Shown piece after piece: positions 1-64,000 of a stretch of 64,000 bases of DNA; the stretch's first letter is position 1; each line of letters starts with the position of its first letter. The DNA comes from Marinilactibacillus sp. Marseille-P9653 (GTDB taxonomy: Bacteria; Bacillota; Bacilli; Lactobacillales; Carnobacteriaceae_A), in the NCBI RefSeq assembly GCF_916618885.1, contig NZ_CAKAKH010000001.1, forward strand, positions 868,001-932,000, in the 5' to 3' direction. Under the pieces are notes generated by a model. The model made no database searches and was not told the origin of the DNA. It saw nothing but the letters and a program-made list of their open reading frames with translations. The position numbers and the translations under genes are program-made.

Positions 1-210
1 TTCGCAACGAATGATGAAGTCATTAATCAGGAACGATATGAAGAGTCTAAAGCTCTTCTTCCAGAACAAACGGAGTACGAGGTTATAGAAGGCGGAAACC
101 ACTCTAATTTTGGATATTATGGTTTTCAAAAAGGAGATGGAGAAAGCACGAATACTCGTGAACAACAGTTGGATCAAGTTGTAGATTATTTTCAAGAAGT
201 AGCAGAATAA
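1..210 (+). CDS. alpha/beta hydrolase, C-terminal fragment
   Basis: The reading frame is open from the first base and ends at TAA 208-210, giving the last 69 residues of a protein whose start lies outside the window. A GGNHSNFGYYG segment followed by a helix rich in acidic and amide residues resembles the C-terminal end of bacterial alpha/beta hydrolases (Abhydrolase_5 / dienelactone hydrolase-like), with the His as the presumed catalytic base. Substrate cannot be judged from this piece. A strong hairpin terminator follows directly. Confidence 0.65.
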   Translation, partial: FATNDEVINQERYEESKALLPEQTEYEVIEGGNHSNFGYYGFQKGDGESTNTREQQLDQVVDYFQEVAE

Positions 211-263
211 GAACAATATAAAAAGACATAGATCCTATGGACCTATGTCTTTTTATATTGTTC
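211..263. terminator. bidirectional rho-independent terminator
   Basis: Perfect 21-bp inverted repeat (211-231 and 243-263) with an 11-nt loop. The arms carry A-tracts and T-tracts, so it can end the hydrolase transcript on the plus strand and the small membrane protein gene on the minus strand. Confidence 0.85.
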
Positions 264-274
264 AGATAGTTAAT

Positions 275-427
275 CTACCTGGTTTTATTTTTACGACCAG
301 TAATCATATTGTAGATGAAAACAAGTAGTGCGACGACTAATAAAATATGTACGAGTCCGCCGGCTATTTCAAATACTAGACCTAATACCCAGAATAATAA
401 TAGCAAGCCAATTAAAGTCCAAATCAT
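275..427 (-). CDS. Lmo0937-family small membrane protein (50 aa)
   Basis: A 50-residue ORF on the minus strand, too short for most ORF callers. It starts at ATG 425-427, preceded by a good AAAGGAG site 8-9 nt upstream, and ends at TAG 275-277. The protein begins MIWTLIGLLLLFWVLGL, has a second hydrophobic stretch (about residues 24-41) and ends in a basic tail GRKNKTR. Size, two membrane spans and basic C-terminus match the Lmo0937 family of Listeria and Bacillus, often linked to envelope stress; function is not established. A 70-aa plus-strand ORF over the same bases (315-527) has no such features and is taken as its shadow. Confidence 0.8.
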   Translation of the reverse strand: MIWTLIGLLLLFWVLGLVFEIAGGLVHILLVVALLVFIYNMITGRKNKTR

Positions 428-519
428 GAATAACAACTCCTTTGTGATTTATTATATTAAGTATAACAGGTTAGAAGTGAAATCAATAGTGATACGAATA
501 GTATTCAAAATTGTATGGC

Positions 520-1518
520 TTAAATAATCGGTATTTTGTCTACCAATAGAGGCTCGGGTTCTGGTTTTCCGAATAGATATCCTTGGAATAATTGATATCC
601 TTGAGTTTTCAACCACTCAAAATCCTCGTATGTTTCAATTCCTTCAGCTAGAGGTATAGAGCCGATTTTATTCGCTTTTTCAAGAAATAAACGTGCAATC
701 GTCTGCTTCTCTATGTCAGTTGCTACGCCTTGAGCATAAACCATATCGAGTTTCATGTAAGGAGGAGAAAGTTCTTCTAGAACATCTAATGTATTATATC
801 CAGCACCTACATCATCGAGTGCGTAAGAAAATCCATGGTTACTGTAATAAGTTAGAATAGACTTCAAATGCGCTAAATCTTCTACTTTCTCAGTTTCGAC
901 AACTTCAAATACGATTCTCTTTGGATCCACATTTAAACGTTTAGCAATAAGCGTAGTCGTTCTCAAGCAATGCTCAGGTGCATAAATAGCCGTAGGAATG
1001 AAATTGATAAAGACTTTAAGATGATCATCAAGGCGATTGATTTGTTTAACAGCATTGATTCGACAAATTCGATCTAAAGCAAATGTTCGTCCGCGAGCTT
1101 TAGCAGCAGGGAAGATTTGATTTGGATATATTACCTGACCTTCATCATCTTTAAACCTGGCCAGCATCTCATAACCATAAATCGTTCCATTACCTTTTAT
1201 AATAGGTTGGAAGTGCATGTTTAAATGACGTTCATTAATGATGGAATCGATCCATGCAGCATCCACATATTCGTGAAACTGTTCAATAGGTTTCCAATTC
1301 AACTGATTTATTTGAAACTGGATGCCTTCTGTGAGTCCCATTTCATGTAAAAAATCGTATAAATCAATAGCACCAGATTCATCTGTAATCAAATTCTATT
1401 TTTGAACTTCGTAGTCGTAACCAGACCGATAGAAGTGTTCGTCCGCAAGAGCCAGAAGTGAATCATCTAAATGAAAAGTGATTTTTTGACCAAAAGTAGC
1501 GCAATTTTTATAGACCAT
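520..1518 (-). pseudogene. EAL-domain protein, interrupted by in-frame TAG
   Basis: The natural start is ATG 1516-1518, preceded by CGGAGG. Forty codons follow, then TAG at 1396-1398, and the same frame continues for about 290 codons to the end at 520. The downstream part carries a complete EAL (c-di-GMP phosphodiesterase) domain: EML in place of EAL, NFIPT, FEVVETE, LDDVGAGY, KLD, AEGIET and FQGYLFGKP, so most metal and catalytic residues are present. The only alternative start, TTG 1390-1392, lies two codons after the stop and has no ribosome binding site. It is either a nonsense-mutated gene, a readthrough gene or an assembly error. There is no GGDEF domain and no clear membrane span. Confidence 0.75.
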
Positions 1519-1676
1519 TTTTTCCTCCGAAACCGAGTTAATTGATTTAATTATCATATCACATGTATGATATTAAAAATAGAGTATAAATTAAGTAGCA
1601 ACTGTTATATCTTATTGGTATAATAGCATACAGCATAAGAATTTATCTCAGTTTAATTATAAAAGGAGAAGTAATT

Positions 1677-2285
1677 TTGCGAATGATCAATTACAAGGAA
1701 GTAGAATCTTTAAAAGAACAGTTGATAAACATACAAGCAGATTCCGATGACTTCTATTATAAAACGCTGCATAGACTTTTAGATCCTTTTTCTCATACCT
1801 TAGACATTGATGAAGCGAGTAGTTTCTCATTTGCCTTTGAGGATCTGTATTTAAAATATGAAGGCAATTATCTTTCACTATTTGAAGAACTATATAATCA
1901 ATCTACAAATCAATCGATAGTTATTGAAATGCCCTACAATGAAATTAGCGAGCAGACGCATCTAGCCGTTTTGAACCAAGTAGACCGCTTTGAACAGTTT
2001 CAATGGATAAAATTACTAAAACAAACGGACGAAAAAACAGCTTCTGATTTCTTCGTAGTTGAATCGTTTGAAGATTTGAAACTCATGTATCAAATTAACT
2101 CCAGAGAAGTTTTCTTCTGTAATATTCATTTCATGGACCTTGGATTCTCGCTACGCGGACATTTTGATAGAAGCATGGAAGTTTTTTTTGAATCAGAAAA
2201 AGCCATTGAAAGCTTTAAGAATATAGTAGAAAAAAACGGACTATTTTTGAGAAAGTATCCAGATGAACTAGAACGTGGAGTATAA
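1677..2285 (+). CDS. hypothetical protein (202 aa)
   Basis: A good AAAGGAG lies 8 nt before TTG 1677; an ATG two codons later (1683) is a possible alternative start. The protein is acidic, rich in Phe, Glu and Leu, has no signal peptide or membrane span, and looks soluble and mostly helical. I recognise no domain. It stands alone between the divergent EAL gene and uvsE. Length and coding quality suggest a real gene of unknown function. Confidence 0.6.
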   Translation: MRMINYKEVESLKEQLINIQADSDDFYYKTLHRLLDPFSHTLDIDEASSFSFAFEDLYLKYEGNYLSLFEELYNQSTNQSIVIEMPYNEISEQTHLAVLNQVDRFEQFQWIKLLKQTDEKTASDFFVVESFEDLKLMYQINSREVFFCNIHFMDLGFSLRGHFDRSMEVFFESEKAIESFKNIVEKNGLFLRKYPDELERGV

Positions 2286-2483
2286 ATCAATAACTGTATA
2301 AGTTAGAATCGATGAACAGAATATAATATAAATGGCTTTTCAACCTAATTGGCGCTCAGAAAAAAGTTCAAACCGAATAAGTTTAGAAAAATAATAAAAT
2401 AATGTAGGATAGTATTAGAAGGACACTAGGTCTGGATGATACTATTTTTTTATACAATCAACGAGCAAAGGAGAGAGCCTCAA

Positions 2484-3668
2484 TTGAGTATTGGATACCC
2501 CTGTATTACAGTCGGAGTAGCAGACACTAAACAAAAGACTTGTAGAAAAGCGAGTGCTACTGAAGAACACTTAAGTTCTCTCATAGAGCACAACCTTACA
2601 GCACTTAAGCACATTATCGAATTCAATGGACAACATCAGATTCGTCTTTTTAGAATTAGCTCTGATATTATACCGTTTGCTTCTGACAAAGAAGTAAATA
2701 CATTGAACTGGTCAGAACAGTTTTCAGAACAATTTCAGGAATTAGGAAAATTGATTAGAAAATACAGTATGAGAGTTTCCATGCATCCTGGCCAGTATAC
2801 TGTGCTGAATTCGCCGGATGAAGATATTGTCAAAAGAGCGATTGCTGATCTTGAATATCATACGTTATTTTTAAATAGCCTTGGAGTAGATTCAAGTAGT
2901 AAGTTGATTCTGCATGTTGGAGGAGTATACGGAGATAAAGATTCTGCGATGGACCGATTTGTCGATGTTTATAATACTTTAAGTGAGAACGTAAAAGATC
3001 GATTAGTAATCGAAAATGATGACCGTTCATACACCATCGAAGAAGTCTTAAAGATCTGTGAAAGAACAGGCGCACCGGCTGTTTACGATAATTTACACAA
3101 TGCTATCAACTTGAGTGATGATTCTAAATCAGACACTTACTGGATAAAAAAAGCTAAAGAAACATGGAAGACTAAGGATGGTAGGCAGAAAACCCATTAT
3201 TCACAACAGCAAATGAATAATCGAACAGGTTCTCATTCTAAATTCATTGGAATAGATGAATTTATGAAGTATTACAATGAAGTGGAAAAGTTAGATATCG
3301 ACATCATGTTGGAAGTAAAAGATAAAAACCTCTCTGCCATCAAATGTATTCTTGCTACCACCGAAAACGGTGAAATCAAAGATTTAGAAAATGAGTGGAG
3401 TCGATACAAATACGTCGTGCTTGAACGTTCTCAAGAAATATATGAAAGTATACAGTCTTTACTGCAAGATCAGTCATCCTACCCAGTTATTCCTTTTTAT
3501 CGATTGATAGAAGCCGCTCTTGAAGAGGAGCCGTCAAATACAACAGGGGTAAATGCTACAGATCAGGTGTGGGATTATATAAAAAATAGTGCAACGGAAA
3601 AAGAACAAGATAAATATCAGAAACTGCTTCAAGAAGTGAAGAATGAAGAGAATACATTGAAAAATTAA
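2484..3668 (+). CDS. uvsE: UV DNA damage endonuclease UvsE (UvdE)
   Basis: The product nicks DNA 5' to UV photoproducts and some abasic sites, an alternative to nucleotide excision repair. The 394-aa protein has the metal-dependent TIM-barrel motifs of the family: MSIGYPCI at the N-terminus, a RISSD stretch, MHPGQY, LHVGG, ENDD, YDNLHN and MLEVKDK, with His/Glu/Asp metal ligands. I place the start at TTG 2484 because AAAGGAG lies 8 nt upstream and homologues begin with this IGY strand. An in-frame ATG 16 codons earlier has no binding site. The last 60 or so residues are a hydrophilic helical tail. Confidence 0.9.
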   Translation: MSIGYPCITVGVADTKQKTCRKASATEEHLSSLIEHNLTALKHIIEFNGQHQIRLFRISSDIIPFASDKEVNTLNWSEQFSEQFQELGKLIRKYSMRVSMHPGQYTVLNSPDEDIVKRAIADLEYHTLFLNSLGVDSSSKLILHVGGVYGDKDSAMDRFVDVYNTLSENVKDRLVIENDDRSYTIEEVLKICERTGAPAVYDNLHNAINLSDDSKSDTYWIKKAKETWKTKDGRQKTHYSQQQMNNRTGSHSKFIGIDEFMKYYNEVEKLDIDIMLEVKDKNLSAIKCILATTENGEIKDLENEWSRYKYVVLERSQEIYESIQSLLQDQSSYPVIPFYRLIEAALEEEPSNTTGVNATDQVWDYIKNSATEKEQDKYQKLLQEVKNEENTLKN

Positions 3669-3773
3669 AAACCTATCTAAAACAATTGATCAAAAAATAC
3701 GATCAACAGGATATTCTTGATTCTCTTTATTTTGAATTCTGATCTTATAAAAAATGATTAAAGGAGAGATTTT

Positions 3774-4508
3774 ATGTCAAAAAGTAAAAAGTTTGGAATA
3801 CTCTATCTAGTTGTCTTTGGAGTAATGATATTTCTAAATTATTGGTCAGCCACCGATGTAGGTTCTACCGCTGACGATCAACAAGCGCTAATTCAGCCAG
3901 CAGGATTTGCCTTTTCTATCTGGGGATTAATTTATTTGAGTGTATTGATTTGGATTGTTAGATTATTTTTCATCAAGCAATTTGAAGGAACGATCTACGA
4001 TAAAGTTAAAGTCTGGTTGTTGCTGAACTTTGCTTTGAATGGTGCATGGATCATTATGTTTACTGGAGATCAAATCGGATTATCTACAGTTGTTATAGTA
4101 GGACTACTCTTAACACTAGTGATGATTTACCGTACGATTTCAAAAATTAGATATAACTTTTTTGATCGATTCCCGTTTTCTATTTATTTTGGATGGGTCA
4201 CTGTCGCAACAATTGTCAACATTTTTACATGGGCAGTATCATCTGATGTTCAAGAAATCTTAGGTTTAAGCGAATTGAATTGGACGGTGATTTTACTAGT
4301 TGTTGCAACGATACTATGCGTATACATTTCGCTAAAATATACAGATTGGTCGTATCCATTAGTCTTTGTCTGGTCATTTACCGGCATCATTATTGAAAAT
4401 ACGCAATCCACGATTATCTTGCTTGCAGGTGTTTGTATTGCTGTTCAAGCCCTTAGTACAGTCTACACAGCCTATAAAGCGTACAAAACAGAAAGGGTTC
4501 ATGCCTAA
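3774..4508 (+). CDS. TspO/MBR-like membrane protein
   Basis: A 244-aa integral membrane protein with about seven hydrophobic segments and many Trp and aromatic residues. The QPAGFAFSIWGLIYL stretch (residues 42-56) is the recognisable signature of tryptophan-rich sensory protein relatives; NGAW and the NIFTWA region also fit. Classical TspO binds tetrapyrroles; this longer Firmicutes branch has no proven substrate. AAAGGAGA precedes the ATG. It is monocistronic and closed by a perfect terminator. Confidence 0.8.
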   Translation: MSKSKKFGILYLVVFGVMIFLNYWSATDVGSTADDQQALIQPAGFAFSIWGLIYLSVLIWIVRLFFIKQFEGTIYDKVKVWLLLNFALNGAWIIMFTGDQIGLSTVVIVGLLLTLVMIYRTISKIRYNFFDRFPFSIYFGWVTVATIVNIFTWAVSSDVQEILGLSELNWTVILLVVATILCVYISLKYTDWSYPLVFVWSFTGIIIENTQSTIILLAGVCIAVQALSTVYTAYKAYKTERVHA

Positions 4509-4522
4509 ATCAGAATAGTCAT

Positions 4523-4552
4523 AAAAAAAAGACCGATTTAGGTCTTTTTTTT
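4523..4552 (+). terminator. rho-independent terminator
   Basis: 12-bp perfect stem (A-tract, GACC / GGTC, T-tract) with a 6-nt loop, just after the TspO-like gene. Confidence 0.85.
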
Positions 4553-4666
4553 ACGGAATCGCTAAACAGAGTAGAGTGCAAACGAACTGAATATCCTTTT
4601 TAAATATAGTTTGAAAAAATATGTTAAAATGAATAAGTGAAAATTTTATAGGATCAGGTGTAGAAA

Positions 4667-5665
4667 ATGAAAAAAGTTTTACCAGGATTTGCATTAACGT
4701 TACTCATTGCACTAGTAGCCACGTGGGTGGAAGCCATTTTACCTGTGCATATTATTGGCTCAGCGGTACTAGCTATGTTTTTAGGTATTCTAATTAGACC
4801 GTATGCTCAAAAGTCAGCAGTAATCCAACCGGGTATTCAGTTTACAGCTAAGAAAATTCTGAAATTTGCGATTGTACTTCTAGGTGCTTCACTGAATTTA
4901 AACATTGTCTTAGAAGTTGGAGGACAGACGCTAATTATTTTGTTTTTCACTCTATTAACAGCTTTTGGTGGGGGTGCCTTACTCGCAAAATGGATGGGAA
5001 TCAACTCGAAATTGTCTAATATGATTGCAGCCGGGACAGGTATTTGTGGTGGTTCAGCTATAGCAGCGATGTCACCAGTCATTGAAGCAGAAGATAAAGA
5101 TGTTTCTTACGCAATCTCTGCGACCTTTTTATTCGATATGGTCATGATTGTTCTATATCCGATCATGGGACGAGTACTTTCATTAAGTGATACGGTTTTT
5201 GGTTACTGGAGTGGGACTTCTGTAAATGATACTTCTAGTGTAGTGGCGACGAGTTTTGCCTTTTCAGAAGCAGCTGGAGAAATCGCGACTATGGTTAAAT
5301 TGACTAGAACACTGGCTATTATTCCTACTGTACTCATATTTTCGTATATTTATTTCAAAAAAATTCAGTCTTCTTCAACAGTCAAGAAAAAGGTTAAGCT
5401 GACGCAGCTATTTCCTTGGTTCATCATATTCTTTGTAGGGATGGCTACATTAAATAGTTTGGGACTGATTTCTCCTTCTCAAGTAGACTTATTGAAAGGC
5501 GTTAGCCGTTTCTTGATGGTGGCTTCATTAGCAGCAATTGGTTTGAAAACAGATATTAAAGCAATCAGACAGACAGGTGTTAAACCTTTTATTTTCGCCA
5601 ATGTTTTATCTCTACTTGTAGTAGTGGTTTCTATTACAGTGATTTTAATCCAAAGCACAATGTAA
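4667..5665 (+). CDS. YeiH-family putative sulfate exporter/transporter
   Basis: A 332-aa polytopic membrane protein (about ten spans) of the UPF0324/YeiH family (PF03601). The conserved GTGICGGSAIAAMSPVI stretch (residues 124-140) and the SVNDTSSVVA motif (about 185-194) are visible. Family members are annotated as putative sulfate exporters, but transport has been shown for few and the substrate here is unknown. It is monocistronic, with ATG start and AGGTG-type site. No LysR regulator, which often accompanies the family, lies next to it. Confidence 0.8.
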   Translation: MKKVLPGFALTLLIALVATWVEAILPVHIIGSAVLAMFLGILIRPYAQKSAVIQPGIQFTAKKILKFAIVLLGASLNLNIVLEVGGQTLIILFFTLLTAFGGGALLAKWMGINSKLSNMIAAGTGICGGSAIAAMSPVIEAEDKDVSYAISATFLFDMVMIVLYPIMGRVLSLSDTVFGYWSGTSVNDTSSVVATSFAFSEAAGEIATMVKLTRTLAIIPTVLIFSYIYFKKIQSSSTVKKKVKLTQLFPWFIIFFVGMATLNSLGLISPSQVDLLKGVSRFLMVASLAAIGLKTDIKAIRQTGVKPFIFANVLSLLVVVVSITVILIQSTM

Positions 5666-5728
5666 AACATTCAATAAAAAAGTATTTATAAAATCTACTT
5701 AACCTATTTCAGTACAACGAATACCTAT

Positions 5729-5746
5729 TCTCGTGTGTGCTATAAT
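5729..5746 (+). promoter_or_regulatory. extended -10 promoter for panE
   Basis: TATAAT at 5741-5746 is preceded by TGC, forming an extended -10 element 35-40 nt before the panE start. No clear -35 is visible. Confidence 0.55.
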
Positions 5747-5786
5747 AGTTAAGTAGTTTTTTTAGAAAGTTTAGGAGTGAATGATC

Positions 5787-6713
5787 ATGAAAATGGCAAT
5801 AGCCGGAAGTGGCGCTATGGGTAGTCGTTTTGGATTTATGTTACACAAAGCGGGAAATGACGTTATACTGATCGACAAATGGAAAGAACATATTGAAACC
5901 ATTAGAGAAAATGGATTGACCGTAAAGTACAATGGAACAGAAGAAGTCGTTGATATACCCATTTACTATCCAGACCAAGTTACCAATCAAGTAGATGTAG
6001 TTTTCTTATTTACAAAAGCGATGTTTTTAGGAGAAATGCTTGAAGATATCCAGCCTATTATTGGAGAAGATACAAAAGTCGTTTGTTTATTGAATGGTAT
6101 CGGACACGAAATGGTCATGAAAGAATATGTTGCTCTAAAAAATATTCTGATTGGTGTAACAATATGGACTGCAGGGCTTACGGGACCAGGAAAAATCGAA
6201 TTAGAAGGAACGGGTTCAACTGAAATTCAGAACTTCGTGCCGGGTGGAGAAGAAAAAGCAAAAGAAATTGTGGCTGTTTTAAAAGAAGCAGGGTTGAATG
6301 GTATCTACAGTGAAAATGTTAAATTCTCAATATGGAGAAAAGCTTGTGTAAATGGCGTACTGAATGCGACTTGCTCTCTTCTAGATACAACACTTGGTGA
6401 AATGTTCGAGACAGAAGAAGCTCTTTCAGTCACCAATAAAATTGTGAAAGAATTTGTTGAAGTAGCTAAGAAACAAGATGTTCATTTAGACTTTGATGAA
6501 ACAGTCGCTTATATTGTTAAAACTGCAGAAGAATTGGGACACCACTATCCATCCATGCATCAAGATTTGATTCAACATAATAGACGAACAGAGATTGACT
6601 TCATTAACGGAGCAGTTGCAAGATTAGCTAATGAATATGGTTTAGATGCACCTGTCAATGCCTTGATTACAGATTTCATTCATATAAAAGAAAAAGTATT
6701 GAACGTAAATTAA
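5787..6713 (+). CDS. panE: 2-dehydropantoate 2-reductase (ketopantoate reductase)
   Basis: Reduces 2-dehydropantoate to pantoate with NADPH in pantothenate/CoA synthesis; some homologues in lactic bacteria act on other branched 2-oxo acids. The protein opens with the Rossmann motif AGSGAMGSRFG, followed by LLNGIGHE, the active-site segment WRKACVNGVLNA and the C-terminal TEIDFINGA, as expected for the family (308 aa). AGGAG at 5773-5777 is 9 nt from ATG 5787 and only 3 nt from ATG 5781, so I prefer 5787. No other pantothenate genes adjoin it. Confidence 0.85.
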   Translation: MKMAIAGSGAMGSRFGFMLHKAGNDVILIDKWKEHIETIRENGLTVKYNGTEEVVDIPIYYPDQVTNQVDVVFLFTKAMFLGEMLEDIQPIIGEDTKVVCLLNGIGHEMVMKEYVALKNILIGVTIWTAGLTGPGKIELEGTGSTEIQNFVPGGEEKAKEIVAVLKEAGLNGIYSENVKFSIWRKACVNGVLNATCSLLDTTLGEMFETEEALSVTNKIVKEFVEVAKKQDVHLDFDETVAYIVKTAEELGHHYPSMHQDLIQHNRRTEIDFINGAVARLANEYGLDAPVNALITDFIHIKEKVLNVN

Positions 6714-6720
6714 TAACCAC

Positions 6721-6757
6721 AAAAAGAACGTAGAGAAAAATTCTCTACGTTCTTTTT
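6721..6757. terminator. bidirectional terminator between panE and M20 gene
   Basis: Perfect 17-bp inverted repeat (6721-6737 / 6741-6757) with a 3-nt loop. A-tract and T-tract flanks let it serve the convergent genes on both strands. Confidence 0.9.
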
Positions 6758-6761
6758 ATGA

Positions 6762-7943
6762 TTAAAAGTCAGATTGATTCAAGTAAGCTAATGCATATTG
6801 GGCATAAAGTTCTGCGCCAACTTTCATAGCTTCTTCATCTACATTGAAACGACCGTGGTGATGTGCCCAGCAAGTATCTTTAGCTTCATTTGCAGCACCC
6901 ACTAAGGCAAAGGCTCCAGGTCTATCCGTCATGTAGTAACCAAAATCTTCTGCACCCATGGTAGGTGGTTGTTCCCTTATAACGTCTTTCCCGAAAGCTT
7001 CAGCAGCAGTAGATTGAACTAAGGTTGCTGAACGACTTTCATTAACGACGGGTTCCGTTTTCCGATCGTATGCTACTTCTACGCTTCCTCCAAATAATTG
7101 AGCAATCTGTTCAGCGTATTGTTTCAATGCCGATTCAATTTTATTTCTAGTAGCATAATCGAAAGTGCGTACCGTTCCTTCAAGTAAAGCATTTTCTGCA
7201 ATAACATTGAAACGACTACCAACTTCCATTTTTCCAATGGTCACAACAGCTGGATGCAGAGGGTCGATTTCTCTTGAAACAATCGACTGGATGGTTGATA
7301 CAAATTGTGACGCCATAACAGCCGCATCTACCGTTTGGTGTGGCATTGCTGCATGACCACCTTTACCTTTAAAATGAACGGTTAATAAATCAGCCGCAGC
7401 AAAAGAGGGGCCGGGAGGGCAAGAAACTTTACCTGATTCCAGCTCAGACCAGATATGAATACCAAAAACATTATCAATGCCATCTGTTACCCCTTGTTCA
7501 ACCATCTTGCGAGCCCCTTCAGCGATTTCTTCCGCTGGTTGAAATAATAAACGAATCGTTCCTTGAATATTCTCTTTGATTTCGTTTAACGCTGAGGCAG
7601 CGGACAAAAGCATTGCAGTATGAGCATCGTGGCCGCAAGCATGCATTTTCGACTCAATAGTTGAAGTATAAGGCAGATGAGTATTCAATTCTTCAACCGG
7701 TAGAGCATCCATATCTGCTCTTAGCAGAATCGTTTTACCAGGTAAATCTCCTTTGATTTCTGCAAGAACGCCTGTAGGATCCATTTTTTTGTAAGGAATC
7801 CCAAGTGTATCCAAACGAGCAGCTACTCGTTTCGTCGTTTCAAATTCTTCGAAAGCAATTTCCGGATACATATGTAGCTCTCTGCGGAAATCAATCAATT
7901 CTTGTTCATGACTCGTAATATATTCTTTGATCAGCTGATTCAT
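6762..7943 (-). CDS. M20-family amidohydrolase
   Basis: A 393-aa zinc amidohydrolase/peptidase related to N-acetyl-diaminopimelate deacetylase, hippurate hydrolase and YkuR-type enzymes. Visible motifs include RRELHMYPE near the N-terminus, LRADMDALP, HACGHDAH (metal-binding Cys and His), QPAEE (catalytic Glu pair) and a late HHHGRFNVDEE with the last His ligand. The lid/dimerisation domain with GKGGHAAMPH lies in the middle. It releases an acyl group or amino acid from an N-acyl substrate; which one cannot be told. There are no dap genes nearby, so a lysine-pathway role is not supported by context. Confidence 0.85.
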   Translation of the reverse strand: MNQLIKEYITSHEQELIDFRRELHMYPEIAFEEFETTKRVAARLDTLGIPYKKMDPTGVLAEIKGDLPGKTILLRADMDALPVEELNTHLPYTSTIESKMHACGHDAHTAMLLSAASALNEIKENIQGTIRLLFQPAEEIAEGARKMVEQGVTDGIDNVFGIHIWSELESGKVSCPPGPSFAAADLLTVHFKGKGGHAAMPHQTVDAAVMASQFVSTIQSIVSREIDPLHPAVVTIGKMEVGSRFNVIAENALLEGTVRTFDYATRNKIESALKQYAEQIAQLFGGSVEVAYDRKTEPVVNESRSATLVQSTAAEAFGKDVIREQPPTMGAEDFGYYMTDRPGAFALVGAANEAKDTCWAHHHGRFNVDEEAMKVGAELYAQYALAYLNQSDF

Positions 7944-8179
7944 AACGACTATTTCTCTCCTTTTCAGTAAAGCTTACCGCCTATTGTCTTATAAACCTCT
8001 TTTAAAATCAAGTATCGTTAGAAGTACTTTGAGGATCGTTCTTAATAGTCTGTTAACTAATTGTACGATACACTATTTCATGATCCATCATTCATTTGTG
8101 AAAAGATTATTGAAACTGCTCTATTTTCAGATTTCATCTTAATCATGTAGGAGGACTACGTTTAAACCAAAGTTTATCT

Positions 8180-8207
8180 TTCACATAAAGCTTATTCACT
8201 ATATAAT
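8180..8207 (+). promoter_or_regulatory. promoter of the 5'-nucleotidase-family gene
   Basis: TTCACA (8180-8185), 16-bp spacer, TATAAT (8202-8207). It implies a leader of about 190 nt before the coding start. The rest of the 458-nt gap from 7944 is AT-rich; I see no further gene in it. The leader holds a direct repeat AAAGCTTGAA, but I recognise no riboswitch fold. Confidence 0.55.
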
Positions 8208-8404
8208 GAACTTATAAGATCTAATCAAAATTGAGTCACAAAGCTTGAATTGATCCTTTTAAATTAGTTTTAAAGCTTGAAGCTTTTGCCAAAACTTAAG
8301 GTCAAACGAGTTGAATGCCATCTTTTCAGAGTACGAAATGATTTACCAAAGAGAATAAAGGAAAACTCAATACGAGCTTTTATACATAGATTGGAGACAG
8401 CATG

Positions 8405-9961
8405 ATGAAGTTAACCATTTTTGAAACAAGTGATATTCACGGGTACTTGTTCCCGACAGATTATCAAAAAAGAGGGCAAGAATTAGGATTTGGGCTGTTC
8501 AAATTAGCAAATGTCTTGAAACAGCAAATGGAATCTACAGAAGGGCCTTCTGTTTTGATAGAAAATGGTGATTTTATTCAAGGATCTCCACTTAGCTTTT
8601 TCGTACTTAAAGAAAAAGGAGATGCCAATTCTTTAATGGAGTCGATTAACGACTTACCATATGATGCTGGTGTCATAGGAAATCATGAATTTAATTACGG
8701 CCTAGATTATCTTTACTCGGCGGTCAAAGCAGCAAAACACCCGGTCTTAGCGGCCAATATATTAAATGAAGACAAGAAGGCTGCTTTTGGAGAACCGTAC
8801 ATCCTGATAGAAAAAGAAGACGTGAAAATTGCCATTTTAGGGTTGACCACTCAGTATATCCCACACTGGGAGCATCCAGAAAATTATGCAGGGTTAACGT
8901 TCCACTCGGCACTGGAAACTGCAAAAGAATATGTCCCAGAACTTAGAAAACTAGCGGATATCGTTATCGTGAGTTATCACGGTGGTTTTGAAAAAGATAT
9001 TGATTCTGGAACAGAAACCGAAATTCAGACGGGGGAAAATGAAGGGTACAGACTACTAACTGAAGTAGAAGGCATCGACGTATTGCTTACTGGACACCAG
9101 CATAGAGTAATCGCTCAAAAGAAAAACGGTATCCCGACTGTGATGCCGGGTCATAAAGGCAGTTTTCTTGGAAAAGTTACATTGGATCTTGCCCAAGAAA
9201 ATGGAAAGTGGATCATAAAAGATTCCCTTCCAGAACTGATTAAAGTTACTGAAGAAACACCCGTTGAATGCACGCTTGCGCGTAAGCACGAGGAATTGAA
9301 CCTAGAAGTAGAAGACTGGCTAGATCAGCCAATTGGCAAGGTTCAAGGAGATATGACAATCAAGGACGTAGAGAAAGCACGTAGAGAAGAACACCCTTAT
9401 GTTGAATTCATCCAAAAAGTACAGATGTACTATGCAGATTGCGACATTTCTGGAACAGCTTTATTTAACAATGAAAGTAGTGGCTTTAATCCTCAAGTAA
9501 CTATGAGAGACGTTGTTACGAATTATATCTTTCCTAACACATTAGCTGTACTAGAAGTAACCGGAGATGATTTAAAGAAAGCCATTGAACAATCCGCAGA
9601 GTACTTCGTACTGAATGATGAGGGAGAAATTGATGTGAATCCAGACTTTATAGAACCCAAACCGCAAATGTACAATTATGATATGTACGAAGGAATAGAG
9701 TATACGGTGAATGTTTCTAAACCTTTTGGAGAAAGAGTTACAGAATTCAAGTATAAAGGACGCGCTATTCAACCAGAAGATACACTTCAGGTTGTGATCA
9801 ATCAGTACCGAGCAGTAGGCGGTGGAGATTATACTATGTTTGATGCTTCTAAAATTATTCGCGAAGTAACGATTCCAATGAACGAACTGATTGGTAACTA
9901 CTTCAAGGAAATGGGTACAGTAGAAGCAACTGCAAATCACAACTTTAAAATTATAAAATAA
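8405..9961 (+). CDS. bifunctional metallophosphatase/5'-nucleotidase (cytoplasmic type)
   Basis: Likely hydrolyses nucleotide monophosphates or 2',3'-cyclic nucleotides. The N-terminal calcineurin-type domain shows the metal ligands in FETSDIHGYLFP, ENGDFIQGSP, GNHEFNYG, SYHGG and LTGHQH; the C-terminal half is the 5'-nucleotidase substrate domain, with NNESSGFNPQ and a GGGDYTMF stretch. About 518 aa with no signal peptide or anchor, so unlike secreted homologues it should work in the cytoplasm. GGAGA is better spaced for ATG 8405 than for ATG 8402. A second, YunD-like paralogue occurs at 30.9 kb. Confidence 0.85.
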   Translation: MKLTIFETSDIHGYLFPTDYQKRGQELGFGLFKLANVLKQQMESTEGPSVLIENGDFIQGSPLSFFVLKEKGDANSLMESINDLPYDAGVIGNHEFNYGLDYLYSAVKAAKHPVLAANILNEDKKAAFGEPYILIEKEDVKIAILGLTTQYIPHWEHPENYAGLTFHSALETAKEYVPELRKLADIVIVSYHGGFEKDIDSGTETEIQTGENEGYRLLTEVEGIDVLLTGHQHRVIAQKKNGIPTVMPGHKGSFLGKVTLDLAQENGKWIIKDSLPELIKVTEETPVECTLARKHEELNLEVEDWLDQPIGKVQGDMTIKDVEKARREEHPYVEFIQKVQMYYADCDISGTALFNNESSGFNPQVTMRDVVTNYIFPNTLAVLEVTGDDLKKAIEQSAEYFVLNDEGEIDVNPDFIEPKPQMYNYDMYEGIEYTVNVSKPFGERVTEFKYKGRAIQPEDTLQVVINQYRAVGGGDYTMFDASKIIREVTIPMNELIGNYFKEMGTVEATANHNFKIIK

Positions 9962-9965
9962 GGAT

Positions 9966-10001
9966 AAAAAGCAGATCTCTTCAAAGAGCTCTGCTTTTTT
10001 T
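9966..10001 (+). terminator. rho-independent terminator
   Basis: 15-bp stem with one mismatch (arms AAAAGCAGATCTCTT-type), short loop and a T-run, directly after the nucleotidase gene. Confidence 0.8.
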
Positions 10002-10132
10002 AGCATGTTAAAGATAGAGGTTAATTGAAACACAGAGTCAAATGTCTATCAATTGCTTATTCTTTAAAAGAAACGTTATGATAAAGACGTTATAATAGGT
10101 CTCAAAGTAGTATCATTACTTTAGGAAAAAGG

Positions 10133-11503
10133 GTGAGCCGTTTGAAAAGTAAAAAGATAGGGGTAATGATTTTGTCTTTTGTAGGCGCTTTATTTGTTGG
10201 AGGCTGTGGAGAGCCTAGTGCAAGTCAGGTTTTGGATGAAAGTATAGACGCTTATAATAATCTAGACAGCTATTCACAGTCTGTTGACCAAACCGTTGCA
10301 ATCGAAAACCAAGAAAATTCAGAAGAAATGAACATTAAGATGAATTCAGCATTTACAACCAATCCATATTCAATAGAACAAGTTATTAGTGATGGGGCAA
10401 CAGAAGGAAACACGACAATTAGATATGTCAACGATGTTTTTTATCTAGAAGATCCGGTAAGTGGATGGATTGAATTGGGAGATGAAGGAGAAGAACTGTT
10501 ATCCGATTTGATTGAAGGCATTGTTCAAGAGGGCTCAGAAGAAATCTTTTTCGATACAGCATTTCTGGAAACAATGAAAGAATATGAAGATGATATTGAA
10601 TTTGAAGAAGAAACAGATCACTATAATATGACTTTGATACTAGAAGGCGAGGATGCAAACAACTTGGTAGCTTCGGCAGTTTTGGAGAATAATGTCGAAC
10701 TCGAAACACTATTTTCAGATGAAAATTTGGTACTTACAACGCAAAGTATAGAAATCGAGTTACAAATGAACAAAGAAACTAAGTACCTTTCAAATCAGAA
10801 CATAAAAATGCAAGGTGATATTGAAGGGTCTACAGATATGGTCATGGGCTTCACTCAAGATATTCGAATGACTTATAATCAATACAATGAAGTTACAGCG
10901 ATTGAAGTTCCTCAAGACGCTATTGAGTTATCTGAATTAACTGGTGAGACAACCTCTGATGCGACGGAAGAGGACGAAGAATTTGTTGATTTGGGGGAAG
11001 AGGGGGCTGAAGCAGACTTGTCATCACAACCAGGAGTTTTAGCCACGGGTGAAGGATCTGAAGAAGGTGCAGAAGACTTGTATATCTCTATCCCACCTAT
11101 TTATCAAGATACTTCGTATGCGGGCACACTGTCCAGTCTCGAAAATAGTATACCAGGGTTTAATACGATGACACCTGAGGGATCAGCTATGATGATCTGG
11201 TCAGCTTTGGCAACCCAAGAAGAAGATCAATGGGTTGCTTGGTTTGTTGTTGTGAATCGCTTAGGTATGGATATCAAAAATATTGATACTACGTTCTCAT
11301 TCGAAAATGAAATGGGTGAAGTACTTGTTGAAGATTATTCTATTCAGTTATCTGAAGAAGAATACGGGGTCATAGGAAATGGTGCAATCGTGCCATTTCA
11401 AGTCATGATCCCTGAAGAATCTCAAGAAGACTTTATGGATGTGCTGACTTATATTCACGCATGGCCAGTTGTTGATACTTTTGAGTATGAAGCCATGGAA
11501 TAA
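10133..11503 (+). CDS. acidic lipoprotein, DUF6612-like N-terminus
   Basis: 456 aa with a lipoprotein signal: basic start, hydrophobic core and lipobox FVGGC ending at about Cys25, followed by GEPSAS. The mature part begins with an amphipathic segment (DESIDAYNNLDSYSQSVDQTV) as in DUF6612/LolA-like lipoproteins. A linker of roughly 60 residues rich in Glu, Asp, Ser and Gly (around 265-320) then leads to a separate C-terminal beta-rich domain of about 140 residues. It should be anchored on the outer face of the membrane; ligand unknown. The start is GTG 10133 or TTG 10142; AGGAAAAAGG fits either. It is monocistronic. Confidence 0.7.
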   Translation: MSRLKSKKIGVMILSFVGALFVGGCGEPSASQVLDESIDAYNNLDSYSQSVDQTVAIENQENSEEMNIKMNSAFTTNPYSIEQVISDGATEGNTTIRYVNDVFYLEDPVSGWIELGDEGEELLSDLIEGIVQEGSEEIFFDTAFLETMKEYEDDIEFEEETDHYNMTLILEGEDANNLVASAVLENNVELETLFSDENLVLTTQSIEIELQMNKETKYLSNQNIKMQGDIEGSTDMVMGFTQDIRMTYNQYNEVTAIEVPQDAIELSELTGETTSDATEEDEEFVDLGEEGAEADLSSQPGVLATGEGSEEGAEDLYISIPPIYQDTSYAGTLSSLENSIPGFNTMTPEGSAMMIWSALATQEEDQWVAWFVVVNRLGMDIKNIDTTFSFENEMGEVLVEDYSIQLSEEEYGVIGNGAIVPFQVMIPEESQEDFMDVLTYIHAWPVVDTFEYEAME

Positions 11504-11541
11504 ATTTGTTTAGAAGAATTAACATCAGTAGTCTTATAGTC

Positions 11542-11590
11542 AAAAAGCGCCTCTCTATTGGAAGTTTTTTCTTAGAGAGACGCTTTTTTT
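11542..11590. terminator. bidirectional terminator
   Basis: 15-bp arms with one mismatch (AAAAAGCGCCTCTCT / AGAGAGACGCTTTTT) around a 14-nt loop, between the convergent lipoprotein and CDF genes. Confidence 0.8.
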
Positions 11591-11615
11591 AGTGTTACTG
11601 ATTTAACTGATTCCC

Positions 11616-12491
11616 TTATTTGATTGTATCCGGCTCAACATGAACGTCTACATGCATAACATCGAAGTCGTTAAATAACAGTTCTTCAATTTTTTCCGTT
11701 ACATCGTGTCCTTCTTGAACAGACATATTGGCATCGACAAGAATTGTGATGTCTACATAGATATTCGTACCATAATTACGCGCCTTCAGCGATTCAATAC
11801 TGTGAATTTCTGGAAGTTGTTTGACGGCTTTTTCGTAATTATCTAGCTCATCTTCATGAAAACCATCTGACAGTGAAAAGGTACTTTCTCTGAATACCTC
11901 AACACCTGTTTTAAGAATGATCAAAGATACGATCAATGCCATCACACCATCAATCCAAGCCCATCCTAAAGCGGAAGCAAGAATAGCGACAGCTGTAGCC
12001 AAGCTGGTTAAAGAATCTGCGAGATTGTCTTTAGCGACCGCAGCAAGACCACTTGATTTTACTTTTTTTGATAAGTTTAAATTATATCTGTATACAAAGA
12101 ACATCACGACTGTACCAATTAAAGAAGCGATAGCAGCTAGTCCATTAGGTGGAACCACTTCACCTGATAACAATCGAATAACCGTAGATTGTAATACTTG
12201 AAATCCAACAAACAACATCGCAAAAGAGGTAATGAGGCTGGCAATGGGTTCAGCCTTCCAATGACCGTAAGGATGATTAGAATCGGCTGGCTTCCTAGCT
12301 GCTTTTAGCCCGATTAAAATCGTGACAGAAGAAATGACGTCGGTTAAATTATTGAACCCATCTGCGCTCAAAGCAGAAGACCTGAATGTGAATCCAATAA
12401 ATAATTTTAAAGTAGCCATAAAAATATAAACTACAATACTGACTCTAGCACCACGTTCGGCAGAACGGATGCGCTCAAAACGATTTTCCAT
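11616..12491 (-). CDS. cation diffusion facilitator family transporter
   Basis: A 291-aa CDF exporter that moves divalent metals (Zn, Mn, Fe, Co) out against protons. Six membrane spans are followed by a cytoplasmic ferredoxin-like dimerisation domain from about residue 210. Metal-site segments are visible: DGFNNLTDVISS in TM2, HPYGHWKAEPIAS after it and KDNLADSLTSLA in TM5. The C-terminal domain keeps the HDVTEKIEELL and VHVEPD features. The first TM2 position is Asn where many homologues have Asp or His, so metal specificity is uncertain. Monocistronic. Confidence 0.85.
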   Translation of the reverse strand: MENRFERIRSAERGARVSIVVYIFMATLKLFIGFTFRSSALSADGFNNLTDVISSVTILIGLKAARKPADSNHPYGHWKAEPIASLITSFAMLFVGFQVLQSTVIRLLSGEVVPPNGLAAIASLIGTVVMFFVYRYNLNLSKKVKSSGLAAVAKDNLADSLTSLATAVAILASALGWAWIDGVMALIVSLIILKTGVEVFRESTFSLSDGFHEDELDNYEKAVKQLPEIHSIESLKARNYGTNIYVDITILVDANMSVQEGHDVTEKIEELLFNDFDVMHVDVHVEPDTIK

Positions 12492-12671
12492 ACAAATCCC
12501 TCTTCGTTTTCAATTTGTTTTATTTAAGATAATGGTCTTAGTTAAGTAAAGCCAATGTTTTTAGCATGACTATCATCGTACTGTTAATGATGAAAGATTT
12601 CAATAAGAAGTACCATAGTCTAAGAATATCTTTAGTTTATAACAATTTGAAAAATCAAGTTTAGGAGCAGC

Positions 12672-12714
12672 AAAAAGACCACTGAAAGAATCCTAGAAGA
12701 TCCTTTCAGTGATC
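12672..12714 (-). terminator. terminator of the dehydrogenase unit
   Basis: Read on the minus strand: a 13-bp stem (GATCACTGAAAGG / TCTTTCAGTGGTC), 12-nt loop, then a U-tract. Confidence 0.8.
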
Positions 12715-12758
12715 AATAATAACCTATTGATGAGTATTTTATAGGTAAACACATTTCA

Positions 12759-13844
12759 TTATACACCAATTTTAGAAGGTTCAAGTACTTCAAGGTACTG
12801 CATAGCTTGATAAACATCATCGGGCGTAATATCTGGAATGACGAGGTTAAAGGTTTCTTTATCTGAAGCAGAAAAGGCAGCAATTTTTTCCATAGCCTCT
12901 TTAATGTCATGTGTTATGCCGAAATTTTTCAGAGAATGTGGGAAATCATTTTCCTTGTAAAAGCTCTGCAATTTATCGACTTCATCATATCTTTTACAAG
13001 CCGCTAGTTGAACTAAAATCCCGTAGGCTACCTTAACACCATGCTCGTAATCATGTGTTTCAGGAATCAATGACATACCATTATGCACAGCATGCGCGCC
13101 GGCCATTCTACCATATTCACCAGCGAAACCTCCGACTGTTCCGGCTATAGCTACAACAGCTTCTGCAACTTTTTCAAACGCTGGAGTGACTTCATGCGTC
13201 TCTATACTTTTTAGGGCTTCTTCGCTATTCTGAAGTAAAATTTCTTGAGTAAGTTTTGCAGTTTGGAGTCCTACAGAGACCATAGCTGGTAAAGTACCTT
13301 GAATATGATTCGTGATGCCTTCAGCTTCGTACCATTTAGCAAGTGTATCTCCAATACCGCCGGCAAAGTACTGTTTTGGTGACTCGACTAGTAAAGAGAG
13401 ATCCATAAAACAAAAAGAAGCAGATCGATTATAGTAGTCAACGCTCCTAAAAGTACCATCTGGGTGATATACAGCAGAGAGAGGGGTATAGGCAGCGCAA
13501 GTTCCCAAAACAGTCGGAATCGTTACGTATTCAATCCCTAACAAATCAGCAGTACCTTTAGCGGTATCGAGTACTTTCCCGCCACCGATTCCAACGATGC
13601 AATCGGCTCCTGGGCACTCTTTAGCTAGTCTGTTCATATCCTCGATGGATGCAGTATGATCATACTGCAGTACAGGAAAATCATTTTGACCAGGATAATG
13701 TTTTTCGAAAGCTTCAAACGATAACTCTCCAGTGATGATAACAGGAGACGTATACCGTTTCATTTTTTCATCAAAGTACACTAAAGCATTTTCCTGGCAG
13801 ATATATTGATCAGGGCCACTTCTTACGGTTTGACTTAGTTTCAT
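12759..13844 (-). CDS. iron-containing alcohol dehydrogenase family (HcxA/glycerol-dehydrogenase-like)
   Basis: A 361-aa NAD(P)-dependent dehydrogenase. The nucleotide-binding stretch GIGGGKVLDTAKG (about residues 85-97) is followed by an all-helical metal domain whose ligands are the Asp of GGIGDTLAKW, the His of GAHAVHNG and the second His of HDYEHGVKVAYG. Size and motifs fit the glycerol-dehydrogenase / hydroxycarboxylate dehydrogenase (HcxA, YbdH) branch, which in E. coli reduces 2-oxo acids. It lies 24 nt downstream of the BASS transporter, so both are probably under the same attenuator. A role in 2-oxo/2-hydroxy acid turnover is my inference. Confidence 0.8.
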   Translation of the reverse strand: MKLSQTVRSGPDQYICQENALVYFDEKMKRYTSPVIITGELSFEAFEKHYPGQNDFPVLQYDHTASIEDMNRLAKECPGADCIVGIGGGKVLDTAKGTADLLGIEYVTIPTVLGTCAAYTPLSAVYHPDGTFRSVDYYNRSASFCFMDLSLLVESPKQYFAGGIGDTLAKWYEAEGITNHIQGTLPAMVSVGLQTAKLTQEILLQNSEEALKSIETHEVTPAFEKVAEAVVAIAGTVGGFAGEYGRMAGAHAVHNGMSLIPETHDYEHGVKVAYGILVQLAACKRYDEVDKLQSFYKENDFPHSLKNFGITHDIKEAMEKIAAFSASDKETFNLVIPDITPDDVYQAMQYLEVLEPSKIGV

Positions 13845-13868
13845 ATAAATTCACTACTTTCTTCTAGA

Positions 13869-14846
13869 TTATGATTGGACTTTTATAGGATGAACAGTCG
13901 AATGTTGGGTGGAATCTTTTTGATCACGTCTTCGGCATAGGTTAGCGTAGACGGTTCCAAATAATGTATGCACGATTGTTCCAGCTGCGGCAGCGAGTGC
14001 CGTTGCTGGTGTGAAGTGTGCTAAACCAAGATTTGCAGCCAAGCCTGTGTTTTGGAGACCGACTTCTATGGCAATGGTGCGAGTGGTCGGAATGTCTCGT
14101 TTCAATAATTTGCAAATTAGATAACTGATTCCGTATCCGCTCAAGTTATGAAGCCAGACAACAAAGAAAATCACTAATCCAGTGCTGAGTAAGTTTTGTT
14201 GATTAACGGATACAGTACCAGCGAGTACTAAAAGTACAGCGATAGAAGAGAAAGAAGGTAAAATCCTTTCAGCTTTTTCCGTGTGTCTGCCAAGGAAGTG
14301 ACTGATGACTAGACCAAGAAGGACAGGTAATAGGACAACTTGAATAATTGACTGGAACATTGTCCAGAAGTTAATATCCAGATAAGCTCCGCCATAAAGT
14401 GAAAGAATAAGCGGCGTTAGTAGTGGAGATAATAGCGTAGAAACAGACGTTGAGCTAATAGACAAAGGTAGATTTCCATTAGCTAGATAAGCAATCACGT
14501 TTGAAGAGGTTCCTCCAGGTACAGAACCGACCAATAAAAGACCTAAGGCAATTTCAGTTGGTAAGCCGAAAACAGCTGAAAGGGCTAAGGCAGATAGAGG
14601 CATAAAGACATACTGGGCGATGACGACTAAAAAGACTTGCCACGGCCGTCTTAGAACTTCATTGAAATCCGCTGGTTTCATTGTCAGCCCCATTGTGAAC
14701 ATAATGAATTGTAAGGTGTACGTCGTAATGCCTGCTGCCCATAGAAATAAATTAGGTAATAGTAACGCCAATACAGCTGTTGCAATAACAATCCATGATA
14801 AATACTTAGTAAAAGATTGATTTAATTGTTTTAAAAATATGAGCAT
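13869..14846 (-). CDS. bile acid:sodium symporter (BASS) family transporter
   Basis: A 325-aa protein with about ten membrane spans. LVGSVPGGTSSNVIAYLANG (about residues 106-125) and EVGLQNTGLAANLGLAHF are the crossover and Na+-site motifs of the BASS fold. Bacterial and plastid relatives move pantoate, pyruvate and branched or elongated 2-oxo acids; despite the name, bile acid is unlikely. The start is ATG 14846: GGAGG sits 9 nt upstream, whereas the upstream GTG (14861) overlaps that site. The next gene is an iron-type dehydrogenase. A leader peptide and terminator lie just upstream, suggesting control by branched-chain amino acid supply. Confidence 0.85.
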   Translation of the reverse strand: MLIFLKQLNQSFTKYLSWIVIATAVLALLLPNLFLWAAGITTYTLQFIMFTMGLTMKPADFNEVLRRPWQVFLVVIAQYVFMPLSALALSAVFGLPTEIALGLLLVGSVPGGTSSNVIAYLANGNLPLSISSTSVSTLLSPLLTPLILSLYGGAYLDINFWTMFQSIIQVVLLPVLLGLVISHFLGRHTEKAERILPSFSSIAVLLVLAGTVSVNQQNLLSTGLVIFFVVWLHNLSGYGISYLICKLLKRDIPTTRTIAIEVGLQNTGLAANLGLAHFTPATALAAAAGTIVHTLFGTVYANLCRRRDQKDSTQHSTVHPIKVQS

Positions 14847-14913
14847 AAAATGTTCCTCCACTGATCTATTTTTTTTGAATCGTTATCTATCTTTAAAAGG
14901 ATCTGTGGAAACA

Positions 14914-14950
14914 GAAAAGACCTCTCACTCTTTGATAGAATGAGAGGTCT
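14914..14950 (-). terminator. attenuator terminator before the BASS gene
   Basis: On the minus strand: a 14-bp stem (AGACCTCTCATTCT / AGAGTGAGAGGTCT, one G-U pair), 5-nt loop, then TTTT. It lies about 70 nt before the BASS start and after a small leader ORF, so transcription of the operon must pass through it. Confidence 0.85.
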
Positions 14951-15009
14951 AAGTCCCATTCACACTAAACCATGAATAGGACTAAACAACTGTAAATTTT
15001 TCTACAGTG
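14951..15009 (-). promoter_or_regulatory. leader RNA with mutually exclusive hairpins
   Basis: Minus-strand RNA. Hairpin 1 pairs GGGCTTAACACTGTA (it contains the leader peptide stop codon) with TACAGTTGTTTAGTCC. Hairpin 2 pairs AGTCCTATTCA with TGAATGGGACT. Both need the same AGTCC, so they cannot form together, and hairpin 2 abuts the terminator stem. This is the architecture of an attenuator; I could not work out the exact switching rule. Confidence 0.6.
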
Positions 15010-15063
15010 TTAAGCCCTGAGCATAATAATTAAAATGACTAAATTCAATGGTTGAGTGTTCAT
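15010..15063 (-). CDS. branched-chain-rich leader peptide (17 aa)
   Basis: ATG 15061-15063 preceded by AGGAAGTAGGAA; stop TAA 15010-15012. The peptide is MNTQPLNLVILIIMLRA: 4 Leu, 3 Ile and 1 Val among 17 residues, eight of them branched-chain and packed into ten consecutive codons. The stop codon sits in the 5' arm of a hairpin followed by a rho-independent terminator, as in ilv/leu attenuators. I infer that the ribosome senses charged Leu/Ile/Val tRNA to control the BASS transporter gene. Chance hydrophobicity is possible, but binding site, codon content and RNA context agree. Confidence 0.65.
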   Translation of the reverse strand: MNTQPLNLVILIIMLRA

Positions 15064-15245
15064 GAGGGTTCCTACTTCCTTTTTCAGATAAGTTATCACT
15101 TTTTATTAGTTATTTATTAGAATACAGATTTGAAGTAGAGGATGCAACCTTTAAAAGGTAATCTGAGTTTTTAAAGAGATAATTAGGAAATAGGAATATT
15201 GATAGCGTTTTATGTCACAAGTTCATTTATTAAATAAAGTAAATG

Positions 15246-15275
15246 AAAAAAGAGACCTTCCAATTAGAAGATCTC
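15246..15275 (-). terminator. terminator of the his operon
   Basis: Minus strand: GAGATCTTCT / GGAAGGTCTC stem (G-U pairs) with a 4-nt loop and a U-tract, 20 nt after hisIE. Confidence 0.75.
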
Positions 15276-15294
15276 AATCTTTCATAATGAAGCA

Positions 15295-15936
15295 TCACCA
15301 TTTTTCGATATCTTGGCGTTCACCTTTGAAATTATTCTTTTTGTGATGACGTTCAGCTAGAACCGCTTCTACGTCTGAAATTTTTACACCAGATTTATGC
15401 AGCAGAACGCCTAAATGATACAAAACATCTGCAACTTCGTCGGAAACTTCTTTTTTGTCCTCATTTTTAGCACCGATGACAACTTCAAAAGCTTCTTCTC
15501 CAAATTTCTTGGCAATTTTATCTATTCCTTTTGAAAGTAGATAATTCGTATAAGAGTCCTCGTCAGTTGCTTCTGCTCGATTTTGAATGGTTGCTTCAAT
15601 GTCTTTTAATGTAAAAGTAGATTCCAAATTAAAGCAACTGTCTGTGCCAGTGTGACAAGTTGGACCAACTGGATCAATCATTAAAAGTAGAGCATCCTGA
15701 TCACAATCCAGATACATATCTTTCACATATTGAACGTTACCACTAGATTCGCCTTTTTTCCAAAGTCTTTCTTTGGATCTAGAGTAAAACCACGCAACTT
15801 CTTCATTCTTAGTTAGTTCAAAAGCTTCTTCGTTCATGTATCCAACCATACGAACTTCTTTGTTTGTATAATGCTGTAAGACTACTGTTAGTAGCCCCTT
15901 AGAAAAGTCAGGTTTTAAATCATCATATTTAGACAT
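15295..15936 (-). CDS. hisIE: bifunctional phosphoribosyl-AMP cyclohydrolase / phosphoribosyl-ATP pyrophosphatase
   Basis: Carries out steps 2 and 3 of histidine synthesis. The N-terminal HisI half (about 1-110) has the metal motif DCDQDALLL and the HTGTDSCFN active-site stretch. The C-terminal HisE half (about 115-213) shows KFGEEAFEVVIGAK and DEVADVLYHL, the Mg-binding Glu/Asp helices of MazG-like pyrophosphohydrolases. 213 aa is normal for the fusion. Last gene of the operon; it overlaps hisF by 8 nt. Confidence 0.95.
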   Translation of the reverse strand: MSKYDDLKPDFSKGLLTVVLQHYTNKEVRMVGYMNEEAFELTKNEEVAWFYSRSKERLWKKGESSGNVQYVKDMYLDCDQDALLLMIDPVGPTCHTGTDSCFNLESTFTLKDIEATIQNRAEATDEDSYTNYLLSKGIDKIAKKFGEEAFEVVIGAKNEDKKEVSDEVADVLYHLGVLLHKSGVKISDVEAVLAERHHKKNNFKGERQDIEKW

Positions 15937-16693
15937 TTCTCATTGGCACTCCTTTTTTTATGCAAAGATCTTTTACTTCTTGAATCGACACGTCTTCGTC
16001 ATGGAAGATAGAAGCCGCTAATCCAGCAGATACATCTGTTTCAGAGAACAATTCAGAGAAGTGAGCAGCTGTTCCAGCTCCACCAGATGCAATCACGGGT
16101 ATATTGACAGATTCTTGAATCAGACGCAGAAGTCTGTGATCAAAGCCTTGTTGCATGCCGTCAAAGTCCATACTCGTCACAAGCAATTCTCCTGCTCCAA
16201 GTGCTTCAACTTGTTTGACCCAGTCAAGGGCTCTAGTATCGGTTGCCTGTTTTCCGCCGTGCGTATAACAGAACCAGTCTTGCTGTTCTTCATCCCATTT
16301 GGCATCAAGTGCAATACAGATACATTGAGAACCGAACTTTTCACTTACTTCTTTTATAAGCTGTGGATTTCTAAGAGCAGAAGAATTTAAACTGACTTTA
16401 TCTGCACCGGCACCAAGTAGAGTCGAAATGTCTTCTACTGATTGAATACCGCCACCTATCGTCATAGGTATAAACAGTTCTTTAGCAGTCTGTCTAATAA
16501 CGTCAAGCATTAACGCATGTCCCGTTTCTGTTGCAGAAATATCTAGAAAGACTAATTCATCTGCACCTAAGGCATTATAGCGTTTAGCAAGATCAACAGG
16601 ATTTCCGATTTTTCTTAGTCCTTTGAATTGAATTCCTTTAACGACCGAACCATCTTTAACATCTAGACAGGGAATAATACGTTTCTTGATCAT
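15929..16693 (-). CDS. hisF: imidazole glycerol phosphate synthase, cyclase subunit
   Basis: A (beta/alpha)8 barrel that joins PRFAR and ammonia from HisH to give IGP and AICAR. The first catalytic Asp is in CLDVKDG (residues 9-15), the second in TSMDFDG; phosphate-binding loops are IGGGI and ASGGAG. 254 aa, family length. It overlaps hisA by 4 nt (ATGA) and hisIE by 8 nt, indicating coupled translation. Confidence 0.95.
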   Translation of the reverse strand: MIKKRIIPCLDVKDGSVVKGIQFKGLRKIGNPVDLAKRYNALGADELVFLDISATETGHALMLDVIRQTAKELFIPMTIGGGIQSVEDISTLLGAGADKVSLNSSALRNPQLIKEVSEKFGSQCICIALDAKWDEEQQDWFCYTHGGKQATDTRALDWVKQVEALGAGELLVTSMDFDGMQQGFDHRLLRLIQESVNIPVIASGGAGTAAHFSELFSETDVSAGLAASIFHDEDVSIQEVKDLCIKKGVPMRNV

Positions 16694-17397
16694 TCGTTAA
16701 TGCCCTCCCAAAAATCAGATGTGTTCGCAGCTTTACCGACAATTGCTGCCTTGACGCCAACTGCTTCTAATTCTTTCATATCTTGAAGACTGCGAATACC
16801 ACCTGAAGCTGTAATCGGATGTGGGGATAGTTCAACGAGTCGAGCCGTTAATTCAACATTTGGACCACCCATTTTACCGTCTTTAGAGATATCTGTATAG
16901 ATAATACCACCTAAATCATAAGTAGCTGTTTCTTTAGCGATATCGTAAATTGTACGTTCTTCAGTTTCAGTCCAACCATTTACAGCGACTTGATCTTTCA
17001 TCGCATCCAGTCCTAGATAAATTTTACCTGGATATTTTACAGTCATTTCTTTCAGCCAAGGTAAATCTTTCAAACCACGTGTACCGACAATAATATAAGA
17101 AGCGCCATTATCAAGGTAATATTGAATCGATTCTTCAGATCGGATGCCGCCACCGATTTCAATAGGCACATGACTAGTTTGCATCAATTTAGTAATAAAG
17201 GCTTTTTCAGCGGGTTTTTGGTGAAGAGCACCCATCAAGTCAACAATATGAATACGTGCAACTTGCTCAAACTGGTTATAAAAGGCAATAGCTTCTTCAG
17301 CCGTACGACTCATTACTTCTTTTGATTCGTATTTTCCTTCAGTTAACCGTACGCTTTGCTGATCGATCAAGTCGATTGCCGGCCATAATTCTATCAT
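16690..17397 (-). CDS. hisA: phosphoribosylformimino-5-aminoimidazole carboxamide ribotide isomerase
   Basis: Amadori isomerase converting ProFAR to PRFAR. The barrel opens with WPAIDLIDQQSVRL (catalytic Asp) and the second acid is in YTDISKDGKMGGPN; phosphate sites are IGGGIRSEE and ASGGIRSL. 235 aa, as expected. Its 4-nt overlaps with hisH and hisF fit the compact operon. Confidence 0.95.
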   Translation of the reverse strand: MIELWPAIDLIDQQSVRLTEGKYESKEVMSRTAEEAIAFYNQFEQVARIHIVDLMGALHQKPAEKAFITKLMQTSHVPIEIGGGIRSEESIQYYLDNGASYIIVGTRGLKDLPWLKEMTVKYPGKIYLGLDAMKDQVAVNGWTETEERTIYDIAKETATYDLGGIIYTDISKDGKMGGPNVELTARLVELSPHPITASGGIRSLQDMKELEAVGVKAAIVGKAANTSDFWEGINE

Positions 17398-17972
17398 GAT
17401 ATAAACCCACCTTTTAATGCTTGATCTAGTATTTTAAGTCCTTTTTCGCCACTTTTTTCTGGGTGGAACTGAATCCCAATAATGTGATCTTTTTGTACGA
17501 TTGCGACAACGTCTTCTTCGTATTCTGAAGTAGCAACGACATTTTCATCCGTGTGTACTTTGAAAGAGTGGATAAAATAAACGTCATCATTTAACGAAGG
17601 CACTTCAGAAGACAGTTTATTCCAGCCTAGGTGAGGAACCGTTACGTTTCCAGTGATTTTTTTAACATCACCAGGAAGGTAGCCAAGTCCATTGACATTT
17701 CCTTCTTCAGAAGAGTCAAACAAAAGCTGCATCCCCAAGCAAATACCTACAAATGGTTTGGTTTCTTTTAATTCTTCTAGAACAGGTAAAAGACCAAGCT
17801 GCTGAATTCTATTCATAGCATCTTTAAAATGTCCTACACCTGGTAAAATAATACGATCAGCTTGCTTGAGTCGTTCTTCGTCATGCGTGATTTCCACTTC
17901 ATATCCTAAATATTCTAGAGCATTGGTAAGATTCGCAATGTTACCTAGCCCATAGTCTACTATGGCGATCAT
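17394..17972 (-). CDS. hisH: imidazole glycerol phosphate synthase, glutaminase subunit
   Basis: Class I glutamine amidotransferase that feeds ammonia to HisF. The nucleophile elbow GICLGMQLLF carries the Cys; the His and Glu of the triad are in FHPEKSG near the C-terminus; the oxyanion region LPGVGHF is present. 192 aa, slightly short but complete. Overlaps hisB and hisA by 4 nt each. Confidence 0.95.
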   Translation of the reverse strand: MIAIVDYGLGNIANLTNALEYLGYEVEITHDEERLKQADRIILPGVGHFKDAMNRIQQLGLLPVLEELKETKPFVGICLGMQLLFDSSEEGNVNGLGYLPGDVKKITGNVTVPHLGWNKLSSEVPSLNDDVYFIHSFKVHTDENVVATSEYEEDVVAIVQKDHIIGIQFHPEKSGEKGLKILDQALKGGFIS

Positions 17973-18550
17973 TCTTCAATCACTCCTTTAGAGGAAGGAA
18001 GTCTATCGATTTCTGAGTTGCTCAAAGCGATTCTCAGACTCTGAGCAAAAGCTTTGAACAAAGCTTCAATTTCATGATGCGTATTGCCGCCTCGAATTAA
18101 ATCTAGATGAGTGGTTAAACGAGCATTGATGGATAACGCATAGAAAAATTCTTTCACAAGTTCAACATCGAATGATCCAACTGTTTGAGCAGAAAATTGT
18201 GCTTCAAAGTGAAGGAAAGGACGGCCACTAACATCGACAACAGAACGAGCGAGCGTTTCATCCATCGGGACATAAGCCGTTCCGTAACGCTGGATACTAG
18301 ATTTATCAACATTCAGCTCAGCGATCGCTTGACCTAATAAAATCCCAACATCTTCCGTTGTGTGGTGATCATCGACATCCAAGTCACCATCCACCTTAAT
18401 ATCAAAGATAAAATGCCCATGAAATGCCAGCAAGTCTAACATATGATTCAAAAAACCTACACCTGTATCAATTGTAGAAGCCGATAAGCCGCGTTCAACT
18501 GACAAGTGAATAGCAGTTTCTTTTGTTATGCGTTCTTTCTTGATGACCAT
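17969..18550 (-). CDS. hisB: imidazoleglycerol-phosphate dehydratase
   Basis: Mn-dependent dehydration of IGP. Metal-binding motifs DDHHTTEDVGI and HHEIEALFKA are both present, together with GFLNHMLDLLAFHG. A monofunctional 193-aa form without the phosphatase domain; that step is supplied by hisJ on the other strand. GGAGAG precedes its ATG inside the 3' end of hisC (25-nt overlap). Confidence 0.95.
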   Translation of the reverse strand: MVIKKERITKETAIHLSVERGLSASTIDTGVGFLNHMLDLLAFHGHFIFDIKVDGDLDVDDHHTTEDVGILLGQAIAELNVDKSSIQRYGTAYVPMDETLARSVVDVSGRPFLHFEAQFSAQTVGSFDVELVKEFFYALSINARLTTHLDLIRGGNTHHEIEALFKAFAQSLRIALSNSEIDRLPSSKGVIEE

Positions 18551-19545
18551 TTTTCATCTCTCCAATTTTGAATAATTTTTCTGATTTCTTCTAATTGATC
18601 TTCTTTAGCAATTGAATAACGGACTGCATTTTTGAGAGATGGCGATTCTTCTTCAGGATACATACGAGGAAGAAATCCATTTTCAACAATATAATTACCA
18701 AGATCCATGGCGTCCTCACCATAAGTGAACAAGAAGTTTGTACTACTTTTTAGCATTGGAATAATGTCTCCAACTTCATCTTTGAAAACACTGTGAAGTT
18801 GTCTGGAAAGAGAACGGTTCAGTTCAATAAATTTCTCTAGTCTTTCCGGTTGGTTCAATAAATGAACTGCTACGTTTAATGAGAAGGTGTTTAATGGATA
18901 AGGATGTGCAATGGAGTCTAGAAGATCCATTGTTTTACGGGTGGACGTAGCGACGCCTATTCTTAATCCTGCTAGACCGTAAACTTTAGAAAGTGTGCGT
19001 AACCGAATGATGTGATCTCCTTCAGGAGGTGCCACTGTGTTTTCTACAAATTCTCCGTAGGCTTCGTCTAAAATAAAGTACCCGTCAACTTCTTTCATCA
19101 ACTCAGCGGCTTTTACGATAAAGTCTTGAGGGTGCAGTGTACCAAAAGGATTATTCGGTTGTGAAAAAATAAATACAGAAGGGCGCAAAGCTTTGATTTG
19201 CTTGTAAACTTCTTCGTAGTCAAATGTAAAATCTTCATTTGCAGGAAGTTTGATGATTTCACGTCCAAACTGTTTTGCATAAACGTCATACATAACAAAG
19301 TCAGGATCAAAAGTCAGTATAGGACCTTCGCCTAATACGATAATGGCTTTTTGAATCCACTCATCTGAACCATTAGCAAATGAAACCAGTTCTGGATCCA
19401 GTTGATTGAACTTGGCATAACTTTGTTGTAAATCTTGGTATTCATTTTCCGAGTACTGATTGAACTGAGTATCAATCGCTATTTTTGCAATCTCTTCTTC
19501 AGTTAATGCTCTATAAGGACTTTCATTTTTATCAATTCTGATCAT
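18526..19545 (-). CDS. hisC: histidinol-phosphate aminotransferase
   Basis: PLP enzyme converting imidazole acetol phosphate to histidinol phosphate. SQPNNPFGT, the Asp of LDEAYGEF and the PLP-binding Lys in TLSKVYGLAGLRIG are visible, plus a C-terminal RYSIAKEDQ segment. 339 aa, the shorter variety found in several Lactobacillales. It overlaps hisD by 14 nt. Confidence 0.92.
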   Translation of the reverse strand: MIRIDKNESPYRALTEEEIAKIAIDTQFNQYSENEYQDLQQSYAKFNQLDPELVSFANGSDEWIQKAIIVLGEGPILTFDPDFVMYDVYAKQFGREIIKLPANEDFTFDYEEVYKQIKALRPSVFIFSQPNNPFGTLHPQDFIVKAAELMKEVDGYFILDEAYGEFVENTVAPPEGDHIIRLRTLSKVYGLAGLRIGVATSTRKTMDLLDSIAHPYPLNTFSLNVAVHLLNQPERLEKFIELNRSLSRQLHSVFKDEVGDIIPMLKSSTNFLFTYGEDAMDLGNYIVENGFLPRMYPEEESPSLKNAVRYSIAKEDQLEEIRKIIQNWRDEKWSSRKNA

Positions 19546-20794
19546 TCAAATTATCCTCCATTCGGTAATAAAGGGAATCACGGTGTGCCTGTAAAGCTTC
19601 TTCTTCTGCAAGGCGTACCCCAGAAGGCGCCATTTCTTCAAATGTTGCTTGAGATAAATGGATAACAGAATTTGTTCTTAAAAAGTCATTCACAGATAGC
19701 CCATTTGAAAAACGGGCATTTCCTCCAGTAGGAAGCACATGGCTAGGACCCGCAACATAATCACCAATTGCTTCAGGAGAACGATCTCCAATAAAAATAG
19801 CACCGGCAGTTGTGATCAAGTCAATGTAACTTTCAGCATCGTTGGTTTGGATGGAGATATGTTCACCTGCAATTAGGTTTACGACTTCAATCGTTTCTTC
19901 TTTTGATGCTGTGTGGACAGAATAGTGATGTTGTTTCAAACTTTCTGCAATAATCGCAGCACGTGATTGAAGAGGTGCTTTTTTCTCAACTTCAGCAAGT
20001 ATTTCTTCTATCTTTTCTTTGGATTCACTAATCAAGAAAGTTCGTGCTTGAACGTCGTGTTCAGCTTGAGCAAGTAAATCATAAGCGACCCAATCTGCTC
20101 TAGTTGATTCATCCACGACCACAACAATTTCACTAGGACCTGCTATGGAATCAATTCCGACGTCTCCGTAAACCAGTTTTTTAGCCATTGCCACAAACTG
20201 GTTTCCAGGTCCTACGATTTTATCTACTTTTTGAATCGTTTCAGTTCCATAAGCAAGTGCAGCCACTGCTTGAGCACCACCGACTTGATAAACATGGTCC
20301 GCTTCTACAATGTAGCAGGCTGCTAAGATGGCTTTTTGAATGCCATCTGCTTGCGGTGGTGTTACGATAATCGTTTCCTTGACGCCAGCAACATTAGCCA
20401 ACACAGTGGTCATCAAGACAGTAGAGACGAGTGGAGCTGTACCGCCAGGGACATAGATACCTACACGATTTAAAGGGTGGATTTTTTGATACAATTCAGA
20501 AGAAGGGCCTTGTTTCCATTTTATAGAACTCTGATACGTTTCAATATTCGCCTTAGCCTCTTCGAGCGCCTTTCTCAGGTCCGCATCGATTGATTCATAA
20601 GCTTCTTTTAAAGTGAAAGACGGAACTTCTAGGTCAGTCAATTCAACAGCGTCAAACTGTTTTGAATAGTCAAACAAGGCTTGATCGCCTTGTTGTTGTA
20701 CAGTTTTGATAATAGACTGAACGCTTTCTAGTAATGTCCAATCAATATCGTTTTTTGTTGCATAAATGTCTTTAAAGGTATTTGTCGTATACAT
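19532..20794 (-). CDS. hisD: histidinol dehydrogenase
   Basis: Zinc enzyme making the last two oxidations, histidinol to histidine. Recognised by GPGNQFVAMAKK, DSIAGPSEIVVV, LLAQAEHD (zinc/catalytic Glu-His) and GPSHVLPTGGNARF followed by LSVNDFLR. 420 aa, family length. Its ATG follows hisG after a single nucleotide. Confidence 0.95.
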   Translation of the reverse strand: MYTTNTFKDIYATKNDIDWTLLESVQSIIKTVQQQGDQALFDYSKQFDAVELTDLEVPSFTLKEAYESIDADLRKALEEAKANIETYQSSIKWKQGPSSELYQKIHPLNRVGIYVPGGTAPLVSTVLMTTVLANVAGVKETIIVTPPQADGIQKAILAACYIVEADHVYQVGGAQAVAALAYGTETIQKVDKIVGPGNQFVAMAKKLVYGDVGIDSIAGPSEIVVVVDESTRADWVAYDLLAQAEHDVQARTFLISESKEKIEEILAEVEKKAPLQSRAAIIAESLKQHHYSVHTASKEETIEVVNLIAGEHISIQTNDAESYIDLITTAGAIFIGDRSPEAIGDYVAGPSHVLPTGGNARFSNGLSVNDFLRTNSVIHLSQATFEEMAPSGVRLAEEEALQAHRDSLYYRMEDNLNDQN

Positions 20795-20795
20795 A

Positions 20796-21398
20796 TCAGT
20801 TCATCCTTAATTGATTCATTATGGTCTGAATCTCATCATTTTTCGCAAAATACGCATGTTTATTTGAAATCAGACGAGCATTAATCTCATCTAGTTGAAT
20901 TTGTTCATAAAGACCATTTTCTCTAAGTGTTGTTCCTGTTTGTACGATATCCATGATCGCATCAGCCATATCAATCGTAGCAGCAAGTTCCACTGAACCT
21001 TTTAGTTGAATGATTTTGACGGGTTGCATGATGGAGTCAAAATATTTTTTTGTAAAATTGACATATTTTGTAGCAACTACGGGATAAGTTTCTTGTGGTT
21101 CTTTGGCCGCGACCGCAAAATGGCAATAACCAAAAGGTAAGTCCATCAAGTTATTGATTTGACGGTCTTGTTCAAATAAAACGTCACTCCCTGTAATTCC
21201 AAGGTCTGCAACGCCTTCTTCCACATAAACGGGAACATCTTCACCTTTAACCAGTAAGAATCTCACGTCTTCCAATTCAACAACGAGTTCTCTTGAAATA
21301 GATTTTAACGCGGTACTCCAACTAGTCAATTCTTTTTCATCAAGATAGTTTATAAAATCTTTTAATTGTCTTCCTTTAGATAATGCAATCGTGATCAT
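20796..21398 (-). CDS. hisG: ATP phosphoribosyltransferase, short form catalytic subunit
   Basis: First committed step of the pathway. 200 aa, with a periplasmic-binding-like fold and the phosphoribosyl loop in DIVQTGTTLRENGL. The short form lacks the C-terminal regulatory domain and needs HisZ, which is encoded immediately upstream. Feedback by histidine is therefore expected to act through the HisG-HisZ complex. Confidence 0.95.
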   Translation of the reverse strand: MITIALSKGRQLKDFINYLDEKELTSWSTALKSISRELVVELEDVRFLLVKGEDVPVYVEEGVADLGITGSDVLFEQDRQINNLMDLPFGYCHFAVAAKEPQETYPVVATKYVNFTKKYFDSIMQPVKIIQLKGSVELAATIDMADAIMDIVQTGTTLRENGLYEQIQLDEINARLISNKHAYFAKNDEIQTIMNQLRMN

Positions 21399-21437
21399 AA
21401 ATCCTATTCCTCCGTCTAATGTTTTTAAAGAAAATGA

Positions 21438-22268
21438 TTAGATGTTCAAACCGATACCAAATGCGTTAGAAGGGCTTGAATACTGACCACCCGATGCAAT
21501 GGGTTCAACTTTATCTTCTGCATACAATTGAATCGAAATACCTTTATAGTAAGACTGTGAAGGCAAAGCTAGCATGTCTCCGTATACATAAGTAACCTGT
21601 TCTTCATTCAGTATGGCTTCCCATTGAGTCATTTCTTCAATATGACGTTTTAGATGAGGCATATGTTCTTTGACATAGCTTGATTGTTTGGCAGCCGGTT
21701 GAGCCATTAAGGCGATGATTGGATGCTCTGCGCCCAATTTTGCTTTTAGTGCATCTCTATTGCGTTCTTTAATATATTTGCGAGTGAGTTCATCAGATAA
21801 ATCTTCTTCAGATAATAGGTTTTTTAATAATGTATTATGGCTGATAACGGCTACAGATAAAGGTAAAGCTAACGATTCCTTGATATAAGCAACCATTTGT
21901 TTCAAAACGGCCATCTGTTTTTGAATGTCTCCTGTAAAGGTTTCAAGACCATATTGATGTTTTTCAGTTGTTAATGTGTAAACAGGTCCAGAGTATGCAA
22001 TGGTCTCAGAATGTAGTTGATATTTTTGACGATACCGTACAATGGCATTTGTCCAATCGCTTCTAAGCGCATACAGTGAACCTTCGTGTTGCCATTTATG
22101 GCGTTCGTTCATTAATCCTAAATCGTCTTCTGACAATTTAGTCCAGTCGAATTGTTCGATAGCGGATAAATCGATCAAATCGTAGCCCAATCCATGGAAA
22201 TGATGGAGGAAGTCCAGTTCTTGTCTTTTTTGATGGAGTATGGATTTGTTAAGGCTAATAGAGTTCAT
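21438..22268 (-). CDS. hisZ: ATP phosphoribosyltransferase regulatory subunit
   Basis: Class II histidyl-tRNA-synthetase-like protein without synthetase activity, required by short HisG. The motif-2-like region (WQHEGSLYALRSDWTNAIVR) and the GGQYSS...FGIG end are visible. At 276 aa it is shorter than many HisZ proteins (about 320-390) and starts directly with the catalytic-like core. First gene of the minus-strand operon; GGAAGGA precedes the ATG. Confidence 0.85.
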   Translation of the reverse strand: MNSISLNKSILHQKRQELDFLHHFHGLGYDLIDLSAIEQFDWTKLSEDDLGLMNERHKWQHEGSLYALRSDWTNAIVRYRQKYQLHSETIAYSGPVYTLTTEKHQYGLETFTGDIQKQMAVLKQMVAYIKESLALPLSVAVISHNTLLKNLLSEEDLSDELTRKYIKERNRDALKAKLGAEHPIIALMAQPAAKQSSYVKEHMPHLKRHIEEMTQWEAILNEEQVTYVYGDMLALPSQSYYKGISIQLYAEDKVEPIASGGQYSSPSNAFGIGLNI

Positions 22269-22318
22269 AATAATTCCTTCCTCGTTTCTATTTTTTTCAA
22301 GTTCTGATACAATCAGAC

Positions 22319-22347
22319 TTGTTATTAGTAAGTTTTACCAATAACAA
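22319..22347. promoter_or_regulatory. 29-bp palindrome between hisZ and hisJ
   Basis: TTGTTATTAGTAA - GTT - TTACCAATAACAA: 13-bp arms with one mismatch. It lies in the 193-nt divergent intergenic region, about 50 nt before hisZ and 115 nt before hisJ. No T-box or leader peptide for histidine is present, so a repressor operator for both units is a reasonable inference. The cognate regulator is not in the window. Confidence 0.55.
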
Positions 22348-22461
22348 AAATAGTACCATAAACTAGGATTTATATGAATAGATTCAATGAAATTAATGCG
22401 GTACACTAGTTGAGTACGAGATAATAAAAGAGACAATACTATTTAGAAAGTAGGTAGGATA

Positions 22462-23241
22462 ATGACGATAGATGGACACGTACATACGCAATATTGTCCT
22501 CATGGATCCGATCATAAAATGGAAGCATATGTAAAGGTCGCTATTGATAAAGGTATCAATGCCTTGACCTTCACGGAACACGCACCCTTACCAATAGAAG
22601 ATACGGCGCCTACAAAAGACAGCGCAATGGCCGAAAATACAGTCTATGAATATTTGAAAGAGGCAAGAGGACTCCAAGCAAAATATGGCCATAAAATTCA
22701 AATCAATGCAGGATTTGAGATTGATTATATTGAAGGGAAAGAACAAGAGACACAGTTATTTCTTGAGCAGTATCCTGAAGCAATTCCTCATTCTATATTA
22801 AGTGTGCATTTTTTGAGACTGCCAGACGGTTCTTATTACTGTATCGATTATAGTAAAGAATCCTTTATTGAAAAAGCTAAAGAAGTAGGATTTGATACAT
22901 TATATAAACTTTACGAAAACACAGTCCGCAAAGCTTTATCAAATCCATATGGAGAACTGACACCCCAAAAAATCGGTCATATTAATCTAATTCACAAGTT
23001 TAGTAAAGGATATGATTACACGGATACAATTAATTGGAAAAAGTTATTAATATTGGCTAAAAAAAATCAATACAAGTTAGATTATAATTTTGCTGGTATA
23101 GATAAAGCCTATTACGGTAAAACGTATCCTGATGAAGATATTTTAAAAGAGGCAAAAAAAATGGAGCTTGTTCTTGAAACAGGGTCTGATGCACACCGAC
23201 CAGAAGAAGTTGGTCGATACTTTATGGAAGGAGAGAATTGA
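22462..23241 (+). CDS. hisJ: histidinol-phosphatase, PHP family
   Basis: Dephosphorylates histidinol phosphate, the step missing from the monofunctional hisB. The PHP metal sites are clear: DGHVHTQYCPHG at the N-terminus, FTEHAP, a Glu in GFEIDYIEG, SVHFL, GHINLIHKF and the late GSDAHRPEEVG. 259 aa. It is divergent from hisZ, so the ten genes reconstitute the pathway from PRPP/ATP to histidine. The next gene starts after one nucleotide. Confidence 0.92.
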   Translation: MTIDGHVHTQYCPHGSDHKMEAYVKVAIDKGINALTFTEHAPLPIEDTAPTKDSAMAENTVYEYLKEARGLQAKYGHKIQINAGFEIDYIEGKEQETQLFLEQYPEAIPHSILSVHFLRLPDGSYYCIDYSKESFIEKAKEVGFDTLYKLYENTVRKALSNPYGELTPQKIGHINLIHKFSKGYDYTDTINWKKLLILAKKNQYKLDYNFAGIDKAYYGKTYPDEDILKEAKKMELVLETGSDAHRPEEVGRYFMEGEN

Positions 23242-23242
23242 A

Positions 23243-23464
23243 ATGGCAGGAATTGAATTTGAAATTATGGAACATATTGGAACCATCAGCGAAGGTAAAA
23301 GCGGTTGGAAAAAAGAACTTAATTTGGTAAGTTGGAATGGTAACGATCCAAAGTTTGATATCAGAGACTGGAGTCCGGATTATTCGAAAATGGGAAAAGG
23401 TCTAACTTTATCTGCTGAAGATTTGACCTCTTTGAAAAAAGTTTTAGATAAAATGGAGCTATAA
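23243..23464 (+). CDS. YdbC/PC4-like ssDNA-binding protein
   Basis: 73 aa, from ATG 23243 with GGAAGGAG overlapping the end of hisJ; a longer frame starting at 23168 only extends into hisJ. The sequence (FEIMEHIGTISE, KSGWKKELNLVSWN, PKFDIRDWSPDYSKMGKGLTLS) is typical of YdbC-like proteins with the PC4/p15 fold that bind single-stranded DNA or RNA. It probably shares the hisJ transcript; no link to histidine synthesis is known. Confidence 0.85.
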   Translation: MAGIEFEIMEHIGTISEGKSGWKKELNLVSWNGNDPKFDIRDWSPDYSKMGKGLTLSAEDLTSLKKVLDKMEL

Positions 23465-23612
23465 AAACTGAATTCATAAAACTTTGAACAAAAGTATATT
23501 ACTACGAGAATGTTTATTACGAATTTGTAGTTTTTTATTGCATTTGGTAAGATAAAGAGTATAATGAATTTAGTTACAAAAAGTAAGATTCAAAAGAGGG
23601 AGAGAATTAAAC

Positions 23613-24209
23613 ATGCAATTTTTAGATGAATTAAAAACACGTCGTTCGATTTATAGCTTAGGAAGTGATGTTTCAACATCAGAAGAAGAACTAATCACTT
23701 TGATCAAAGATGTTGTTAAAGAATCACCAACATCATTTAACTCTCAAACATCTAGAGCAGTTATTCTTTTTAATGATGAACATAAAAAATTATGGTCAAT
23801 CACTGAAGAGTTACTTAAACCATTAACTCCAGAAGCAGCTTTCCCAAATACTCAAGCTAAACTACAAGGTTTTGCTCAAGCTAAGGGAACTGTATTATTC
23901 TTCGAAGATCAAGACGTTGTTAAAAACTTGCAAGAACAATTTGCACTTTACGCTGAAAACTTCCCAATCTGGTCTGACCAAGCAAGCGGAATTGCTCAAG
24001 TAAACGTGTGGACTGCATTAGCACAATTAAACATTGGCGCTAACTTACAACACTATAACCCAGTAATCGATGAAAGAGTTGCTCAAGAATGGGGTACTCC
24101 GGAAAACTGGAAACTAAGAGGACAATTAGTATTTGGTTCACCAAAAGCTCCAGCTGGAGATAAAGAATACATGAACGACGAAGATCGTTTCAAAGTATTC
24201 GGTAACTAA
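23613..24209 (+). CDS. nitroreductase family protein (FRM2/Hbn1-like)
   Basis: 198-aa FMN-dependent oxidoreductase. The N-terminal TRRSIYSLG and SPTSFNSQTSRAVIL stretches form the FMN site; GIAQVNVWTALAQLNIGANLQHYNP is the family's dimer/FMN helix and GSPKAP the C-terminal turn. It fits the short fatty-acid-repression/Hbn1 branch better than NfsB. Codon use is strongly biased (CAA, GCT, CCA), suggesting high expression. GGGAGAG precedes ATG and a terminator follows. Confidence 0.85.
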   Translation: MQFLDELKTRRSIYSLGSDVSTSEEELITLIKDVVKESPTSFNSQTSRAVILFNDEHKKLWSITEELLKPLTPEAAFPNTQAKLQGFAQAKGTVLFFEDQDVVKNLQEQFALYAENFPIWSDQASGIAQVNVWTALAQLNIGANLQHYNPVIDERVAQEWGTPENWKLRGQLVFGSPKAPAGDKEYMNDEDRFKVFGN

Positions 24210-24224
24210 TACAATAATCTAAAG

Positions 24225-24261
24225 AAACGATCTCTCCTGAAAACGGAGAGATCGTTTTTTT
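24225..24261. terminator. bidirectional terminator
   Basis: Perfect 13-bp stem (AAACGATCTCTCC / GGAGAGATCGTTT), 7-nt loop and T-run, between the convergent nitroreductase and GNAT genes. Confidence 0.85.
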
Positions 24262-25015
24262 AATCTTCTATTTTTTCAAGCACTAGCTCAGTCCAACCGA
24301 GTTTAAATCCGGATCGGATAGCTAAGTTGATTGATTTTGTATGAGTGAACTGTGTACTGTATACAGGAAGAACCGCTTGATTGTTTCTCATTATGATTTC
24401 ACGAGTCATCGCTTTGACTAAATTTGTTGCAATGCCTTTTGAGTGATGGTCTTCTACAATTTCCACACCAATCTCCCAAGTATATTTACCATTATGATTA
24501 GTTCCAATCATGGCAACGATCTCGTCTTTACTTACGTGAGCAATTCCCAACTTATCAGGATCTGTTTTATCATATAAGAAAGACTCTTCAAACCGTTCAT
24601 CTTCTTTGAACGATACGATTTCTTTTTCTTCGTATATTCTAAGATTTAATGGATCTACTTCGGGTAAAGTCCAGTTTTTGGGAACAAAAAAGGGAGAGTA
24701 GTGATTCAGTTTATACTTAAACGGTTTTAATAATTCGTTTAGTTCGATAAGGCTATCAATTTCACCGAACCATTCTCCTGCACGATTTTTGTAAGTTTCT
24801 TGAAGTTTTTGAGTAAGAGCATGATTCCCTGTTCTACAAAAGATTCGATCTTTGTAAAAAATTAAATCTCCATCGTTACGAGCCCAGTAACGGCTAATCT
24901 CTGAAGGAGGGGATGTTTTAAAAATATGTTCAGAGCCTTCTAACTCTTCTAGTGTACAATTTAGATCAATTGCAAACTGTCTTAATATCAATTGATCGAT
25001 TGTTAATTTTTCCAT
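24260..25015 (-). CDS. GNAT family N-acetyltransferase
   Basis: 251 aa. The start is placed at ATG 25015 because AAAGGAAG lies 8 nt upstream; a longer frame to 25075 runs into the preceding gene. The C-terminal third holds the acetyl-CoA-binding GNAT core (GVEIVEDHHSKGIATNLVKAM, then SINLAIRSGFKLG). The N-terminal 140 residues resemble the extension seen in GNATs of the YkkB/DUF type. Substrate unknown. Downstream partner of another GNAT gene. Confidence 0.75.
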   Translation of the reverse strand: MEKLTIDQLILRQFAIDLNCTLEELEGSEHIFKTSPPSEISRYWARNDGDLIFYKDRIFCRTGNHALTQKLQETYKNRAGEWFGEIDSLIELNELLKPFKYKLNHYSPFFVPKNWTLPEVDPLNLRIYEEKEIVSFKEDERFEESFLYDKTDPDKLGIAHVSKDEIVAMIGTNHNGKYTWEIGVEIVEDHHSKGIATNLVKAMTREIIMRNNQAVLPVYSTQFTHTKSINLAIRSGFKLGWTELVLEKIED

Positions 25016-25046
25016 GAAGGTACTTCCTTTACTTTTTTGTAGATAA

Positions 25047-25724
25047 TCACAAATACAAGACATATGAACGTTCAATATAAGTTGAATCAGCGTTAAATAA
25101 TTTTAGATCTTCTTTTTCATAAACCCAAAAAGTATGAGGATAATCCGGAGAATATGGAAGTGGATTTCCTTGCGAATCTAATTCTCCGATTTTCTGAGTA
25201 GAAGGATCAACCATAAATTTACCAGATGGATAGGGAGACTGCTTTAATTGTCCTTTTACACGGTAGTGCTTTGTCAGTAATTGTGCACCGTTTTTTTGAT
25301 AGAACTGATTAGCTGGTAAATCATCTCTAGTAAAAATCGTTAAATAGTGTACATCTTTACTTTTTAAAATCTGTATGCTTTGATCCCACAAAGATTGTGC
25401 AATACCGAGTTTTTGAAAGTCTGGGTGGATAGCAATAGCATCTACATAAGAACCTTGATAAGCATCTTTTACATACAAATCATTTTTAGTTCTTTCTTCA
25501 GAATATATACCGATATCTATTAGGCCGACCACTTCATCTTTAAACAATGCAACAAGTTCTATTGTTTCCTTATATCCATCCTCTTTTTCAGAATAGATAT
25601 CCTTTTCTTGTGACATTTGATCTATGAATTGACTATGTAAATAAGCAAGTGCTTTACATCTGACCCAGCTTTTTTCGAAAATTGGCTGATAAGGTAGAAT
25701 GGTGAACTCTGAACTTTGCTGCAA
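25047..25724 (-). CDS. GNAT family N-acetyltransferase
   Basis: About 225 aa. TTG 25724 has GAAGGGAG 9 nt upstream, whereas ATG 25754 has no clear site, so the TTG is preferred. The acetyl-CoA motif DAIAIHPDFQKLGIAQSLWDQS (about residues 106-127) and the ANQFYQKNGAQLL helix are typical. A C-terminal extension with TFWVYEKEDLKLF is not part of the core. Forms an operon with the GNAT gene 31 nt downstream; substrate unknown. Confidence 0.75.
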   Translation of the reverse strand: MQQSSEFTILPYQPIFEKSWVRCKALAYLHSQFIDQMSQEKDIYSEKEDGYKETIELVALFKDEVVGLIDIGIYSEERTKNDLYVKDAYQGSYVDAIAIHPDFQKLGIAQSLWDQSIQILKSKDVHYLTIFTRDDLPANQFYQKNGAQLLTKHYRVKGQLKQSPYPSGKFMVDPSTQKIGELDSQGNPLPYSPDYPHTFWVYEKEDLKLFNADSTYIERSYVLYL

Positions 25725-25863
25725 TACAGACAGCTCCCTTCTTTTTAAATCCATTTCTTTTTCATCTTAGCACAGTAAAGTGCCAAAATGTATCAATGAT
25801 TTAAGGTAGATAAAAAACAAATAGAAAATTCTGAATGATCAGAAGCTTTTATTCGGTAAAAAA

Positions 25864-26457
25864 TTATTTTAATGCGTCTTTTGCGAGTTGATCGACGAGT
25901 TCATTAAATTCAACACCAGAGTGCGCTTTAACCTTTTTGAATACAACTTCTATTCCTTGAGAGATTTGCTGGTAAAAGGTGATGTAGTCTTTTGATACTT
26001 GTTTGTTTGCGCGCCAGCGTCCAGTTGTCCACATTTCTATTCCTAAATAATCATAATGAACGATGACCTTTTTGAAGCCATTTTCTTTTGCCCACTTTAT
26101 AGCATTCAAACTTCCAAAACATTCACCTGCGATTTGAAAGCTTTCCACATATCTAGGATCGTTATCGGCATTACTCATAGTGGCAATGACTTTGTCGTCT
26201 TTAAGCATCACAACACCATAACTGTAACGATTACTGATTTTATCAAAAGAGCCGTCCACATAAGCAAAGACAGTATCTTCATCAGAAACAGTTGAAACGA
26301 CCGTTACGGGATTAATAAATTGTTCTGCTTCAGTCTTTGTCGTAAATGATTTGAATTCTGCCCCAGAGAATCCAGAAATCTGCTTCTGAGCTTCAGGCCA
26401 TGTCATATAAATTCCAGGTTTTCTACCTTTTTTAACTGCATAATATTTTTGAGCCAT
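25864..26457 (-). CDS. rnhA: ribonuclease H with N-terminal viroplasmin domain
   Basis: 197 aa. The first 50 residues (YYAVKKGRKPGIYMTWPEAQKQISGFSGAEFKSF) form the caulimovirus-viroplasmin/hybrid-binding domain that grips RNA:DNA duplexes. The RNase HI domain follows, with catalytic Asp in YVDGSF, Glu in GECFGSLNA, Asp in HYDYLG and Asp in NELVDQLAKDA. It removes RNA from RNA:DNA hybrids. Start ATG 26457 has GGAGGT 4 nt upstream; the longer frame to 26481 overlaps that site. Confidence 0.9.
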   Translation of the reverse strand: MAQKYYAVKKGRKPGIYMTWPEAQKQISGFSGAEFKSFTTKTEAEQFINPVTVVSTVSDEDTVFAYVDGSFDKISNRYSYGVVMLKDDKVIATMSNADNDPRYVESFQIAGECFGSLNAIKWAKENGFKKVIVHYDYLGIEMWTTGRWRANKQVSKDYITFYQQISQGIEVVFKKVKAHSGVEFNELVDQLAKDALK

Positions 26458-26548
26458 AGGTACCTCCATTTTTTCAAGCACTTTATACTTTATGGAAGAA
26501 CAGGTTAAAAGTCAATAATGAAAGTGCAGGTGAATTCGGATATTACTA

Positions 26549-26577
26549 TTGACAAGTTCAATAGAGTTCAGTACATT
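26549..26577 (+). promoter_or_regulatory. sigma-A promoter of the T-box transcript
   Basis: TTGACA (26549-26554), 17-bp spacer, TACATT (26572-26577). The transcript would start near 26584, at the 5' side of the T-box leader. Confidence 0.75.
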
Positions 26578-26583
26578 AAAACT

Positions 26584-26902
26584 ATCTCAGAATTGAATAG
26601 TATATCTGCATTGAGAAGGATAGTATGATCAGTTATCTTGCAAAGAGAGCTCTGTGAAGCTGAAAAGGAGCCAAGAAATTGATAGGAAAATGACCTTTGA
26701 GCAGAACAGTCGAATGGTTCAATGCCATCAGACTTTTCCGGGAGCACCCGTTATTGATGCATCAGTGACAGAGTCTAGCTTTTAAAGTATGGACTCATAC
26801 TGAGTAAGATCTATAGTGATATAGATAAATAAAGGTGGTACCACGCTAATATCAATTAACGTCCTTGAGTAAGAAGAAGATTCTTATTCAAGGACTTTTT
26901 TT
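26584..26902 (+). promoter_or_regulatory. T-box leader, probably methionine-specific
   Basis: A tRNA-sensing antitermination leader. Stem I with GTATGATCAG and AGAGAG, a specifier loop reading ATG (26690-26692) before ACCTTTGAG, and the T-box AAAGGTGGTACCACG (26831-26845) are all visible, followed by a terminator. The UGGU bulge would pair with an ACCA acceptor end, and the elongator tRNA-Met gene in this window has A as discriminator, which agrees. The downstream gene is a MetE-like methyltransferase, supporting control by uncharged tRNA-Met. Confidence 0.88.
26861..26902 (+). terminator. T-box-controlled terminator
   Basis: 15-bp stem (GTCCTTGAGTAAGAA / TTCTTATTCAAGGAC, one G-U), 5-nt loop, then seven T. 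It directly follows the T-box sequence and can be replaced by the antiterminator. Confidence 0.9.
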
Positions 26903-26931
26903 ATAGCTCAACAAATAGGAGGATGAAGTAG

Positions 26932-28059
26932 ATGCAAGAAGCAAACATTTGGAATCAAAAAGGACCATTTAAAGTTGATCATGTAGGGAGTTTATTGAGA
27001 CCGGAAAGATTGAAGAAAGCAAGATTAGCTTACGAAAAAGGGGAAGTTAGTAAAGATCAGTTAAAAGAAGTAGAAGACCAGGAAATCAGTAGAATTGTCA
27101 AAAAACAAATAGACATTGGATTAAAAGCTGTAACGGACGGAGAATTCCGTAGAGGTTGGTGGCACCTTGATTTCATGTGGGGGTTAAATGGAATAGAGCA
27201 ATATAAAAAAGACCACGGGTATCAATTCGCTGATGGTATCGAAAGTGAACCACTTGATGTTCGAACGACTGGCAAAATCAGTTGGAATACAAATCATGAT
27301 TTTCTGGAACATTTTAAGTATTTGAAGCAAATAGTAGGAACCGATGCTATTGCTAAATTATCAATCCCAAGTCCAAATCAGTTTTTACATGAAGGGATTA
27401 GAAGAGAAGAGCATTACGAAAGCGCAGAATTATTTGCAGAGGATCTTAAAAAAGTCTATATCGATGCAGTACAAGCTTTTTATGATCTTGGGTGTCGATA
27501 CCTTCAACTAGACGATGTATTTTGGGGGTTTTTAGCGGCTGATGGCATTAGAGGGGGAGTTGTTCCAGAAGAAGAATGGCTTCAGCTGAAACGACTATCT
27601 AAAGAAATGATTCAAGCCATTATTGAGCATAAACCAAAAGATCTTATACTAACGACACATGTTTGTCGTGGAAACTACAAATCTTCATATGCTGCTGCAG
27701 GTCCTTATTATCCAGTGGCTAAGGAACTCTTCGATGACATTTCTTATGATGGTTACTTTTTAGAATACGACGATGACCGTTCCGGCGATTTTGGTCCACT
27801 TGAACATTTCTCAGGAGAAGGTAAAGTTGTATTGGGATTAATGACCTCTAAGTTTCCAGAACTAGAAGATATTGAGGTACTGAAAAATCGAATTAATGAA
27901 GCCGCTCAGTATGTACCTAAAGAAAAAATTTGTATTAGCCCGCAGTGTGGTTTTGCTTCTACTGAAGAAGGAAATCTACTTACAGAAGAACAGCAATGGG
28001 CAAAGTTATCACACTTGATCAATCATATCGATGAGATATTCTCGAATAAACTTGTATAA
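26932..28059 (+). CDS. MetE-like cobalamin-independent methionine synthase family protein (YxjG/YxjH type)
   Basis: 375 aa, corresponding to the catalytic C-terminal half of MetE, as in Bacillus YxjG/YxjH. DHVGSLLRP near the start, the VTDGEFRRG folate/homocysteine stretch, and zinc ligands in THVCRGN and ISPQCGFAS are visible. It should transfer a methyl group to homocysteine or a related thiol; the true methyl donor for this short class is uncertain. The T-box upstream ties it to methionine starvation, and AGGAGG precedes ATG. cutC follows. Confidence 0.88.
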   Translation: MQEANIWNQKGPFKVDHVGSLLRPERLKKARLAYEKGEVSKDQLKEVEDQEISRIVKKQIDIGLKAVTDGEFRRGWWHLDFMWGLNGIEQYKKDHGYQFADGIESEPLDVRTTGKISWNTNHDFLEHFKYLKQIVGTDAIAKLSIPSPNQFLHEGIRREEHYESAELFAEDLKKVYIDAVQAFYDLGCRYLQLDDVFWGFLAADGIRGGVVPEEEWLQLKRLSKEMIQAIIEHKPKDLILTTHVCRGNYKSSYAAAGPYYPVAKELFDDISYDGYFLEYDDDRSGDFGPLEHFSGEGKVVLGLMTSKFPELEDIEVLKNRINEAAQYVPKEKICISPQCGFASTEEGNLLTEEQQWAKLSHLINHIDEIFSNKLV

Positions 28060-28100
28060 TCATTTCATGCATTCTAGCGAGCAAGATTAAGGAGATTAAT

Positions 28101-28733
28101 ATGATAAAAGAATTCTGTGCAGAAAACTTCACTCAAATTCCATTAGCGATTGAGAATGGGGCTAATCGAATCGAACTTTGTGATAACTTATCAGTTGGGG
28201 GAACAACGCCTTCTTATGGTGTAATTAAAAATACAATAGAGTATTGCAAGGACTATTCTGTTCCAATCATGACAATGATCCGCCCAAGAGGAGGCGACTT
28301 TGAGTATTCGATACAAGAAGGCATTATTATGGAAAATGATATTGAACAAGCGATTGAACTCGGAACAGTTGGAGTCGTTTTAGGATGTCTAACATCTGAG
28401 AACAAAATCGATCGTGTATTAATGGAAACGTTATTGAAAAAATGTAAGCATGTAGAGGTAACCTTTCATATGGCCTTTGATGAAATTGCAAAAGAAGATC
28501 AGTTTGATGAAATGGAGTGGTTGATTCATCATCATGTGACACGTATTTTAACACATGGGGGATCGGCAGGAGATATCTTCCGTAATCAGGACAGGTTAAA
28601 CGAACTGATTAGCCAAGCGAAAGGTAGAATAGAAATTCTTCCCGGTGGTGGAGTGACGTATGAGAATGTGACCGAACTTGCACAAAAGATTAATACAGAT
28701 CAATTTCATGGTACAAAAATCGTTGATTATTGA
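28101..28733 (+). CDS. cutC: CutC family protein
   Basis: 210-aa TIM-barrel protein of the CutC family, historically linked to copper homeostasis. KEFCAENF, GANRIELCDNLSVGGTTPS, MIRPRGGDF, FHMAFDE and LTHGGSAGD are the conserved blocks, and the Arg, His and Asp lining the barrel mouth are present. It lies 41 nt after the MetE-like gene and ahead of a terminator, so it is likely in the T-box operon. Biochemical role is not settled. Confidence 0.85.
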   Translation: MIKEFCAENFTQIPLAIENGANRIELCDNLSVGGTTPSYGVIKNTIEYCKDYSVPIMTMIRPRGGDFEYSIQEGIIMENDIEQAIELGTVGVVLGCLTSENKIDRVLMETLLKKCKHVEVTFHMAFDEIAKEDQFDEMEWLIHHHVTRILTHGGSAGDIFRNQDRLNELISQAKGRIEILPGGGVTYENVTELAQKINTDQFHGTKIVDY

Positions 28734-28737
28734 CTAT

Positions 28738-28782
28738 AAAAAGTCATCTTCCTTCTGAAAAATAGAAGGAAGATGACTTTTT
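28738..28782 (+). terminator. rho-independent terminator after cutC
   Basis: Perfect 19-bp inverted repeat (28738-28756 / 28764-28782) with a 7-nt loop and terminal T-run. Confidence 0.9.
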
Positions 28783-28790
28783 TGAATCTG

Positions 28791-29164
28791 TTATGCAAAA
28801 TGGTCTGACCACAATTGCTTAAGTGTTGCAGCACGGAACAAGAATTGACCGATCGTTACTAAACGTAGAAGAGAAAAAGGTACAAAGAATAAAATGGATT
28901 CTCTTACAATATCTATTGAAGCAACATGCAATAAACGAGTACCGTCCCTACGGTCTCTGATCAATTGAAAAAGAACATGGCTAACGGTTTATGATTGAAT
29001 ATGCTGATCAGTTTCATAGAAAATAAAAGACCAAACATCATTAAAGCGGTATAATCCAAAACACTAATCATGGATAAGAGCGCTAATAATTTACTATGTT
29101 TATGAGGATTCATCGAATAATAGAGTTTAAAAACATTCGTGACAAAAGAGCTTGAAAAGAGCAT
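28791..29164 (-). pseudogene. small membrane protein gene with a frameshift
   Basis: ATG 29164 opens a frame of 67 codons that ends in TGA near 28961. In another frame, starting at the same point, reading continues without stops to TAA 28791-28793 (LIRDRRDGTRLLHVAS... ending LKQLWSDHFA). Joined, the two give about 125 residues with two hydrophobic segments in the first part and one in the second, as expected for one membrane protein with a single lost base. I see no good ribosome binding site. It is a decayed gene, or a sequencing error in an intact one; family not recognised. Confidence 0.5.
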
Positions 29165-29200
29165 ACTGATAGATAAAGATCACACAAAGGAATGACAGAT

Positions 29201-30742
29201 ATGATACATAAATGGATGGTTCAAATTTTTAGAAGAAGAGTTCTATTAGCGATTTTAATTGTTGTACAGTTTAGTATATTCGCCTATATGGTCAATCAAT
29301 CAGTCGCCTATTCCATTGTCATAGAGTCTTTGTTTACACTTTTATCTATCATCATTGCCTTACATGTAGTTGGAAAAAAAGGAAAAGAAGCATATAAAAT
29401 CACTTGGATTTTACAAGTATTGATTTTCCCTGTATTTGGAGCACTTTTTTATCTTATGTTCAATCGACAGACAAAAACAAAGAAACTTCAAAAAAAACTC
29501 AAACAAGTGTATCAATTCCACAGACCTTACTTATTGACCGAACCAGATAATCTAGCTCAAGCCTCAAAAACATACCCCGAATATGCGGCTCAAATGTATT
29601 ATTTACAAGAGACGATGGGCTTCCCTGTGTATAGTCAGACAAATGTTGAGTACTATTCTATTGGGGAAGACTATTTCAAGGCTATGCTCGAAACTCTTTC
29701 AAAAGCAAAAAAGTACATCTTCTTTGAGTTTTTTATTGTTTCTGAAGGGAAAATGTGGATAGAAATCAAGGAAATTATGATTCGAAAAGCTGCAGAAGGT
29801 GTAGACGTTAGAGTGATGTTTGACGATATTGGTAGCTTTGTCACTTTACCTAAAGATACTAAAATAGAACTTGAAAACTACGGTATTCAATGTAGAGTCT
29901 ATAACCCTTTTCATCCTGTAATCACCTCAGCACAGAACAATAGAGATCATAGGAAAATCCTCTCAATAGATGGAACGATTGCTTTTACTGGTGGAGTGAA
30001 TATTGCAGATGAGTATATTAATGAAATTGAAAGATTTGGACACTGGAAAGATACAGGAATTAAGATGACTGGGCCAGCTGCGTGGGGTCAGACGCTGATT
30101 TTTTTACAACTCTGGCAGACGATGGATCAAGAGTTATCCGCAAAAGATATGGAGCAGATTCTACCAGAATTTGAAGCTAATAAAAATTTACCTGAGCTAG
30201 GATTTGTACAACCCTATGCAGATAGTCCAACCGATACGCAAAATGTGGGAGAGCATGTTTTCATTAAGATGATTCACCAAGCTAAAAAAAGCATCTTGAT
30301 TTATACACCTTATCTCATTTTAGATGAAAACTTGGAAACGGCTCTTACATTAGCTGCCCAAAGCGGTCTGAAAGTCCAAATCATCATGCCTAAAAAGTGG
30401 GATAAGTACCTTGTTCACATGACGAGTCGTTCTTACTACAAAGATCTTATAGAAGCGGGTGTAGAGGTTTACGAATACAAAAGAGGGTTTATGCACGCTA
30501 AATCAATTATTGTAGATGATGAAACGGCAGTTATTGGAACAATCAATTTTGATTATAGAAGTCTCTACTTGCACTTCGAAAACGCTGTGGTTTTATATGG
30601 TGTTCCAGAAATTGATGCAATGCTAAAAGATTTTGAACAAACATTAACGTTCAGTGAAAAAATCTTACTGAGTGACCTTTCTCAATCTTTAGCTACAAAA
30701 CTTGCTCAAAGAACTTTAAGATTATTTGCTCCGCTCATGTGA
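29201..30742 (+). CDS. cls: cardiolipin synthase
   Basis: Joins two phosphatidylglycerols into cardiolipin at the membrane. 513 aa with two N-terminal spans (about residues 12-60), then two phospholipase-D HKD motifs: HRKILSIDGTIAFTGG and HAKSIIVDDETAVIGT. The start is set at ATG 29201, since AAAGGA is only 1 nt from ATG 29192 but about 10 nt from 29201. The C-terminal hydrophobic end (LRLFAPLM) is typical. Monocistronic. Confidence 0.9.
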   Translation: MIHKWMVQIFRRRVLLAILIVVQFSIFAYMVNQSVAYSIVIESLFTLLSIIIALHVVGKKGKEAYKITWILQVLIFPVFGALFYLMFNRQTKTKKLQKKLKQVYQFHRPYLLTEPDNLAQASKTYPEYAAQMYYLQETMGFPVYSQTNVEYYSIGEDYFKAMLETLSKAKKYIFFEFFIVSEGKMWIEIKEIMIRKAAEGVDVRVMFDDIGSFVTLPKDTKIELENYGIQCRVYNPFHPVITSAQNNRDHRKILSIDGTIAFTGGVNIADEYINEIERFGHWKDTGIKMTGPAAWGQTLIFLQLWQTMDQELSAKDMEQILPEFEANKNLPELGFVQPYADSPTDTQNVGEHVFIKMIHQAKKSILIYTPYLILDENLETALTLAAQSGLKVQIIMPKKWDKYLVHMTSRSYYKDLIEAGVEVYEYKRGFMHAKSIIVDDETAVIGTINFDYRSLYLHFENAVVLYGVPEIDAMLKDFEQTLTFSEKILLSDLSQSLATKLAQRTLRLFAPLM

Positions 30743-30871
30743 TTTCTTTAAAATAGTGAAAGTAGATTAAATGAATAAAGTATACTTTTAAAATAGATTG
30801 AAAAGTCGATCAATGTTTAAAGTATCATTAACATTTTTAACGGATCTATAGGATTGATGGAGGGTATGAAC

Positions 30872-32272
30872 TTGGAAAAAATCACGATATATCATACGAA
30901 TGATATACATTCTCATTTAGATACGTGGCCAAGAACCGCAGAATTTCTTAGAAGCCAGCGTTCTTTGCATAAAAGTCGCTCTGAAGATTGCTTTATCTTT
31001 GATATTGGAGATGCCTGTGACAGAGTTCACCCGCTAACTGAAGCAACAGATGGCCGTTCCATGACCAGATTATTAAATGAAGCTGAATATGATGCTGTTA
31101 CAATCGGAAACAACGAAGGAATCGGCAGTACGAAAGTTCAATTAGATCATTTATATGATCAAGCTAATTTTCAAGTCTTATTATCGAATTTGAAAGACAA
31201 AGTAACTGGAAAAACGCCAGAATGGGCAAAACCTATTAAAATTTATCGTACAAAAGAACAGACACGCATCGGTGTAATTGCCTGTACGATTCCGTTAAGT
31301 GTGAGTTATGGGCCACTTGGATGGGATGTAGAAGACCCATTTGATAGCATCAGAGAAAAGTTGACTCAGTACGATGATATGATCGATAATTGGATTTTGC
31401 TCAGTCACTTGGGGATAGATTACGATCGAAAAATTGCAGAAACATTTCCTGCATTAGATGTTATAATAGGAGCGCATACCCATCATCTATTACCAGACGG
31501 AGAACAGGTCAATCAGACATTGTTGACCGGAGCAGGTAAATTTGGAGAACATATTGGCCAAATAGATTTGTACTTTGAACACCATACCGTTAAACTAGCA
31601 GAGTCAAAAGTTATCAATCTTTTGACTGACATTGAACCTGTTAAAAACGAAAAAGGCTTAGTCAAAGGATATATTCAATTCGGTTATGAACTATTACAGG
31701 AACAGAAAATTGCAGAAATTCCGGAAAATCTTCTGGTAGACTGGAAATCATGTACAAATTTTGTGAAAATAGGACTGGATGCAATCAGTGATTATGCAGA
31801 AACAGATAGCGCTATATTAAATGCGGGGCTTTTCTTGCAGCCACTCATTGAAGGTAGTGTTACCAATGATGATTTACATCGTGCCTTGCCGCACCCTATG
31901 CGTGTGCTAAAATACAGGATGAGTGGGAAAGTATTCAAAAAACTTCTCTTATCTATGGAAAGTAAAAAAGAGAGATTACAGACGCTTCCAATCAAAGGAC
32001 TTGGTTTCAGAGGAGAAGTTTTCGGCGAACTATGCTACAAAGGAATTGACATAATCGAAGGATCTAAAATCCTACTCAACGGAAAAGAACTAGACGAAGA
32101 AACATATTATACAGTAGCGTCCGTTGATCACTATTTATTTGTGCCTTTTTTTCCGGAAATTTCCAAAGAATCAGAATACGAAGTCCTTTTCCCGCACTTT
32201 CTACGTAAAATAGTAGGGAATTATTTGAAAAAACGTTATCCGATAAACAGAGAACAAGAAGGGATCATATGA
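30872..32272 (+). CDS. yunD: YunD-like metallophosphatase/5'-nucleotidase
   Basis: 466 aa, no signal peptide, cytoplasmic. Metal ligands lie in YHTNDIHSH, FDIGDACD, IGNNEGIG (Asn-Asn-Glu where Asn-His-Glu is usual), LLSHLG and GAHTHH; the C-terminal 5'-nucleotidase domain follows. Start TTG 30872 is chosen because GGAGGGT lies 8 nt upstream; the ATG at 30866 is too close to it. It overlaps yutD by 4 nt, heading the yunD-yutD-yutF-TIGR01906 operon. Substrate is probably a nucleotide or nucleotide sugar. Confidence 0.85.
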   Translation: MEKITIYHTNDIHSHLDTWPRTAEFLRSQRSLHKSRSEDCFIFDIGDACDRVHPLTEATDGRSMTRLLNEAEYDAVTIGNNEGIGSTKVQLDHLYDQANFQVLLSNLKDKVTGKTPEWAKPIKIYRTKEQTRIGVIACTIPLSVSYGPLGWDVEDPFDSIREKLTQYDDMIDNWILLSHLGIDYDRKIAETFPALDVIIGAHTHHLLPDGEQVNQTLLTGAGKFGEHIGQIDLYFEHHTVKLAESKVINLLTDIEPVKNEKGLVKGYIQFGYELLQEQKIAEIPENLLVDWKSCTNFVKIGLDAISDYAETDSAILNAGLFLQPLIEGSVTNDDLHRALPHPMRVLKYRMSGKVFKKLLLSMESKKERLQTLPIKGLGFRGEVFGELCYKGIDIIEGSKILLNGKELDEETYYTVASVDHYLFVPFFPEISKESEYEVLFPHFLRKIVGNYLKKRYPINREQEGII

Positions 32273-32985
32273 AAGATACGATAAGCAATGAAGAAGAAAT
32301 CAAAGATGTGATTGAAGAGCAATCTACAGTTGAAAACAGCGTAGAACTCTACTTAAAAGAAGAAGATAAACTTGTAAAAAAAGTTGATCACGAGACATTA
32401 TCGATTAATGGAGATACCTATAAGATTGTAGAAAATTATCGAGATGGTCTAGATCTTGAAATGCTAGAAGCAAGGTACAGTGATTTTTTAGAAAAGTATG
32501 ACTATATCGTAGGTGATATTTCTTATGAAAAACTCAGATTAAGAGGGTTTTATTATTCCAAGAACAAGAAAGTTCCAATTGATATGAGAATTTCCAGTTT
32601 AAAGGACTATCTAACAGAGTATTGTAACTTTGGATGTGCGTACTTTGTACTTGAAAGAATGGAGCCTAAAAGGAAACAAAAATCTCAACCTAAGCGTAAA
32701 GGTAAACCAAGTACAAATAAGAAAATAAACCAGAGTACTAAACAGACACAACACAAAAAAGTTGATCAAACTAAAAAACAAGAAGGAAAAGCAAATTCGA
32801 AAAAACGAGAACCATTAAAAAAAGATCAGAGTAAGAAAGCTTTTACCAAAAAGGATAGACAACAAACGAGTAACACAGCAAATGCACAACCGAAAACGGA
32901 AGAAAACAAAGTGAAAACAGTTAAAAATCAAAAAGGCGAAACGAAATTTAAAATACGTCAAAAGAATAAAACAGACGCTCAGTAG
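32269..32985 (+). CDS. yutD: YutD-family protein with long basic tail
   Basis: 238 aa. Residues about 30-135 match the YutD domain (LSINGDTYKIVENYRDGLDLEMLEARYSDFLEKYDYIVGD, then LRGFYY and a Cys-containing NFGCAYFVLERME end). The last 100 or so residues are a low-complexity tail of Lys, Gln, Asn and Thr, very basic and probably disordered. Most YutD proteins I know are close to 100 aa, so the tail is unusual; binding to nucleic acid or ribosomes is speculative. Translationally coupled to yunD. Confidence 0.85.
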   Translation: MKDTISNEEEIKDVIEEQSTVENSVELYLKEEDKLVKKVDHETLSINGDTYKIVENYRDGLDLEMLEARYSDFLEKYDYIVGDISYEKLRLRGFYYSKNKKVPIDMRISSLKDYLTEYCNFGCAYFVLERMEPKRKQKSQPKRKGKPSTNKKINQSTKQTQHKKVDQTKKQEGKANSKKREPLKKDQSKKAFTKKDRQQTSNTANAQPKTEENKVKTVKNQKGETKFKIRQKNKTDAQ

Positions 32986-33028
32986 TATTCAATATACGAA
33001 AATCTAAAAAAAGAGGTACGATTATATA

Positions 33029-33811
33029 ATGAATGAAACTGTAAAAGAGTATAAAGGTTATTTGATTGATTTGGATGGCACAATGTATAAGGGGGACGAG
33101 CCAATTGCTGAAGCCCCAGCGTTTATTGAACGTCTAAGATCAGCTGGGAAACAGTTTCTTTTTGTAACAAATAATTCTACAAGTAGCCCTGAAGATGTAG
33201 CAATCAAGCTTAAGAACCAGTTTGATATAGAAGCACACGAAAATGAAATTTATACAAGTTCTCTTGCAACAGCTGATTACTTGAAGACGCTTGGAGGAAA
33301 CTCAGTGTATGTAGTCGGTGAAAAAGGTCTGCAACAAGCCTTGGAGCAAGCAGGATTTGTGGTGGATGAAGATCAGCCAGACCATGTTGTTGTTGGATTA
33401 GATCGATTATTGACTTACGAAAAATGTGAGAAAGCAACACTAGCGATTCAAAAAGGTGCCAATTTTGTAGCTACAAATAAAGATACAAATCTTCCTACTG
33501 AAAGAGGGATGGTTCCAGGTGCTGGTTCACTAGTAGCTCTGATTGAAAAAGCTACCAGAGTAACCCCTACATTTGTTGGTAAACCAGAATCAATCATCAT
33601 GGACGAAGCACTGAAAAGGATCGGTTTAGCGAAAAGTGAAGTGCTTATGGTAGGAGATAACTATGAAACAGATATCTTAGCGGGGATCAATAATGCGATT
33701 GATACGCTGCTAGTCTATACCGGTTTTACAAAAGAAGTAGATTTAGCGAACGTGAAAAAACAGCCAACTTATACCATTCAAACATTAGATGAATGGGACA
33801 TCACTAAATGA
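33029..33811 (+). CDS. yutF: TIGR01457-family HAD hydrolase (YutF/NagD type)
   Basis: 260-aa HAD phosphatase of the NagD subfamily. Motif I YLIDLDGTMYKGDEPI holds the nucleophile Asp and the acid Asp; motif II is FVTNNSTSSP; a C2 cap follows; the late motif GKPESIIM and motif IV VGDNYETDILAG complete it. Homologues dephosphorylate small sugar or nucleotide phosphates. Its start is 43 nt after yutD and its end overlaps the next gene by 4 nt. Confidence 0.9.
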   Translation: MNETVKEYKGYLIDLDGTMYKGDEPIAEAPAFIERLRSAGKQFLFVTNNSTSSPEDVAIKLKNQFDIEAHENEIYTSSLATADYLKTLGGNSVYVVGEKGLQQALEQAGFVVDEDQPDHVVVGLDRLLTYEKCEKATLAIQKGANFVATNKDTNLPTERGMVPGAGSLVALIEKATRVTPTFVGKPESIIMDEALKRIGLAKSEVLMVGDNYETDILAGINNAIDTLLVYTGFTKEVDLANVKKQPTYTIQTLDEWDITK

Positions 33812-34437
33812 GTCGATTTAAAGAGAGTATGGGCATAGTGAGTTTGATGTTGCTGATCGTATCAATAGCCATTGCGATCACAATATGGTTTATTCCGTTA
33901 TATCAGCTTGCCATTTATAATTATGATTTGCCGGAACGTTTAGGACTAACTTATGACCAGTTGATGAATAACTATTATGTATTGTTGAGGTACTTGCATT
34001 TTCCTTGGGTCACTGAATTGAACTTTCCAGATTTTATCAGTTCAGAAGATGGATTATTCCACTTTTACGAGGTCAAACGACTCTTTTATGTCAATTACGG
34101 CGTTCTATTCATTTCAGGAATCGGAACCTATTTTTACGTTCGGTTTTTAAGAAAGACGAAACGTTACTGGGTATTGATTAAACCATTTTTTATAGCGAGT
34201 TTAGTGCCCCCAGTATTGTTGATGTTCTTAGCGGTTGCATTTGATCAGATGTTTGTACTATTCCATCAACTCTTCTTTGATAATGATGCCTGGCTGTTTA
34301 ACCCGGCAACGGATCCGATTATCAACGCTTTACCTGAAGCGTTCTTTATGTACTGTTTTATTTTATTTTTCGTCTTGATTGAAGGATCCTTCATTATAGG
34401 ATATCAGATGAGTAAAAGAAAAGCGTTCAAAGATTAA
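33808..34437 (+). CDS. TIGR01906 family membrane protein
   Basis: 209 aa with about four membrane spans and a large hydrophilic loop between the first and second. It matches the TIGR01906/DUF1461 family usually encoded next to yutF, as here. Conserved features include YNYDLPERLGLTYDQLMNNY and the FHQLFFDNDAWLFNP motif before the last span, a short extracytoplasmic segment with DxxD-like acids. Function unknown. Last gene of the operon; its terminator is split by an insertion sequence. Confidence 0.85.
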   Translation: MSRFKESMGIVSLMLLIVSIAIAITIWFIPLYQLAIYNYDLPERLGLTYDQLMNNYYVLLRYLHFPWVTELNFPDFISSEDGLFHFYEVKRLFYVNYGVLFISGIGTYFYVRFLRKTKRYWVLIKPFFIASLVPPVLLMFLAVAFDQMFVLFHQLFFDNDAWLFNPATDPIINALPEAFFMYCFILFFVLIEGSFIIGYQMSKRKAFKD

Positions 34438-34447
34438 AAAAACCCCG

Positions 34448-34450
34448 CTG
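34448..34450. repeat. target-site duplication CTG, left copy
   Basis: CTG just left of the element; the other copy is 35930-35932. A 3-bp duplication is usual for IS150-group elements. Confidence 0.7.
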
Positions 34451-34457
34451 TGTACCG

Positions 34458-34500
34458 ACCCCCAAAAGTTAGAGTAACATTCTAACTTTTGGGGGCTTTT
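34458..34500 (+). promoter_or_regulatory. left-end hairpin of the IS, masking the orfA start
   Basis: CCCCCAAAAGTTAGA and TCTAACTTTTGGGGG form a perfect 15-bp stem with a 7-nt loop, followed by CTTTTT and ATG. In a transcript entering from outside, the hairpin would hide the G-rich ribosome binding site and could end transcription. Confidence 0.7.
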
Positions 34501-34503
34501 TAC

Positions 34504-35067
34504 ATGGCGAAATATAGTCAAGAATTCAAATTAAAACTTGTAAAAGAATACGAAAATGGCAAATTGGGATATAAATCACTAGCTAAAAAGTACGGTATAC
34601 CAGATTCTTCTCCTATTAGAAGATGGACCAACCTTTATAAAACTTATGGAAAAGAAGGATTAAGCCCAAAGAAATCGAAAGAAGTCTATCCTGTTCATTT
34701 CAAATTAGATGTATTACAATTTATGAAACGAACAGGTTCTTCCTACCAAGAAACGGCTAATTCCTTCGGAATCAGAGAACTTTCTGTTATTGCGAATTGG
34801 AATCAAGCTTTTAACAAAGAAGGGATAGAAGGCCTGAAACCTAAAAAAAAGGGACGACCTTCTATGTCTAAATTACCTAAAAAAACAAAAGTGAATAAGA
34901 GTCAGAGTATGTCTAGAGAACAAGAGCTAGAGCGTGAGAATGAACTTCTTAGGTTAGAGAACGCTTATTTAAAAAAGGTAAAAGCTTACGAGGAGAATCC
35001 AAATGCCTTCCTCGCAGAGCACAAACAAGGTTGGCATTTGAGCTCAAAAAAGAAGGATATAGATTGA
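34504..35067 (+). CDS. IS150-group transposase OrfA
   Basis: 187 aa. Two helix-turn-helix modules (SQEFKLKLVKEYENGKLGYKSLAKKYGI and the related second copy from HFKLDVLQFMKRTGSSYQETANSFGI) bind the IS ends, and a leucine-zipper-like coiled coil (LERENELLRLENAYLKKVKAYEE) follows. ATG 34504 is in the position expected after the left-end hairpin. The slippery heptamer A AAA AAG at 35046-35052, in frame in orfA, should send some ribosomes into orfB. Confidence 0.9.
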   Translation: MAKYSQEFKLKLVKEYENGKLGYKSLAKKYGIPDSSPIRRWTNLYKTYGKEGLSPKKSKEVYPVHFKLDVLQFMKRTGSSYQETANSFGIRELSVIANWNQAFNKEGIEGLKPKKKGRPSMSKLPKKTKVNKSQSMSREQELERENELLRLENAYLKKVKAYEENPNAFLAEHKQGWHLSSKKKDID

Positions 35068-35897
35068 AAGATATTTTTAAAGTTGTGGGCATTCCTGAGG
35101 CTACGTACCATTATCATATAAAACGAACAGGCGCAGAAGATTACGATTTGTCTTTAAAAGAACAGATTACTGATATATTCTATCAATCCAAAGAGCGTTA
35201 CGGATATAAGCGAATCACGGACGAATTGAATGACGCTGGAATAGTAATCAACCATAAAAAGGTCTATCGCTTAATGAAGGAGTTAGGGTTGAAATGTATT
35301 AAATTCACACGTAAGACTCGAAAATATAACTCTTACAAAGGAACTGTAGGAAAAGTTGCCAAGAACAAGTTAAACCGCCGGTTTAATACGTCAATTCCTT
35401 TACAGAAACTAGTGACTGATATCACTGAATTTAAATGTACTGGAGATCAAAAACTTTATTTTAATCCCATAGTAGATTTGTATAATGGTGAAATTATTTC
35501 TTACAGTATTAATAAGCGTCCTGTTTTAGATTTAGCAATGGAACCTTTAAAAGAAGCTATTAAAACGATAAAGCAAAAAGCTACTGTTCGCACTACGATT
35601 CATTCCGATCAAGGGTGGCACTATCAACATAAAAAATGGGTAAATTTATTAAAACAGAATAAAATCTTCCAGAGCATGTCTCGTAAAGCAACCTGTTCTG
35701 ATAATGCCGTTATAGAAAACTTTTTTGGGATTATGAAGCAAGAAATGTATCACGGAGAACCTAAAGTAAGCTATGAAGAACTAAGAGAACAGATTGAAGA
35801 ATATATTGAGTGGTACAATACCACTCGTAGAAAGAAAAAACTGGCTGGCTTAAATCCAGTAGAATACCGAACTCAAGCCAGCCAGTCGGCTGCATAA
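35031..35897 (+). CDS. IS150-group transposase OrfB (DDE integrase)
   Basis: About 285 residues with an N-terminal HTH_21-like segment (YRLKDIFKVVGIPEATYHYH) and an rve integrase core. Catalytic acids are Asp in VTDITEF, Asp in HSDQGWHY and Glu in VIENFFGIMKQEM, in DDE order with family spacing. It has no start of its own that looks convincing; it is read as an OrfAB fusion after -1 frameshifting within 35046-35052. Confidence 0.9.
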   Translation: MAFELKKEGYRLKDIFKVVGIPEATYHYHIKRTGAEDYDLSLKEQITDIFYQSKERYGYKRITDELNDAGIVINHKKVYRLMKELGLKCIKFTRKTRKYNSYKGTVGKVAKNKLNRRFNTSIPLQKLVTDITEFKCTGDQKLYFNPIVDLYNGEIISYSINKRPVLDLAMEPLKEAIKTIKQKATVRTTIHSDQGWHYQHKKWVNLLKQNKIFQSMSRKATCSDNAVIENFFGIMKQEMYHGEPKVSYEELREQIEEYIEWYNTTRRKKKLAGLNPVEYRTQASQSAA

Positions 35898-35954
35898 TAT
35901 TAAAACTCTAACTTTTGGGGGTCAGCACCCTGGCAATAGTCAACGGGGTTTTGC

Positions 35955-36464
35955 TTATTTCATAATATCTGAAATGCCAGGGTTTGCATGCGCTAAACGA
36001 CTGGCTGCAGCTGCAGCGATCGCTCCAACAATATCGTCTAAGAAAGTATGTGTTTCTCCTGAATTTTCATGATTATCTAATTTACCAATCAGTTTTGGTT
36101 TTGTTTTATCTAAATAACCATAGTTGGTGAAGCCAATCGACCCATAGACATTGACGATAGAAAGAGCTAGAATCTCATCAATTCCGTAAAGTCCTTCATC
36201 TTCTTGAATGATTTCTTGAAGAGGACTAGACAATTTACCTTGTTCACATAAAACATCTAATTCGATTCCGGTTAGTATAGTATTTTGGACTTCTCGTTTC
36301 TTGACGACAGAGCTTACATTCTCCACACATAATTCCATTGAAATGTCTGAGATGTAAGGCTTTTGTAAGTCATAAACGAGTTCAGCAATTTCCTCTAATG
36401 TAACCCCTCGTTCTTCTAAACGTTGTAATGCTACTTTGTGTAATTTTGAACTGGGTTGTACCAT
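35955..36464 (-). CDS. phosphatidylglycerophosphatase A family (YutG)
   Basis: 169 aa. The central DEILALSIVNVYGSIGFTNYGYLDKTKP and the C-terminal THTFLDDIVGAIAAAAASRLAHA stretch contain the paired Asp residues of the PgpA fold. The N-terminal 70 residues with GVTLEEIAELVYDLQKPY are the extension found in the Firmicutes YutG branch. Presumed to dephosphorylate phosphatidylglycerol phosphate or a related lipid. It lies downstream of the FNR gene. Confidence 0.8.
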   Translation of the reverse strand: MVQPSSKLHKVALQRLEERGVTLEEIAELVYDLQKPYISDISMELCVENVSSVVKKREVQNTILTGIELDVLCEQGKLSSPLQEIIQEDEGLYGIDEILALSIVNVYGSIGFTNYGYLDKTKPKLIGKLDNHENSGETHTFLDDIVGAIAAAAASRLAHANPGISDIMK

Positions 36465-36496
36465 AATAAAAATCCTCCTCAGAATGAGTAAATTAT

Positions 36497-37498
36497 TTAT
36501 TCGTCAAATGATAAATTTGTACTTTGATAAGGTTGAGTATGTTCTTTTGGGTGAAGATAATGGACAGCGTGGTTCACTGCAGTAGGTGCTTCTCCAAAAC
36601 CTGTAGCGATCAATTTGATTTTACCGTCATACGTGCTGATATCGCCCGCAGCGTAAATGCCTTCGATAGAAGTTTCCATTTTTGGGTTCACTATAATTTC
36701 AGTTTTGTCTAAGGCTATACTCCAATTTTTCAAAGGACCAATAGAAGAACTGAATCCATAATTGACCACGAAATAATCTAAATCAATCTTAGTTAATCTT
36801 TCACCTTTAGCTTCTTTGAATACAACAGATGAAAGGTTTCCGTCTTGTCCAATTAATTCATGCGGAACATAAGGCGTTAATAGTTCTATTGAAGATTGTT
36901 TCACTTGTTCTACAGTTGCTTCGTGTGCTCTGAACTTGTTTCTTCTGTGAACAAGGTAAACTTTCTTGGCTATGGGTTCCAATGTTAATGCCCAGTCTAC
37001 TGCTGAGTCACCACCACCACATATCGCGACAGTTTTATCTTTATATTGCTCAAGATGATTGACAATATAATGTAATGACTTGTCTTCAAAGCTCTCTGCA
37101 TGTTCAAGCATCAATTTTCGAGGTTTAAAAGCACCTTGTCCAGTTGTAATAATAATGGTTCGAGAGTAATGAACGCCTTTATTTGTCGTAAGCTCAAACA
37201 CACCTTCATCGTTTTTTTGAATGGTCTGTACTTGTTCTTCCATACATAATGCTTGGTCAAATAACTGCATTTGAGCGGTTAGTTGTTTGATTAGTTCTTT
37301 ACCTGTAACAGCTGCGTAACCGCCAATATCATAAATTGTTTTGTCGGGATAGAGTAAGGAAACTTGTCCTCCAAGCACTGGTAACGTCTCAATGATTTTT
37401 GTTTTCACGTTTCTCATTCCAGCATAAAATGCCGAAAACATTCCGATGGGACCACCACCTATGATTGTAACATCATATAATTCATTTTCACTTGCCAC
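36497..37498 (-). CDS. ferredoxin--NADP+ reductase, thioredoxin-reductase type (YumC)
   Basis: 333-aa flavoprotein with FAD motif IIGGGPIGMFSAFYAG, NADPH motif AICGGGDSAVDWALTL and a C-terminal FAD contact YAAGDISTYDGK. It lacks the CxxC redox centre of thioredoxin reductase between the two dinucleotide domains and so matches the essential YumC-type FNR of Bacillus, which reduces ferredoxin or flavodoxin. Upstream yuiD is 26 nt away; the three genes yuiD-yumC-pgpA are likely co-transcribed. Confidence 0.9.
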   Translation of the reverse strand: MASENELYDVTIIGGGPIGMFSAFYAGMRNVKTKIIETLPVLGGQVSLLYPDKTIYDIGGYAAVTGKELIKQLTAQMQLFDQALCMEEQVQTIQKNDEGVFELTTNKGVHYSRTIIITTGQGAFKPRKLMLEHAESFEDKSLHYIVNHLEQYKDKTVAICGGGDSAVDWALTLEPIAKKVYLVHRRNKFRAHEATVEQVKQSSIELLTPYVPHELIGQDGNLSSVVFKEAKGERLTKIDLDYFVVNYGFSSSIGPLKNWSIALDKTEIIVNPKMETSIEGIYAAGDISTYDGKIKLIATGFGEAPTAVNHAVHYLHPKEHTQPYQSTNLSFDE

Positions 37499-37524
37499 TT
37501 AAAATCCTCCAATAAAGTAAACAA

Positions 37525-38016
37525 TTAATAAAGAAAGTTGATGAGTATTGCAATAAGAATACCAGACAGAATACCAAAAAACACTTCAATTGGTTTGTGT
37601 CCTAAAAATTCTGTTGACTGTCTATTTTCGTCGATCATTTCCTTGACGCCCTTAGTACCATCTTGACTGATGGCAATAATTGTCTTTCTAAGATTCTCAA
37701 AGTCAGCAATCAATTCATTGATTAATATACCATGTTCTCCGCTTTGTCTTCGAACGCCCATCGAATCAAAAATAACGATCACACCAAAAGTGGCAGCAAT
37801 CGCGACTAGTGGAGATCCATACCCCTGTTCAATGATTAATCCTGTAATCAATGCGGTAACTCCGGCTGAATGTGAACTGGGCATACCACCTGTAGACGTT
37901 GCAAGTGCAAAAGATGTAGGACGTCTTAGTAAAAAAGCTACTGGGATTTTAATGATTTGAGTAATAAAGATTGCACCTAGAGCTGCAATCAATGGGTAGT
38001 TGTCAAACAGTGTCAT
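37525..38016 (-). CDS. yuiD: divergent PAP2 family membrane protein (YuiD)
   Basis: 163 aa with four or five membrane spans. The conserved core ATSTGGMPSSHSAGVTALITGLIIEQGYGSP carries the Ser-His-Ser phosphatase-like motif, followed by FDSMGVRRQSGEHG. YuiD proteins are distant relatives of PAP2 phosphatases; the substrate is unknown. First gene of the minus-strand unit. About 280 nt upstream of it are non-coding. Confidence 0.85.
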   Translation of the reverse strand: MTLFDNYPLIAALGAIFITQIIKIPVAFLLRRPTSFALATSTGGMPSSHSAGVTALITGLIIEQGYGSPLVAIAATFGVIVIFDSMGVRRQSGEHGILINELIADFENLRKTIIAISQDGTKGVKEMIDENRQSTEFLGHKPIEVFFGILSGILIAILINFLY

Positions 38017-38245
38017 AAGAAATCTTCCTTTACTATAGATACAAATCTAGTATTTATCATAACATGAATAGTGTATTTATTTGTAGAAAAGTTTGCCTTT
38101 TGAAAAGTATGATTATTAAAAGAGAAGACGTGTTAACTATGTATGTAATTCCTGATTCAACTCTATCAGACTATTAAAAGAAACCGAAGTTTTTAAGGAT
38201 ATCTGTCTTTGAAAAAGTGTAATAAAGTAAAAGGTATTGGAAAAC

Positions 38246-38274
38246 TCTTTGATCTATTGTAAACTAATAATGAT
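38246..38274 (+). promoter_or_regulatory. putative promoter of the cyclophilin gene
   Basis: TTGGAA, 17-bp spacer, TAAACT, ending about 25-35 nt before the AAGGAGG and ATG of the cyclophilin gene. Coordinates are approximate and the match to consensus is moderate. Confidence 0.45.
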
Positions 38275-38296
38275 CTTATGAAGGAGGAATTTAAAC

Positions 38297-38887
38297 ATGA
38301 GCCAATATCCACAATTATCAGAACTTAAAGAAGATGCGTTAACAGCAACTTTGAAAACGAACAAAGGAGACATTGTTGTACAATTATTTCCTGAACATGC
38401 ACCTAAAACAGTAGAAAACTTTACTGGATTAGCTGAAAAAGGATATTATGACGGTGTTATTTTCCACAGAGTTATCCCGAATTTCATGATTCAAGGTGGA
38501 GATCCCACTGGAAGCGGTATGGGCGGAGAAAGTCTATGGGGTGGTAATTTTGAAGATGAGTTTTCATCGGATCTATTCAATCTTAAAGGCGCTTTGTCTA
38601 TGGCAAATGCTGGACCTGGAACAAATTCAAGTCAATTCTTTATTGTAACCATGTCTGATTTACCAGAACAAATGATACCTCAACTTGAGCAAGCTGGCTT
38701 TCCCGAAGAAGTGATTGAAGCTTATAAAGAAAATGGTGGAACACCTTGGCTTGATCAAAAACATACTGTTTTTGGACACGTTGTTAAAGGGTTAGATGTA
38801 GCAGAAGAGATTCAAAATGTAGATCGCAATGCTATGGATAAACCTACTCAAGATGTAACAATCCAATCTATCGAAATTAATAGATAA
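38297..38887 (+). CDS. peptidyl-prolyl cis-trans isomerase, cyclophilin type
   Basis: 196 aa, cytoplasmic, no signal peptide. Cyclophilin signature [27 protein letters not shown] holds the catalytic Arg and the Phe/Met/Gln of the pocket; [15 protein letters not shown] and the HTVFGHV strand follow. An insertion around residues 115-155 ([33 protein letters not shown]) is typical of the longer Lactobacillales form. Strong AAGGAGG site. Confidence 0.92.
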
Positions 38888-38965
38888 TAAATAAATGAAA
38901 AATGGGAGGTAGAGCCAAAGCGCTTTACCTCTGATTTTACATATTAAAGCATGGGAGTGTTAGAA

Positions 38966-39826
38966 ATGTTAGGAGCTATCGAAGCTGGAGGAACTAAATT
39001 TGTATGCGCTATCAGCGATGAAGCGTTGGTGATTAAAGAACGTATAACGATCCCGACAACTACACCAGAGGAAACATTGGGGAAAGTCTTTGAGTTTTTT
39101 GATCAATTCGAATTAGAATCGATGGGGATTGGTTCTTTTGGTCCTATTGGTGTAAACAAAGATTCTGAGTCATACGGTTATGTTACAACGACCCCCAAAA
39201 CGGCCTGGAAACATACAGATTTTTTGGGAAAAGTTAAAGAACGCTATACTATCCCAGTTGGATGGACGACGGACGTTAATGCTGCAGCATTAGGTGAGCT
39301 AGAAAGAGGAGCAGCAAAAGGAAAGTCATCTTGTATTTACCTAACGGTGGGTACAGGTATTGGCGGAGGAGCTGTAGTTGATGGTAAACCTCTAGAAGGA
39401 TTTGGTCATCCAGAAATGGGCCACGTACTTGTTAAAATGCATCCCGATGATACATTCGAAGGGGTATGCCCTTATCATAAAAACTGTCTTGAAGGATTAG
39501 CAGCAGGACCAGCTATTGAAAAGCGTTATGGTAAAAAAGCGCAGGAGTTAACAGACCGTAAAGAGGTTTGGGAAATCGAAGCATTTTATCTTGCTCAAGC
39601 ACTTATGAATTACACATTAATTTTGAGTCCTGAAAAAATCATTCTAGGAGGAGGGGTCATGAAGCAGAAACAGCTCTTTCCTCTTATTCGTAATGAATTC
39701 AAGACGCTACTAAATGGATATGTTGAAACACCTGACTTGGATACGTACATTATCCCTCCAGAATTAGGGGATGATGCCGGGATAACAGGAAGTCTACTAT
39801 TAGCGCTTAAGGAACTAGAAAAATAA
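38966..39826 (+). CDS. scrK: fructokinase (ROK family)
   Basis: 286 aa from ATG 38966, chosen because GGGAGTG lies 6 nt upstream; an earlier ATG (38951) overlaps that site. N-terminal phosphate loop AIEAGGTKFVCAIS, catalytic segment TDVNAAALGELERGAAKG, YLTVGTGIGGGAVVDGKPLEGFGHPEMGH and the zinc cluster CPYHKNCLEGLAAGPA match ROK fructokinases. It phosphorylates fructose to fructose-6-P; pgi is nearby. No sucrose genes adjoin it, so the scr name rests on homology alone. Confidence 0.85.
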   Translation: MLGAIEAGGTKFVCAISDEALVIKERITIPTTTPEETLGKVFEFFDQFELESMGIGSFGPIGVNKDSESYGYVTTTPKTAWKHTDFLGKVKERYTIPVGWTTDVNAAALGELERGAAKGKSSCIYLTVGTGIGGGAVVDGKPLEGFGHPEMGHVLVKMHPDDTFEGVCPYHKNCLEGLAAGPAIEKRYGKKAQELTDRKEVWEIEAFYLAQALMNYTLILSPEKIILGGGVMKQKQLFPLIRNEFKTLLNGYVETPDLDTYIIPPELGDDAGITGSLLLALKELEK

Positions 39827-39842
39827 GAAAACCATCCCGATG

Positions 39843-39894
39843 AAAGTGCCGCTGGCCAAGTATGTATTATACATACGACCAGCGGCACTTTTTT
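39843..39894. terminator. bidirectional terminator
   Basis: 13-bp GC-rich stem (AAAGTGCCGCTGG / CCAGCGGCACTTT); a second inner palindrome (GTATGTA...TACATAC) sits in the loop. Separates the convergent fructokinase and aminotransferase genes. Confidence 0.85.
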
Positions 39895-39909
39895 CGAGAT
39901 AATCTAAAA

Positions 39910-41088
39910 TTAACGAACCGATTCAAAAACGGATTTAATCCTGTTCAGTCCATCCAAGAGAACGGATTTTGGACAAGCAAAATTAAGGCGCATAAATTGT
40001 CCGCTTGATTCTCCGTAAGATTGACCATCATTTAAAGCAATATCTCCAACGTCTACAAAAGTTTGTTTGAGTTGCATGCTATCAATATTTAAAATAGATG
40101 CATCAAACCAGAACAAATAAGTAGATTCAGGTTTCATATAAAATACATCTGGAAGTTCTTTATCAAAAAAGTCCATCACGATTTGTCGATTTTCTTCAAG
40201 ATAAGTTAGTAGAGCTTTTTGCCAGCCCTCACTTCTTGAAAATGCAGCTTCTGTAGCCGTCATACCAAAAGTAGAAACGCCACCTTGCTCTGTTTGAGAC
40301 TGAATAAATTGTAATTTATTTTTTATTTCTTCATTATATACAATATAAAAAGCTAATTTAGTACCGGCAAGATTAAATGTCTTTGTAGCAGAGTGAAGCG
40401 TAACGACCCACTCTTTATACTGATCGTCCAAAGTGACCGGGGAATAAATGGTTGAATCAGAATACACCAAATCGCTGTGTATCTCGTCACTAACTAACAC
40501 TACTTGGTAGGTTACGCATAATGCCGTTAATTCAAGAAGTTCTTCTTTTGACCAAACTCTACCTCCAGGGTTATGAGGATTGCTTAGTAAAAATAATTTT
40601 ATAGAGTGTGCTTTAAACATTTCTTCTATATTTTGTAAATCCATCTTGTATTGTCCGTTTTCAATGAGAAGGGGAGAACGATAGAGTGTTCTACCGTTAT
40701 GTTCAACGATAGATGAAAAAGGCGTATAAACAGGGTCGTGGATCATCACACCTTCTTTAGGTGAAGTCAATGCTTGAACGCAAACCCCTAAAGCGCCCAC
40801 AACTCCTGGAGCGAATAATAGATTTTCCTCTGAAATCGTCATCTGATGTCTACTTTTCTGCCACTCAGCAATTGATTTTATTAACTGATCAGAAGGAAGT
40901 GAATAACCTAATATTGAGTGGTCAATGAGTTCATGTAAAGCTTGTTTGATTGAATCAGGATGATCAAAGTCCATATCCGCCACCCACATCGGTAAAGCTG
41001 TATCTGATCCAAAAAATGCTTTACGAGCATCCCATTTCACACTGTTGGTTCCTTTTCTGTTGATTATTTTGTCAAAATCGTTTTCCAT
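39910..41088 (-). CDS. MalY/PatB family PLP-dependent aminotransferase/C-S lyase
   Basis: 392 aa. Fold-type I PLP enzyme: WVADMDFDHP near the start, NPHNPGGRVW, the Asp of VLVSDEIHSDLVY, PLP-Lys in SATKTFNLAG and a C-terminal Arg in FMRLNFACP. PatB/MalY proteins cleave cystathionine or cysteine conjugates (beta C-S lyase). Named MalY in E. coli for a side effect on maltose control. No sulphur genes adjoin it. Monocistronic. Confidence 0.88.
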   Translation of the reverse strand: MENDFDKIINRKGTNSVKWDARKAFFGSDTALPMWVADMDFDHPDSIKQALHELIDHSILGYSLPSDQLIKSIAEWQKSRHQMTISEENLLFAPGVVGALGVCVQALTSPKEGVMIHDPVYTPFSSIVEHNGRTLYRSPLLIENGQYKMDLQNIEEMFKAHSIKLFLLSNPHNPGGRVWSKEELLELTALCVTYQVVLVSDEIHSDLVYSDSTIYSPVTLDDQYKEWVVTLHSATKTFNLAGTKLAFYIVYNEEIKNKLQFIQSQTEQGGVSTFGMTATEAAFSRSEGWQKALLTYLEENRQIVMDFFDKELPDVFYMKPESTYLFWFDASILNIDSMQLKQTFVDVGDIALNDGQSYGESSGQFMRLNFACPKSVLLDGLNRIKSVFESVR

Positions 41089-41277
41089 TTCTAATCATCC
41101 TTTACGCCTTTTTTATAGTATAACGTGGTTCAGTAATGAATTCTACTGATGATTAGTACGGTACCTTAAAAGTAATGGGAAAACGGGTAACACCATAGTT
41201 TCCCTAACGAATTCATTCGTGATATACTATTTAAGATAAATTAGAAAATACTCCATGAAAGATTGAGAGGTGAATTC

Positions 41278-41670
41278 ATGGGATACAAAATTGGAGACCG
41301 TGTGCGAGGGAATGTCACAGGTATACAACCGTATGGAGTATTTGTTGCATTAGATGATGAAACACAAGGACTCGTGCATATTTCCGAACTTAAGCATGGT
41401 TTTATAAAAGAAATCGAAGATATCGTAACTATCGGAGATGCTGTAGATGTTGTTGTAATGGACATTGATGAATACAGTAAAAAAATCAGTTTATCCATGC
41501 GAGGACTGAATACACCAAAATATCATCCTTTTTCCAATAAAAAAAAGAACCCAAGATACGGGCGGCGATCAGGGACAGAGTTTGAGTCTATTCGAAGAAA
41601 ATTCCCCAACTGGATTGATGAAGCACTTCGAGAAATTGAAGAAGGCGAACATCTAGACAAATCTAAGTAA
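41278..41670 (+). CDS. S1-domain RNA-binding protein (YugI/CvfD, general stress protein 13 type)
   Basis: 130 aa. An N-terminal S1 OB-fold (YKIGDRVRGNVTGIQPYGVFVALDDETQGLVHISEL ... KISLSMRGL) covers the first 75 residues; the rest is basic then acidic and helical. Orthologues bind RNA or ribosomes and affect stress tolerance and virulence in cocci. ATG 41278 is preceded by GAGAGGTG; a longer frame from 41263 overlaps that site. Confidence 0.88.
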   Translation: MGYKIGDRVRGNVTGIQPYGVFVALDDETQGLVHISELKHGFIKEIEDIVTIGDAVDVVVMDIDEYSKKISLSMRGLNTPKYHPFSNKKKNPRYGRRSGTEFESIRRKFPNWIDEALREIEEGEHLDKSK

Positions 41671-41760
41671 TTGAATTGGAACAATAGAGTTAAGTGGTTG
41701 AGTGAATGGTTATAAGAAGTTGAACCAGAATATCTGGTCAGATCACGTGAGGTGTAAAAT

Positions 41761-42153
41761 TTGATAGCAAAAAATCATTATGTAGCATGTACGGTTTTGG
41801 TTAAAGATGAAAATGATAGGTATGTATTCTTGGTTAAAAAGGAATCAAAAGGTTTTTCGTTTCCAGCAACAGAAGTCAAACCTAAGAAAACGGCACTCGC
41901 TTGTATTATAGAAAGAATGAAAGAAGTACTTTCTATTGATGTAGAAAAATTAGAATTGAACGAATTGACGAATGCAGTCGTTCAAGATAACCGTGTACCC
42001 TTATTCGTATTCACGTATGAAGATGAATCAGTGAAGAATCCGCTAGAACTACTAACAGATGATAATGAATTAACCTGGGAACACTCAGAGAAAATAACAA
42101 AGACACTCGAAGACTGGGAAATTTCAGGTGTTCCACAATTTCTACTGATTTGA
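41761..42153 (+). CDS. Nudix-like protein lacking the catalytic box
   Basis: 130 aa from TTG 41761, with GAGGTG 7 nt upstream. VACTVLVKDENDRYVFLVKKESKGFSFPATEVKPKKTALACII has the strand order of a Nudix hydrolase, but the Nudix box is degenerate: where a REx2EExG core is expected the protein reads ERMKEVLS, and the LPGG turn is FPAT. It probably does not hydrolyse nucleotides and may bind a ligand or another protein. Fold assignment is tentative. Confidence 0.6.
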   Translation: MIAKNHYVACTVLVKDENDRYVFLVKKESKGFSFPATEVKPKKTALACIIERMKEVLSIDVEKLELNELTNAVVQDNRVPLFVFTYEDESVKNPLELLTDDNELTWEHSEKITKTLEDWEISGVPQFLLI

Positions 42154-42165
42154 TCAGACTAAACC

Positions 42166-42199
42166 AACAAGAGGATCTTTAACGTTCCTCTTGTTTTTT
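42166..42199 (+). terminator. rho-independent terminator
   Basis: 10-bp stem (AACAAGAGGA / TCCTCTTGTT), 10-nt loop, T-run, after the Nudix-like gene. Confidence 0.8.
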
Positions 42200-42261
42200 G
42201 TAGGGTAAATCCTTTAAAATATAAAGTGAACGATATCAAAAATATGGAGGTTAGAACTCGA

Positions 42262-43611
42262 ATGGGTCACATTTCATTTGATTATTCAAAAGTGTTAAAT
42301 CGTTTTATAGGTAAAGAAGAATTAGATAATATGCAAGCACAAGTAACAACTGCTCACGATACAGTAAGAAACGGTACAGGAGCAGGAAGCGACTTTCTAG
42401 GCTGGGTTAATTTACCTACTGAATATGACAAAGACGAATTTGCTCGTATCCAAAAAGCAGCTGAAAAAATCAAGTCTAATTCAGAGATATTGATTGTAAT
42501 CGGGATCGGCGGCTCATATTTAGGAGCAAAAGCTGCGATTGATTTCTTAAGCCATTCTTTTTACAACGAATTAAGTGCTGATAAAAGAGATACACCACAA
42601 ATCTTTTTCGCTGGTAACAGTATTAGTTCAACGTATCTTTCTGACTTGATTGAATTAATCGGAGATAAAGACTTTTCGGTTAATGTTATCTCTAAATCAG
42701 GAACAACGACTGAACCTGCATTAGCATTTAGAGTGTTCAAGAATTTACTTATCGAAAAATACGGTAAGGAAGAAGCGAAATCTCGTATTTTTGCAACAAC
42801 GGATAAAGAAAAAGGTGCACTTAAATCACTTGCAGATACTGAAGGCTATGAAACTTTTGTTATTCCTGATGATGTTGGTGGACGTTTCTCAGTATTGACT
42901 GCTGTTGGTCTATTACCTATTGCTGTAAGTGGCGGTAACTTAGATGAGCTAATGAAAGGTGCTGCAGACGCTGCAAGTTTGTACACAGATACAGACTTAT
43001 CTAATAATGAAGCTTATCAATACGCTGCGTTAAGAAATGTTCTTTACCGTAAAGGATACTCTACAGAGTTATTGATCAATTACGAGCCAAACTTACAGTA
43101 TTTCTCAGAGTGGTGGAAACAGTTATTTGGAGAATCTGAAGGTAAAGACCAACGAGGCATTTATCCTTCAAGCGCAAACTTCTCAACTGACTTGCATTCT
43201 CTTGGACAGTATATTCAAGAAGGTAGACGTAATTTATTTGAAACAGTCATCAAAGTCGATAATCCAGCTAAAACCATTGATATTCCATCAGAGTCAGAAG
43301 ACCTTGACGGATTAGGGTACCTAGAAGGAAAAGATGTTGACTTTGTTAACACGAAAGCTTTCCAGGGCACACTATTAGCACATACAGATGGAGATGTACC
43401 GAATTTTGTAGTAACCATTCCAGATAATAGTGCTTATACTTTAGGATATTTATTCTATTACTTTGAAATAGCTGTTGCGATTTCGGGCTATTTAAATAGC
43501 GTCAACCCATTTGATCAGCCAGGTGTAGAAGCTTATAAGAAAAATATGTTTGCTCTCTTAGGCAAGCCAGGCTTTGAAGATTTAGCAAATGAATTGAATA
43601 ATCGTTTATAA
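42262..43611 (+). CDS. pgi: glucose-6-phosphate isomerase
   Basis: Interconverts glucose-6-P and fructose-6-P in glycolysis. 449 aa, the usual bacterial short form. [33 protein letters not shown] (phosphate loop), [17 protein letters not shown] and the active-site [24 protein letters not shown] are present. ATG 42262 follows ATGGAGG by 11 nt; the frame upstream to 42226 is not needed. Codon use is biased to A/T-ending optimal codons. Confidence 0.95.
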
Positions 43612-43640
43612 AAGTGATTTATAAATTCATTTAAAGAAAT

Positions 43641-43672
43641 CTCCTGCGGATTCATATCTGCAGGGGGTTTTT
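43641..43672 (+). terminator. terminator after pgi
   Basis: 9-bp stem CCTGCGGAT / ATCTGCAGG (one G-U), 4-nt loop, then GGGTTTTT. Confidence 0.75.
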
Positions 43673-43707
43673 ATCTATTAAAATAGATATACTGGAGGAA
43701 AACCGAT

Positions 43708-44232
43708 ATGGAGAAACAGTTAAGAAGTGTAATAGCAACTAGTTCAGATTACGAAAAAGTATTCAACACACTATTGGATACTGCAAAGTGGCTGAATAAA
43801 AAAGGGTCAAACCAGTGGGGAGATTTACTCTTAGGAAATGATGTTCATAGAACAGATAGAGCTATTCGTAACCAAAACGTCTATATGGCTTATTTAAAAG
43901 AATACTACTTAGGTGTTTTCATATTACTGGAAACTCAAAGTTCCTGGGACGCTGAGTTATGGGGAAAAGATTCTGAAGGACATGTAACTTACTTGCATAG
44001 AGTAGCCTTAGCAGAGGAAGCTCATGGAAGTGGAAATGGAGAATTACTAATAAAAATAGCGATCAATAGAGCTATTATAAACGGCAATCGAGTGATCAGA
44101 CTTGATTGTGTAGCAAACAACCATTATTTGAATCAATTCTATAAAGATGCAGGGTTTGTATTAGTCGAAACGAACAAGGAAGTTAGCTCCAATAGTCAAT
44201 CAAAATTTAACTTATATGAAAAAAGCCTTTAA
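43708..44232 (+). CDS. GNAT family N-acetyltransferase
   Basis: 174 aa. The acetyl-CoA segment is RVALAEEAHGSGNGELLIKIAINRA, followed by VIRLDCVANNHYLNQFYKDAGFVLV. The N-terminal half carries a KWLNKKGSNQWGDLL stretch common in GNATs of the YitI/unknown type. No substrate can be named. It has its own GGAGG site and sits alone before the rRNA operon. Confidence 0.75.
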   Translation: MEKQLRSVIATSSDYEKVFNTLLDTAKWLNKKGSNQWGDLLLGNDVHRTDRAIRNQNVYMAYLKEYYLGVFILLETQSSWDAELWGKDSEGHVTYLHRVALAEEAHGSGNGELLIKIAINRAIINGNRVIRLDCVANNHYLNQFYKDAGFVLVETNKEVSSNSQSKFNLYEKSL

Positions 44233-44384
44233 AATAAAGCTTATTCCGAGAAAAAGAGTACTATCAAAAATAAAAAAAGAAGTTTATGATACTTTTCTAT
44301 TGACCAGAATTCCATATCATGATAAAGTATATCTTGTCGCTTGTGAGAGATGATTGAGTCGAAAAAACAAGTTCAAATTTGTTC
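44233..44384. other. non-coding region upstream of the rRNA promoters
   Basis: About 150 nt of AT-rich sequence between the GNAT gene and rrn P1. I see no gene and no convincing terminator here. Confidence 0.5.
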
Positions 44385-44414
44385 TTGACACCGAATATCA
44401 CAAGATGATATACT
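44385..44414 (+). promoter_or_regulatory. rrn promoter P1
   Basis: TTGACA (44385-44390), 18-bp spacer, TATACT (44409-44414), about 290 nt before the 16S gene. Confidence 0.8.
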
Positions 44415-44489
44415 ACTATAAGTCGAGCGGGTTAACGCTTCCAACGTAATGTTATCAAGGGTTAACAAAAAAACAATTTTAAAAAGTTG

Positions 44490-44518
44490 TTGACAGCGAA
44501 ACGGCAACGTGGTATGAT
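44490..44518 (+). promoter_or_regulatory. rrn promoter P2
   Basis: TTGACA (44490-44495), 17-bp spacer, TATGAT (44513-44518). The leader after it contains the ATCTTTGAAAACTGAAC antitermination-like stretch also found in the 16S-23S spacer. Confidence 0.88.
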
Positions 44519-44700
44519 ATATGAGTTGTTGTTAACACGGCGACGACATAACACGAAGCAATAAAGAGTAGATCTTTGAAAACTGAACAAAGTAAAAACA
44601 ACCAAATGTGCAGGGGTCTTCGATTCATTTATGAATCAAGACAACTAAACGAATGAACAAGGTTCATTCGCAATTTTCAATCAATGAGCAAGTCAAACAC

Positions 44701-49388
<4,688 letters not shown>

Positions 49389-49495
49389 CAAAACGGGGTT
49401 AAGAGTATGAGGGTGTTGCGTCAAAACATGTTTGCAAGAATTCAACTATCTAGTTTTCAGAGAACAACGTTCTCTTATAAAAAGAAAAGAGTCAT

Positions 49496-49614
49496 TGTGC
49501 GGTAATGATGGCGGGAAGGATCCACCTGTTCCCATTCCGAACACAGCCGTTAAGCTTCCCAGCGCCGAGGATAGTGAGGGGTTTCCCCTTGTGAAAGCAG
49601 GACGTTGCCGTGCA
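49496..49614 (+). rRNA. rrf: 5S ribosomal RNA
   Basis: About 117-119 nt. The core GGTAATGATGGCG...CACCTGTTCCCATTCCGAACACAG... is clear, and the terminal stem pairs TTGTGCGG with CCGTGCAA. The first tRNA gene follows after about 20 nt without a terminator. Confidence 0.93.
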
Positions 49615-49635
49615 AGCTCTTGATTTTTTATTTTT

Positions 49636-49708
49636 GGAGGTTTAGCTCAGTTGGGAGAGCATCTGCCTTACAAGCAGAGGGTCAGCGGTTCGAGCCCGTT
49701 AACCTCCA
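49636..49708 (+). tRNA. tRNA-Val (TAC)
   Basis: 73 nt; anticodon loop CTTACAA. Standard D and T arms (GGTTCGAGC). First of 20 tRNA genes after the 5S gene; CCA not encoded. Confidence 0.95.
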
Positions 49709-49715
49709 TTTTTTT

Positions 49716-49788
49716 GAGCCGTTAGCTCAGTCGGTAGAGCATCTGACTTTTAATCAGAGGGTCGCAGGTTCGAACCCTGCACGGCTCA
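49716..49788 (+). tRNA. tRNA-Lys (TTT)
   Basis: 73 nt, anticodon loop CTTTTAA; acceptor GAGCCGT/ACGGCTC with A discriminator. CCA not encoded. Confidence 0.95.
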
Positions 49789-49823
49789 TTACACAGTAAT
49801 GTGTAATGATAAATATCTTAAAC

Positions 49824-49905
49824 GCGGATGTGGCGGAATTGGCAGACGCACTAGATTTAGGATCTAGCGCTTCACGGCGTGGGGGTTCAAGTCCCTCCAT
49901 CCGCA
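49824..49905 (+). tRNA. tRNA-Leu (TAG)
   Basis: 82 nt with a long variable arm (class II); anticodon loop TTTAGGA. Decodes CUN codons. Confidence 0.95.
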
Positions 49906-49926
49906 TGTTTATATTTATATTATTGT

Positions 49927-49999
49927 GCCGGCTTAGCTCAGTTGGTAGAGCAACTGATTTGTAATCAGTAGGTCGAGGGTTCAAATCCTTTAGCCGGCA
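49927..49999 (+). tRNA. tRNA-Thr (TGT)
   Basis: 73 nt, anticodon loop TTTGTAA, acceptor GCCGGCT/AGCCGGC with A discriminator. Confidence 0.95.
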
Positions 50000-50004
50000 T
50001 TTCA

Positions 50005-50076
50005 GCGAAAGTAGTTCAGTGGTAGAACATCACCTTGCCAAGGTGGGGGTCGCGGGTTCGAATCCCGTCTTTCGCT
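50005..50076 (+). tRNA. tRNA-Gly (GCC)
   Basis: 72 nt, anticodon loop TTGCCAA, U discriminator, only a few bases after tRNA-Thr. Confidence 0.95.
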
Positions 50077-50153
50077 TGATCGACTTTCAATCAGAAGTTG
50101 ATAATTTAATAGACAAATTTGTCTTCTACAAAGCTTATTATGCCCTATCATTA

Positions 50154-50239
50154 GCCGGGGTGGCGGAATTGGTAGACGCACAGGACTTAAAATCCTGCGG
50201 TGAGTATTCACCGTGCCGGTTCGACTCCGGCCCTCGGCA
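50154..50239 (+). tRNA. tRNA-Leu (TAA)
   Basis: 86 nt class II tRNA with a long variable arm; anticodon loop CTTAAAA. A 77-nt spacer precedes it. Confidence 0.95.
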
Positions 50240-50251
50240 CTTAACTTAATA

Positions 50252-50325
50252 GCACCCTTAGCTCAATTGGATAGAGTACCTGACTACGAATCAGGCGGTT
50301 AGAGGTTCGACTCCTCTAGGGTGCA
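50252..50325 (+). tRNA. tRNA-Arg (ACG)
   Basis: 74 nt, anticodon loop CTACGAA; the A34 is normally edited to inosine to read CGN. Confidence 0.95.
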
Positions 50326-50338
50326 TTTTTAAAGCATA

Positions 50339-50412
50339 CGGGAAGTAGCTCAGCTTGGTAGAGCACTTGGTTTGGGACCAAGGGGTCGCAGGTTCGAATC
50401 CTGTCTTCCCGA
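50339..50412 (+). tRNA. tRNA-Pro (TGG)
   Basis: 74 nt, anticodon loop TTTGGGA. Confidence 0.95.
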
Positions 50413-50457
50413 TTTCTTATGAAGAAAACGCCGTATTGCTTTCTTACATAGGACGAT

Positions 50458-50531
50458 GGCGGTGTAGCTCAGCTGGCTAGAGCGTACGGTTCATACCCGT
50501 GAGGTCGTGGGTTCGACTCCCTCCGCCGCTA
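50458..50531 (+). tRNA. tRNA-Met (CAT), elongator
   Basis: 74 nt, anticodon loop TTCATAC; body closely resembles Bacillus elongator tRNA-Met. The A discriminator matches the UGGU bulge of the T-box leader at 26.8 kb. Confidence 0.85.
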
Positions 50532-50549
50532 TATCTAATTATAGTAAGC

Positions 50550-50623
50550 GGACCTTTAGCTCAGTTGGTTAGAGCAGACGGCTCATAACCGTCCGGTCGC
50601 AGGTTCGAGTCCTGCAAGGTCCA
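50550..50623 (+). tRNA. tRNA-Ile2 (CAT, lysidine type)
   Basis: 74 nt, anticodon loop CTCATAA in a GGACCTT...AAGGTCC body like Bacillus tRNA-Ile(k2CAU). Some annotators would call it Met; TilS would make it read AUA. Confidence 0.75.
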
Positions 50624-50642
50624 TTAATACATTTTTTATTAT

Positions 50643-50715
<73 letters not shown>

Positions 50716-50731
50716 TTGAAACAAAGAGCAT

Positions 50732-50804
50732 GGTCCCGTAGTGTAGCGGTTATCACGCCTGCCTGTCACGCAGGAGATCGCGGGTTCGAATCCCGTCGGG
50801 ACCG
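50732..50804 (+). tRNA. tRNA-Asp (GTC), copy 1
   Basis: 73 nt, anticodon loop CTGTCAC; identical to the copy at 51310-51382. Confidence 0.95.
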
Positions 50805-50815
50805 TTCAACATTAT

Positions 50816-50886
50816 GCGGGTGTAGTTTAGTGGTAAAACCACAGCCTTCCAAGCTGTCGTCGCGAGTTCGATTCTCGTCACCCGCT
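50816..50886 (+). tRNA. tRNA-Gly (TCC), copy 1
   Basis: 71 nt, anticodon loop CTTCCAA; identical to the copy at 51480-51550. Confidence 0.95.
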
Positions 50887-50895
50887 TTTTGTTTG

Positions 50896-50969
<74 letters not shown>

Positions 50970-50989
50970 TTCGTATCATTTATTGATAT

Positions 50990-51077
50990 GGGGAAGTACT
51001 CAAGTGGCTGAAGAGGCGCCCCTGCTAAGGGTGTAGGTCGTTTACGCGGCGCGAGGGTTCAAATCCCTCCTTCTCCG
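50990..51077 (+). tRNA. tRNA-Ser (GCT)
   Basis: 88 nt class II tRNA, anticodon loop CTGCTAA, G discriminator. Confidence 0.95.
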
Positions 51078-51097
51078 TTTTTATTTTTTTATTGCAA

Positions 51098-51169
51098 GGC
51101 CCCTTGGTCAAGCGGTTAAGACACCGCCCTTTCACGGCGGTAACACGGGTTCGAATCCCGTAGGGGTCA
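51098..51169 (+). tRNA. tRNA-Glu (TTC)
   Basis: 72 nt, anticodon loop CTTTCAC. Confidence 0.95.
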
Positions 51170-51199
51170 TTAGCAGGAAACTGCTACTATAGATTTACT

Positions 51200-51289
51200 G
51201 GAGGATTACCCAAGTCCGGCTTAAGGGAACGGTCTTGAAAACCGTCAGGTGTGTAAAAACGCGCGTGGGTTCGAATCCCACATCCTCCT
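51200..51289 (+). tRNA. tRNA-Ser (TGA)
   Basis: 90 nt class II tRNA, anticodon loop CTTGAAA. Confidence 0.95.
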
Positions 51290-51309
51290 TACCAAATTAA
51301 GAACGATCT

Positions 51310-51382
51310 GGTCCCGTAGTGTAGCGGTTATCACGCCTGCCTGTCACGCAGGAGATCGCGGGTTCGAATCCCGTCGGGACCG
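51310..51382 (+). tRNA. tRNA-Asp (GTC), copy 2
   Basis: 73 nt; same sequence as copy 1 about 580 nt upstream, pointing to a partial duplication of the array. Confidence 0.95.
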
Positions 51383-51393
51383 TTTGTTGTTTT

Positions 51394-51466
51394 GGCGCAG
51401 TAGCTCAGTTGGTAGAGCAACGGATTGAAGCTCCGTGTGTCGGCAGTTCGACTCTGTCCTGCGCCA
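51394..51466 (+). tRNA. tRNA-Phe (GAA)
   Basis: 73 nt, anticodon loop TTGAAGC; inserted between the second Asp and second Gly copies. Confidence 0.93.
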
Positions 51467-51479
51467 TTTTTTTTGCGTT

Positions 51480-51550
51480 GCGGGTGTAGTTTAGTGGTAA
51501 AACCACAGCCTTCCAAGCTGTCGTCGCGAGTTCGATTCTCGTCACCCGCT
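51480..51550 (+). tRNA. tRNA-Gly (TCC), copy 2
   Basis: 71 nt; identical to copy 1. Last gene of the rRNA-tRNA transcript. Confidence 0.95.
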
Positions 51551-51555
51551 TCATA

Positions 51556-51594
51556 TAAAAAGCGATTCATCTTAAATGATGAATCGCTTTTTTT
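51556..51594 (+). terminator. terminator of the rRNA-tRNA operon
   Basis: 15-bp stem (AAAAAGCGATTCATC / GATGAATCGCTTTTT), 6-nt loop and long T-run, 5 nt after the last tRNA. Confidence 0.9.
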
Positions 51595-51637
51595 GTACTC
51601 AATGATTTACTACTCGAATGATATATTCTAGTGGAAG

Positions 51638-51645
51638 CTATTAAA
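51638..51645. repeat. 8-bp target duplication CTATTAAA, left
   Basis: Exact copy of 53180-53187; 8 bp is the usual duplication for ISL3-family elements. Confidence 0.9.
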
Positions 51646-53179
51646 GGTTCTACGTCAAATGACGTTGGTGAAGAATTTAGATAATCAAGAATGATCTCAG
51701 GAAGAGATTGCACGGCTAGCTTACGCTACTGTGCAGTCTCTTCCTTTTTCTATTATTCGATGTTTAAATCTAATTGGTTTTAAATTGAAATGTAGGATAA
51801 TACGATTTTTATAGTGAATAAAGTTCTTGTAGCCATAGGCTACCCGGTTTAATACTTTGATCTTGTTATTGATTCCCTCTATCTTTCCGTTGTTATAAGG
51901 GTAAATAAAGGTGTTTTGGATATGAGTGAAATGAGTTCTTAGCGTCTTTAAACTAGTTTTCATGTATCCAGATAGTTCAGGAGAAGCAGGTTGATCTAAA
52001 ATAGCTCTTAACTGCTTTGAGTCATTCTCTTCAACGGACTTGAGAACAGCTTGGTAGACCCTATACGTTTCTTTCAGTTCTGGATCATAAGCCAACATCT
52101 CTGAAACAATTGCGGCTTCCAAACGTTGCCCAAACAGCGGAAACTATTGATAAACGGTATAAGATAATTCAGACTCTTTCTTCAGAAGTTTTTTCCAGAA
52201 TCGTTTTAATCGTCTGTATTTCTTTTGATCTTCTCCATTAGAGGTTCGAAGTCGATTCATGACTTTTACGCGTGTCTTGTTCATGGATCGATTCACGAGC
52301 TGAACGATATGAAATCGATCGATAATGATATCAGCGTTCGGAAACAGTTCAGGTAAGAAGCTGACGTAACTGGCATTCATATCTGTCGTAATAGTTTTAA
52401 CCTGATTTCTTTGCTTTTGACTATATCGAGAATAGAAGTGATCTTTGTTTGTTCGTGTATCTCTACTTGGTAGAATATCTAATATCGTACCTGTCACAAC
52501 ATCGATATACTCAAAAGCCATTTGGCCTTCACCATACTTGAATTCATCCACTGACAAGTTCTCAGGCAATGAATGATAGTAAGGTCGATAATACTTCACT
52601 TGTTCATTGATGATTCTTTGAATGGTTGTGGCAGAGACAGTCGTCTCTTCAGACAAGCTCTTGATTGAACGTGCGTCAGCTGACTTCGTCAGTATTTCTG
52701 CTTTGATGAAGTTAGAAATAAAGCACTGCTCTTTTACAATGGGTGTTTCGGCAGTAAACGTTGATCCACAAGATTTACATTTGAACCGCTGCTTTTTCAC
52801 TCTGAGATAGGTCGGATAAATACCAGACATCGGAAAAGTGATTCTAGAGGTCTGAGTCCCATTTTTATAGATAGAGAAGTTTTTGTTTGGCACCTGACAT
52901 TTTTTACATTCCGTAGGAGTATAAGTCAGTGTACAGTCTATAAATTTGCATTTCTTTTGTTTATGTAGGCCATAAGAAACGCAGTTATTTTTAAAGACTA
53001 TATTTTTGTCTTGAATATCTAGTACTTTTTGCATATCATTTGAAGTAGGCAAGTGAGTTCCCCCTATAGATGTTTGGTTTTAGGCGACTATCATTCTACA
53101 GGAGAACTCACTTGTTTTCTATTTTTTTAGAAAAAAATGACGCTAGTGATTTCTCACCAACGTCATATATTATAGAACC
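51646..53179 (-). mobile_element. ISL3-family insertion sequence, 1534 bp
   Basis: Ends GGTTCTA...ATGACGTTGGTGA (left) and the inverse at the right, inside an exact 8-bp duplication. It carries one transposase reading frame on the minus strand, closed by a hairpin terminator (arms about AGGAAGAGATTGCAC, around 51699-51755). Confidence 0.9.
51721..53052 (-). pseudogene. ISL3 transposase, split by in-frame TAG
   Basis: The frame starts at ATG 53052, meets TAG at 52144-52146 after 302 codons and continues in the same frame through FPLFGQRLEAAIVSEML to the end at 51721, about 443 codons in total. The N-terminal part has the zinc ribbon pairs CKKCQVPN and CKSCGSTF and an HTH. The DDE core begins with LSVDEFKYGEGQMAFEYID and ITTDMNASYVSF; the last catalytic Glu lies in the part after the stop (GKIEGINNKIK). 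It needs readthrough to work, so the element is probably immobile by itself. Confidence 0.85.
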
Positions 53180-53187
53180 CTATTAAA
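53180..53187. repeat. 8-bp target duplication CTATTAAA, right
   Basis: Matches 51638-51645 exactly. The stop codon of the degraded acetyltransferase gene lies immediately next to it (53188-53190). Confidence 0.9.
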
Positions 53188-53506
53188 CTACTTTGTTAAA
53201 GGCTTTACGTAACAGATAATTCTAGCGGATTCTTTGAATCCTGAATTCGTGTGAAAAAAATGCTCTCAGTGTTCTTGAAGGAACAATCACTTGCAAATTC
53301 AGTGCATCCTTGTTGAAAGGCTCACTGTTCACAGTGTTCTAGTAATACTTGAGCTATCTTATGTCTTCTGTAATACGGTTCTACATAAATACCTTCTAAA
53401 TATCCTACTGGAGATGTGTTTGTGCCTTCCACGTAAGTCATGTCTTAAAGAAGTCTGCGCATAACCGATAGCTTTATCATCCATATAGTAAAGGTAAGCA
53501 GTGGAT
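53188..53506 (-). pseudogene. AAC(6')-like aminoglycoside acetyltransferase, C-terminal remnant
   Basis: Minus-strand translation over three frames gives AYLYYMDDKAIGYAQTSLRHD, then YVEGTNTSPVGYLEGIYVEPYYRR and QGCTEFASDC, then SGFKESARIICYVKPLTK. These blocks match, in order, GNAT-fold AAC(6') enzymes (YVxGTxTSPVGxLEGIYV, CTEFASD). Two frameshifts and a TGA where a Trp is expected show that it is dead. The 5' end is cut off by the neighbouring IS3 element; its N-terminal piece may lie on the far side, at 54831-54911. Confidence 0.65.
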
Positions 53507-53577
53507 AGGTTACACTCAGTTGGACAGAAAAGATAAGGTGTGTATACTAAACACAACATACACAGGAGGAATCTATC

Positions 53578-53871
53578 ATGTCTACTCGTCGTCCACGTCG
53601 AACTTATACAGAAGAATTTAAGAAACAAATTGTTGATTTACACAAAGCAGGAAAATCAAGAAAAGAAATCATAGAAGAATATGATCTTACAGGATCGGCT
53701 TTTGACAAATGGGTACGTCAACATAGTCAAACCGGTTCATTCAAAGAAAGAGATAACTTAACACCTGAACAGAAAGAATTGAAAGAATTAAGGAAAGCAA
53801 ATACCCAGCTTAAGATGGAAAATGATATTTTAAAGCAAGCGGCGCTGATATTCGGGCGAAAGTCGAAGTAA
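53578..53871 (+). CDS. IS3-family transposase OrfA
   Basis: 97 aa: an N-terminal helix-turn-helix (RRTYTEEFKKQIVDLHKAGKSRKEIIEEYDLTGSAFDKWVRQ) and a leucine-zipper coiled coil (ELRKANTQLKMENDILKQAA). AGGAGG precedes the ATG. The U UUA AAG heptamer at 53829-53835, in frame with orfA, is a classical -1 slippage site leading into orfB. Confidence 0.9.
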   Translation: MSTRRPRRTYTEEFKKQIVDLHKAGKSRKEIIEEYDLTGSAFDKWVRQHSQTGSFKERDNLTPEQKELKELRKANTQLKMENDILKQAALIFGRKSK

Positions 53872-54761
53872 TCAAACGCAACAAACATAACTATTCTATA
53901 TCAGCGATGTGCCGTGCCCTTAAGATCAGTAGAGGATCTTATTATTACGAAGTAATAAAGAAAGAAAGTGACGCAGAACTCGAACAAGCGATTATTGAAG
54001 AGTTTGCCAAAAGCAAAAACAATTATGGCACGCGTAAACTGAAGAAAAGATTGAAGAAGCGTGCGTTTATCGTATCTCGTCGGAGAATTGGACACATTAT
54101 GAAAAAGTTTCATCTGGTGTCCAAGTATGATAGACCATCATACAAACCACAAAAGAGTGGAGTCAATCAAGCGAAGATTGAAAACGCATTGAACCGTGAG
54201 TTCAATCCGAAAGAGCCGATGAAAGCTATCGTCACGGACTTGACCTATGTCAAAGTTGCCAATAAGTGGTTCTATGTTTGTTTTATTTTAGACTTGTTTA
54301 ACCGCGAGATCATCGGGTATTCTGCTGGTCCCAATAAGACAGCTGACTTAGTCCTGCAGGCTCTCGCTACAGTTAAGGGTGATTTACATACGGTCAACGT
54401 GTTCCATACTGACCGGGGAAAAGAATTCGACAACCATACTATTGATGAGTTACTGGATACCTTTGATATTGTGCGCTCGTTAAGTAGAAAAGGGAATCCT
54501 TACGACAATGCCGTAGCGGAGTCCACGTATAAATCATTTAAGTTTGAATTTGTCTACGACAACACATTCCATACACTCTATGAACTGCAGGTCCAACTTA
54601 TGGACTACGTCCATTGGTGGAATCATTTTCGCCCACATGGATCATTGGACTACGAATCTCCTATCGATTATCGAAAAGATTGGGAACAGGAACAGTCTGA
54701 AATGGAAGTCTGCAAATCCGTTGTTCCCCAGCTGGTCGAAACTAGCCTCTCATTCAGTTAG
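53826..54761 (+). CDS. IS3-family transposase OrfB (DDE integrase)
   Basis: Read by -1 frameshift from orfA: the orfB frame is open from 53826 and an internal ATG occurs at 53907. HTH_21 region (MCRALKISRGSYYYEV) then the integrase core with Asp in VTDLTYV, Asp in HTDRGKEF and Glu in AVAESTYKSFKFEF, in DDE order. The C-terminal RPHGSLDYESPIDYR is typical of the IS3 family. Complete; likely to give an active OrfAB fusion. Confidence 0.88.
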   Translation, partial: YFKASGADIRAKVEVIKRNKHNYSISAMCRALKISRGSYYYEVIKKESDAELEQAIIEEFAKSKNNYGTRKLKKRLKKRAFIVSRRRIGHIMKKFHLVSKYDRPSYKPQKSGVNQAKIENALNREFNPKEPMKAIVTDLTYVKVANKWFYVCFILDLFNREIIGYSAGPNKTADLVLQALATVKGDLHTVNVFHTDRGKEFDNHTIDELLDTFDIVRSLSRKGNPYDNAVAESTYKSFKFEFVYDNTFHTLYELQVQLMDYVHWWNHFRPHGSLDYESPIDYRKDWEQEQSEMEVCKSVVPQLVETSLSFS

Positions 54762-54830
54762 AGAGGCAGAAGGAAAGTGAACTCAATCATCATTTACACC
54801 TTATAATTTTTGTTCAAAAAAGTGTTGACA

Positions 54831-54911
54831 TACCACTTCTTCGATGTCCTTATGTGTGTCGTCATACATCTTTTGAGAGTTAATAATTTTTTTATATCTG
54901 AAATTAGCATA
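54831..54911 (-). pseudogene. possible N-terminal piece of the AAC(6')-like gene
   Basis: On the minus strand a GAGGTGAT site precedes ATG 54911 and a short frame MLISDIKKLLTL; after one frameshift it reads KMYDDTHKDIEEVV before running into the IS3 element. Position, strand and the acidic helix suit the N-terminus of a GNAT acetyltransferase whose C-terminal part is on the other side of the element. The match is short, so this is tentative. Confidence 0.4.
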
Positions 54912-55137
54912 GATCACCTCTTAAATAGAATTAAATCCTTTATAAAGTAAAATATTATCAGAATAGGTAAACGTTTGCAAAACGTTTAAAGTTTTACCAA
55001 TGAGTTATTTGACTAGATAACCTGTAATTAAAGATTTAAAAATAAAGCTGAAATTAGAATAATTTTCCCAAAAGAACGATTGACTATTAATGTAAATTTT
55101 TAGGTAAAATAGTTAAGAATTTTTAATTCTATGCTAC
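54912..55137. other. AT-rich intergenic region before the OmpA-domain lipoprotein
   Basis: No gene seen. It holds the paired palindrome at 54968-54988 and otherwise only A/T-rich sequence. Confidence 0.5.
54968..54988. promoter_or_regulatory. paired AAACGTTT operator-like palindrome
   Basis: TAAACGTTT - GCA - AAACGTTTA, a perfect inverted repeat. Each half also contains the self-complementary octamer AAACGTTT, and the two octamers are 11 bp apart, one helical turn. It lies about 195 nt before the lipoprotein start. LacI-type or other dimeric repressors bind such sites; no regulator gene is adjacent. Confidence 0.5.
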
Positions 55138-55143
55138 TATAAT
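55138..55143 (+). promoter_or_regulatory. -10 element TATAAT before the OmpA-domain gene
   Basis: Perfect TATAAT 41 nt before the ATG. No good -35 at 17 bp, so activity may need an activator or a weak upstream hexamer. Confidence 0.5.
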
Positions 55144-55183
55144 AGGGAAGAACAATGAATATGATTATAGGAGACCACATAAA

Positions 55184-56959
55184 ATGAAAAAGTATATCTT
55201 TAGTTTATTTAGTATCCTTTTGTTAGTAGGGTGTAGCCAAGAACCGGAGCTGGCAGAATCAATAGAAGGTGAGAAAATACCACAAGAAGAGAGCTCGGAA
55301 GAAACAACTGAAATGGACGAAAAGCAGACTAGTGAAAGTGAAAAGGCTACAATTACAAATCCGGTAATGATTGAGAGATCTATATGGGATTTCAACGAAG
55401 ATCAAGAATATACGTTAAAAATGGAAGTTGGTCCTATTATCCGCGAAGAGGGTTATGGCATATTACCAGTTACTGTGGATGGAGAAGGAGATGTAACCTC
55501 TACTTTTAAGCGGTTATTTGATATTGGTGTATTCACAGGCGAAGGAATAAGCTCAGAGCAAGGCTATGATATCAGACTCGTTGACTCAAAAAACATGAAA
55601 GTGTCTCATCCAGCAGTTTTGATGGAAGAAGGGTATACTACCAAAGCAGTTCAGACCTTTTTAGAAAACGGAACTGGGAAAGACAATTCAACATTTGGTG
55701 CAGATCAAGACCCAGTGACATATTATGTTGCTTTCGACGCGCCAGAGGTTGATCAAGTTCAGGTATTGTTCAAAAATGCTGGATTGGTTGAAGACGTACC
55801 GGTTGTAGACAGAGATGACTCTGGAATGGCATTTTTTGATGATGAAGAGGAAGCCTTGCCAGACAATGTTGTGCCTTCGGTGGATAATATTCTTAAGCGA
55901 GAACTTTTAACTGATCAATACGAAGGATTGGACGGAAACTACGAGTCCCTTCAAAAACGAGTAGAACCGATTGAAAGTTACAAGGAGAACTTAGAAACAT
56001 CGCTCAGTAGAATAGACGAGGTTGAGTTTTCAACGGTAAATTTATCTAGTGATGTGTTATTTGATTTTGATTCGTCTGACTTGTCTGATACAGCGGATGA
56101 CGAGCTACAAGCTGCTATTATAGAGTTAACGGGAATCGATGGTGGTAAATTGGAAATCATCGGACATACAGACAAAGAAAATACCGAGGAATATAATCAG
56201 TCGTTATCTGAGGAACGTGCAGAATCCGTTCGGAATCGACTAGCTGATTTAACAGACTTATCTCAATTTAATGAAGTAACGACTGAGGGAAGATCCTTCA
56301 ATGAACCGATTGCTGATAATGAAAGCGAAGAAGGTAGAGCTCAAAATCGTAGGGTAGCTCTACAGTTTACTCCTCCAAAAGAAAAAGTAGTCGTTGAATC
56401 AACAGAAGAAACTATACCTGAACCGGAAGGACCGGTTAGTAAATTTCCAGAATTTGTTGAAACAAAATTCGGAAACATTGAAATTGAATCTCTTAAACAA
56501 GTCGATGGCATGCTAGTAGGACAGTTCAAAGTGTTCAAGTCTGAAGATACAGGTTTGAAATATGATGCATTAACGCATTCTCCTGGAGTGGGCGCTAGAG
56601 GTTGGAGTGTAAATAAGTCCATTGGCTATAACCAGTTCAGTGCTTATGCACCGACACTTGTCAGTAATGGACAGAGGTTTTATCCCTTAGACTATTATTT
56701 AACACCTTTAACTGGTAAATATATTGATCGAAAAGTTGAAGATACACAAGAAGACTTAAAATTTATTGTTCCACTAGCAGAAAGAAGTATGCCACAAGGA
56801 ACTTCGACAAATGGTGCTTATTTTTATGCGACAGTTGTTTGGCCATCAGTAACAGATAATGAAGTGACAATCGATCTCGCAGACACAGGTGTTTATCGGA
56901 CATCGACAGAACAAACAGCACCATGGAGAATCACGAATGTTCCAATTGAAAAAGATTGA
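55184..56959 (+). CDS. lipoprotein with OmpA-type peptidoglycan-binding domain
   Basis: 591 aa. Signal peptide and lipobox LLLVGC (Cys17), a Glu/Ser/Thr-rich acidic linker to about residue 60, an unrecognised domain to about 270, a short coiled segment, then an OmpA-like domain (about 285-400) with FDFDSSDLSDTADDELQ, IIGHTDKENTEEYNQSLSEERAESVRNRL and EEGRAQNRRVAL. The Asp and Arg that hold diaminopimelate in OmpA domains are present. A C-terminal domain of about 170 residues follows. Presumably tethers membrane to cell wall. OmpA domains are less usual in Firmicutes, where MotB is the common carrier. Confidence 0.8.
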   Translation: MKKYIFSLFSILLLVGCSQEPELAESIEGEKIPQEESSEETTEMDEKQTSESEKATITNPVMIERSIWDFNEDQEYTLKMEVGPIIREEGYGILPVTVDGEGDVTSTFKRLFDIGVFTGEGISSEQGYDIRLVDSKNMKVSHPAVLMEEGYTTKAVQTFLENGTGKDNSTFGADQDPVTYYVAFDAPEVDQVQVLFKNAGLVEDVPVVDRDDSGMAFFDDEEEALPDNVVPSVDNILKRELLTDQYEGLDGNYESLQKRVEPIESYKENLETSLSRIDEVEFSTVNLSSDVLFDFDSSDLSDTADDELQAAIIELTGIDGGKLEIIGHTDKENTEEYNQSLSEERAESVRNRLADLTDLSQFNEVTTEGRSFNEPIADNESEEGRAQNRRVALQFTPPKEKVVVESTEETIPEPEGPVSKFPEFVETKFGNIEIESLKQVDGMLVGQFKVFKSEDTGLKYDALTHSPGVGARGWSVNKSIGYNQFSAYAPTLVSNGQRFYPLDYYLTPLTGKYIDRKVEDTQEDLKFIVPLAERSMPQGTSTNGAYFYATVVWPSVTDNEVTIDLADTGVYRTSTEQTAPWRITNVPIEKD

Positions 56960-56968
56960 CTGATCAAT

Positions 56969-57022
56969 AAATCAGAGTCACTGGGTAATTTCTTATAAGA
57001 AGTTATGTAGTGACTCTGATTT
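56969..57022 (+). terminator. terminator after the OmpA-domain gene
   Basis: Perfect 14-bp arms AAATCAGAGTCACT / AGTGACTCTGATTT, with a 26-nt loop that itself folds (TTTCTTATAAGAA). Confidence 0.75.
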
Positions 57023-57164
57023 ATTTTATTTTGTATTCTATTAGCTATACTTTATATTAGAAAAAGAGCAAGCGTCATCATATTTTGAGTGATTGCTTGA
57101 TTGGCTTTAAGGCGGTATACTAGTGGGATAGCCTAAAAATCGGCTTAGAAAAAGGAGAAGGTTT

Positions 57165-58607
57165 ATGACACCGAATATGATCGGATTTAGTTTTGTAATG
57201 ATTGGGATTTTCCTGATACTAGGAAAATATGTTAGAAATCATGTAAATTGGTTACGTAATTTATTTTTACCAAGTTCAATTATTGCAGGATTTTTAGCAC
57301 TATTATTAGGACCTGACGCTTTAGGAAGAGTGACTTCTATGTTTTTAGATGAAGGAAACTTTTTCTATACTGGGTTGGTTCCGGAATTTATTCTTGAGGT
57401 TTGGAGACCACTTCCAGGTATGTTTATCAATATTGTGTTTGCGGCATTATTCTTAGGTAAAACCGTACCAAGCGTTAAGAAGATTTGGAAAACAGCTGGG
57501 CCTCAAATCGTCATGGGGCAGGCTGTTTCTTGGGGACAGTATGTTGTTGGGTTACTACTAACGATATTCGTTCTGACACCATTTTTTGGAATGAGCCCGT
57601 TAGCTGGGGCACTAATCGAAATTAGTTTCGTTGGTGGACATGGTACAGCTGCTGGTCTAGCAGATACCTTTGCGACTCTTGGATTTGCGGAAGGTGCAGA
57701 CTTAGCACTTGGACTTGCAACGATCGGTATATTGGTCGGTGTGCTAGTTGGAATTATTTTGATCAATATCGCTTATAGAAAAGGGATGGCGAAATATGTA
57801 GGCGGAGAAACTGATTTCACAGATGAAGAGCGTGAACAGCTTGGTGAATCTTACGGATATGATATGGAACCTACTGTTAAAGAAGCGAAGGCCATTGAAC
57901 CTTTAGCCTTTCACTTTTCACTGATAGCCGTTGCGATCGCTTTTGGGTATCTTTTACAACAAGGATTGATTCTACTAGAAGCCTATACTTGGGGTGCTTG
58001 GACAGATGTTTATCTGTTTCCTTATATGCCATTATTCCCATTAGCTATGATTGGTGGTATGATGATTCAATTATTTTTCGATAAAATGAACATTCATATG
58101 TATATTGACCAGAACTTGATTAGCAAGATTTCTGGATTTGCACTAGATATCTTATTGGTATCTGCATTAGCAACCTTGTCTCTAGATGTTATTGGAGACA
58201 ATATCATTCCATTCTTATTGATTTCAATTGTAGCGATTGTCTGGAACGTCTTTGCTTTCCTTTATTTAGGACCGAAAATGATACCAGATAACTGGTTTGA
58301 AAGAGGTCTTGGGGACTTTGGTCAGGCTACAGGAATGACCGCAACAGGTTTACTTTTAATGAAAGTGGCAGATCCTAAGCATCAAACGCCAGCGCTTGAA
58401 GGATTTGGCTATAAACAAATCTTATTCGAACCCTTTGTAGGTGGTGGGTTAGTAACAGCAGCATCACTGCCCTTTATCTATCAGTTCGGACCAGTTGTTT
58501 TCTTGATTATTTCAATCATTGTTACCGCAGCGTTTTTGATATTTGGTTTGGTTTACTTTGGACCGAAAAAGAATAATGAAAAACAAAAATCAAAAAAGTT
58601 TAAATAA
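57165..58607 (+). CDS. sodium/glutamate symporter family transporter (GltS type)
   Basis: 480 aa, about 11-12 membrane spans. Two inverted halves each carry a re-entrant-loop motif: GGHGTAAGLADTFATLGF (about residues 152-169) in the first and DFGQATGMTATGLLLMKVADP (about 385-405) in the second, as in GltS. SxIAGFLALLLGPDAL near the N-terminus also fits. It should take up glutamate with Na+. Lysine-rich C-terminal tail. Monocistronic with GGAGAAGG site. Confidence 0.85.
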   Translation: MTPNMIGFSFVMIGIFLILGKYVRNHVNWLRNLFLPSSIIAGFLALLLGPDALGRVTSMFLDEGNFFYTGLVPEFILEVWRPLPGMFINIVFAALFLGKTVPSVKKIWKTAGPQIVMGQAVSWGQYVVGLLLTIFVLTPFFGMSPLAGALIEISFVGGHGTAAGLADTFATLGFAEGADLALGLATIGILVGVLVGIILINIAYRKGMAKYVGGETDFTDEEREQLGESYGYDMEPTVKEAKAIEPLAFHFSLIAVAIAFGYLLQQGLILLEAYTWGAWTDVYLFPYMPLFPLAMIGGMMIQLFFDKMNIHMYIDQNLISKISGFALDILLVSALATLSLDVIGDNIIPFLLISIVAIVWNVFAFLYLGPKMIPDNWFERGLGDFGQATGMTATGLLLMKVADPKHQTPALEGFGYKQILFEPFVGGGLVTAASLPFIYQFGPVVFLIISIIVTAAFLIFGLVYFGPKKNNEKQKSKKFK

Positions 58608-58616
58608 TAAGTAAAC

Positions 58617-58653
58617 AAAAAACACGACGGACTGAACGAGTCTGTCGTGTTTT
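58617..58653. terminator. bidirectional terminator
   Basis: Stem AAAACACGACGGACT / AGTCTGTCGTGTTTT (one mismatch), 5-nt loop, between the convergent gltS-like and ydcF-like genes. Confidence 0.85.
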
Positions 58654-58657
58654 TCGT

Positions 58658-59686
58658 TTAATTGAAATAAAGGTAGAAAGCCGTTAAAATAATATTTAAG
58701 ACGAAGCCAATAGATAAAACAATCAGATGATAGTTACGGTAAAGATTCATATAGGCAATAAATTCTCTAATAAATGCATTGGGAATATAATAAAAGGCCG
58801 TCCGTGCACCTATGCCGTCAGCATCTATATGGGCTCTTTTAGCATAAATACCGGCTCTCAGTAAGTGATAATTATTGGTCACGAATACAGCTTTTTTGTC
58901 AGAAGAAGCGGCCATTTTTTCGGCAGAAAATTTCATATTTTCATAAGTGTTTTTAGACTGATTTTCCACTATAATCTGTTCTTCTTCAAGTCCAAGTGTT
59001 TTCGCAAATTCTGCCATTGCTTCGGCTTCAGGTAAAAGCTCATCTTCACCTTGTCCACCTGAGAAAATCACATACGCTTTTTTATTGTTTTTCTCTAATT
59101 GCACTTTGTAAAAACTGAGGCCTTTCTTGATCCTGCTTTGTAGTAGAGGAGGTACTTTATAACCATCAATCAAGCCGCCACCTAAGATAATGATATAATC
59201 TTTATCGAGTTTAGGGTAGTAAATTTGGTAAAGAAGCGAAGAGACTCCAAACATGACCAAAAAGAAACTTAGATAGGCTACACAGAAACCTGCAAAAGAA
59301 AATAAGAAGTCTAGTTGAGTAGGAATATACTGATCTAGTTTTAAAATTCTAGCGATGTTCAAAAAGAGTATGCCGATACCAATGGCGAGTAATAGAGAAT
59401 TTTTTAATCGAATGCCTTCCTTTTGATAGATTTTTACCGTATTGAAAAAAGAAAAAATAATCAGACCAAACCCTCCGAAGGCTAATAGAATAATAATTAA
59501 ACCGAATAAAAACACGAAAATATAGGTGATAAACGTTCCGGGATTTTGAACTGTTTCATAAGCGAGGGATCCCATGACACTAATTATAGCGAGTGTCAGG
59601 AAAAATCCATTTAAAACTTTTCGGCGATCTTGTATATATGCTATGATAAAAAGTGCTATAAAAAATACTGTAATTAGATGAACCAT
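58658..59686 (-). CDS. YdcF-family (DUF218) membrane protein
   Basis: 342 aa. Five or so N-terminal membrane spans (to about residue 165), then a DUF218/ElyC-SanA-YdcF domain: IILGGGLIDGYKVP, YVIFSGGQGEDELLPEAEAMAEFA, ENQSKNTYENMKFS, VTNNYHLLRAGIYAKR, and a last membrane span at the C-terminus. Such proteins are linked to envelope or S-adenosylmethionine-binding functions, but no activity is firmly assigned. The domain should lie near the membrane face. Confidence 0.85.
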   Translation of the reverse strand: MVHLITVFFIALFIIAYIQDRRKVLNGFFLTLAIISVMGSLAYETVQNPGTFITYIFVFLFGLIIILLAFGGFGLIIFSFFNTVKIYQKEGIRLKNSLLLAIGIGILFLNIARILKLDQYIPTQLDFLFSFAGFCVAYLSFFLVMFGVSSLLYQIYYPKLDKDYIIILGGGLIDGYKVPPLLQSRIKKGLSFYKVQLEKNNKKAYVIFSGGQGEDELLPEAEAMAEFAKTLGLEEEQIIVENQSKNTYENMKFSAEKMAASSDKKAVFVTNNYHLLRAGIYAKRAHIDADGIGARTAFYYIPNAFIREFIAYMNLYRNYHLIVLSIGFVLNIILTAFYLYFN

Positions 59687-59808
59687 AGAGCCTCCTTTAA
59701 ATAGTGTGTAATGAGCGTAACTTTTGGTTTCTCATGCACCCATCATATAATATTTAGTGCATTATACCTACAAAACAATAAACGAGTTATCAAGTAAAAA
59801 GAAGGGAA

Positions 59809-60546
59809 GTGAATCGATTGAAATCTAAACGGTTAGAAGAAAATGGATTGATCAATAGGGTTGCAGGTAGCGACTACAATTTTAGATACCAGAAAGCGGG
59901 AAATCGAGTTGTGGAAGATCTAGAAAAGGTTCTTAGAGAATTAGCGATTGAACCTAAAGAAATATACTCCGGTCAACAAACGCATAGTGCACATATTGAA
60001 TATGTAGACGGTATGAACGGAGAGGCTTTTGTATTTGGGAAAACCTTTAAAGATACAGATGGATTGATTACAGATCAAACAGATGTGGCCTTATTCATAA
60101 AATTCGCTGATTGTACACCAGTCGTTCTATTTGATCCAGTCAAGAAAGTTCAAGCAAGTGTTCACTCTGGATGGAGAGGCACAACAAAAAAGATTTCACT
60201 AAAGGCAATCGAACGAATGGTGGAACAGTTTGGATGCGATAAAGAAGATATTTTAGCCTATGTAGGACCTTCTATAGATCTTGCAAATTATGAAGTAGGG
60301 CCAGAGGTTTACGAAGCGTTTAAGGAATTTAAAACCCGAGACGATTTCTTTGAACCTAGGGGAGAGAAATACTTGATGAGCATGCTAGATGCCAATTTGT
60401 CTATTTTACTAAAAGCAGGACTTAAGGCAGAGAATATTGAAATAGAACGAGCTTCTACTTATACAGATAATCGGCTTCATTCAGCTAGAAAAGAAGGTCC
60501 AGACTACCAACTTAATGGGATAGTGACTATGATACCATCAAAATAG
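59809..60546 (+). CDS. pgeF: YfiH/PgeF-family multicopper-oxidase-like protein
   Basis: 245 aa. Zinc/copper site residues are in QQTHSAH, FADCTPVV (Cys) and VHSGWRGT (His). The family is variously annotated as polyphenol oxidase (laccase domain), purine nucleoside phosphorylase or, in E. coli PgeF, peptidoglycan editing factor. Start is GTG 59809 or TTG 59818; GAAGGGAAG fits both. It stands alone and is not linked to the division cluster as in Bacillus (ylmD). Confidence 0.88.
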   Translation: MNRLKSKRLEENGLINRVAGSDYNFRYQKAGNRVVEDLEKVLRELAIEPKEIYSGQQTHSAHIEYVDGMNGEAFVFGKTFKDTDGLITDQTDVALFIKFADCTPVVLFDPVKKVQASVHSGWRGTTKKISLKAIERMVEQFGCDKEDILAYVGPSIDLANYEVGPEVYEAFKEFKTRDDFFEPRGEKYLMSMLDANLSILLKAGLKAENIEIERASTYTDNRLHSARKEGPDYQLNGIVTMIPSK

Positions 60547-60551
60547 AGAAT

Positions 60552-60590
60552 ACTCGAATGCCTAAAATTTTTAGGGGTTCGAGTTTTTTA
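60552..60590 (+). terminator. terminator after pgeF
   Basis: ACTCGAA and CCTAAAA pair with TTTTAGG and TTCGAGT around a small loop, with a short internal mismatch, followed by seven T. Confidence 0.75.
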
Positions 60591-60802
60591 TATTAATTTA
60601 AGTAAAGCGTTTTTTTAATGAGCTTAAAGCACTAGTAACAGTAGGAAATGGATTAAGCTAATACTTTTCTTTGTTTCCATTTTTGGAGTACTCTAATGGC
60701 GAAGTAGATATTAAAAACTATTAAGATAAGACATTTTTACCAGTATAAAAAATTGAAGATAGTTAAGCTATATCCAAGTCTTTTAACTGAAGGAGTTCTA
60801 AT

Positions 60803-61957
60803 ATGGATATCTATATTATGCCTATACGAACAGCAGTGATTTTTTTCTTTCTGTTAAGTTTTTTTCTCCTTATTCCATGGCTAATTTATAGTTATAGAAA
60901 ATATGGTTATTTAAGTATTTGGGCGTCTATGGTAGCGTATTCTTTCATTTTTTATATGCTAACGGCTTTATTTTTAGTACTATTGCCTCTTCCAGCTACT
61001 CGAGATATTCGTTCTTTACAATCTCCCGATACGAAGCATTATTCTCTTATTCCATTTCAGTTCATTTGGGACATAGTACATAGTAGTGCGGTAATTACCC
61101 AACTGTCTACTTATATAGAATTATTCAAGCAAAGTGCATTTTTACAAGCTTTTTTTAATCTCCTTTTATTACTTCCATTTGGTGTTTATCTAAGATATTT
61201 TTTCCAGTCTGAAAAATACTGGAAAAAAGTTTTCGGTTTAGGATTTTTAGTATCTTTATTCTTTGAAGTAACCCAACTAACAGGGATTTATGGCCTTTAT
61301 AATGCTCCTTATCGTATCTTCGATATAGATGATCTTTTTCTAAACAGCACGGGCGCCTTGTTAGGGTTTTTCATAGCTCCTGTCATTCTTTCTCTTTTTC
61401 CTTCTAGAAAAACCATTCAAGAGAAAAGTTTACAGGTTAAAAAAAGATCTTATATCTATCCGCTTCAAGAGCTATTGGCTGTGGTTGTAGATTATCTAAT
61501 CATTAAAATGAGTTGGAATTTAACAGGAGGATTCTTTACATCAAATACGTTTATAGAGTTTCTTTATACGATGGTTGGTTTTATGATTTTCTTCTTCGTA
61601 ATACCAATCATTTGGAATGGGAAAACCATTGGAACGAGTATTCTACGTTTTAAATTAACAAGTATAAATGGAGGAGTGCCGGATTGGAGGTCTTTATTGA
61701 AAAGAACTTTTTCGATAGGTTTGCCTTCAGTATTAACGTCTGTTGTAAGAGTAATCTCGAAAGTTGAATTGGATATAAGTTCTCCATTTTATATTTATCA
61801 AGTATGGTTTGATGTAGTAGCGATTATAGTATACTTTATATTATGGAGCGTCCTGTTTATTCATATACTGTTCACTTTAATTCAAAAAGGGAAACATCCA
61901 TTTTACTTTGACCGTGTAGCCAGTTTAATAGCGAAAAGGGATTCTGCCGCTACTTAA
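60803..61957 (+). CDS. VanZ-RDD fusion membrane protein
   Basis: 384 aa. The first 190 residues are VanZ-like: an aromatic first span, LPFGVYLRYFF, FFEVTQLTGIYG and the FDIDDLFLNSTGALLGFF signature. From about residue 215 an RDD domain follows (VVDYLIIKMSW, GKTIGTSILRFKLTSINGG, RSLLKRT), with the Arg-Asp-Asp pattern partly kept as V-D. VanZ gives low-level teicoplanin resistance in enterococci; RDD proteins include Na+/H+ exchangers and lipid-modifying factors. The role of the fusion is unknown. Monocistronic. Confidence 0.82.
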   Translation: MDIYIMPIRTAVIFFFLLSFFLLIPWLIYSYRKYGYLSIWASMVAYSFIFYMLTALFLVLLPLPATRDIRSLQSPDTKHYSLIPFQFIWDIVHSSAVITQLSTYIELFKQSAFLQAFFNLLLLLPFGVYLRYFFQSEKYWKKVFGLGFLVSLFFEVTQLTGIYGLYNAPYRIFDIDDLFLNSTGALLGFFIAPVILSLFPSRKTIQEKSLQVKKRSYIYPLQELLAVVVDYLIIKMSWNLTGGFFTSNTFIEFLYTMVGFMIFFFVIPIIWNGKTIGTSILRFKLTSINGGVPDWRSLLKRTFSIGLPSVLTSVVRVISKVELDISSPFYIYQVWFDVVAIIVYFILWSVLFIHILFTLIQKGKHPFYFDRVASLIAKRDSAAT

Positions 61958-62143
61958 ATAGTAGTAGAATCCTTTTTATTTAGAATAATATGCATAATTT
62001 CGTAGTTCGTCTGTAAATATGATCAATATTTAACAAAAAGGTTAAATGTTGATTATTTTTTGGTATATACCTTTACTAAAGTACAAGAACATTGTATTCT
62101 TTTAGCGCAATAAGTTGATATAGCAAGTAGGAAGTGCATAGAG

Positions 62144-62530
62144 ATGAACTTGGACTTCACCGATAAAGAGTCTCAGAGTATAGAATATATTGTGAATTGC
62201 TTAACAATATCTAAAGAAGAATATTTTATGAATCTTCACTATAAAAATAAAGTCACTAAAGAATCTTTAAAAGATCAAAAAAATTTTAGATTATTTATTG
62301 AAGATTATCATCATATGCTAGAAAACCTGTACGAATATAATTTCATATTAAAAGATATGATTGAACACAACAATGATACCAAAGTTATTGATGCCATTCT
62401 TTATTTTCTAGATACGACAATAAAAGATCCTTTGGTACTTGCTCAAATATATAATATCTACAAAAAGCAGAATAAAGCAGGGTCTTCTTCGTATAAAAAA
62501 CCAACAGAGTTATCTGATTTACCTAAATAA
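62144..62530 (+). CDS. hypothetical protein (128 aa)
   Basis: A soluble, mostly helical protein (DKESQSIEYIVNCLTISKEEYFMNLHYKN ...), rich in Tyr, Asn and Lys, with no signal peptide or membrane span. I recognise no family. TAGGAAG lies about 11 nt before ATG and a strong terminator follows, so it is likely a real, free-standing gene. Confidence 0.6.
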   Translation: MNLDFTDKESQSIEYIVNCLTISKEEYFMNLHYKNKVTKESLKDQKNFRLFIEDYHHMLENLYEYNFILKDMIEHNNDTKVIDAILYFLDTTIKDPLVLAQIYNIYKKQNKAGSSSYKKPTELSDLPK

Positions 62531-62552
62531 ACTTAGTAACTGGTAAGTGCAA

Positions 62553-62614
62553 TAAAAGAAACGTATTCGACTTTTGCGAACCATTACCGCTAAAGGTCGA
62601 ATACGTTTCTTTTA
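62553..62614. terminator. long bidirectional terminator
   Basis: Arms of about 26 bp (TAAAAGAAACGTATTCGAC... / ...GTCGAATACGTTTCTTTTA) with one or two mismatches and a 9-nt loop, between the unknown gene and ydbS. Confidence 0.85.
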
Positions 62615-63085
62615 CGTTAAACTCATTTGGATTCTTTCTTGAATCTTACTTTGGATTTCAAGAGCTTCTTCACGTTTCAACTCGGGCAGATAATTCGTTT
62701 GAGAAGATGTGGTGACGCGTAATTCCACAATATCGAACGCCTTCGCAATAGGACCGATATCTAATTCTATATTTTGAATACGCATCAAAGGGATGGTGAT
62801 TTGTTCTCTTATCCATATTCCTTTGAAAATAACGAGTTGATTTTCAATAATATCATAACGCCAATACTTGGCCTTAAAAGGTGGTCGGATTCCTATAAAA
62901 ATTATCCATTGTACTACAAACAAAAAAATAATCAGTCGAAGAACCCACTCTGGTACGATAAAAAAGTCAAAAAATTGATTCAGTAAAACTATGCTGATAA
63001 TGATCACTAAAAATATCATACAATGAATCAAAGCTTTTAATCTCCAGTAGCGTACCACATCATAATGCGTCCTGTTAGTACTCAT
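62612..63085 (-). CDS. ydbS: PH domain-containing membrane protein (YdbS type)
   Basis: 157 aa: two membrane spans (about residues 20-66) followed by a bacterial PH (bPH2) domain starting near KYWRYDIIENQLVIFKGIWIREQITIPLMRIQNIELDIGPIAKAF. The start is ATG 63085, with AGAGGTG 7 nt upstream; the longer frame reaching 63145 lies inside ydbT. YdbS and YdbT protect against antimicrobial peptides in Bacillus; here too the two genes overlap by 11 nt and form an operon. Confidence 0.85.
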   Translation of the reverse strand: MSTNRTHYDVVRYWRLKALIHCMIFLVIIISIVLLNQFFDFFIVPEWVLRLIIFLFVVQWIIFIGIRPPFKAKYWRYDIIENQLVIFKGIWIREQITIPLMRIQNIELDIGPIAKAFDIVELRVTTSSQTNYLPELKREEALEIQSKIQERIQMSLT

Positions 63086-64000
63086 TATGTTCACCTCTTT
63101 TTGGTCTAAACCAGTTAAATAGTTCAAATGCGTCTGTTTCTTCAATGAATTTCAACTCAATATCTTGAGATAATTGACCTTGGGCAAAAAAGAAAGCCAC
63201 TCTAGCAAGGTTAGCTTTTTTCAAAAATGGATTTTGTTTAACCTTCAGATTCAAAATTCTATCTCTTAATATATAAGTCTTTTTCACCGAAAATCGCTTG
63301 GCGACTTGCAAGGTAATCTCATCCTCTGAAAGCTTATACCCATTTAATTGTTGCGAGCGATAACCAAATAATAGGTTCAGTAAAATAAAGATTAAACCAA
63401 TCACCCATGCGTAAGACCAAAACAGCATAGAAATAGCTACTGCTGCAATGATCCAAAACAATAGTCTGAATTGTATAAAACGTCGAATGGAGCGTTTGGG
63501 TGTAATCAAGTCAGCAGATTCAAAACGATATTCCGGAAAACAAGCGTTCATCAAAGGAGTTAATTGATTTGTTTTAACGAGTGGCAATAGAACCACTTTT
63601 CCATCTTCTGCCTCCTCGTTTTTATCGTCATTCTCATCCTCATTTTCATCAGTAGCAATAGACAAGGTAAAAGCGGTATATCCAAACCTACTCATCAGCA
63701 CATTCTGCTTTTCTTCAATGCTCTGCACATTCTCAAGTACAACAGTCTGACTATTGGTCTCCAACAATCCCCGTGTGATTTTCAAGTGTTTATCAGTCAG
63801 GAAAACACTGAACTGATAGTGTTTGAAAATCATAAAAATCGTTCCAATTGAGTAAATGGCTACAATCAAACCTAAAATGGCCAAGGTTAAAAGTGAAATA
63901 GAAGTGTTCAGTAATTGACTTGATTGTTCAAAGACATAGTCGATCAAAAAATTAGACACAAACTTACTCGCAAAAAGGAATAGGATAAAACTACGAATCA
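63075..64000 (-). CDS. ydbT: PH domain-containing membrane protein (YdbT type), 5' end outside window
   Basis: The frame is open to the window edge, giving the last 308 or so residues; the GTG at 63957-63959 is not the start, because reading continues upstream (IRSFILFLFASKF). bPH2 domain features appear at about residues 62-130 (QFSVFLTDKHLKITRGLLETNSQTVVLENVQSIEEKQNVLMSRFGYTAFTLSIAT) and again near the C-terminus (YKLSEDEITLQVAKRFSVKKTYILRDRILNLKVKQNPFLKKANLA), with a pair of membrane spans between. An acidic insert (DENEDENDDKNEEAEDG) interrupts the first. Works with YdbS. Confidence 0.85.
   Translation of the reverse strand, partial: IRSFILFLFASKFVSNFLIDYVFEQSSQLLNTSISLLTLAILGLIVAIYSIGTIFMIFKHYQFSVFLTDKHLKITRGLLETNSQTVVLENVQSIEEKQNVLMSRFGYTAFTLSIATDENEDENDDKNEEAEDGKVVLLPLVKTNQLTPLMNACFPEYRFESADLITPKRSIRRFIQFRLLFWIIAAVAISMLFWSYAWVIGLIFILLNLLFGYRSQQLNGYKLSEDEITLQVAKRFSVKKTYILRDRILNLKVKQNPFLKKANLARVAFFFAQGQLSQDIELKFIEETDAFELFNWFRPKRGEHNEY

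Follow-up and report, generated by a model that had tools for sequence, protein, structure and literature searches.

Ribosome-mediated attenuators that respond to branched-chain amino acids (BCAAs) are known in Firmicutes from ilv-leu operons. In Marinilactibacillus sp. Marseille-P9653, a leader of this kind seems to precede a BASS-family transporter gene and a dehydrogenase gene, which raises the questions of which amino acid it would sense, in which direction it would switch, and what the two genes contribute. According to the initial annotation, such control is not known to have been described for BASS transporters, and we likewise found no paper on an attenuator in front of one within the open-licence literature. 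New is the controlled operon, the transporter–dehydrogenase pair; the leader type itself is already known. Coordinates refer to the window, the whole 64,000-nt stretch of DNA that was analysed.

Leader elements and operon structure

On the minus strand, a leader of about 270 nt lies between the terminator of the histidine operon (15275..15252) and the transporter gene (14846..13869). Along it follow a Shine-Dalgarno (SD) sequence, a 17-codon ORF, three evident hairpins and a terminator of 14 bp that runs into a U-tract. Its features are as follows.

15119..15147, minus strand: probable promoter (TTGCAT 15147..15142, 17-nt spacer, TATTCT 15124..15119; read by eye)
15071..15080, minus strand: leader-peptide Shine-Dalgarno sequence AGGAAGTAGG (sequence reading)
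15010..15063, minus strand: leader peptide ORF MNTQPLNLVILIIMLRA (ATG at 15063, stop TAA 15012..15010; Ile-run peptides at the equivalent position in relatives)
14978..15018, minus strand: predicted hairpin A:B (arm A AGGGCU 15018..15013; arm B AGUCCU 14983..14978)
14952..14983, minus strand: predicted hairpin B:C (AGUCCUAUUCA / UGAAUGGGACU; B 14983..14973, C 14962..14952)
14938..14961, minus strand: putative antiterminator C:D (GAAUGGGA 14961..14954 / UCUCAUUC 14945..14938)
14908..14950, minus strand: intrinsic terminator D:E with U-tract (14-bp stem 14950..14918, then TTTCTGTTT)
13869..14846, minus strand: BASS-family transporter (SBF), PanS/ASBT_NM branch (Pfam PF01758, E 3.9e-42)
12759..13844, minus strand: iron-ADH / glycerol-dehydrogenase-like dehydrogenase, second gene of the operon (PF00465)

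The individual elements proposed in the initial annotation were all recovered: the ORF with its ribosome binding site, in which 8 of 17 residues are Leu, Ile or Val (4 Leu, 1 Val, 3 Ile); the TAA within the 5' arm of hairpin A:B (15018..14978); a second hairpin competing for AGUCC, as B pairs either with A or with C; the terminator ahead of the transporter start (14950..14918 versus ATG 14846); and the BASS-family gene itself. A fourth pairing, C:D, had been overlooked and is the likely antiterminator. The predicted folding energy of the 265-nt leader is -76.2 kcal/mol, compared with -51.2 +/- 4.7 kcal/mol for shuffled sequences (z -5.3, 0/200), and the leader exceeds chance because 17 other loci show the peptide, the placement of the stop codon and each of the four pairings again.

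The probable promoter was missed by a strict consensus scan; a similar TTGCAAT...TGTATTCTAAT lies 5' of the leader in other Marinilactibacillus loci. Just 5' of the leader SD, at 15080-15100 (minus strand), there is a CodY-like box with 3-4 mismatches, present at the same position in all four Marinilactibacillus loci; the CodY box search returned degenerate sites only, and this one is too degenerate for a claim.

Conservation of the leader among BASS relatives

The transporter was used as query against 100 relatives and a named genome collection. Its closest relatives come from Marinilactibacillus species (about 75-82% identity), and the leader is present at all 17 of the best named BASS relatives (L018 to L034, 56-82% identity), which belong to Carnobacteriaceae, Aerococcaceae, Streptococcus, Oceanobacillus and a Tissierellia MAG. 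The more distant BASS genes L009, L010 and L035 have no such leader. Within the operon, transporter and dehydrogenase genes are 24 nt apart in the window, and the two adjoin in 13 of the 18 loci. In Dolosicoccus paucivorans (L026:1525-3590), two tandem BASS genes stand behind one Ile leader, with no dehydrogenase adjoining.

The comparative alignment suggested as a check in the initial annotation showed the small ORF, its branched-chain codons and the alternative stems to be conserved in relatives. All 18 loci contain a putative leader ORF with SD, ATG, 15-19 codons and clustered Ile codons, and the SD upstream of the ATG is purine-rich in nearly all relatives. The encoded peptides include MKSQLNLVIIITLRA, MTAQLQQIIIIITLRA, MTRQSYSSLIIIIRFRA and MFHTNSSIIIIIKNRTSSL, as well as MTVYAEQPVRNNNIIIIII, MTLSFSPQAIIIIIRSRI, MTVSNTKAVIIIKIRT and MHLFHSSIIIIIRTRTSII, and most relatives have uninterrupted runs of 3-6 ATT/ATC codons. 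Within these runs ATT and ATC replace each other, with GTC, CTC or TTA now and then; such synonymous exchanges and conservative Val/Leu replacements indicate that selection acts on the residue. In several relatives, another tiny ORF, equipped with an SD of its own, lies 3' of the attenuator terminator and 5' of the transporter start (L019:3942, L023:3935, L024:3921, L028:3933, L030:3921; for example MLQQIRNIQNLHFRG and MESEIFALP), which the window does not contain.

Five segments and their alternative pairings

The 18 leaders share five segments, A to E, with four overlapping pairings: A:B (AGGRCUU with AAGUCCUAUUC), B:C (C being GAAUGGGAC), C:D (D being the 5' arm of the terminator) and D:E. 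The hairpins are mutually exclusive, and the last is the intrinsic terminator. The Dolosicoccus leader, which is divergent, shows joint changes in C and D (GAAAUAGGA with UCCUAUUUC). In a covariance-model alignment of 43 leaders, standard pairs fill 89% of cells for A:B, 92% for B:C and 83% for C:D, compared with at most 59%, 52% and 55% in the respective slid controls; since A:B and D:E were used in building the model, the alignment leans to those pairings, while B:C and C:D lie outside it. Five C:D pairs have changed on both sides, a number reached in 0 of 500 shuffles and in one slid control. Covariation beyond shuffles is modest because each base serves two overlapping pairings, which freezes the sequence.

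Isoleucine as the probable cue

The initial annotation proposed that the leader senses Leu, Ile and Val jointly. Its attenuator is supported by the comparison, but the equal standing of the three amino acids is not: the conserved codons are mainly Ile, with Leu and Val as occasional substitutes, and the predicted cue is therefore mainly isoleucine rather than Leu, Ile and Val alike. Joint sensing is favoured by the mixed composition of the window peptide and by M. kalidii L020, where two TTA codons occupy the corresponding position; the window peptide has just three Ile codons, one set apart by TTA, which counts against reading it as an Ile attenuator. The other 16 relatives, however, mostly carry Ile codons 7-23 nt before arm A, and Leu runs instead precede leu genes. 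We consider joint sensing unlikely.

Predicted polarity of the switch

The putative ORF, its Ile codons, the four predicted pairings and the spacing between them are borne out by comparison of the loci. The first Ile codon lies 16-23 nt upstream of arm A in 17 of the 18 leaders, the exception being L020, in which Leu and Ile codons are nearer to arm A. The stop codon falls between -4 and +14 nt relative to the start of arm A in every leader. From this spacing we infer that a stall gives readthrough. When isoleucine is short, the ribosome would stall on the Ile codons and leave arm A free, so that A:B forms and C is released; C:D would then form and delay the terminator D:E, and polymerase would enter the transporter and dehydrogenase genes. 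When isoleucine is plentiful, the ribosome would reach the stop codon inside or beside arm A and cover it; B:C would form, leaving D free for the D:E terminator, and transcription would end.

Snapshot folds of the RNA exposed before arm E, assuming that the ribosome covers about 14 nt 3' of the A-site codon, agree with this geometry. For a ribosome stalled on the first Ile codon, the folds predict A:B in 15 and C:D in 14 of the 18 leaders; for one at the stop codon, they predict B:C in 15. In the stall-state folds of L021, L022 and L033, B:C is predicted to persist, which counts against the model. No other element matches the terminator D:E in stability at equilibrium (about -16 to -28 kcal/mol, compared with about -8 to -18 kcal/mol for C:D), and the antitermination choice must therefore be kinetic. 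A leader at a distant BASS gene, L011, has a three-segment form in which B:C is itself the U-tracted terminator; here too, the same spacing would give readthrough upon stalling.

With the opposite polarity, a stalled ribosome would mask arm A and cause termination, and isoleucine shortage would turn the operon off. In most leaders the last Ile codon lies 7-10 nt before A, and a stall there would indeed cover A partly; stalls on the first Ile codons would leave it free, however, the three-segment leader with its equal spacing would give the reverse outcome, and the experimentally studied leaders of Listeria and S. aureus are induced by starvation, all of which makes this reading very unlikely. 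Even less probable is a ligand-binding riboswitch, an alternative kept in the initial annotation, or a T-box with an incidental small ORF: either would explain the strong leader structure and the conserved sequence around AGUCCUAUUC...GAAUGGGAC, but neither is needed, as no Rfam family matches the leader at gathering threshold and no riboswitch or T-box family comes near it, the T-box model RF00230 has no match in the leader although the scan detects a T-box elsewhere in the window, the overlapping pairings account for the conserved bases, the putatively translated Ile run is the most conserved element, and the codon run is one of Ile or of Leu depending on the gene that follows, a change of which a ligand pocket would have no need.

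Our preferred reading is thus ribosome-mediated attenuation of transcription, with charged tRNA-Ile as the main signal and readthrough as the outcome of a stall (probability roughly 0.88); isoleucine shortage should thus switch the operon on. The T-box found elsewhere (RF00230, 110 bits; 26602-26869, plus strand) lies 5' of a methionine-synthase-like gene (26932..28059) and is probably a methionine T-box. A PyrR match at the leader (33 bits, relaxed threshold) was attributed to chance, its first stem being stretched over peptide and loops.

A wider family of putative attenuators

Classical four-segment attenuators are those of the trp, his and ilvGMEDA operons of enterobacteria. The present leader shares with them the principle that a ribosome stalled on cognate codons chooses between alternative hairpins. 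In E. coli trp, however, the stalled ribosome masks segment 1 and absence of translation leads to termination, whereas here the stall would leave A free and readthrough is predicted without translation.

A covariance model built from the BASS-gene leaders, R1, gave matches in 40 genomes when run against a sample of 400 from the class. The genes 3' of these matches include ilvD-ilvB (in many Staphylococcus-like and other genomes), ilvBNC, ilvE with a dehydrogenase, LivJ-like binding proteins, leuABC, a thiolase and a PanE-family reductase; the ilvB, ilvD, ilvN and leu names come from translated N-termini, and ilvC in genome G030 was confirmed separately. Codon identity tracks gene function, with Ile runs before ilvD, ilvE and LivJ-like genes and Leu runs before leuABC (MKNTAVISTTTFLLLLL, MNSTKQTLTFLNLLLL). 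Two matches of the class search, L105 and L106, look like chance, and the other R1 match of the host genome, which scores 34.7 bits and lies ahead of a CTP synthase gene (C1:471454), was rejected: it covers mainly a terminator and has no Ile peptide. In G030, from the same order, the same attenuator type precedes ilvE and then an iron-ADH dehydrogenase (L090:701-3080) with 27% identity to that of the window; ilvC is present in this genome and ilvD gave no match. At L104:1893-3087, an Ile/Val leader (MFQFRTIKVVVILIS) precedes a PanE-family reductase, which hints that this enzyme may act on branched-chain 2-keto acids.

The Staphylococcus-like ilvD leaders are found by the Rfam rli60 model as well as by R1; they are so labelled because their leader peptide agrees with a published description (PMC5794164). 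In the class-wide search, 24 genomes exceeded the rli60 threshold, these ilvD leaders among them. The window leader scores 38.3 bits against rli60 (RF02414; E 0.001 per genome), below the 60-bit curated threshold, and is the sole match in its genome among the matches listed at the looser E-value of that search; searching the host genome alone at a stricter E-value gave no match.

Rli60 of the Listeria monocytogenes ilv-leu operon (RF02414; PMC5864092) resembles the window leader in its BCAA-codon peptide, its stop near an AGGACUU...AAGUCCUAUU hairpin, its terminator and its ribosome-mediated attenuation, which was shown by mutation (PMC5864092). It differs in preceding biosynthesis genes, in having four segments (antiterminator 2:3, terminator 3:4) and in needing translation for expression, whereas the window leader precedes a transporter–dehydrogenase operon, belongs to an Ile-run peptide family and has five segments. 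Mutants in the rli60 ATG or RBS show reduced ilvD transcription (PMC5864092); the readthrough that our model predicts without translation contrasts with this and counts against the model. The S. aureus ilvD leader, whose attenuation is supported by suppressor mutations and reporters (PMC5794164), shares a peptide with IIILL and an AGGACU / AAGUCCUAUUU / GAAUGGGACUU core (L065, L066) and is found by both R1 and rli60; its target is biosynthetic, and its published antiterminator pairs GAAUGG with the U-tract. In L065 and L066, the conserved C:D pairing suggests an antiterminator other than the published one. Placed on our model, the S. aureus suppressor mutations fit two registers and are given no weight here. 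The window leader very probably shares ancestry with both of these leaders, and it would work like them, with experimental support for attenuation in both.

A possible role in isoleucine salvage

Profile searches of the host genus, Alkalibacterium and Atopococcus found ilvE but neither ilvC nor ilvD, with 14 of 14 control genomes positive for the latter two; these bacteria therefore need exogenous isoleucine or its 2-oxo acid. The operon is not limited to auxotrophs, since leader-bearing genome G059 possesses ilvC and ilvD. At L033, a BCAA ABC transporter follows the operon.

The transporter matches PF01758 with 144.5 bits (gathering score 24.3) and ASBT_NM (PDB 3zuy/8oyf) with E 1.3e-64, and falls below the cut-offs of TIGR00841 and the PanS models. 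The contacts of ASBT_NM to the 2-hydroxy acid, Asn265/Gly267, are retained as N266/G268. Characterised relatives handle small 2-hydroxy or 2-oxo acids, namely pantoate and ketopantoate, and ASBT_NM binds pantoate, not ketopantoate (PMC10645422). The dehydrogenase is below cut-off for both PRK09423 and PRK10586 (YbdH-like).

Given the presence of ilvE and the absence of ilvC and ilvD, we infer that a branched-chain 2-oxo or 2-hydroxy acid may be salvaged for isoleucine; its uptake and interconversion seem the most economical reading. The ilvE and iron-ADH pair of G030, the PanE-family reductase at L104, the ABC transporter at L033 and the retained 2-hydroxy-acid contacts also favour this reading. 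The operon would import a small acid of this type, at best guess from the pair 3-methyl-2-oxovalerate / 2-hydroxy-3-methylvalerate; the dehydrogenase would interconvert oxo and hydroxy acid, and IlvE would transaminate to isoleucine. E. coli YbdH/HcxA, which we take to reduce 2-oxo acids, would fit the dehydrogenase role, as would lactococcal PanE, which presumably reduces branched-chain 2-keto acids. With its substrate guessed from context, this proposal stands at somewhat below even odds.

The transporter might instead carry pantoate or ketopantoate for CoA synthesis, with Ile control as a general response to amino acid shortage, and its closest characterised relatives, PanS and ASBT_NM, do transport or bind pantoate (PMC10645422). 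The score against the PanS equivalog NF047939 (ketopantoate/pantoate) is 226 bits, however, at a cut-off of 400; Asn295, which contacts the terminal hydroxyl of pantoate, is replaced by Thr294; pantoate comes from the valine branch, yet the codons are Ile; and CoA needs no dehydrogenase partner. This makes pantoate transport an improbable function.

Implications

Isoleucine salvage would offer more tentatively still, when joined to the wider family, a picture of an operon that serves bacteria lacking ilvC and ilvD by taking up and oxidising branched-chain 2-hydroxy/2-oxo acids released by neighbours, under an Ile-sensing attenuator of a five-segment BCAA type found across Bacilli. If true, this largely uncatalogued family would unite Rli60, the Staphylococcus ilvD leader and the ilvE, leuA and LivJ-like leaders. 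Leaders of the type represented by Rli60 and the S. aureus ilv attenuator are spread over many Bacilli families and have a five-segment core in common. The proposed alternative antiterminator, C with D, lends itself to testing in leaders of the S. aureus kind. For the transporter–dehydrogenase pair, so far uncharacterised, the leader would supply a regulatory signal, isoleucine shortage, and narrow the substrate to a few testable compounds.
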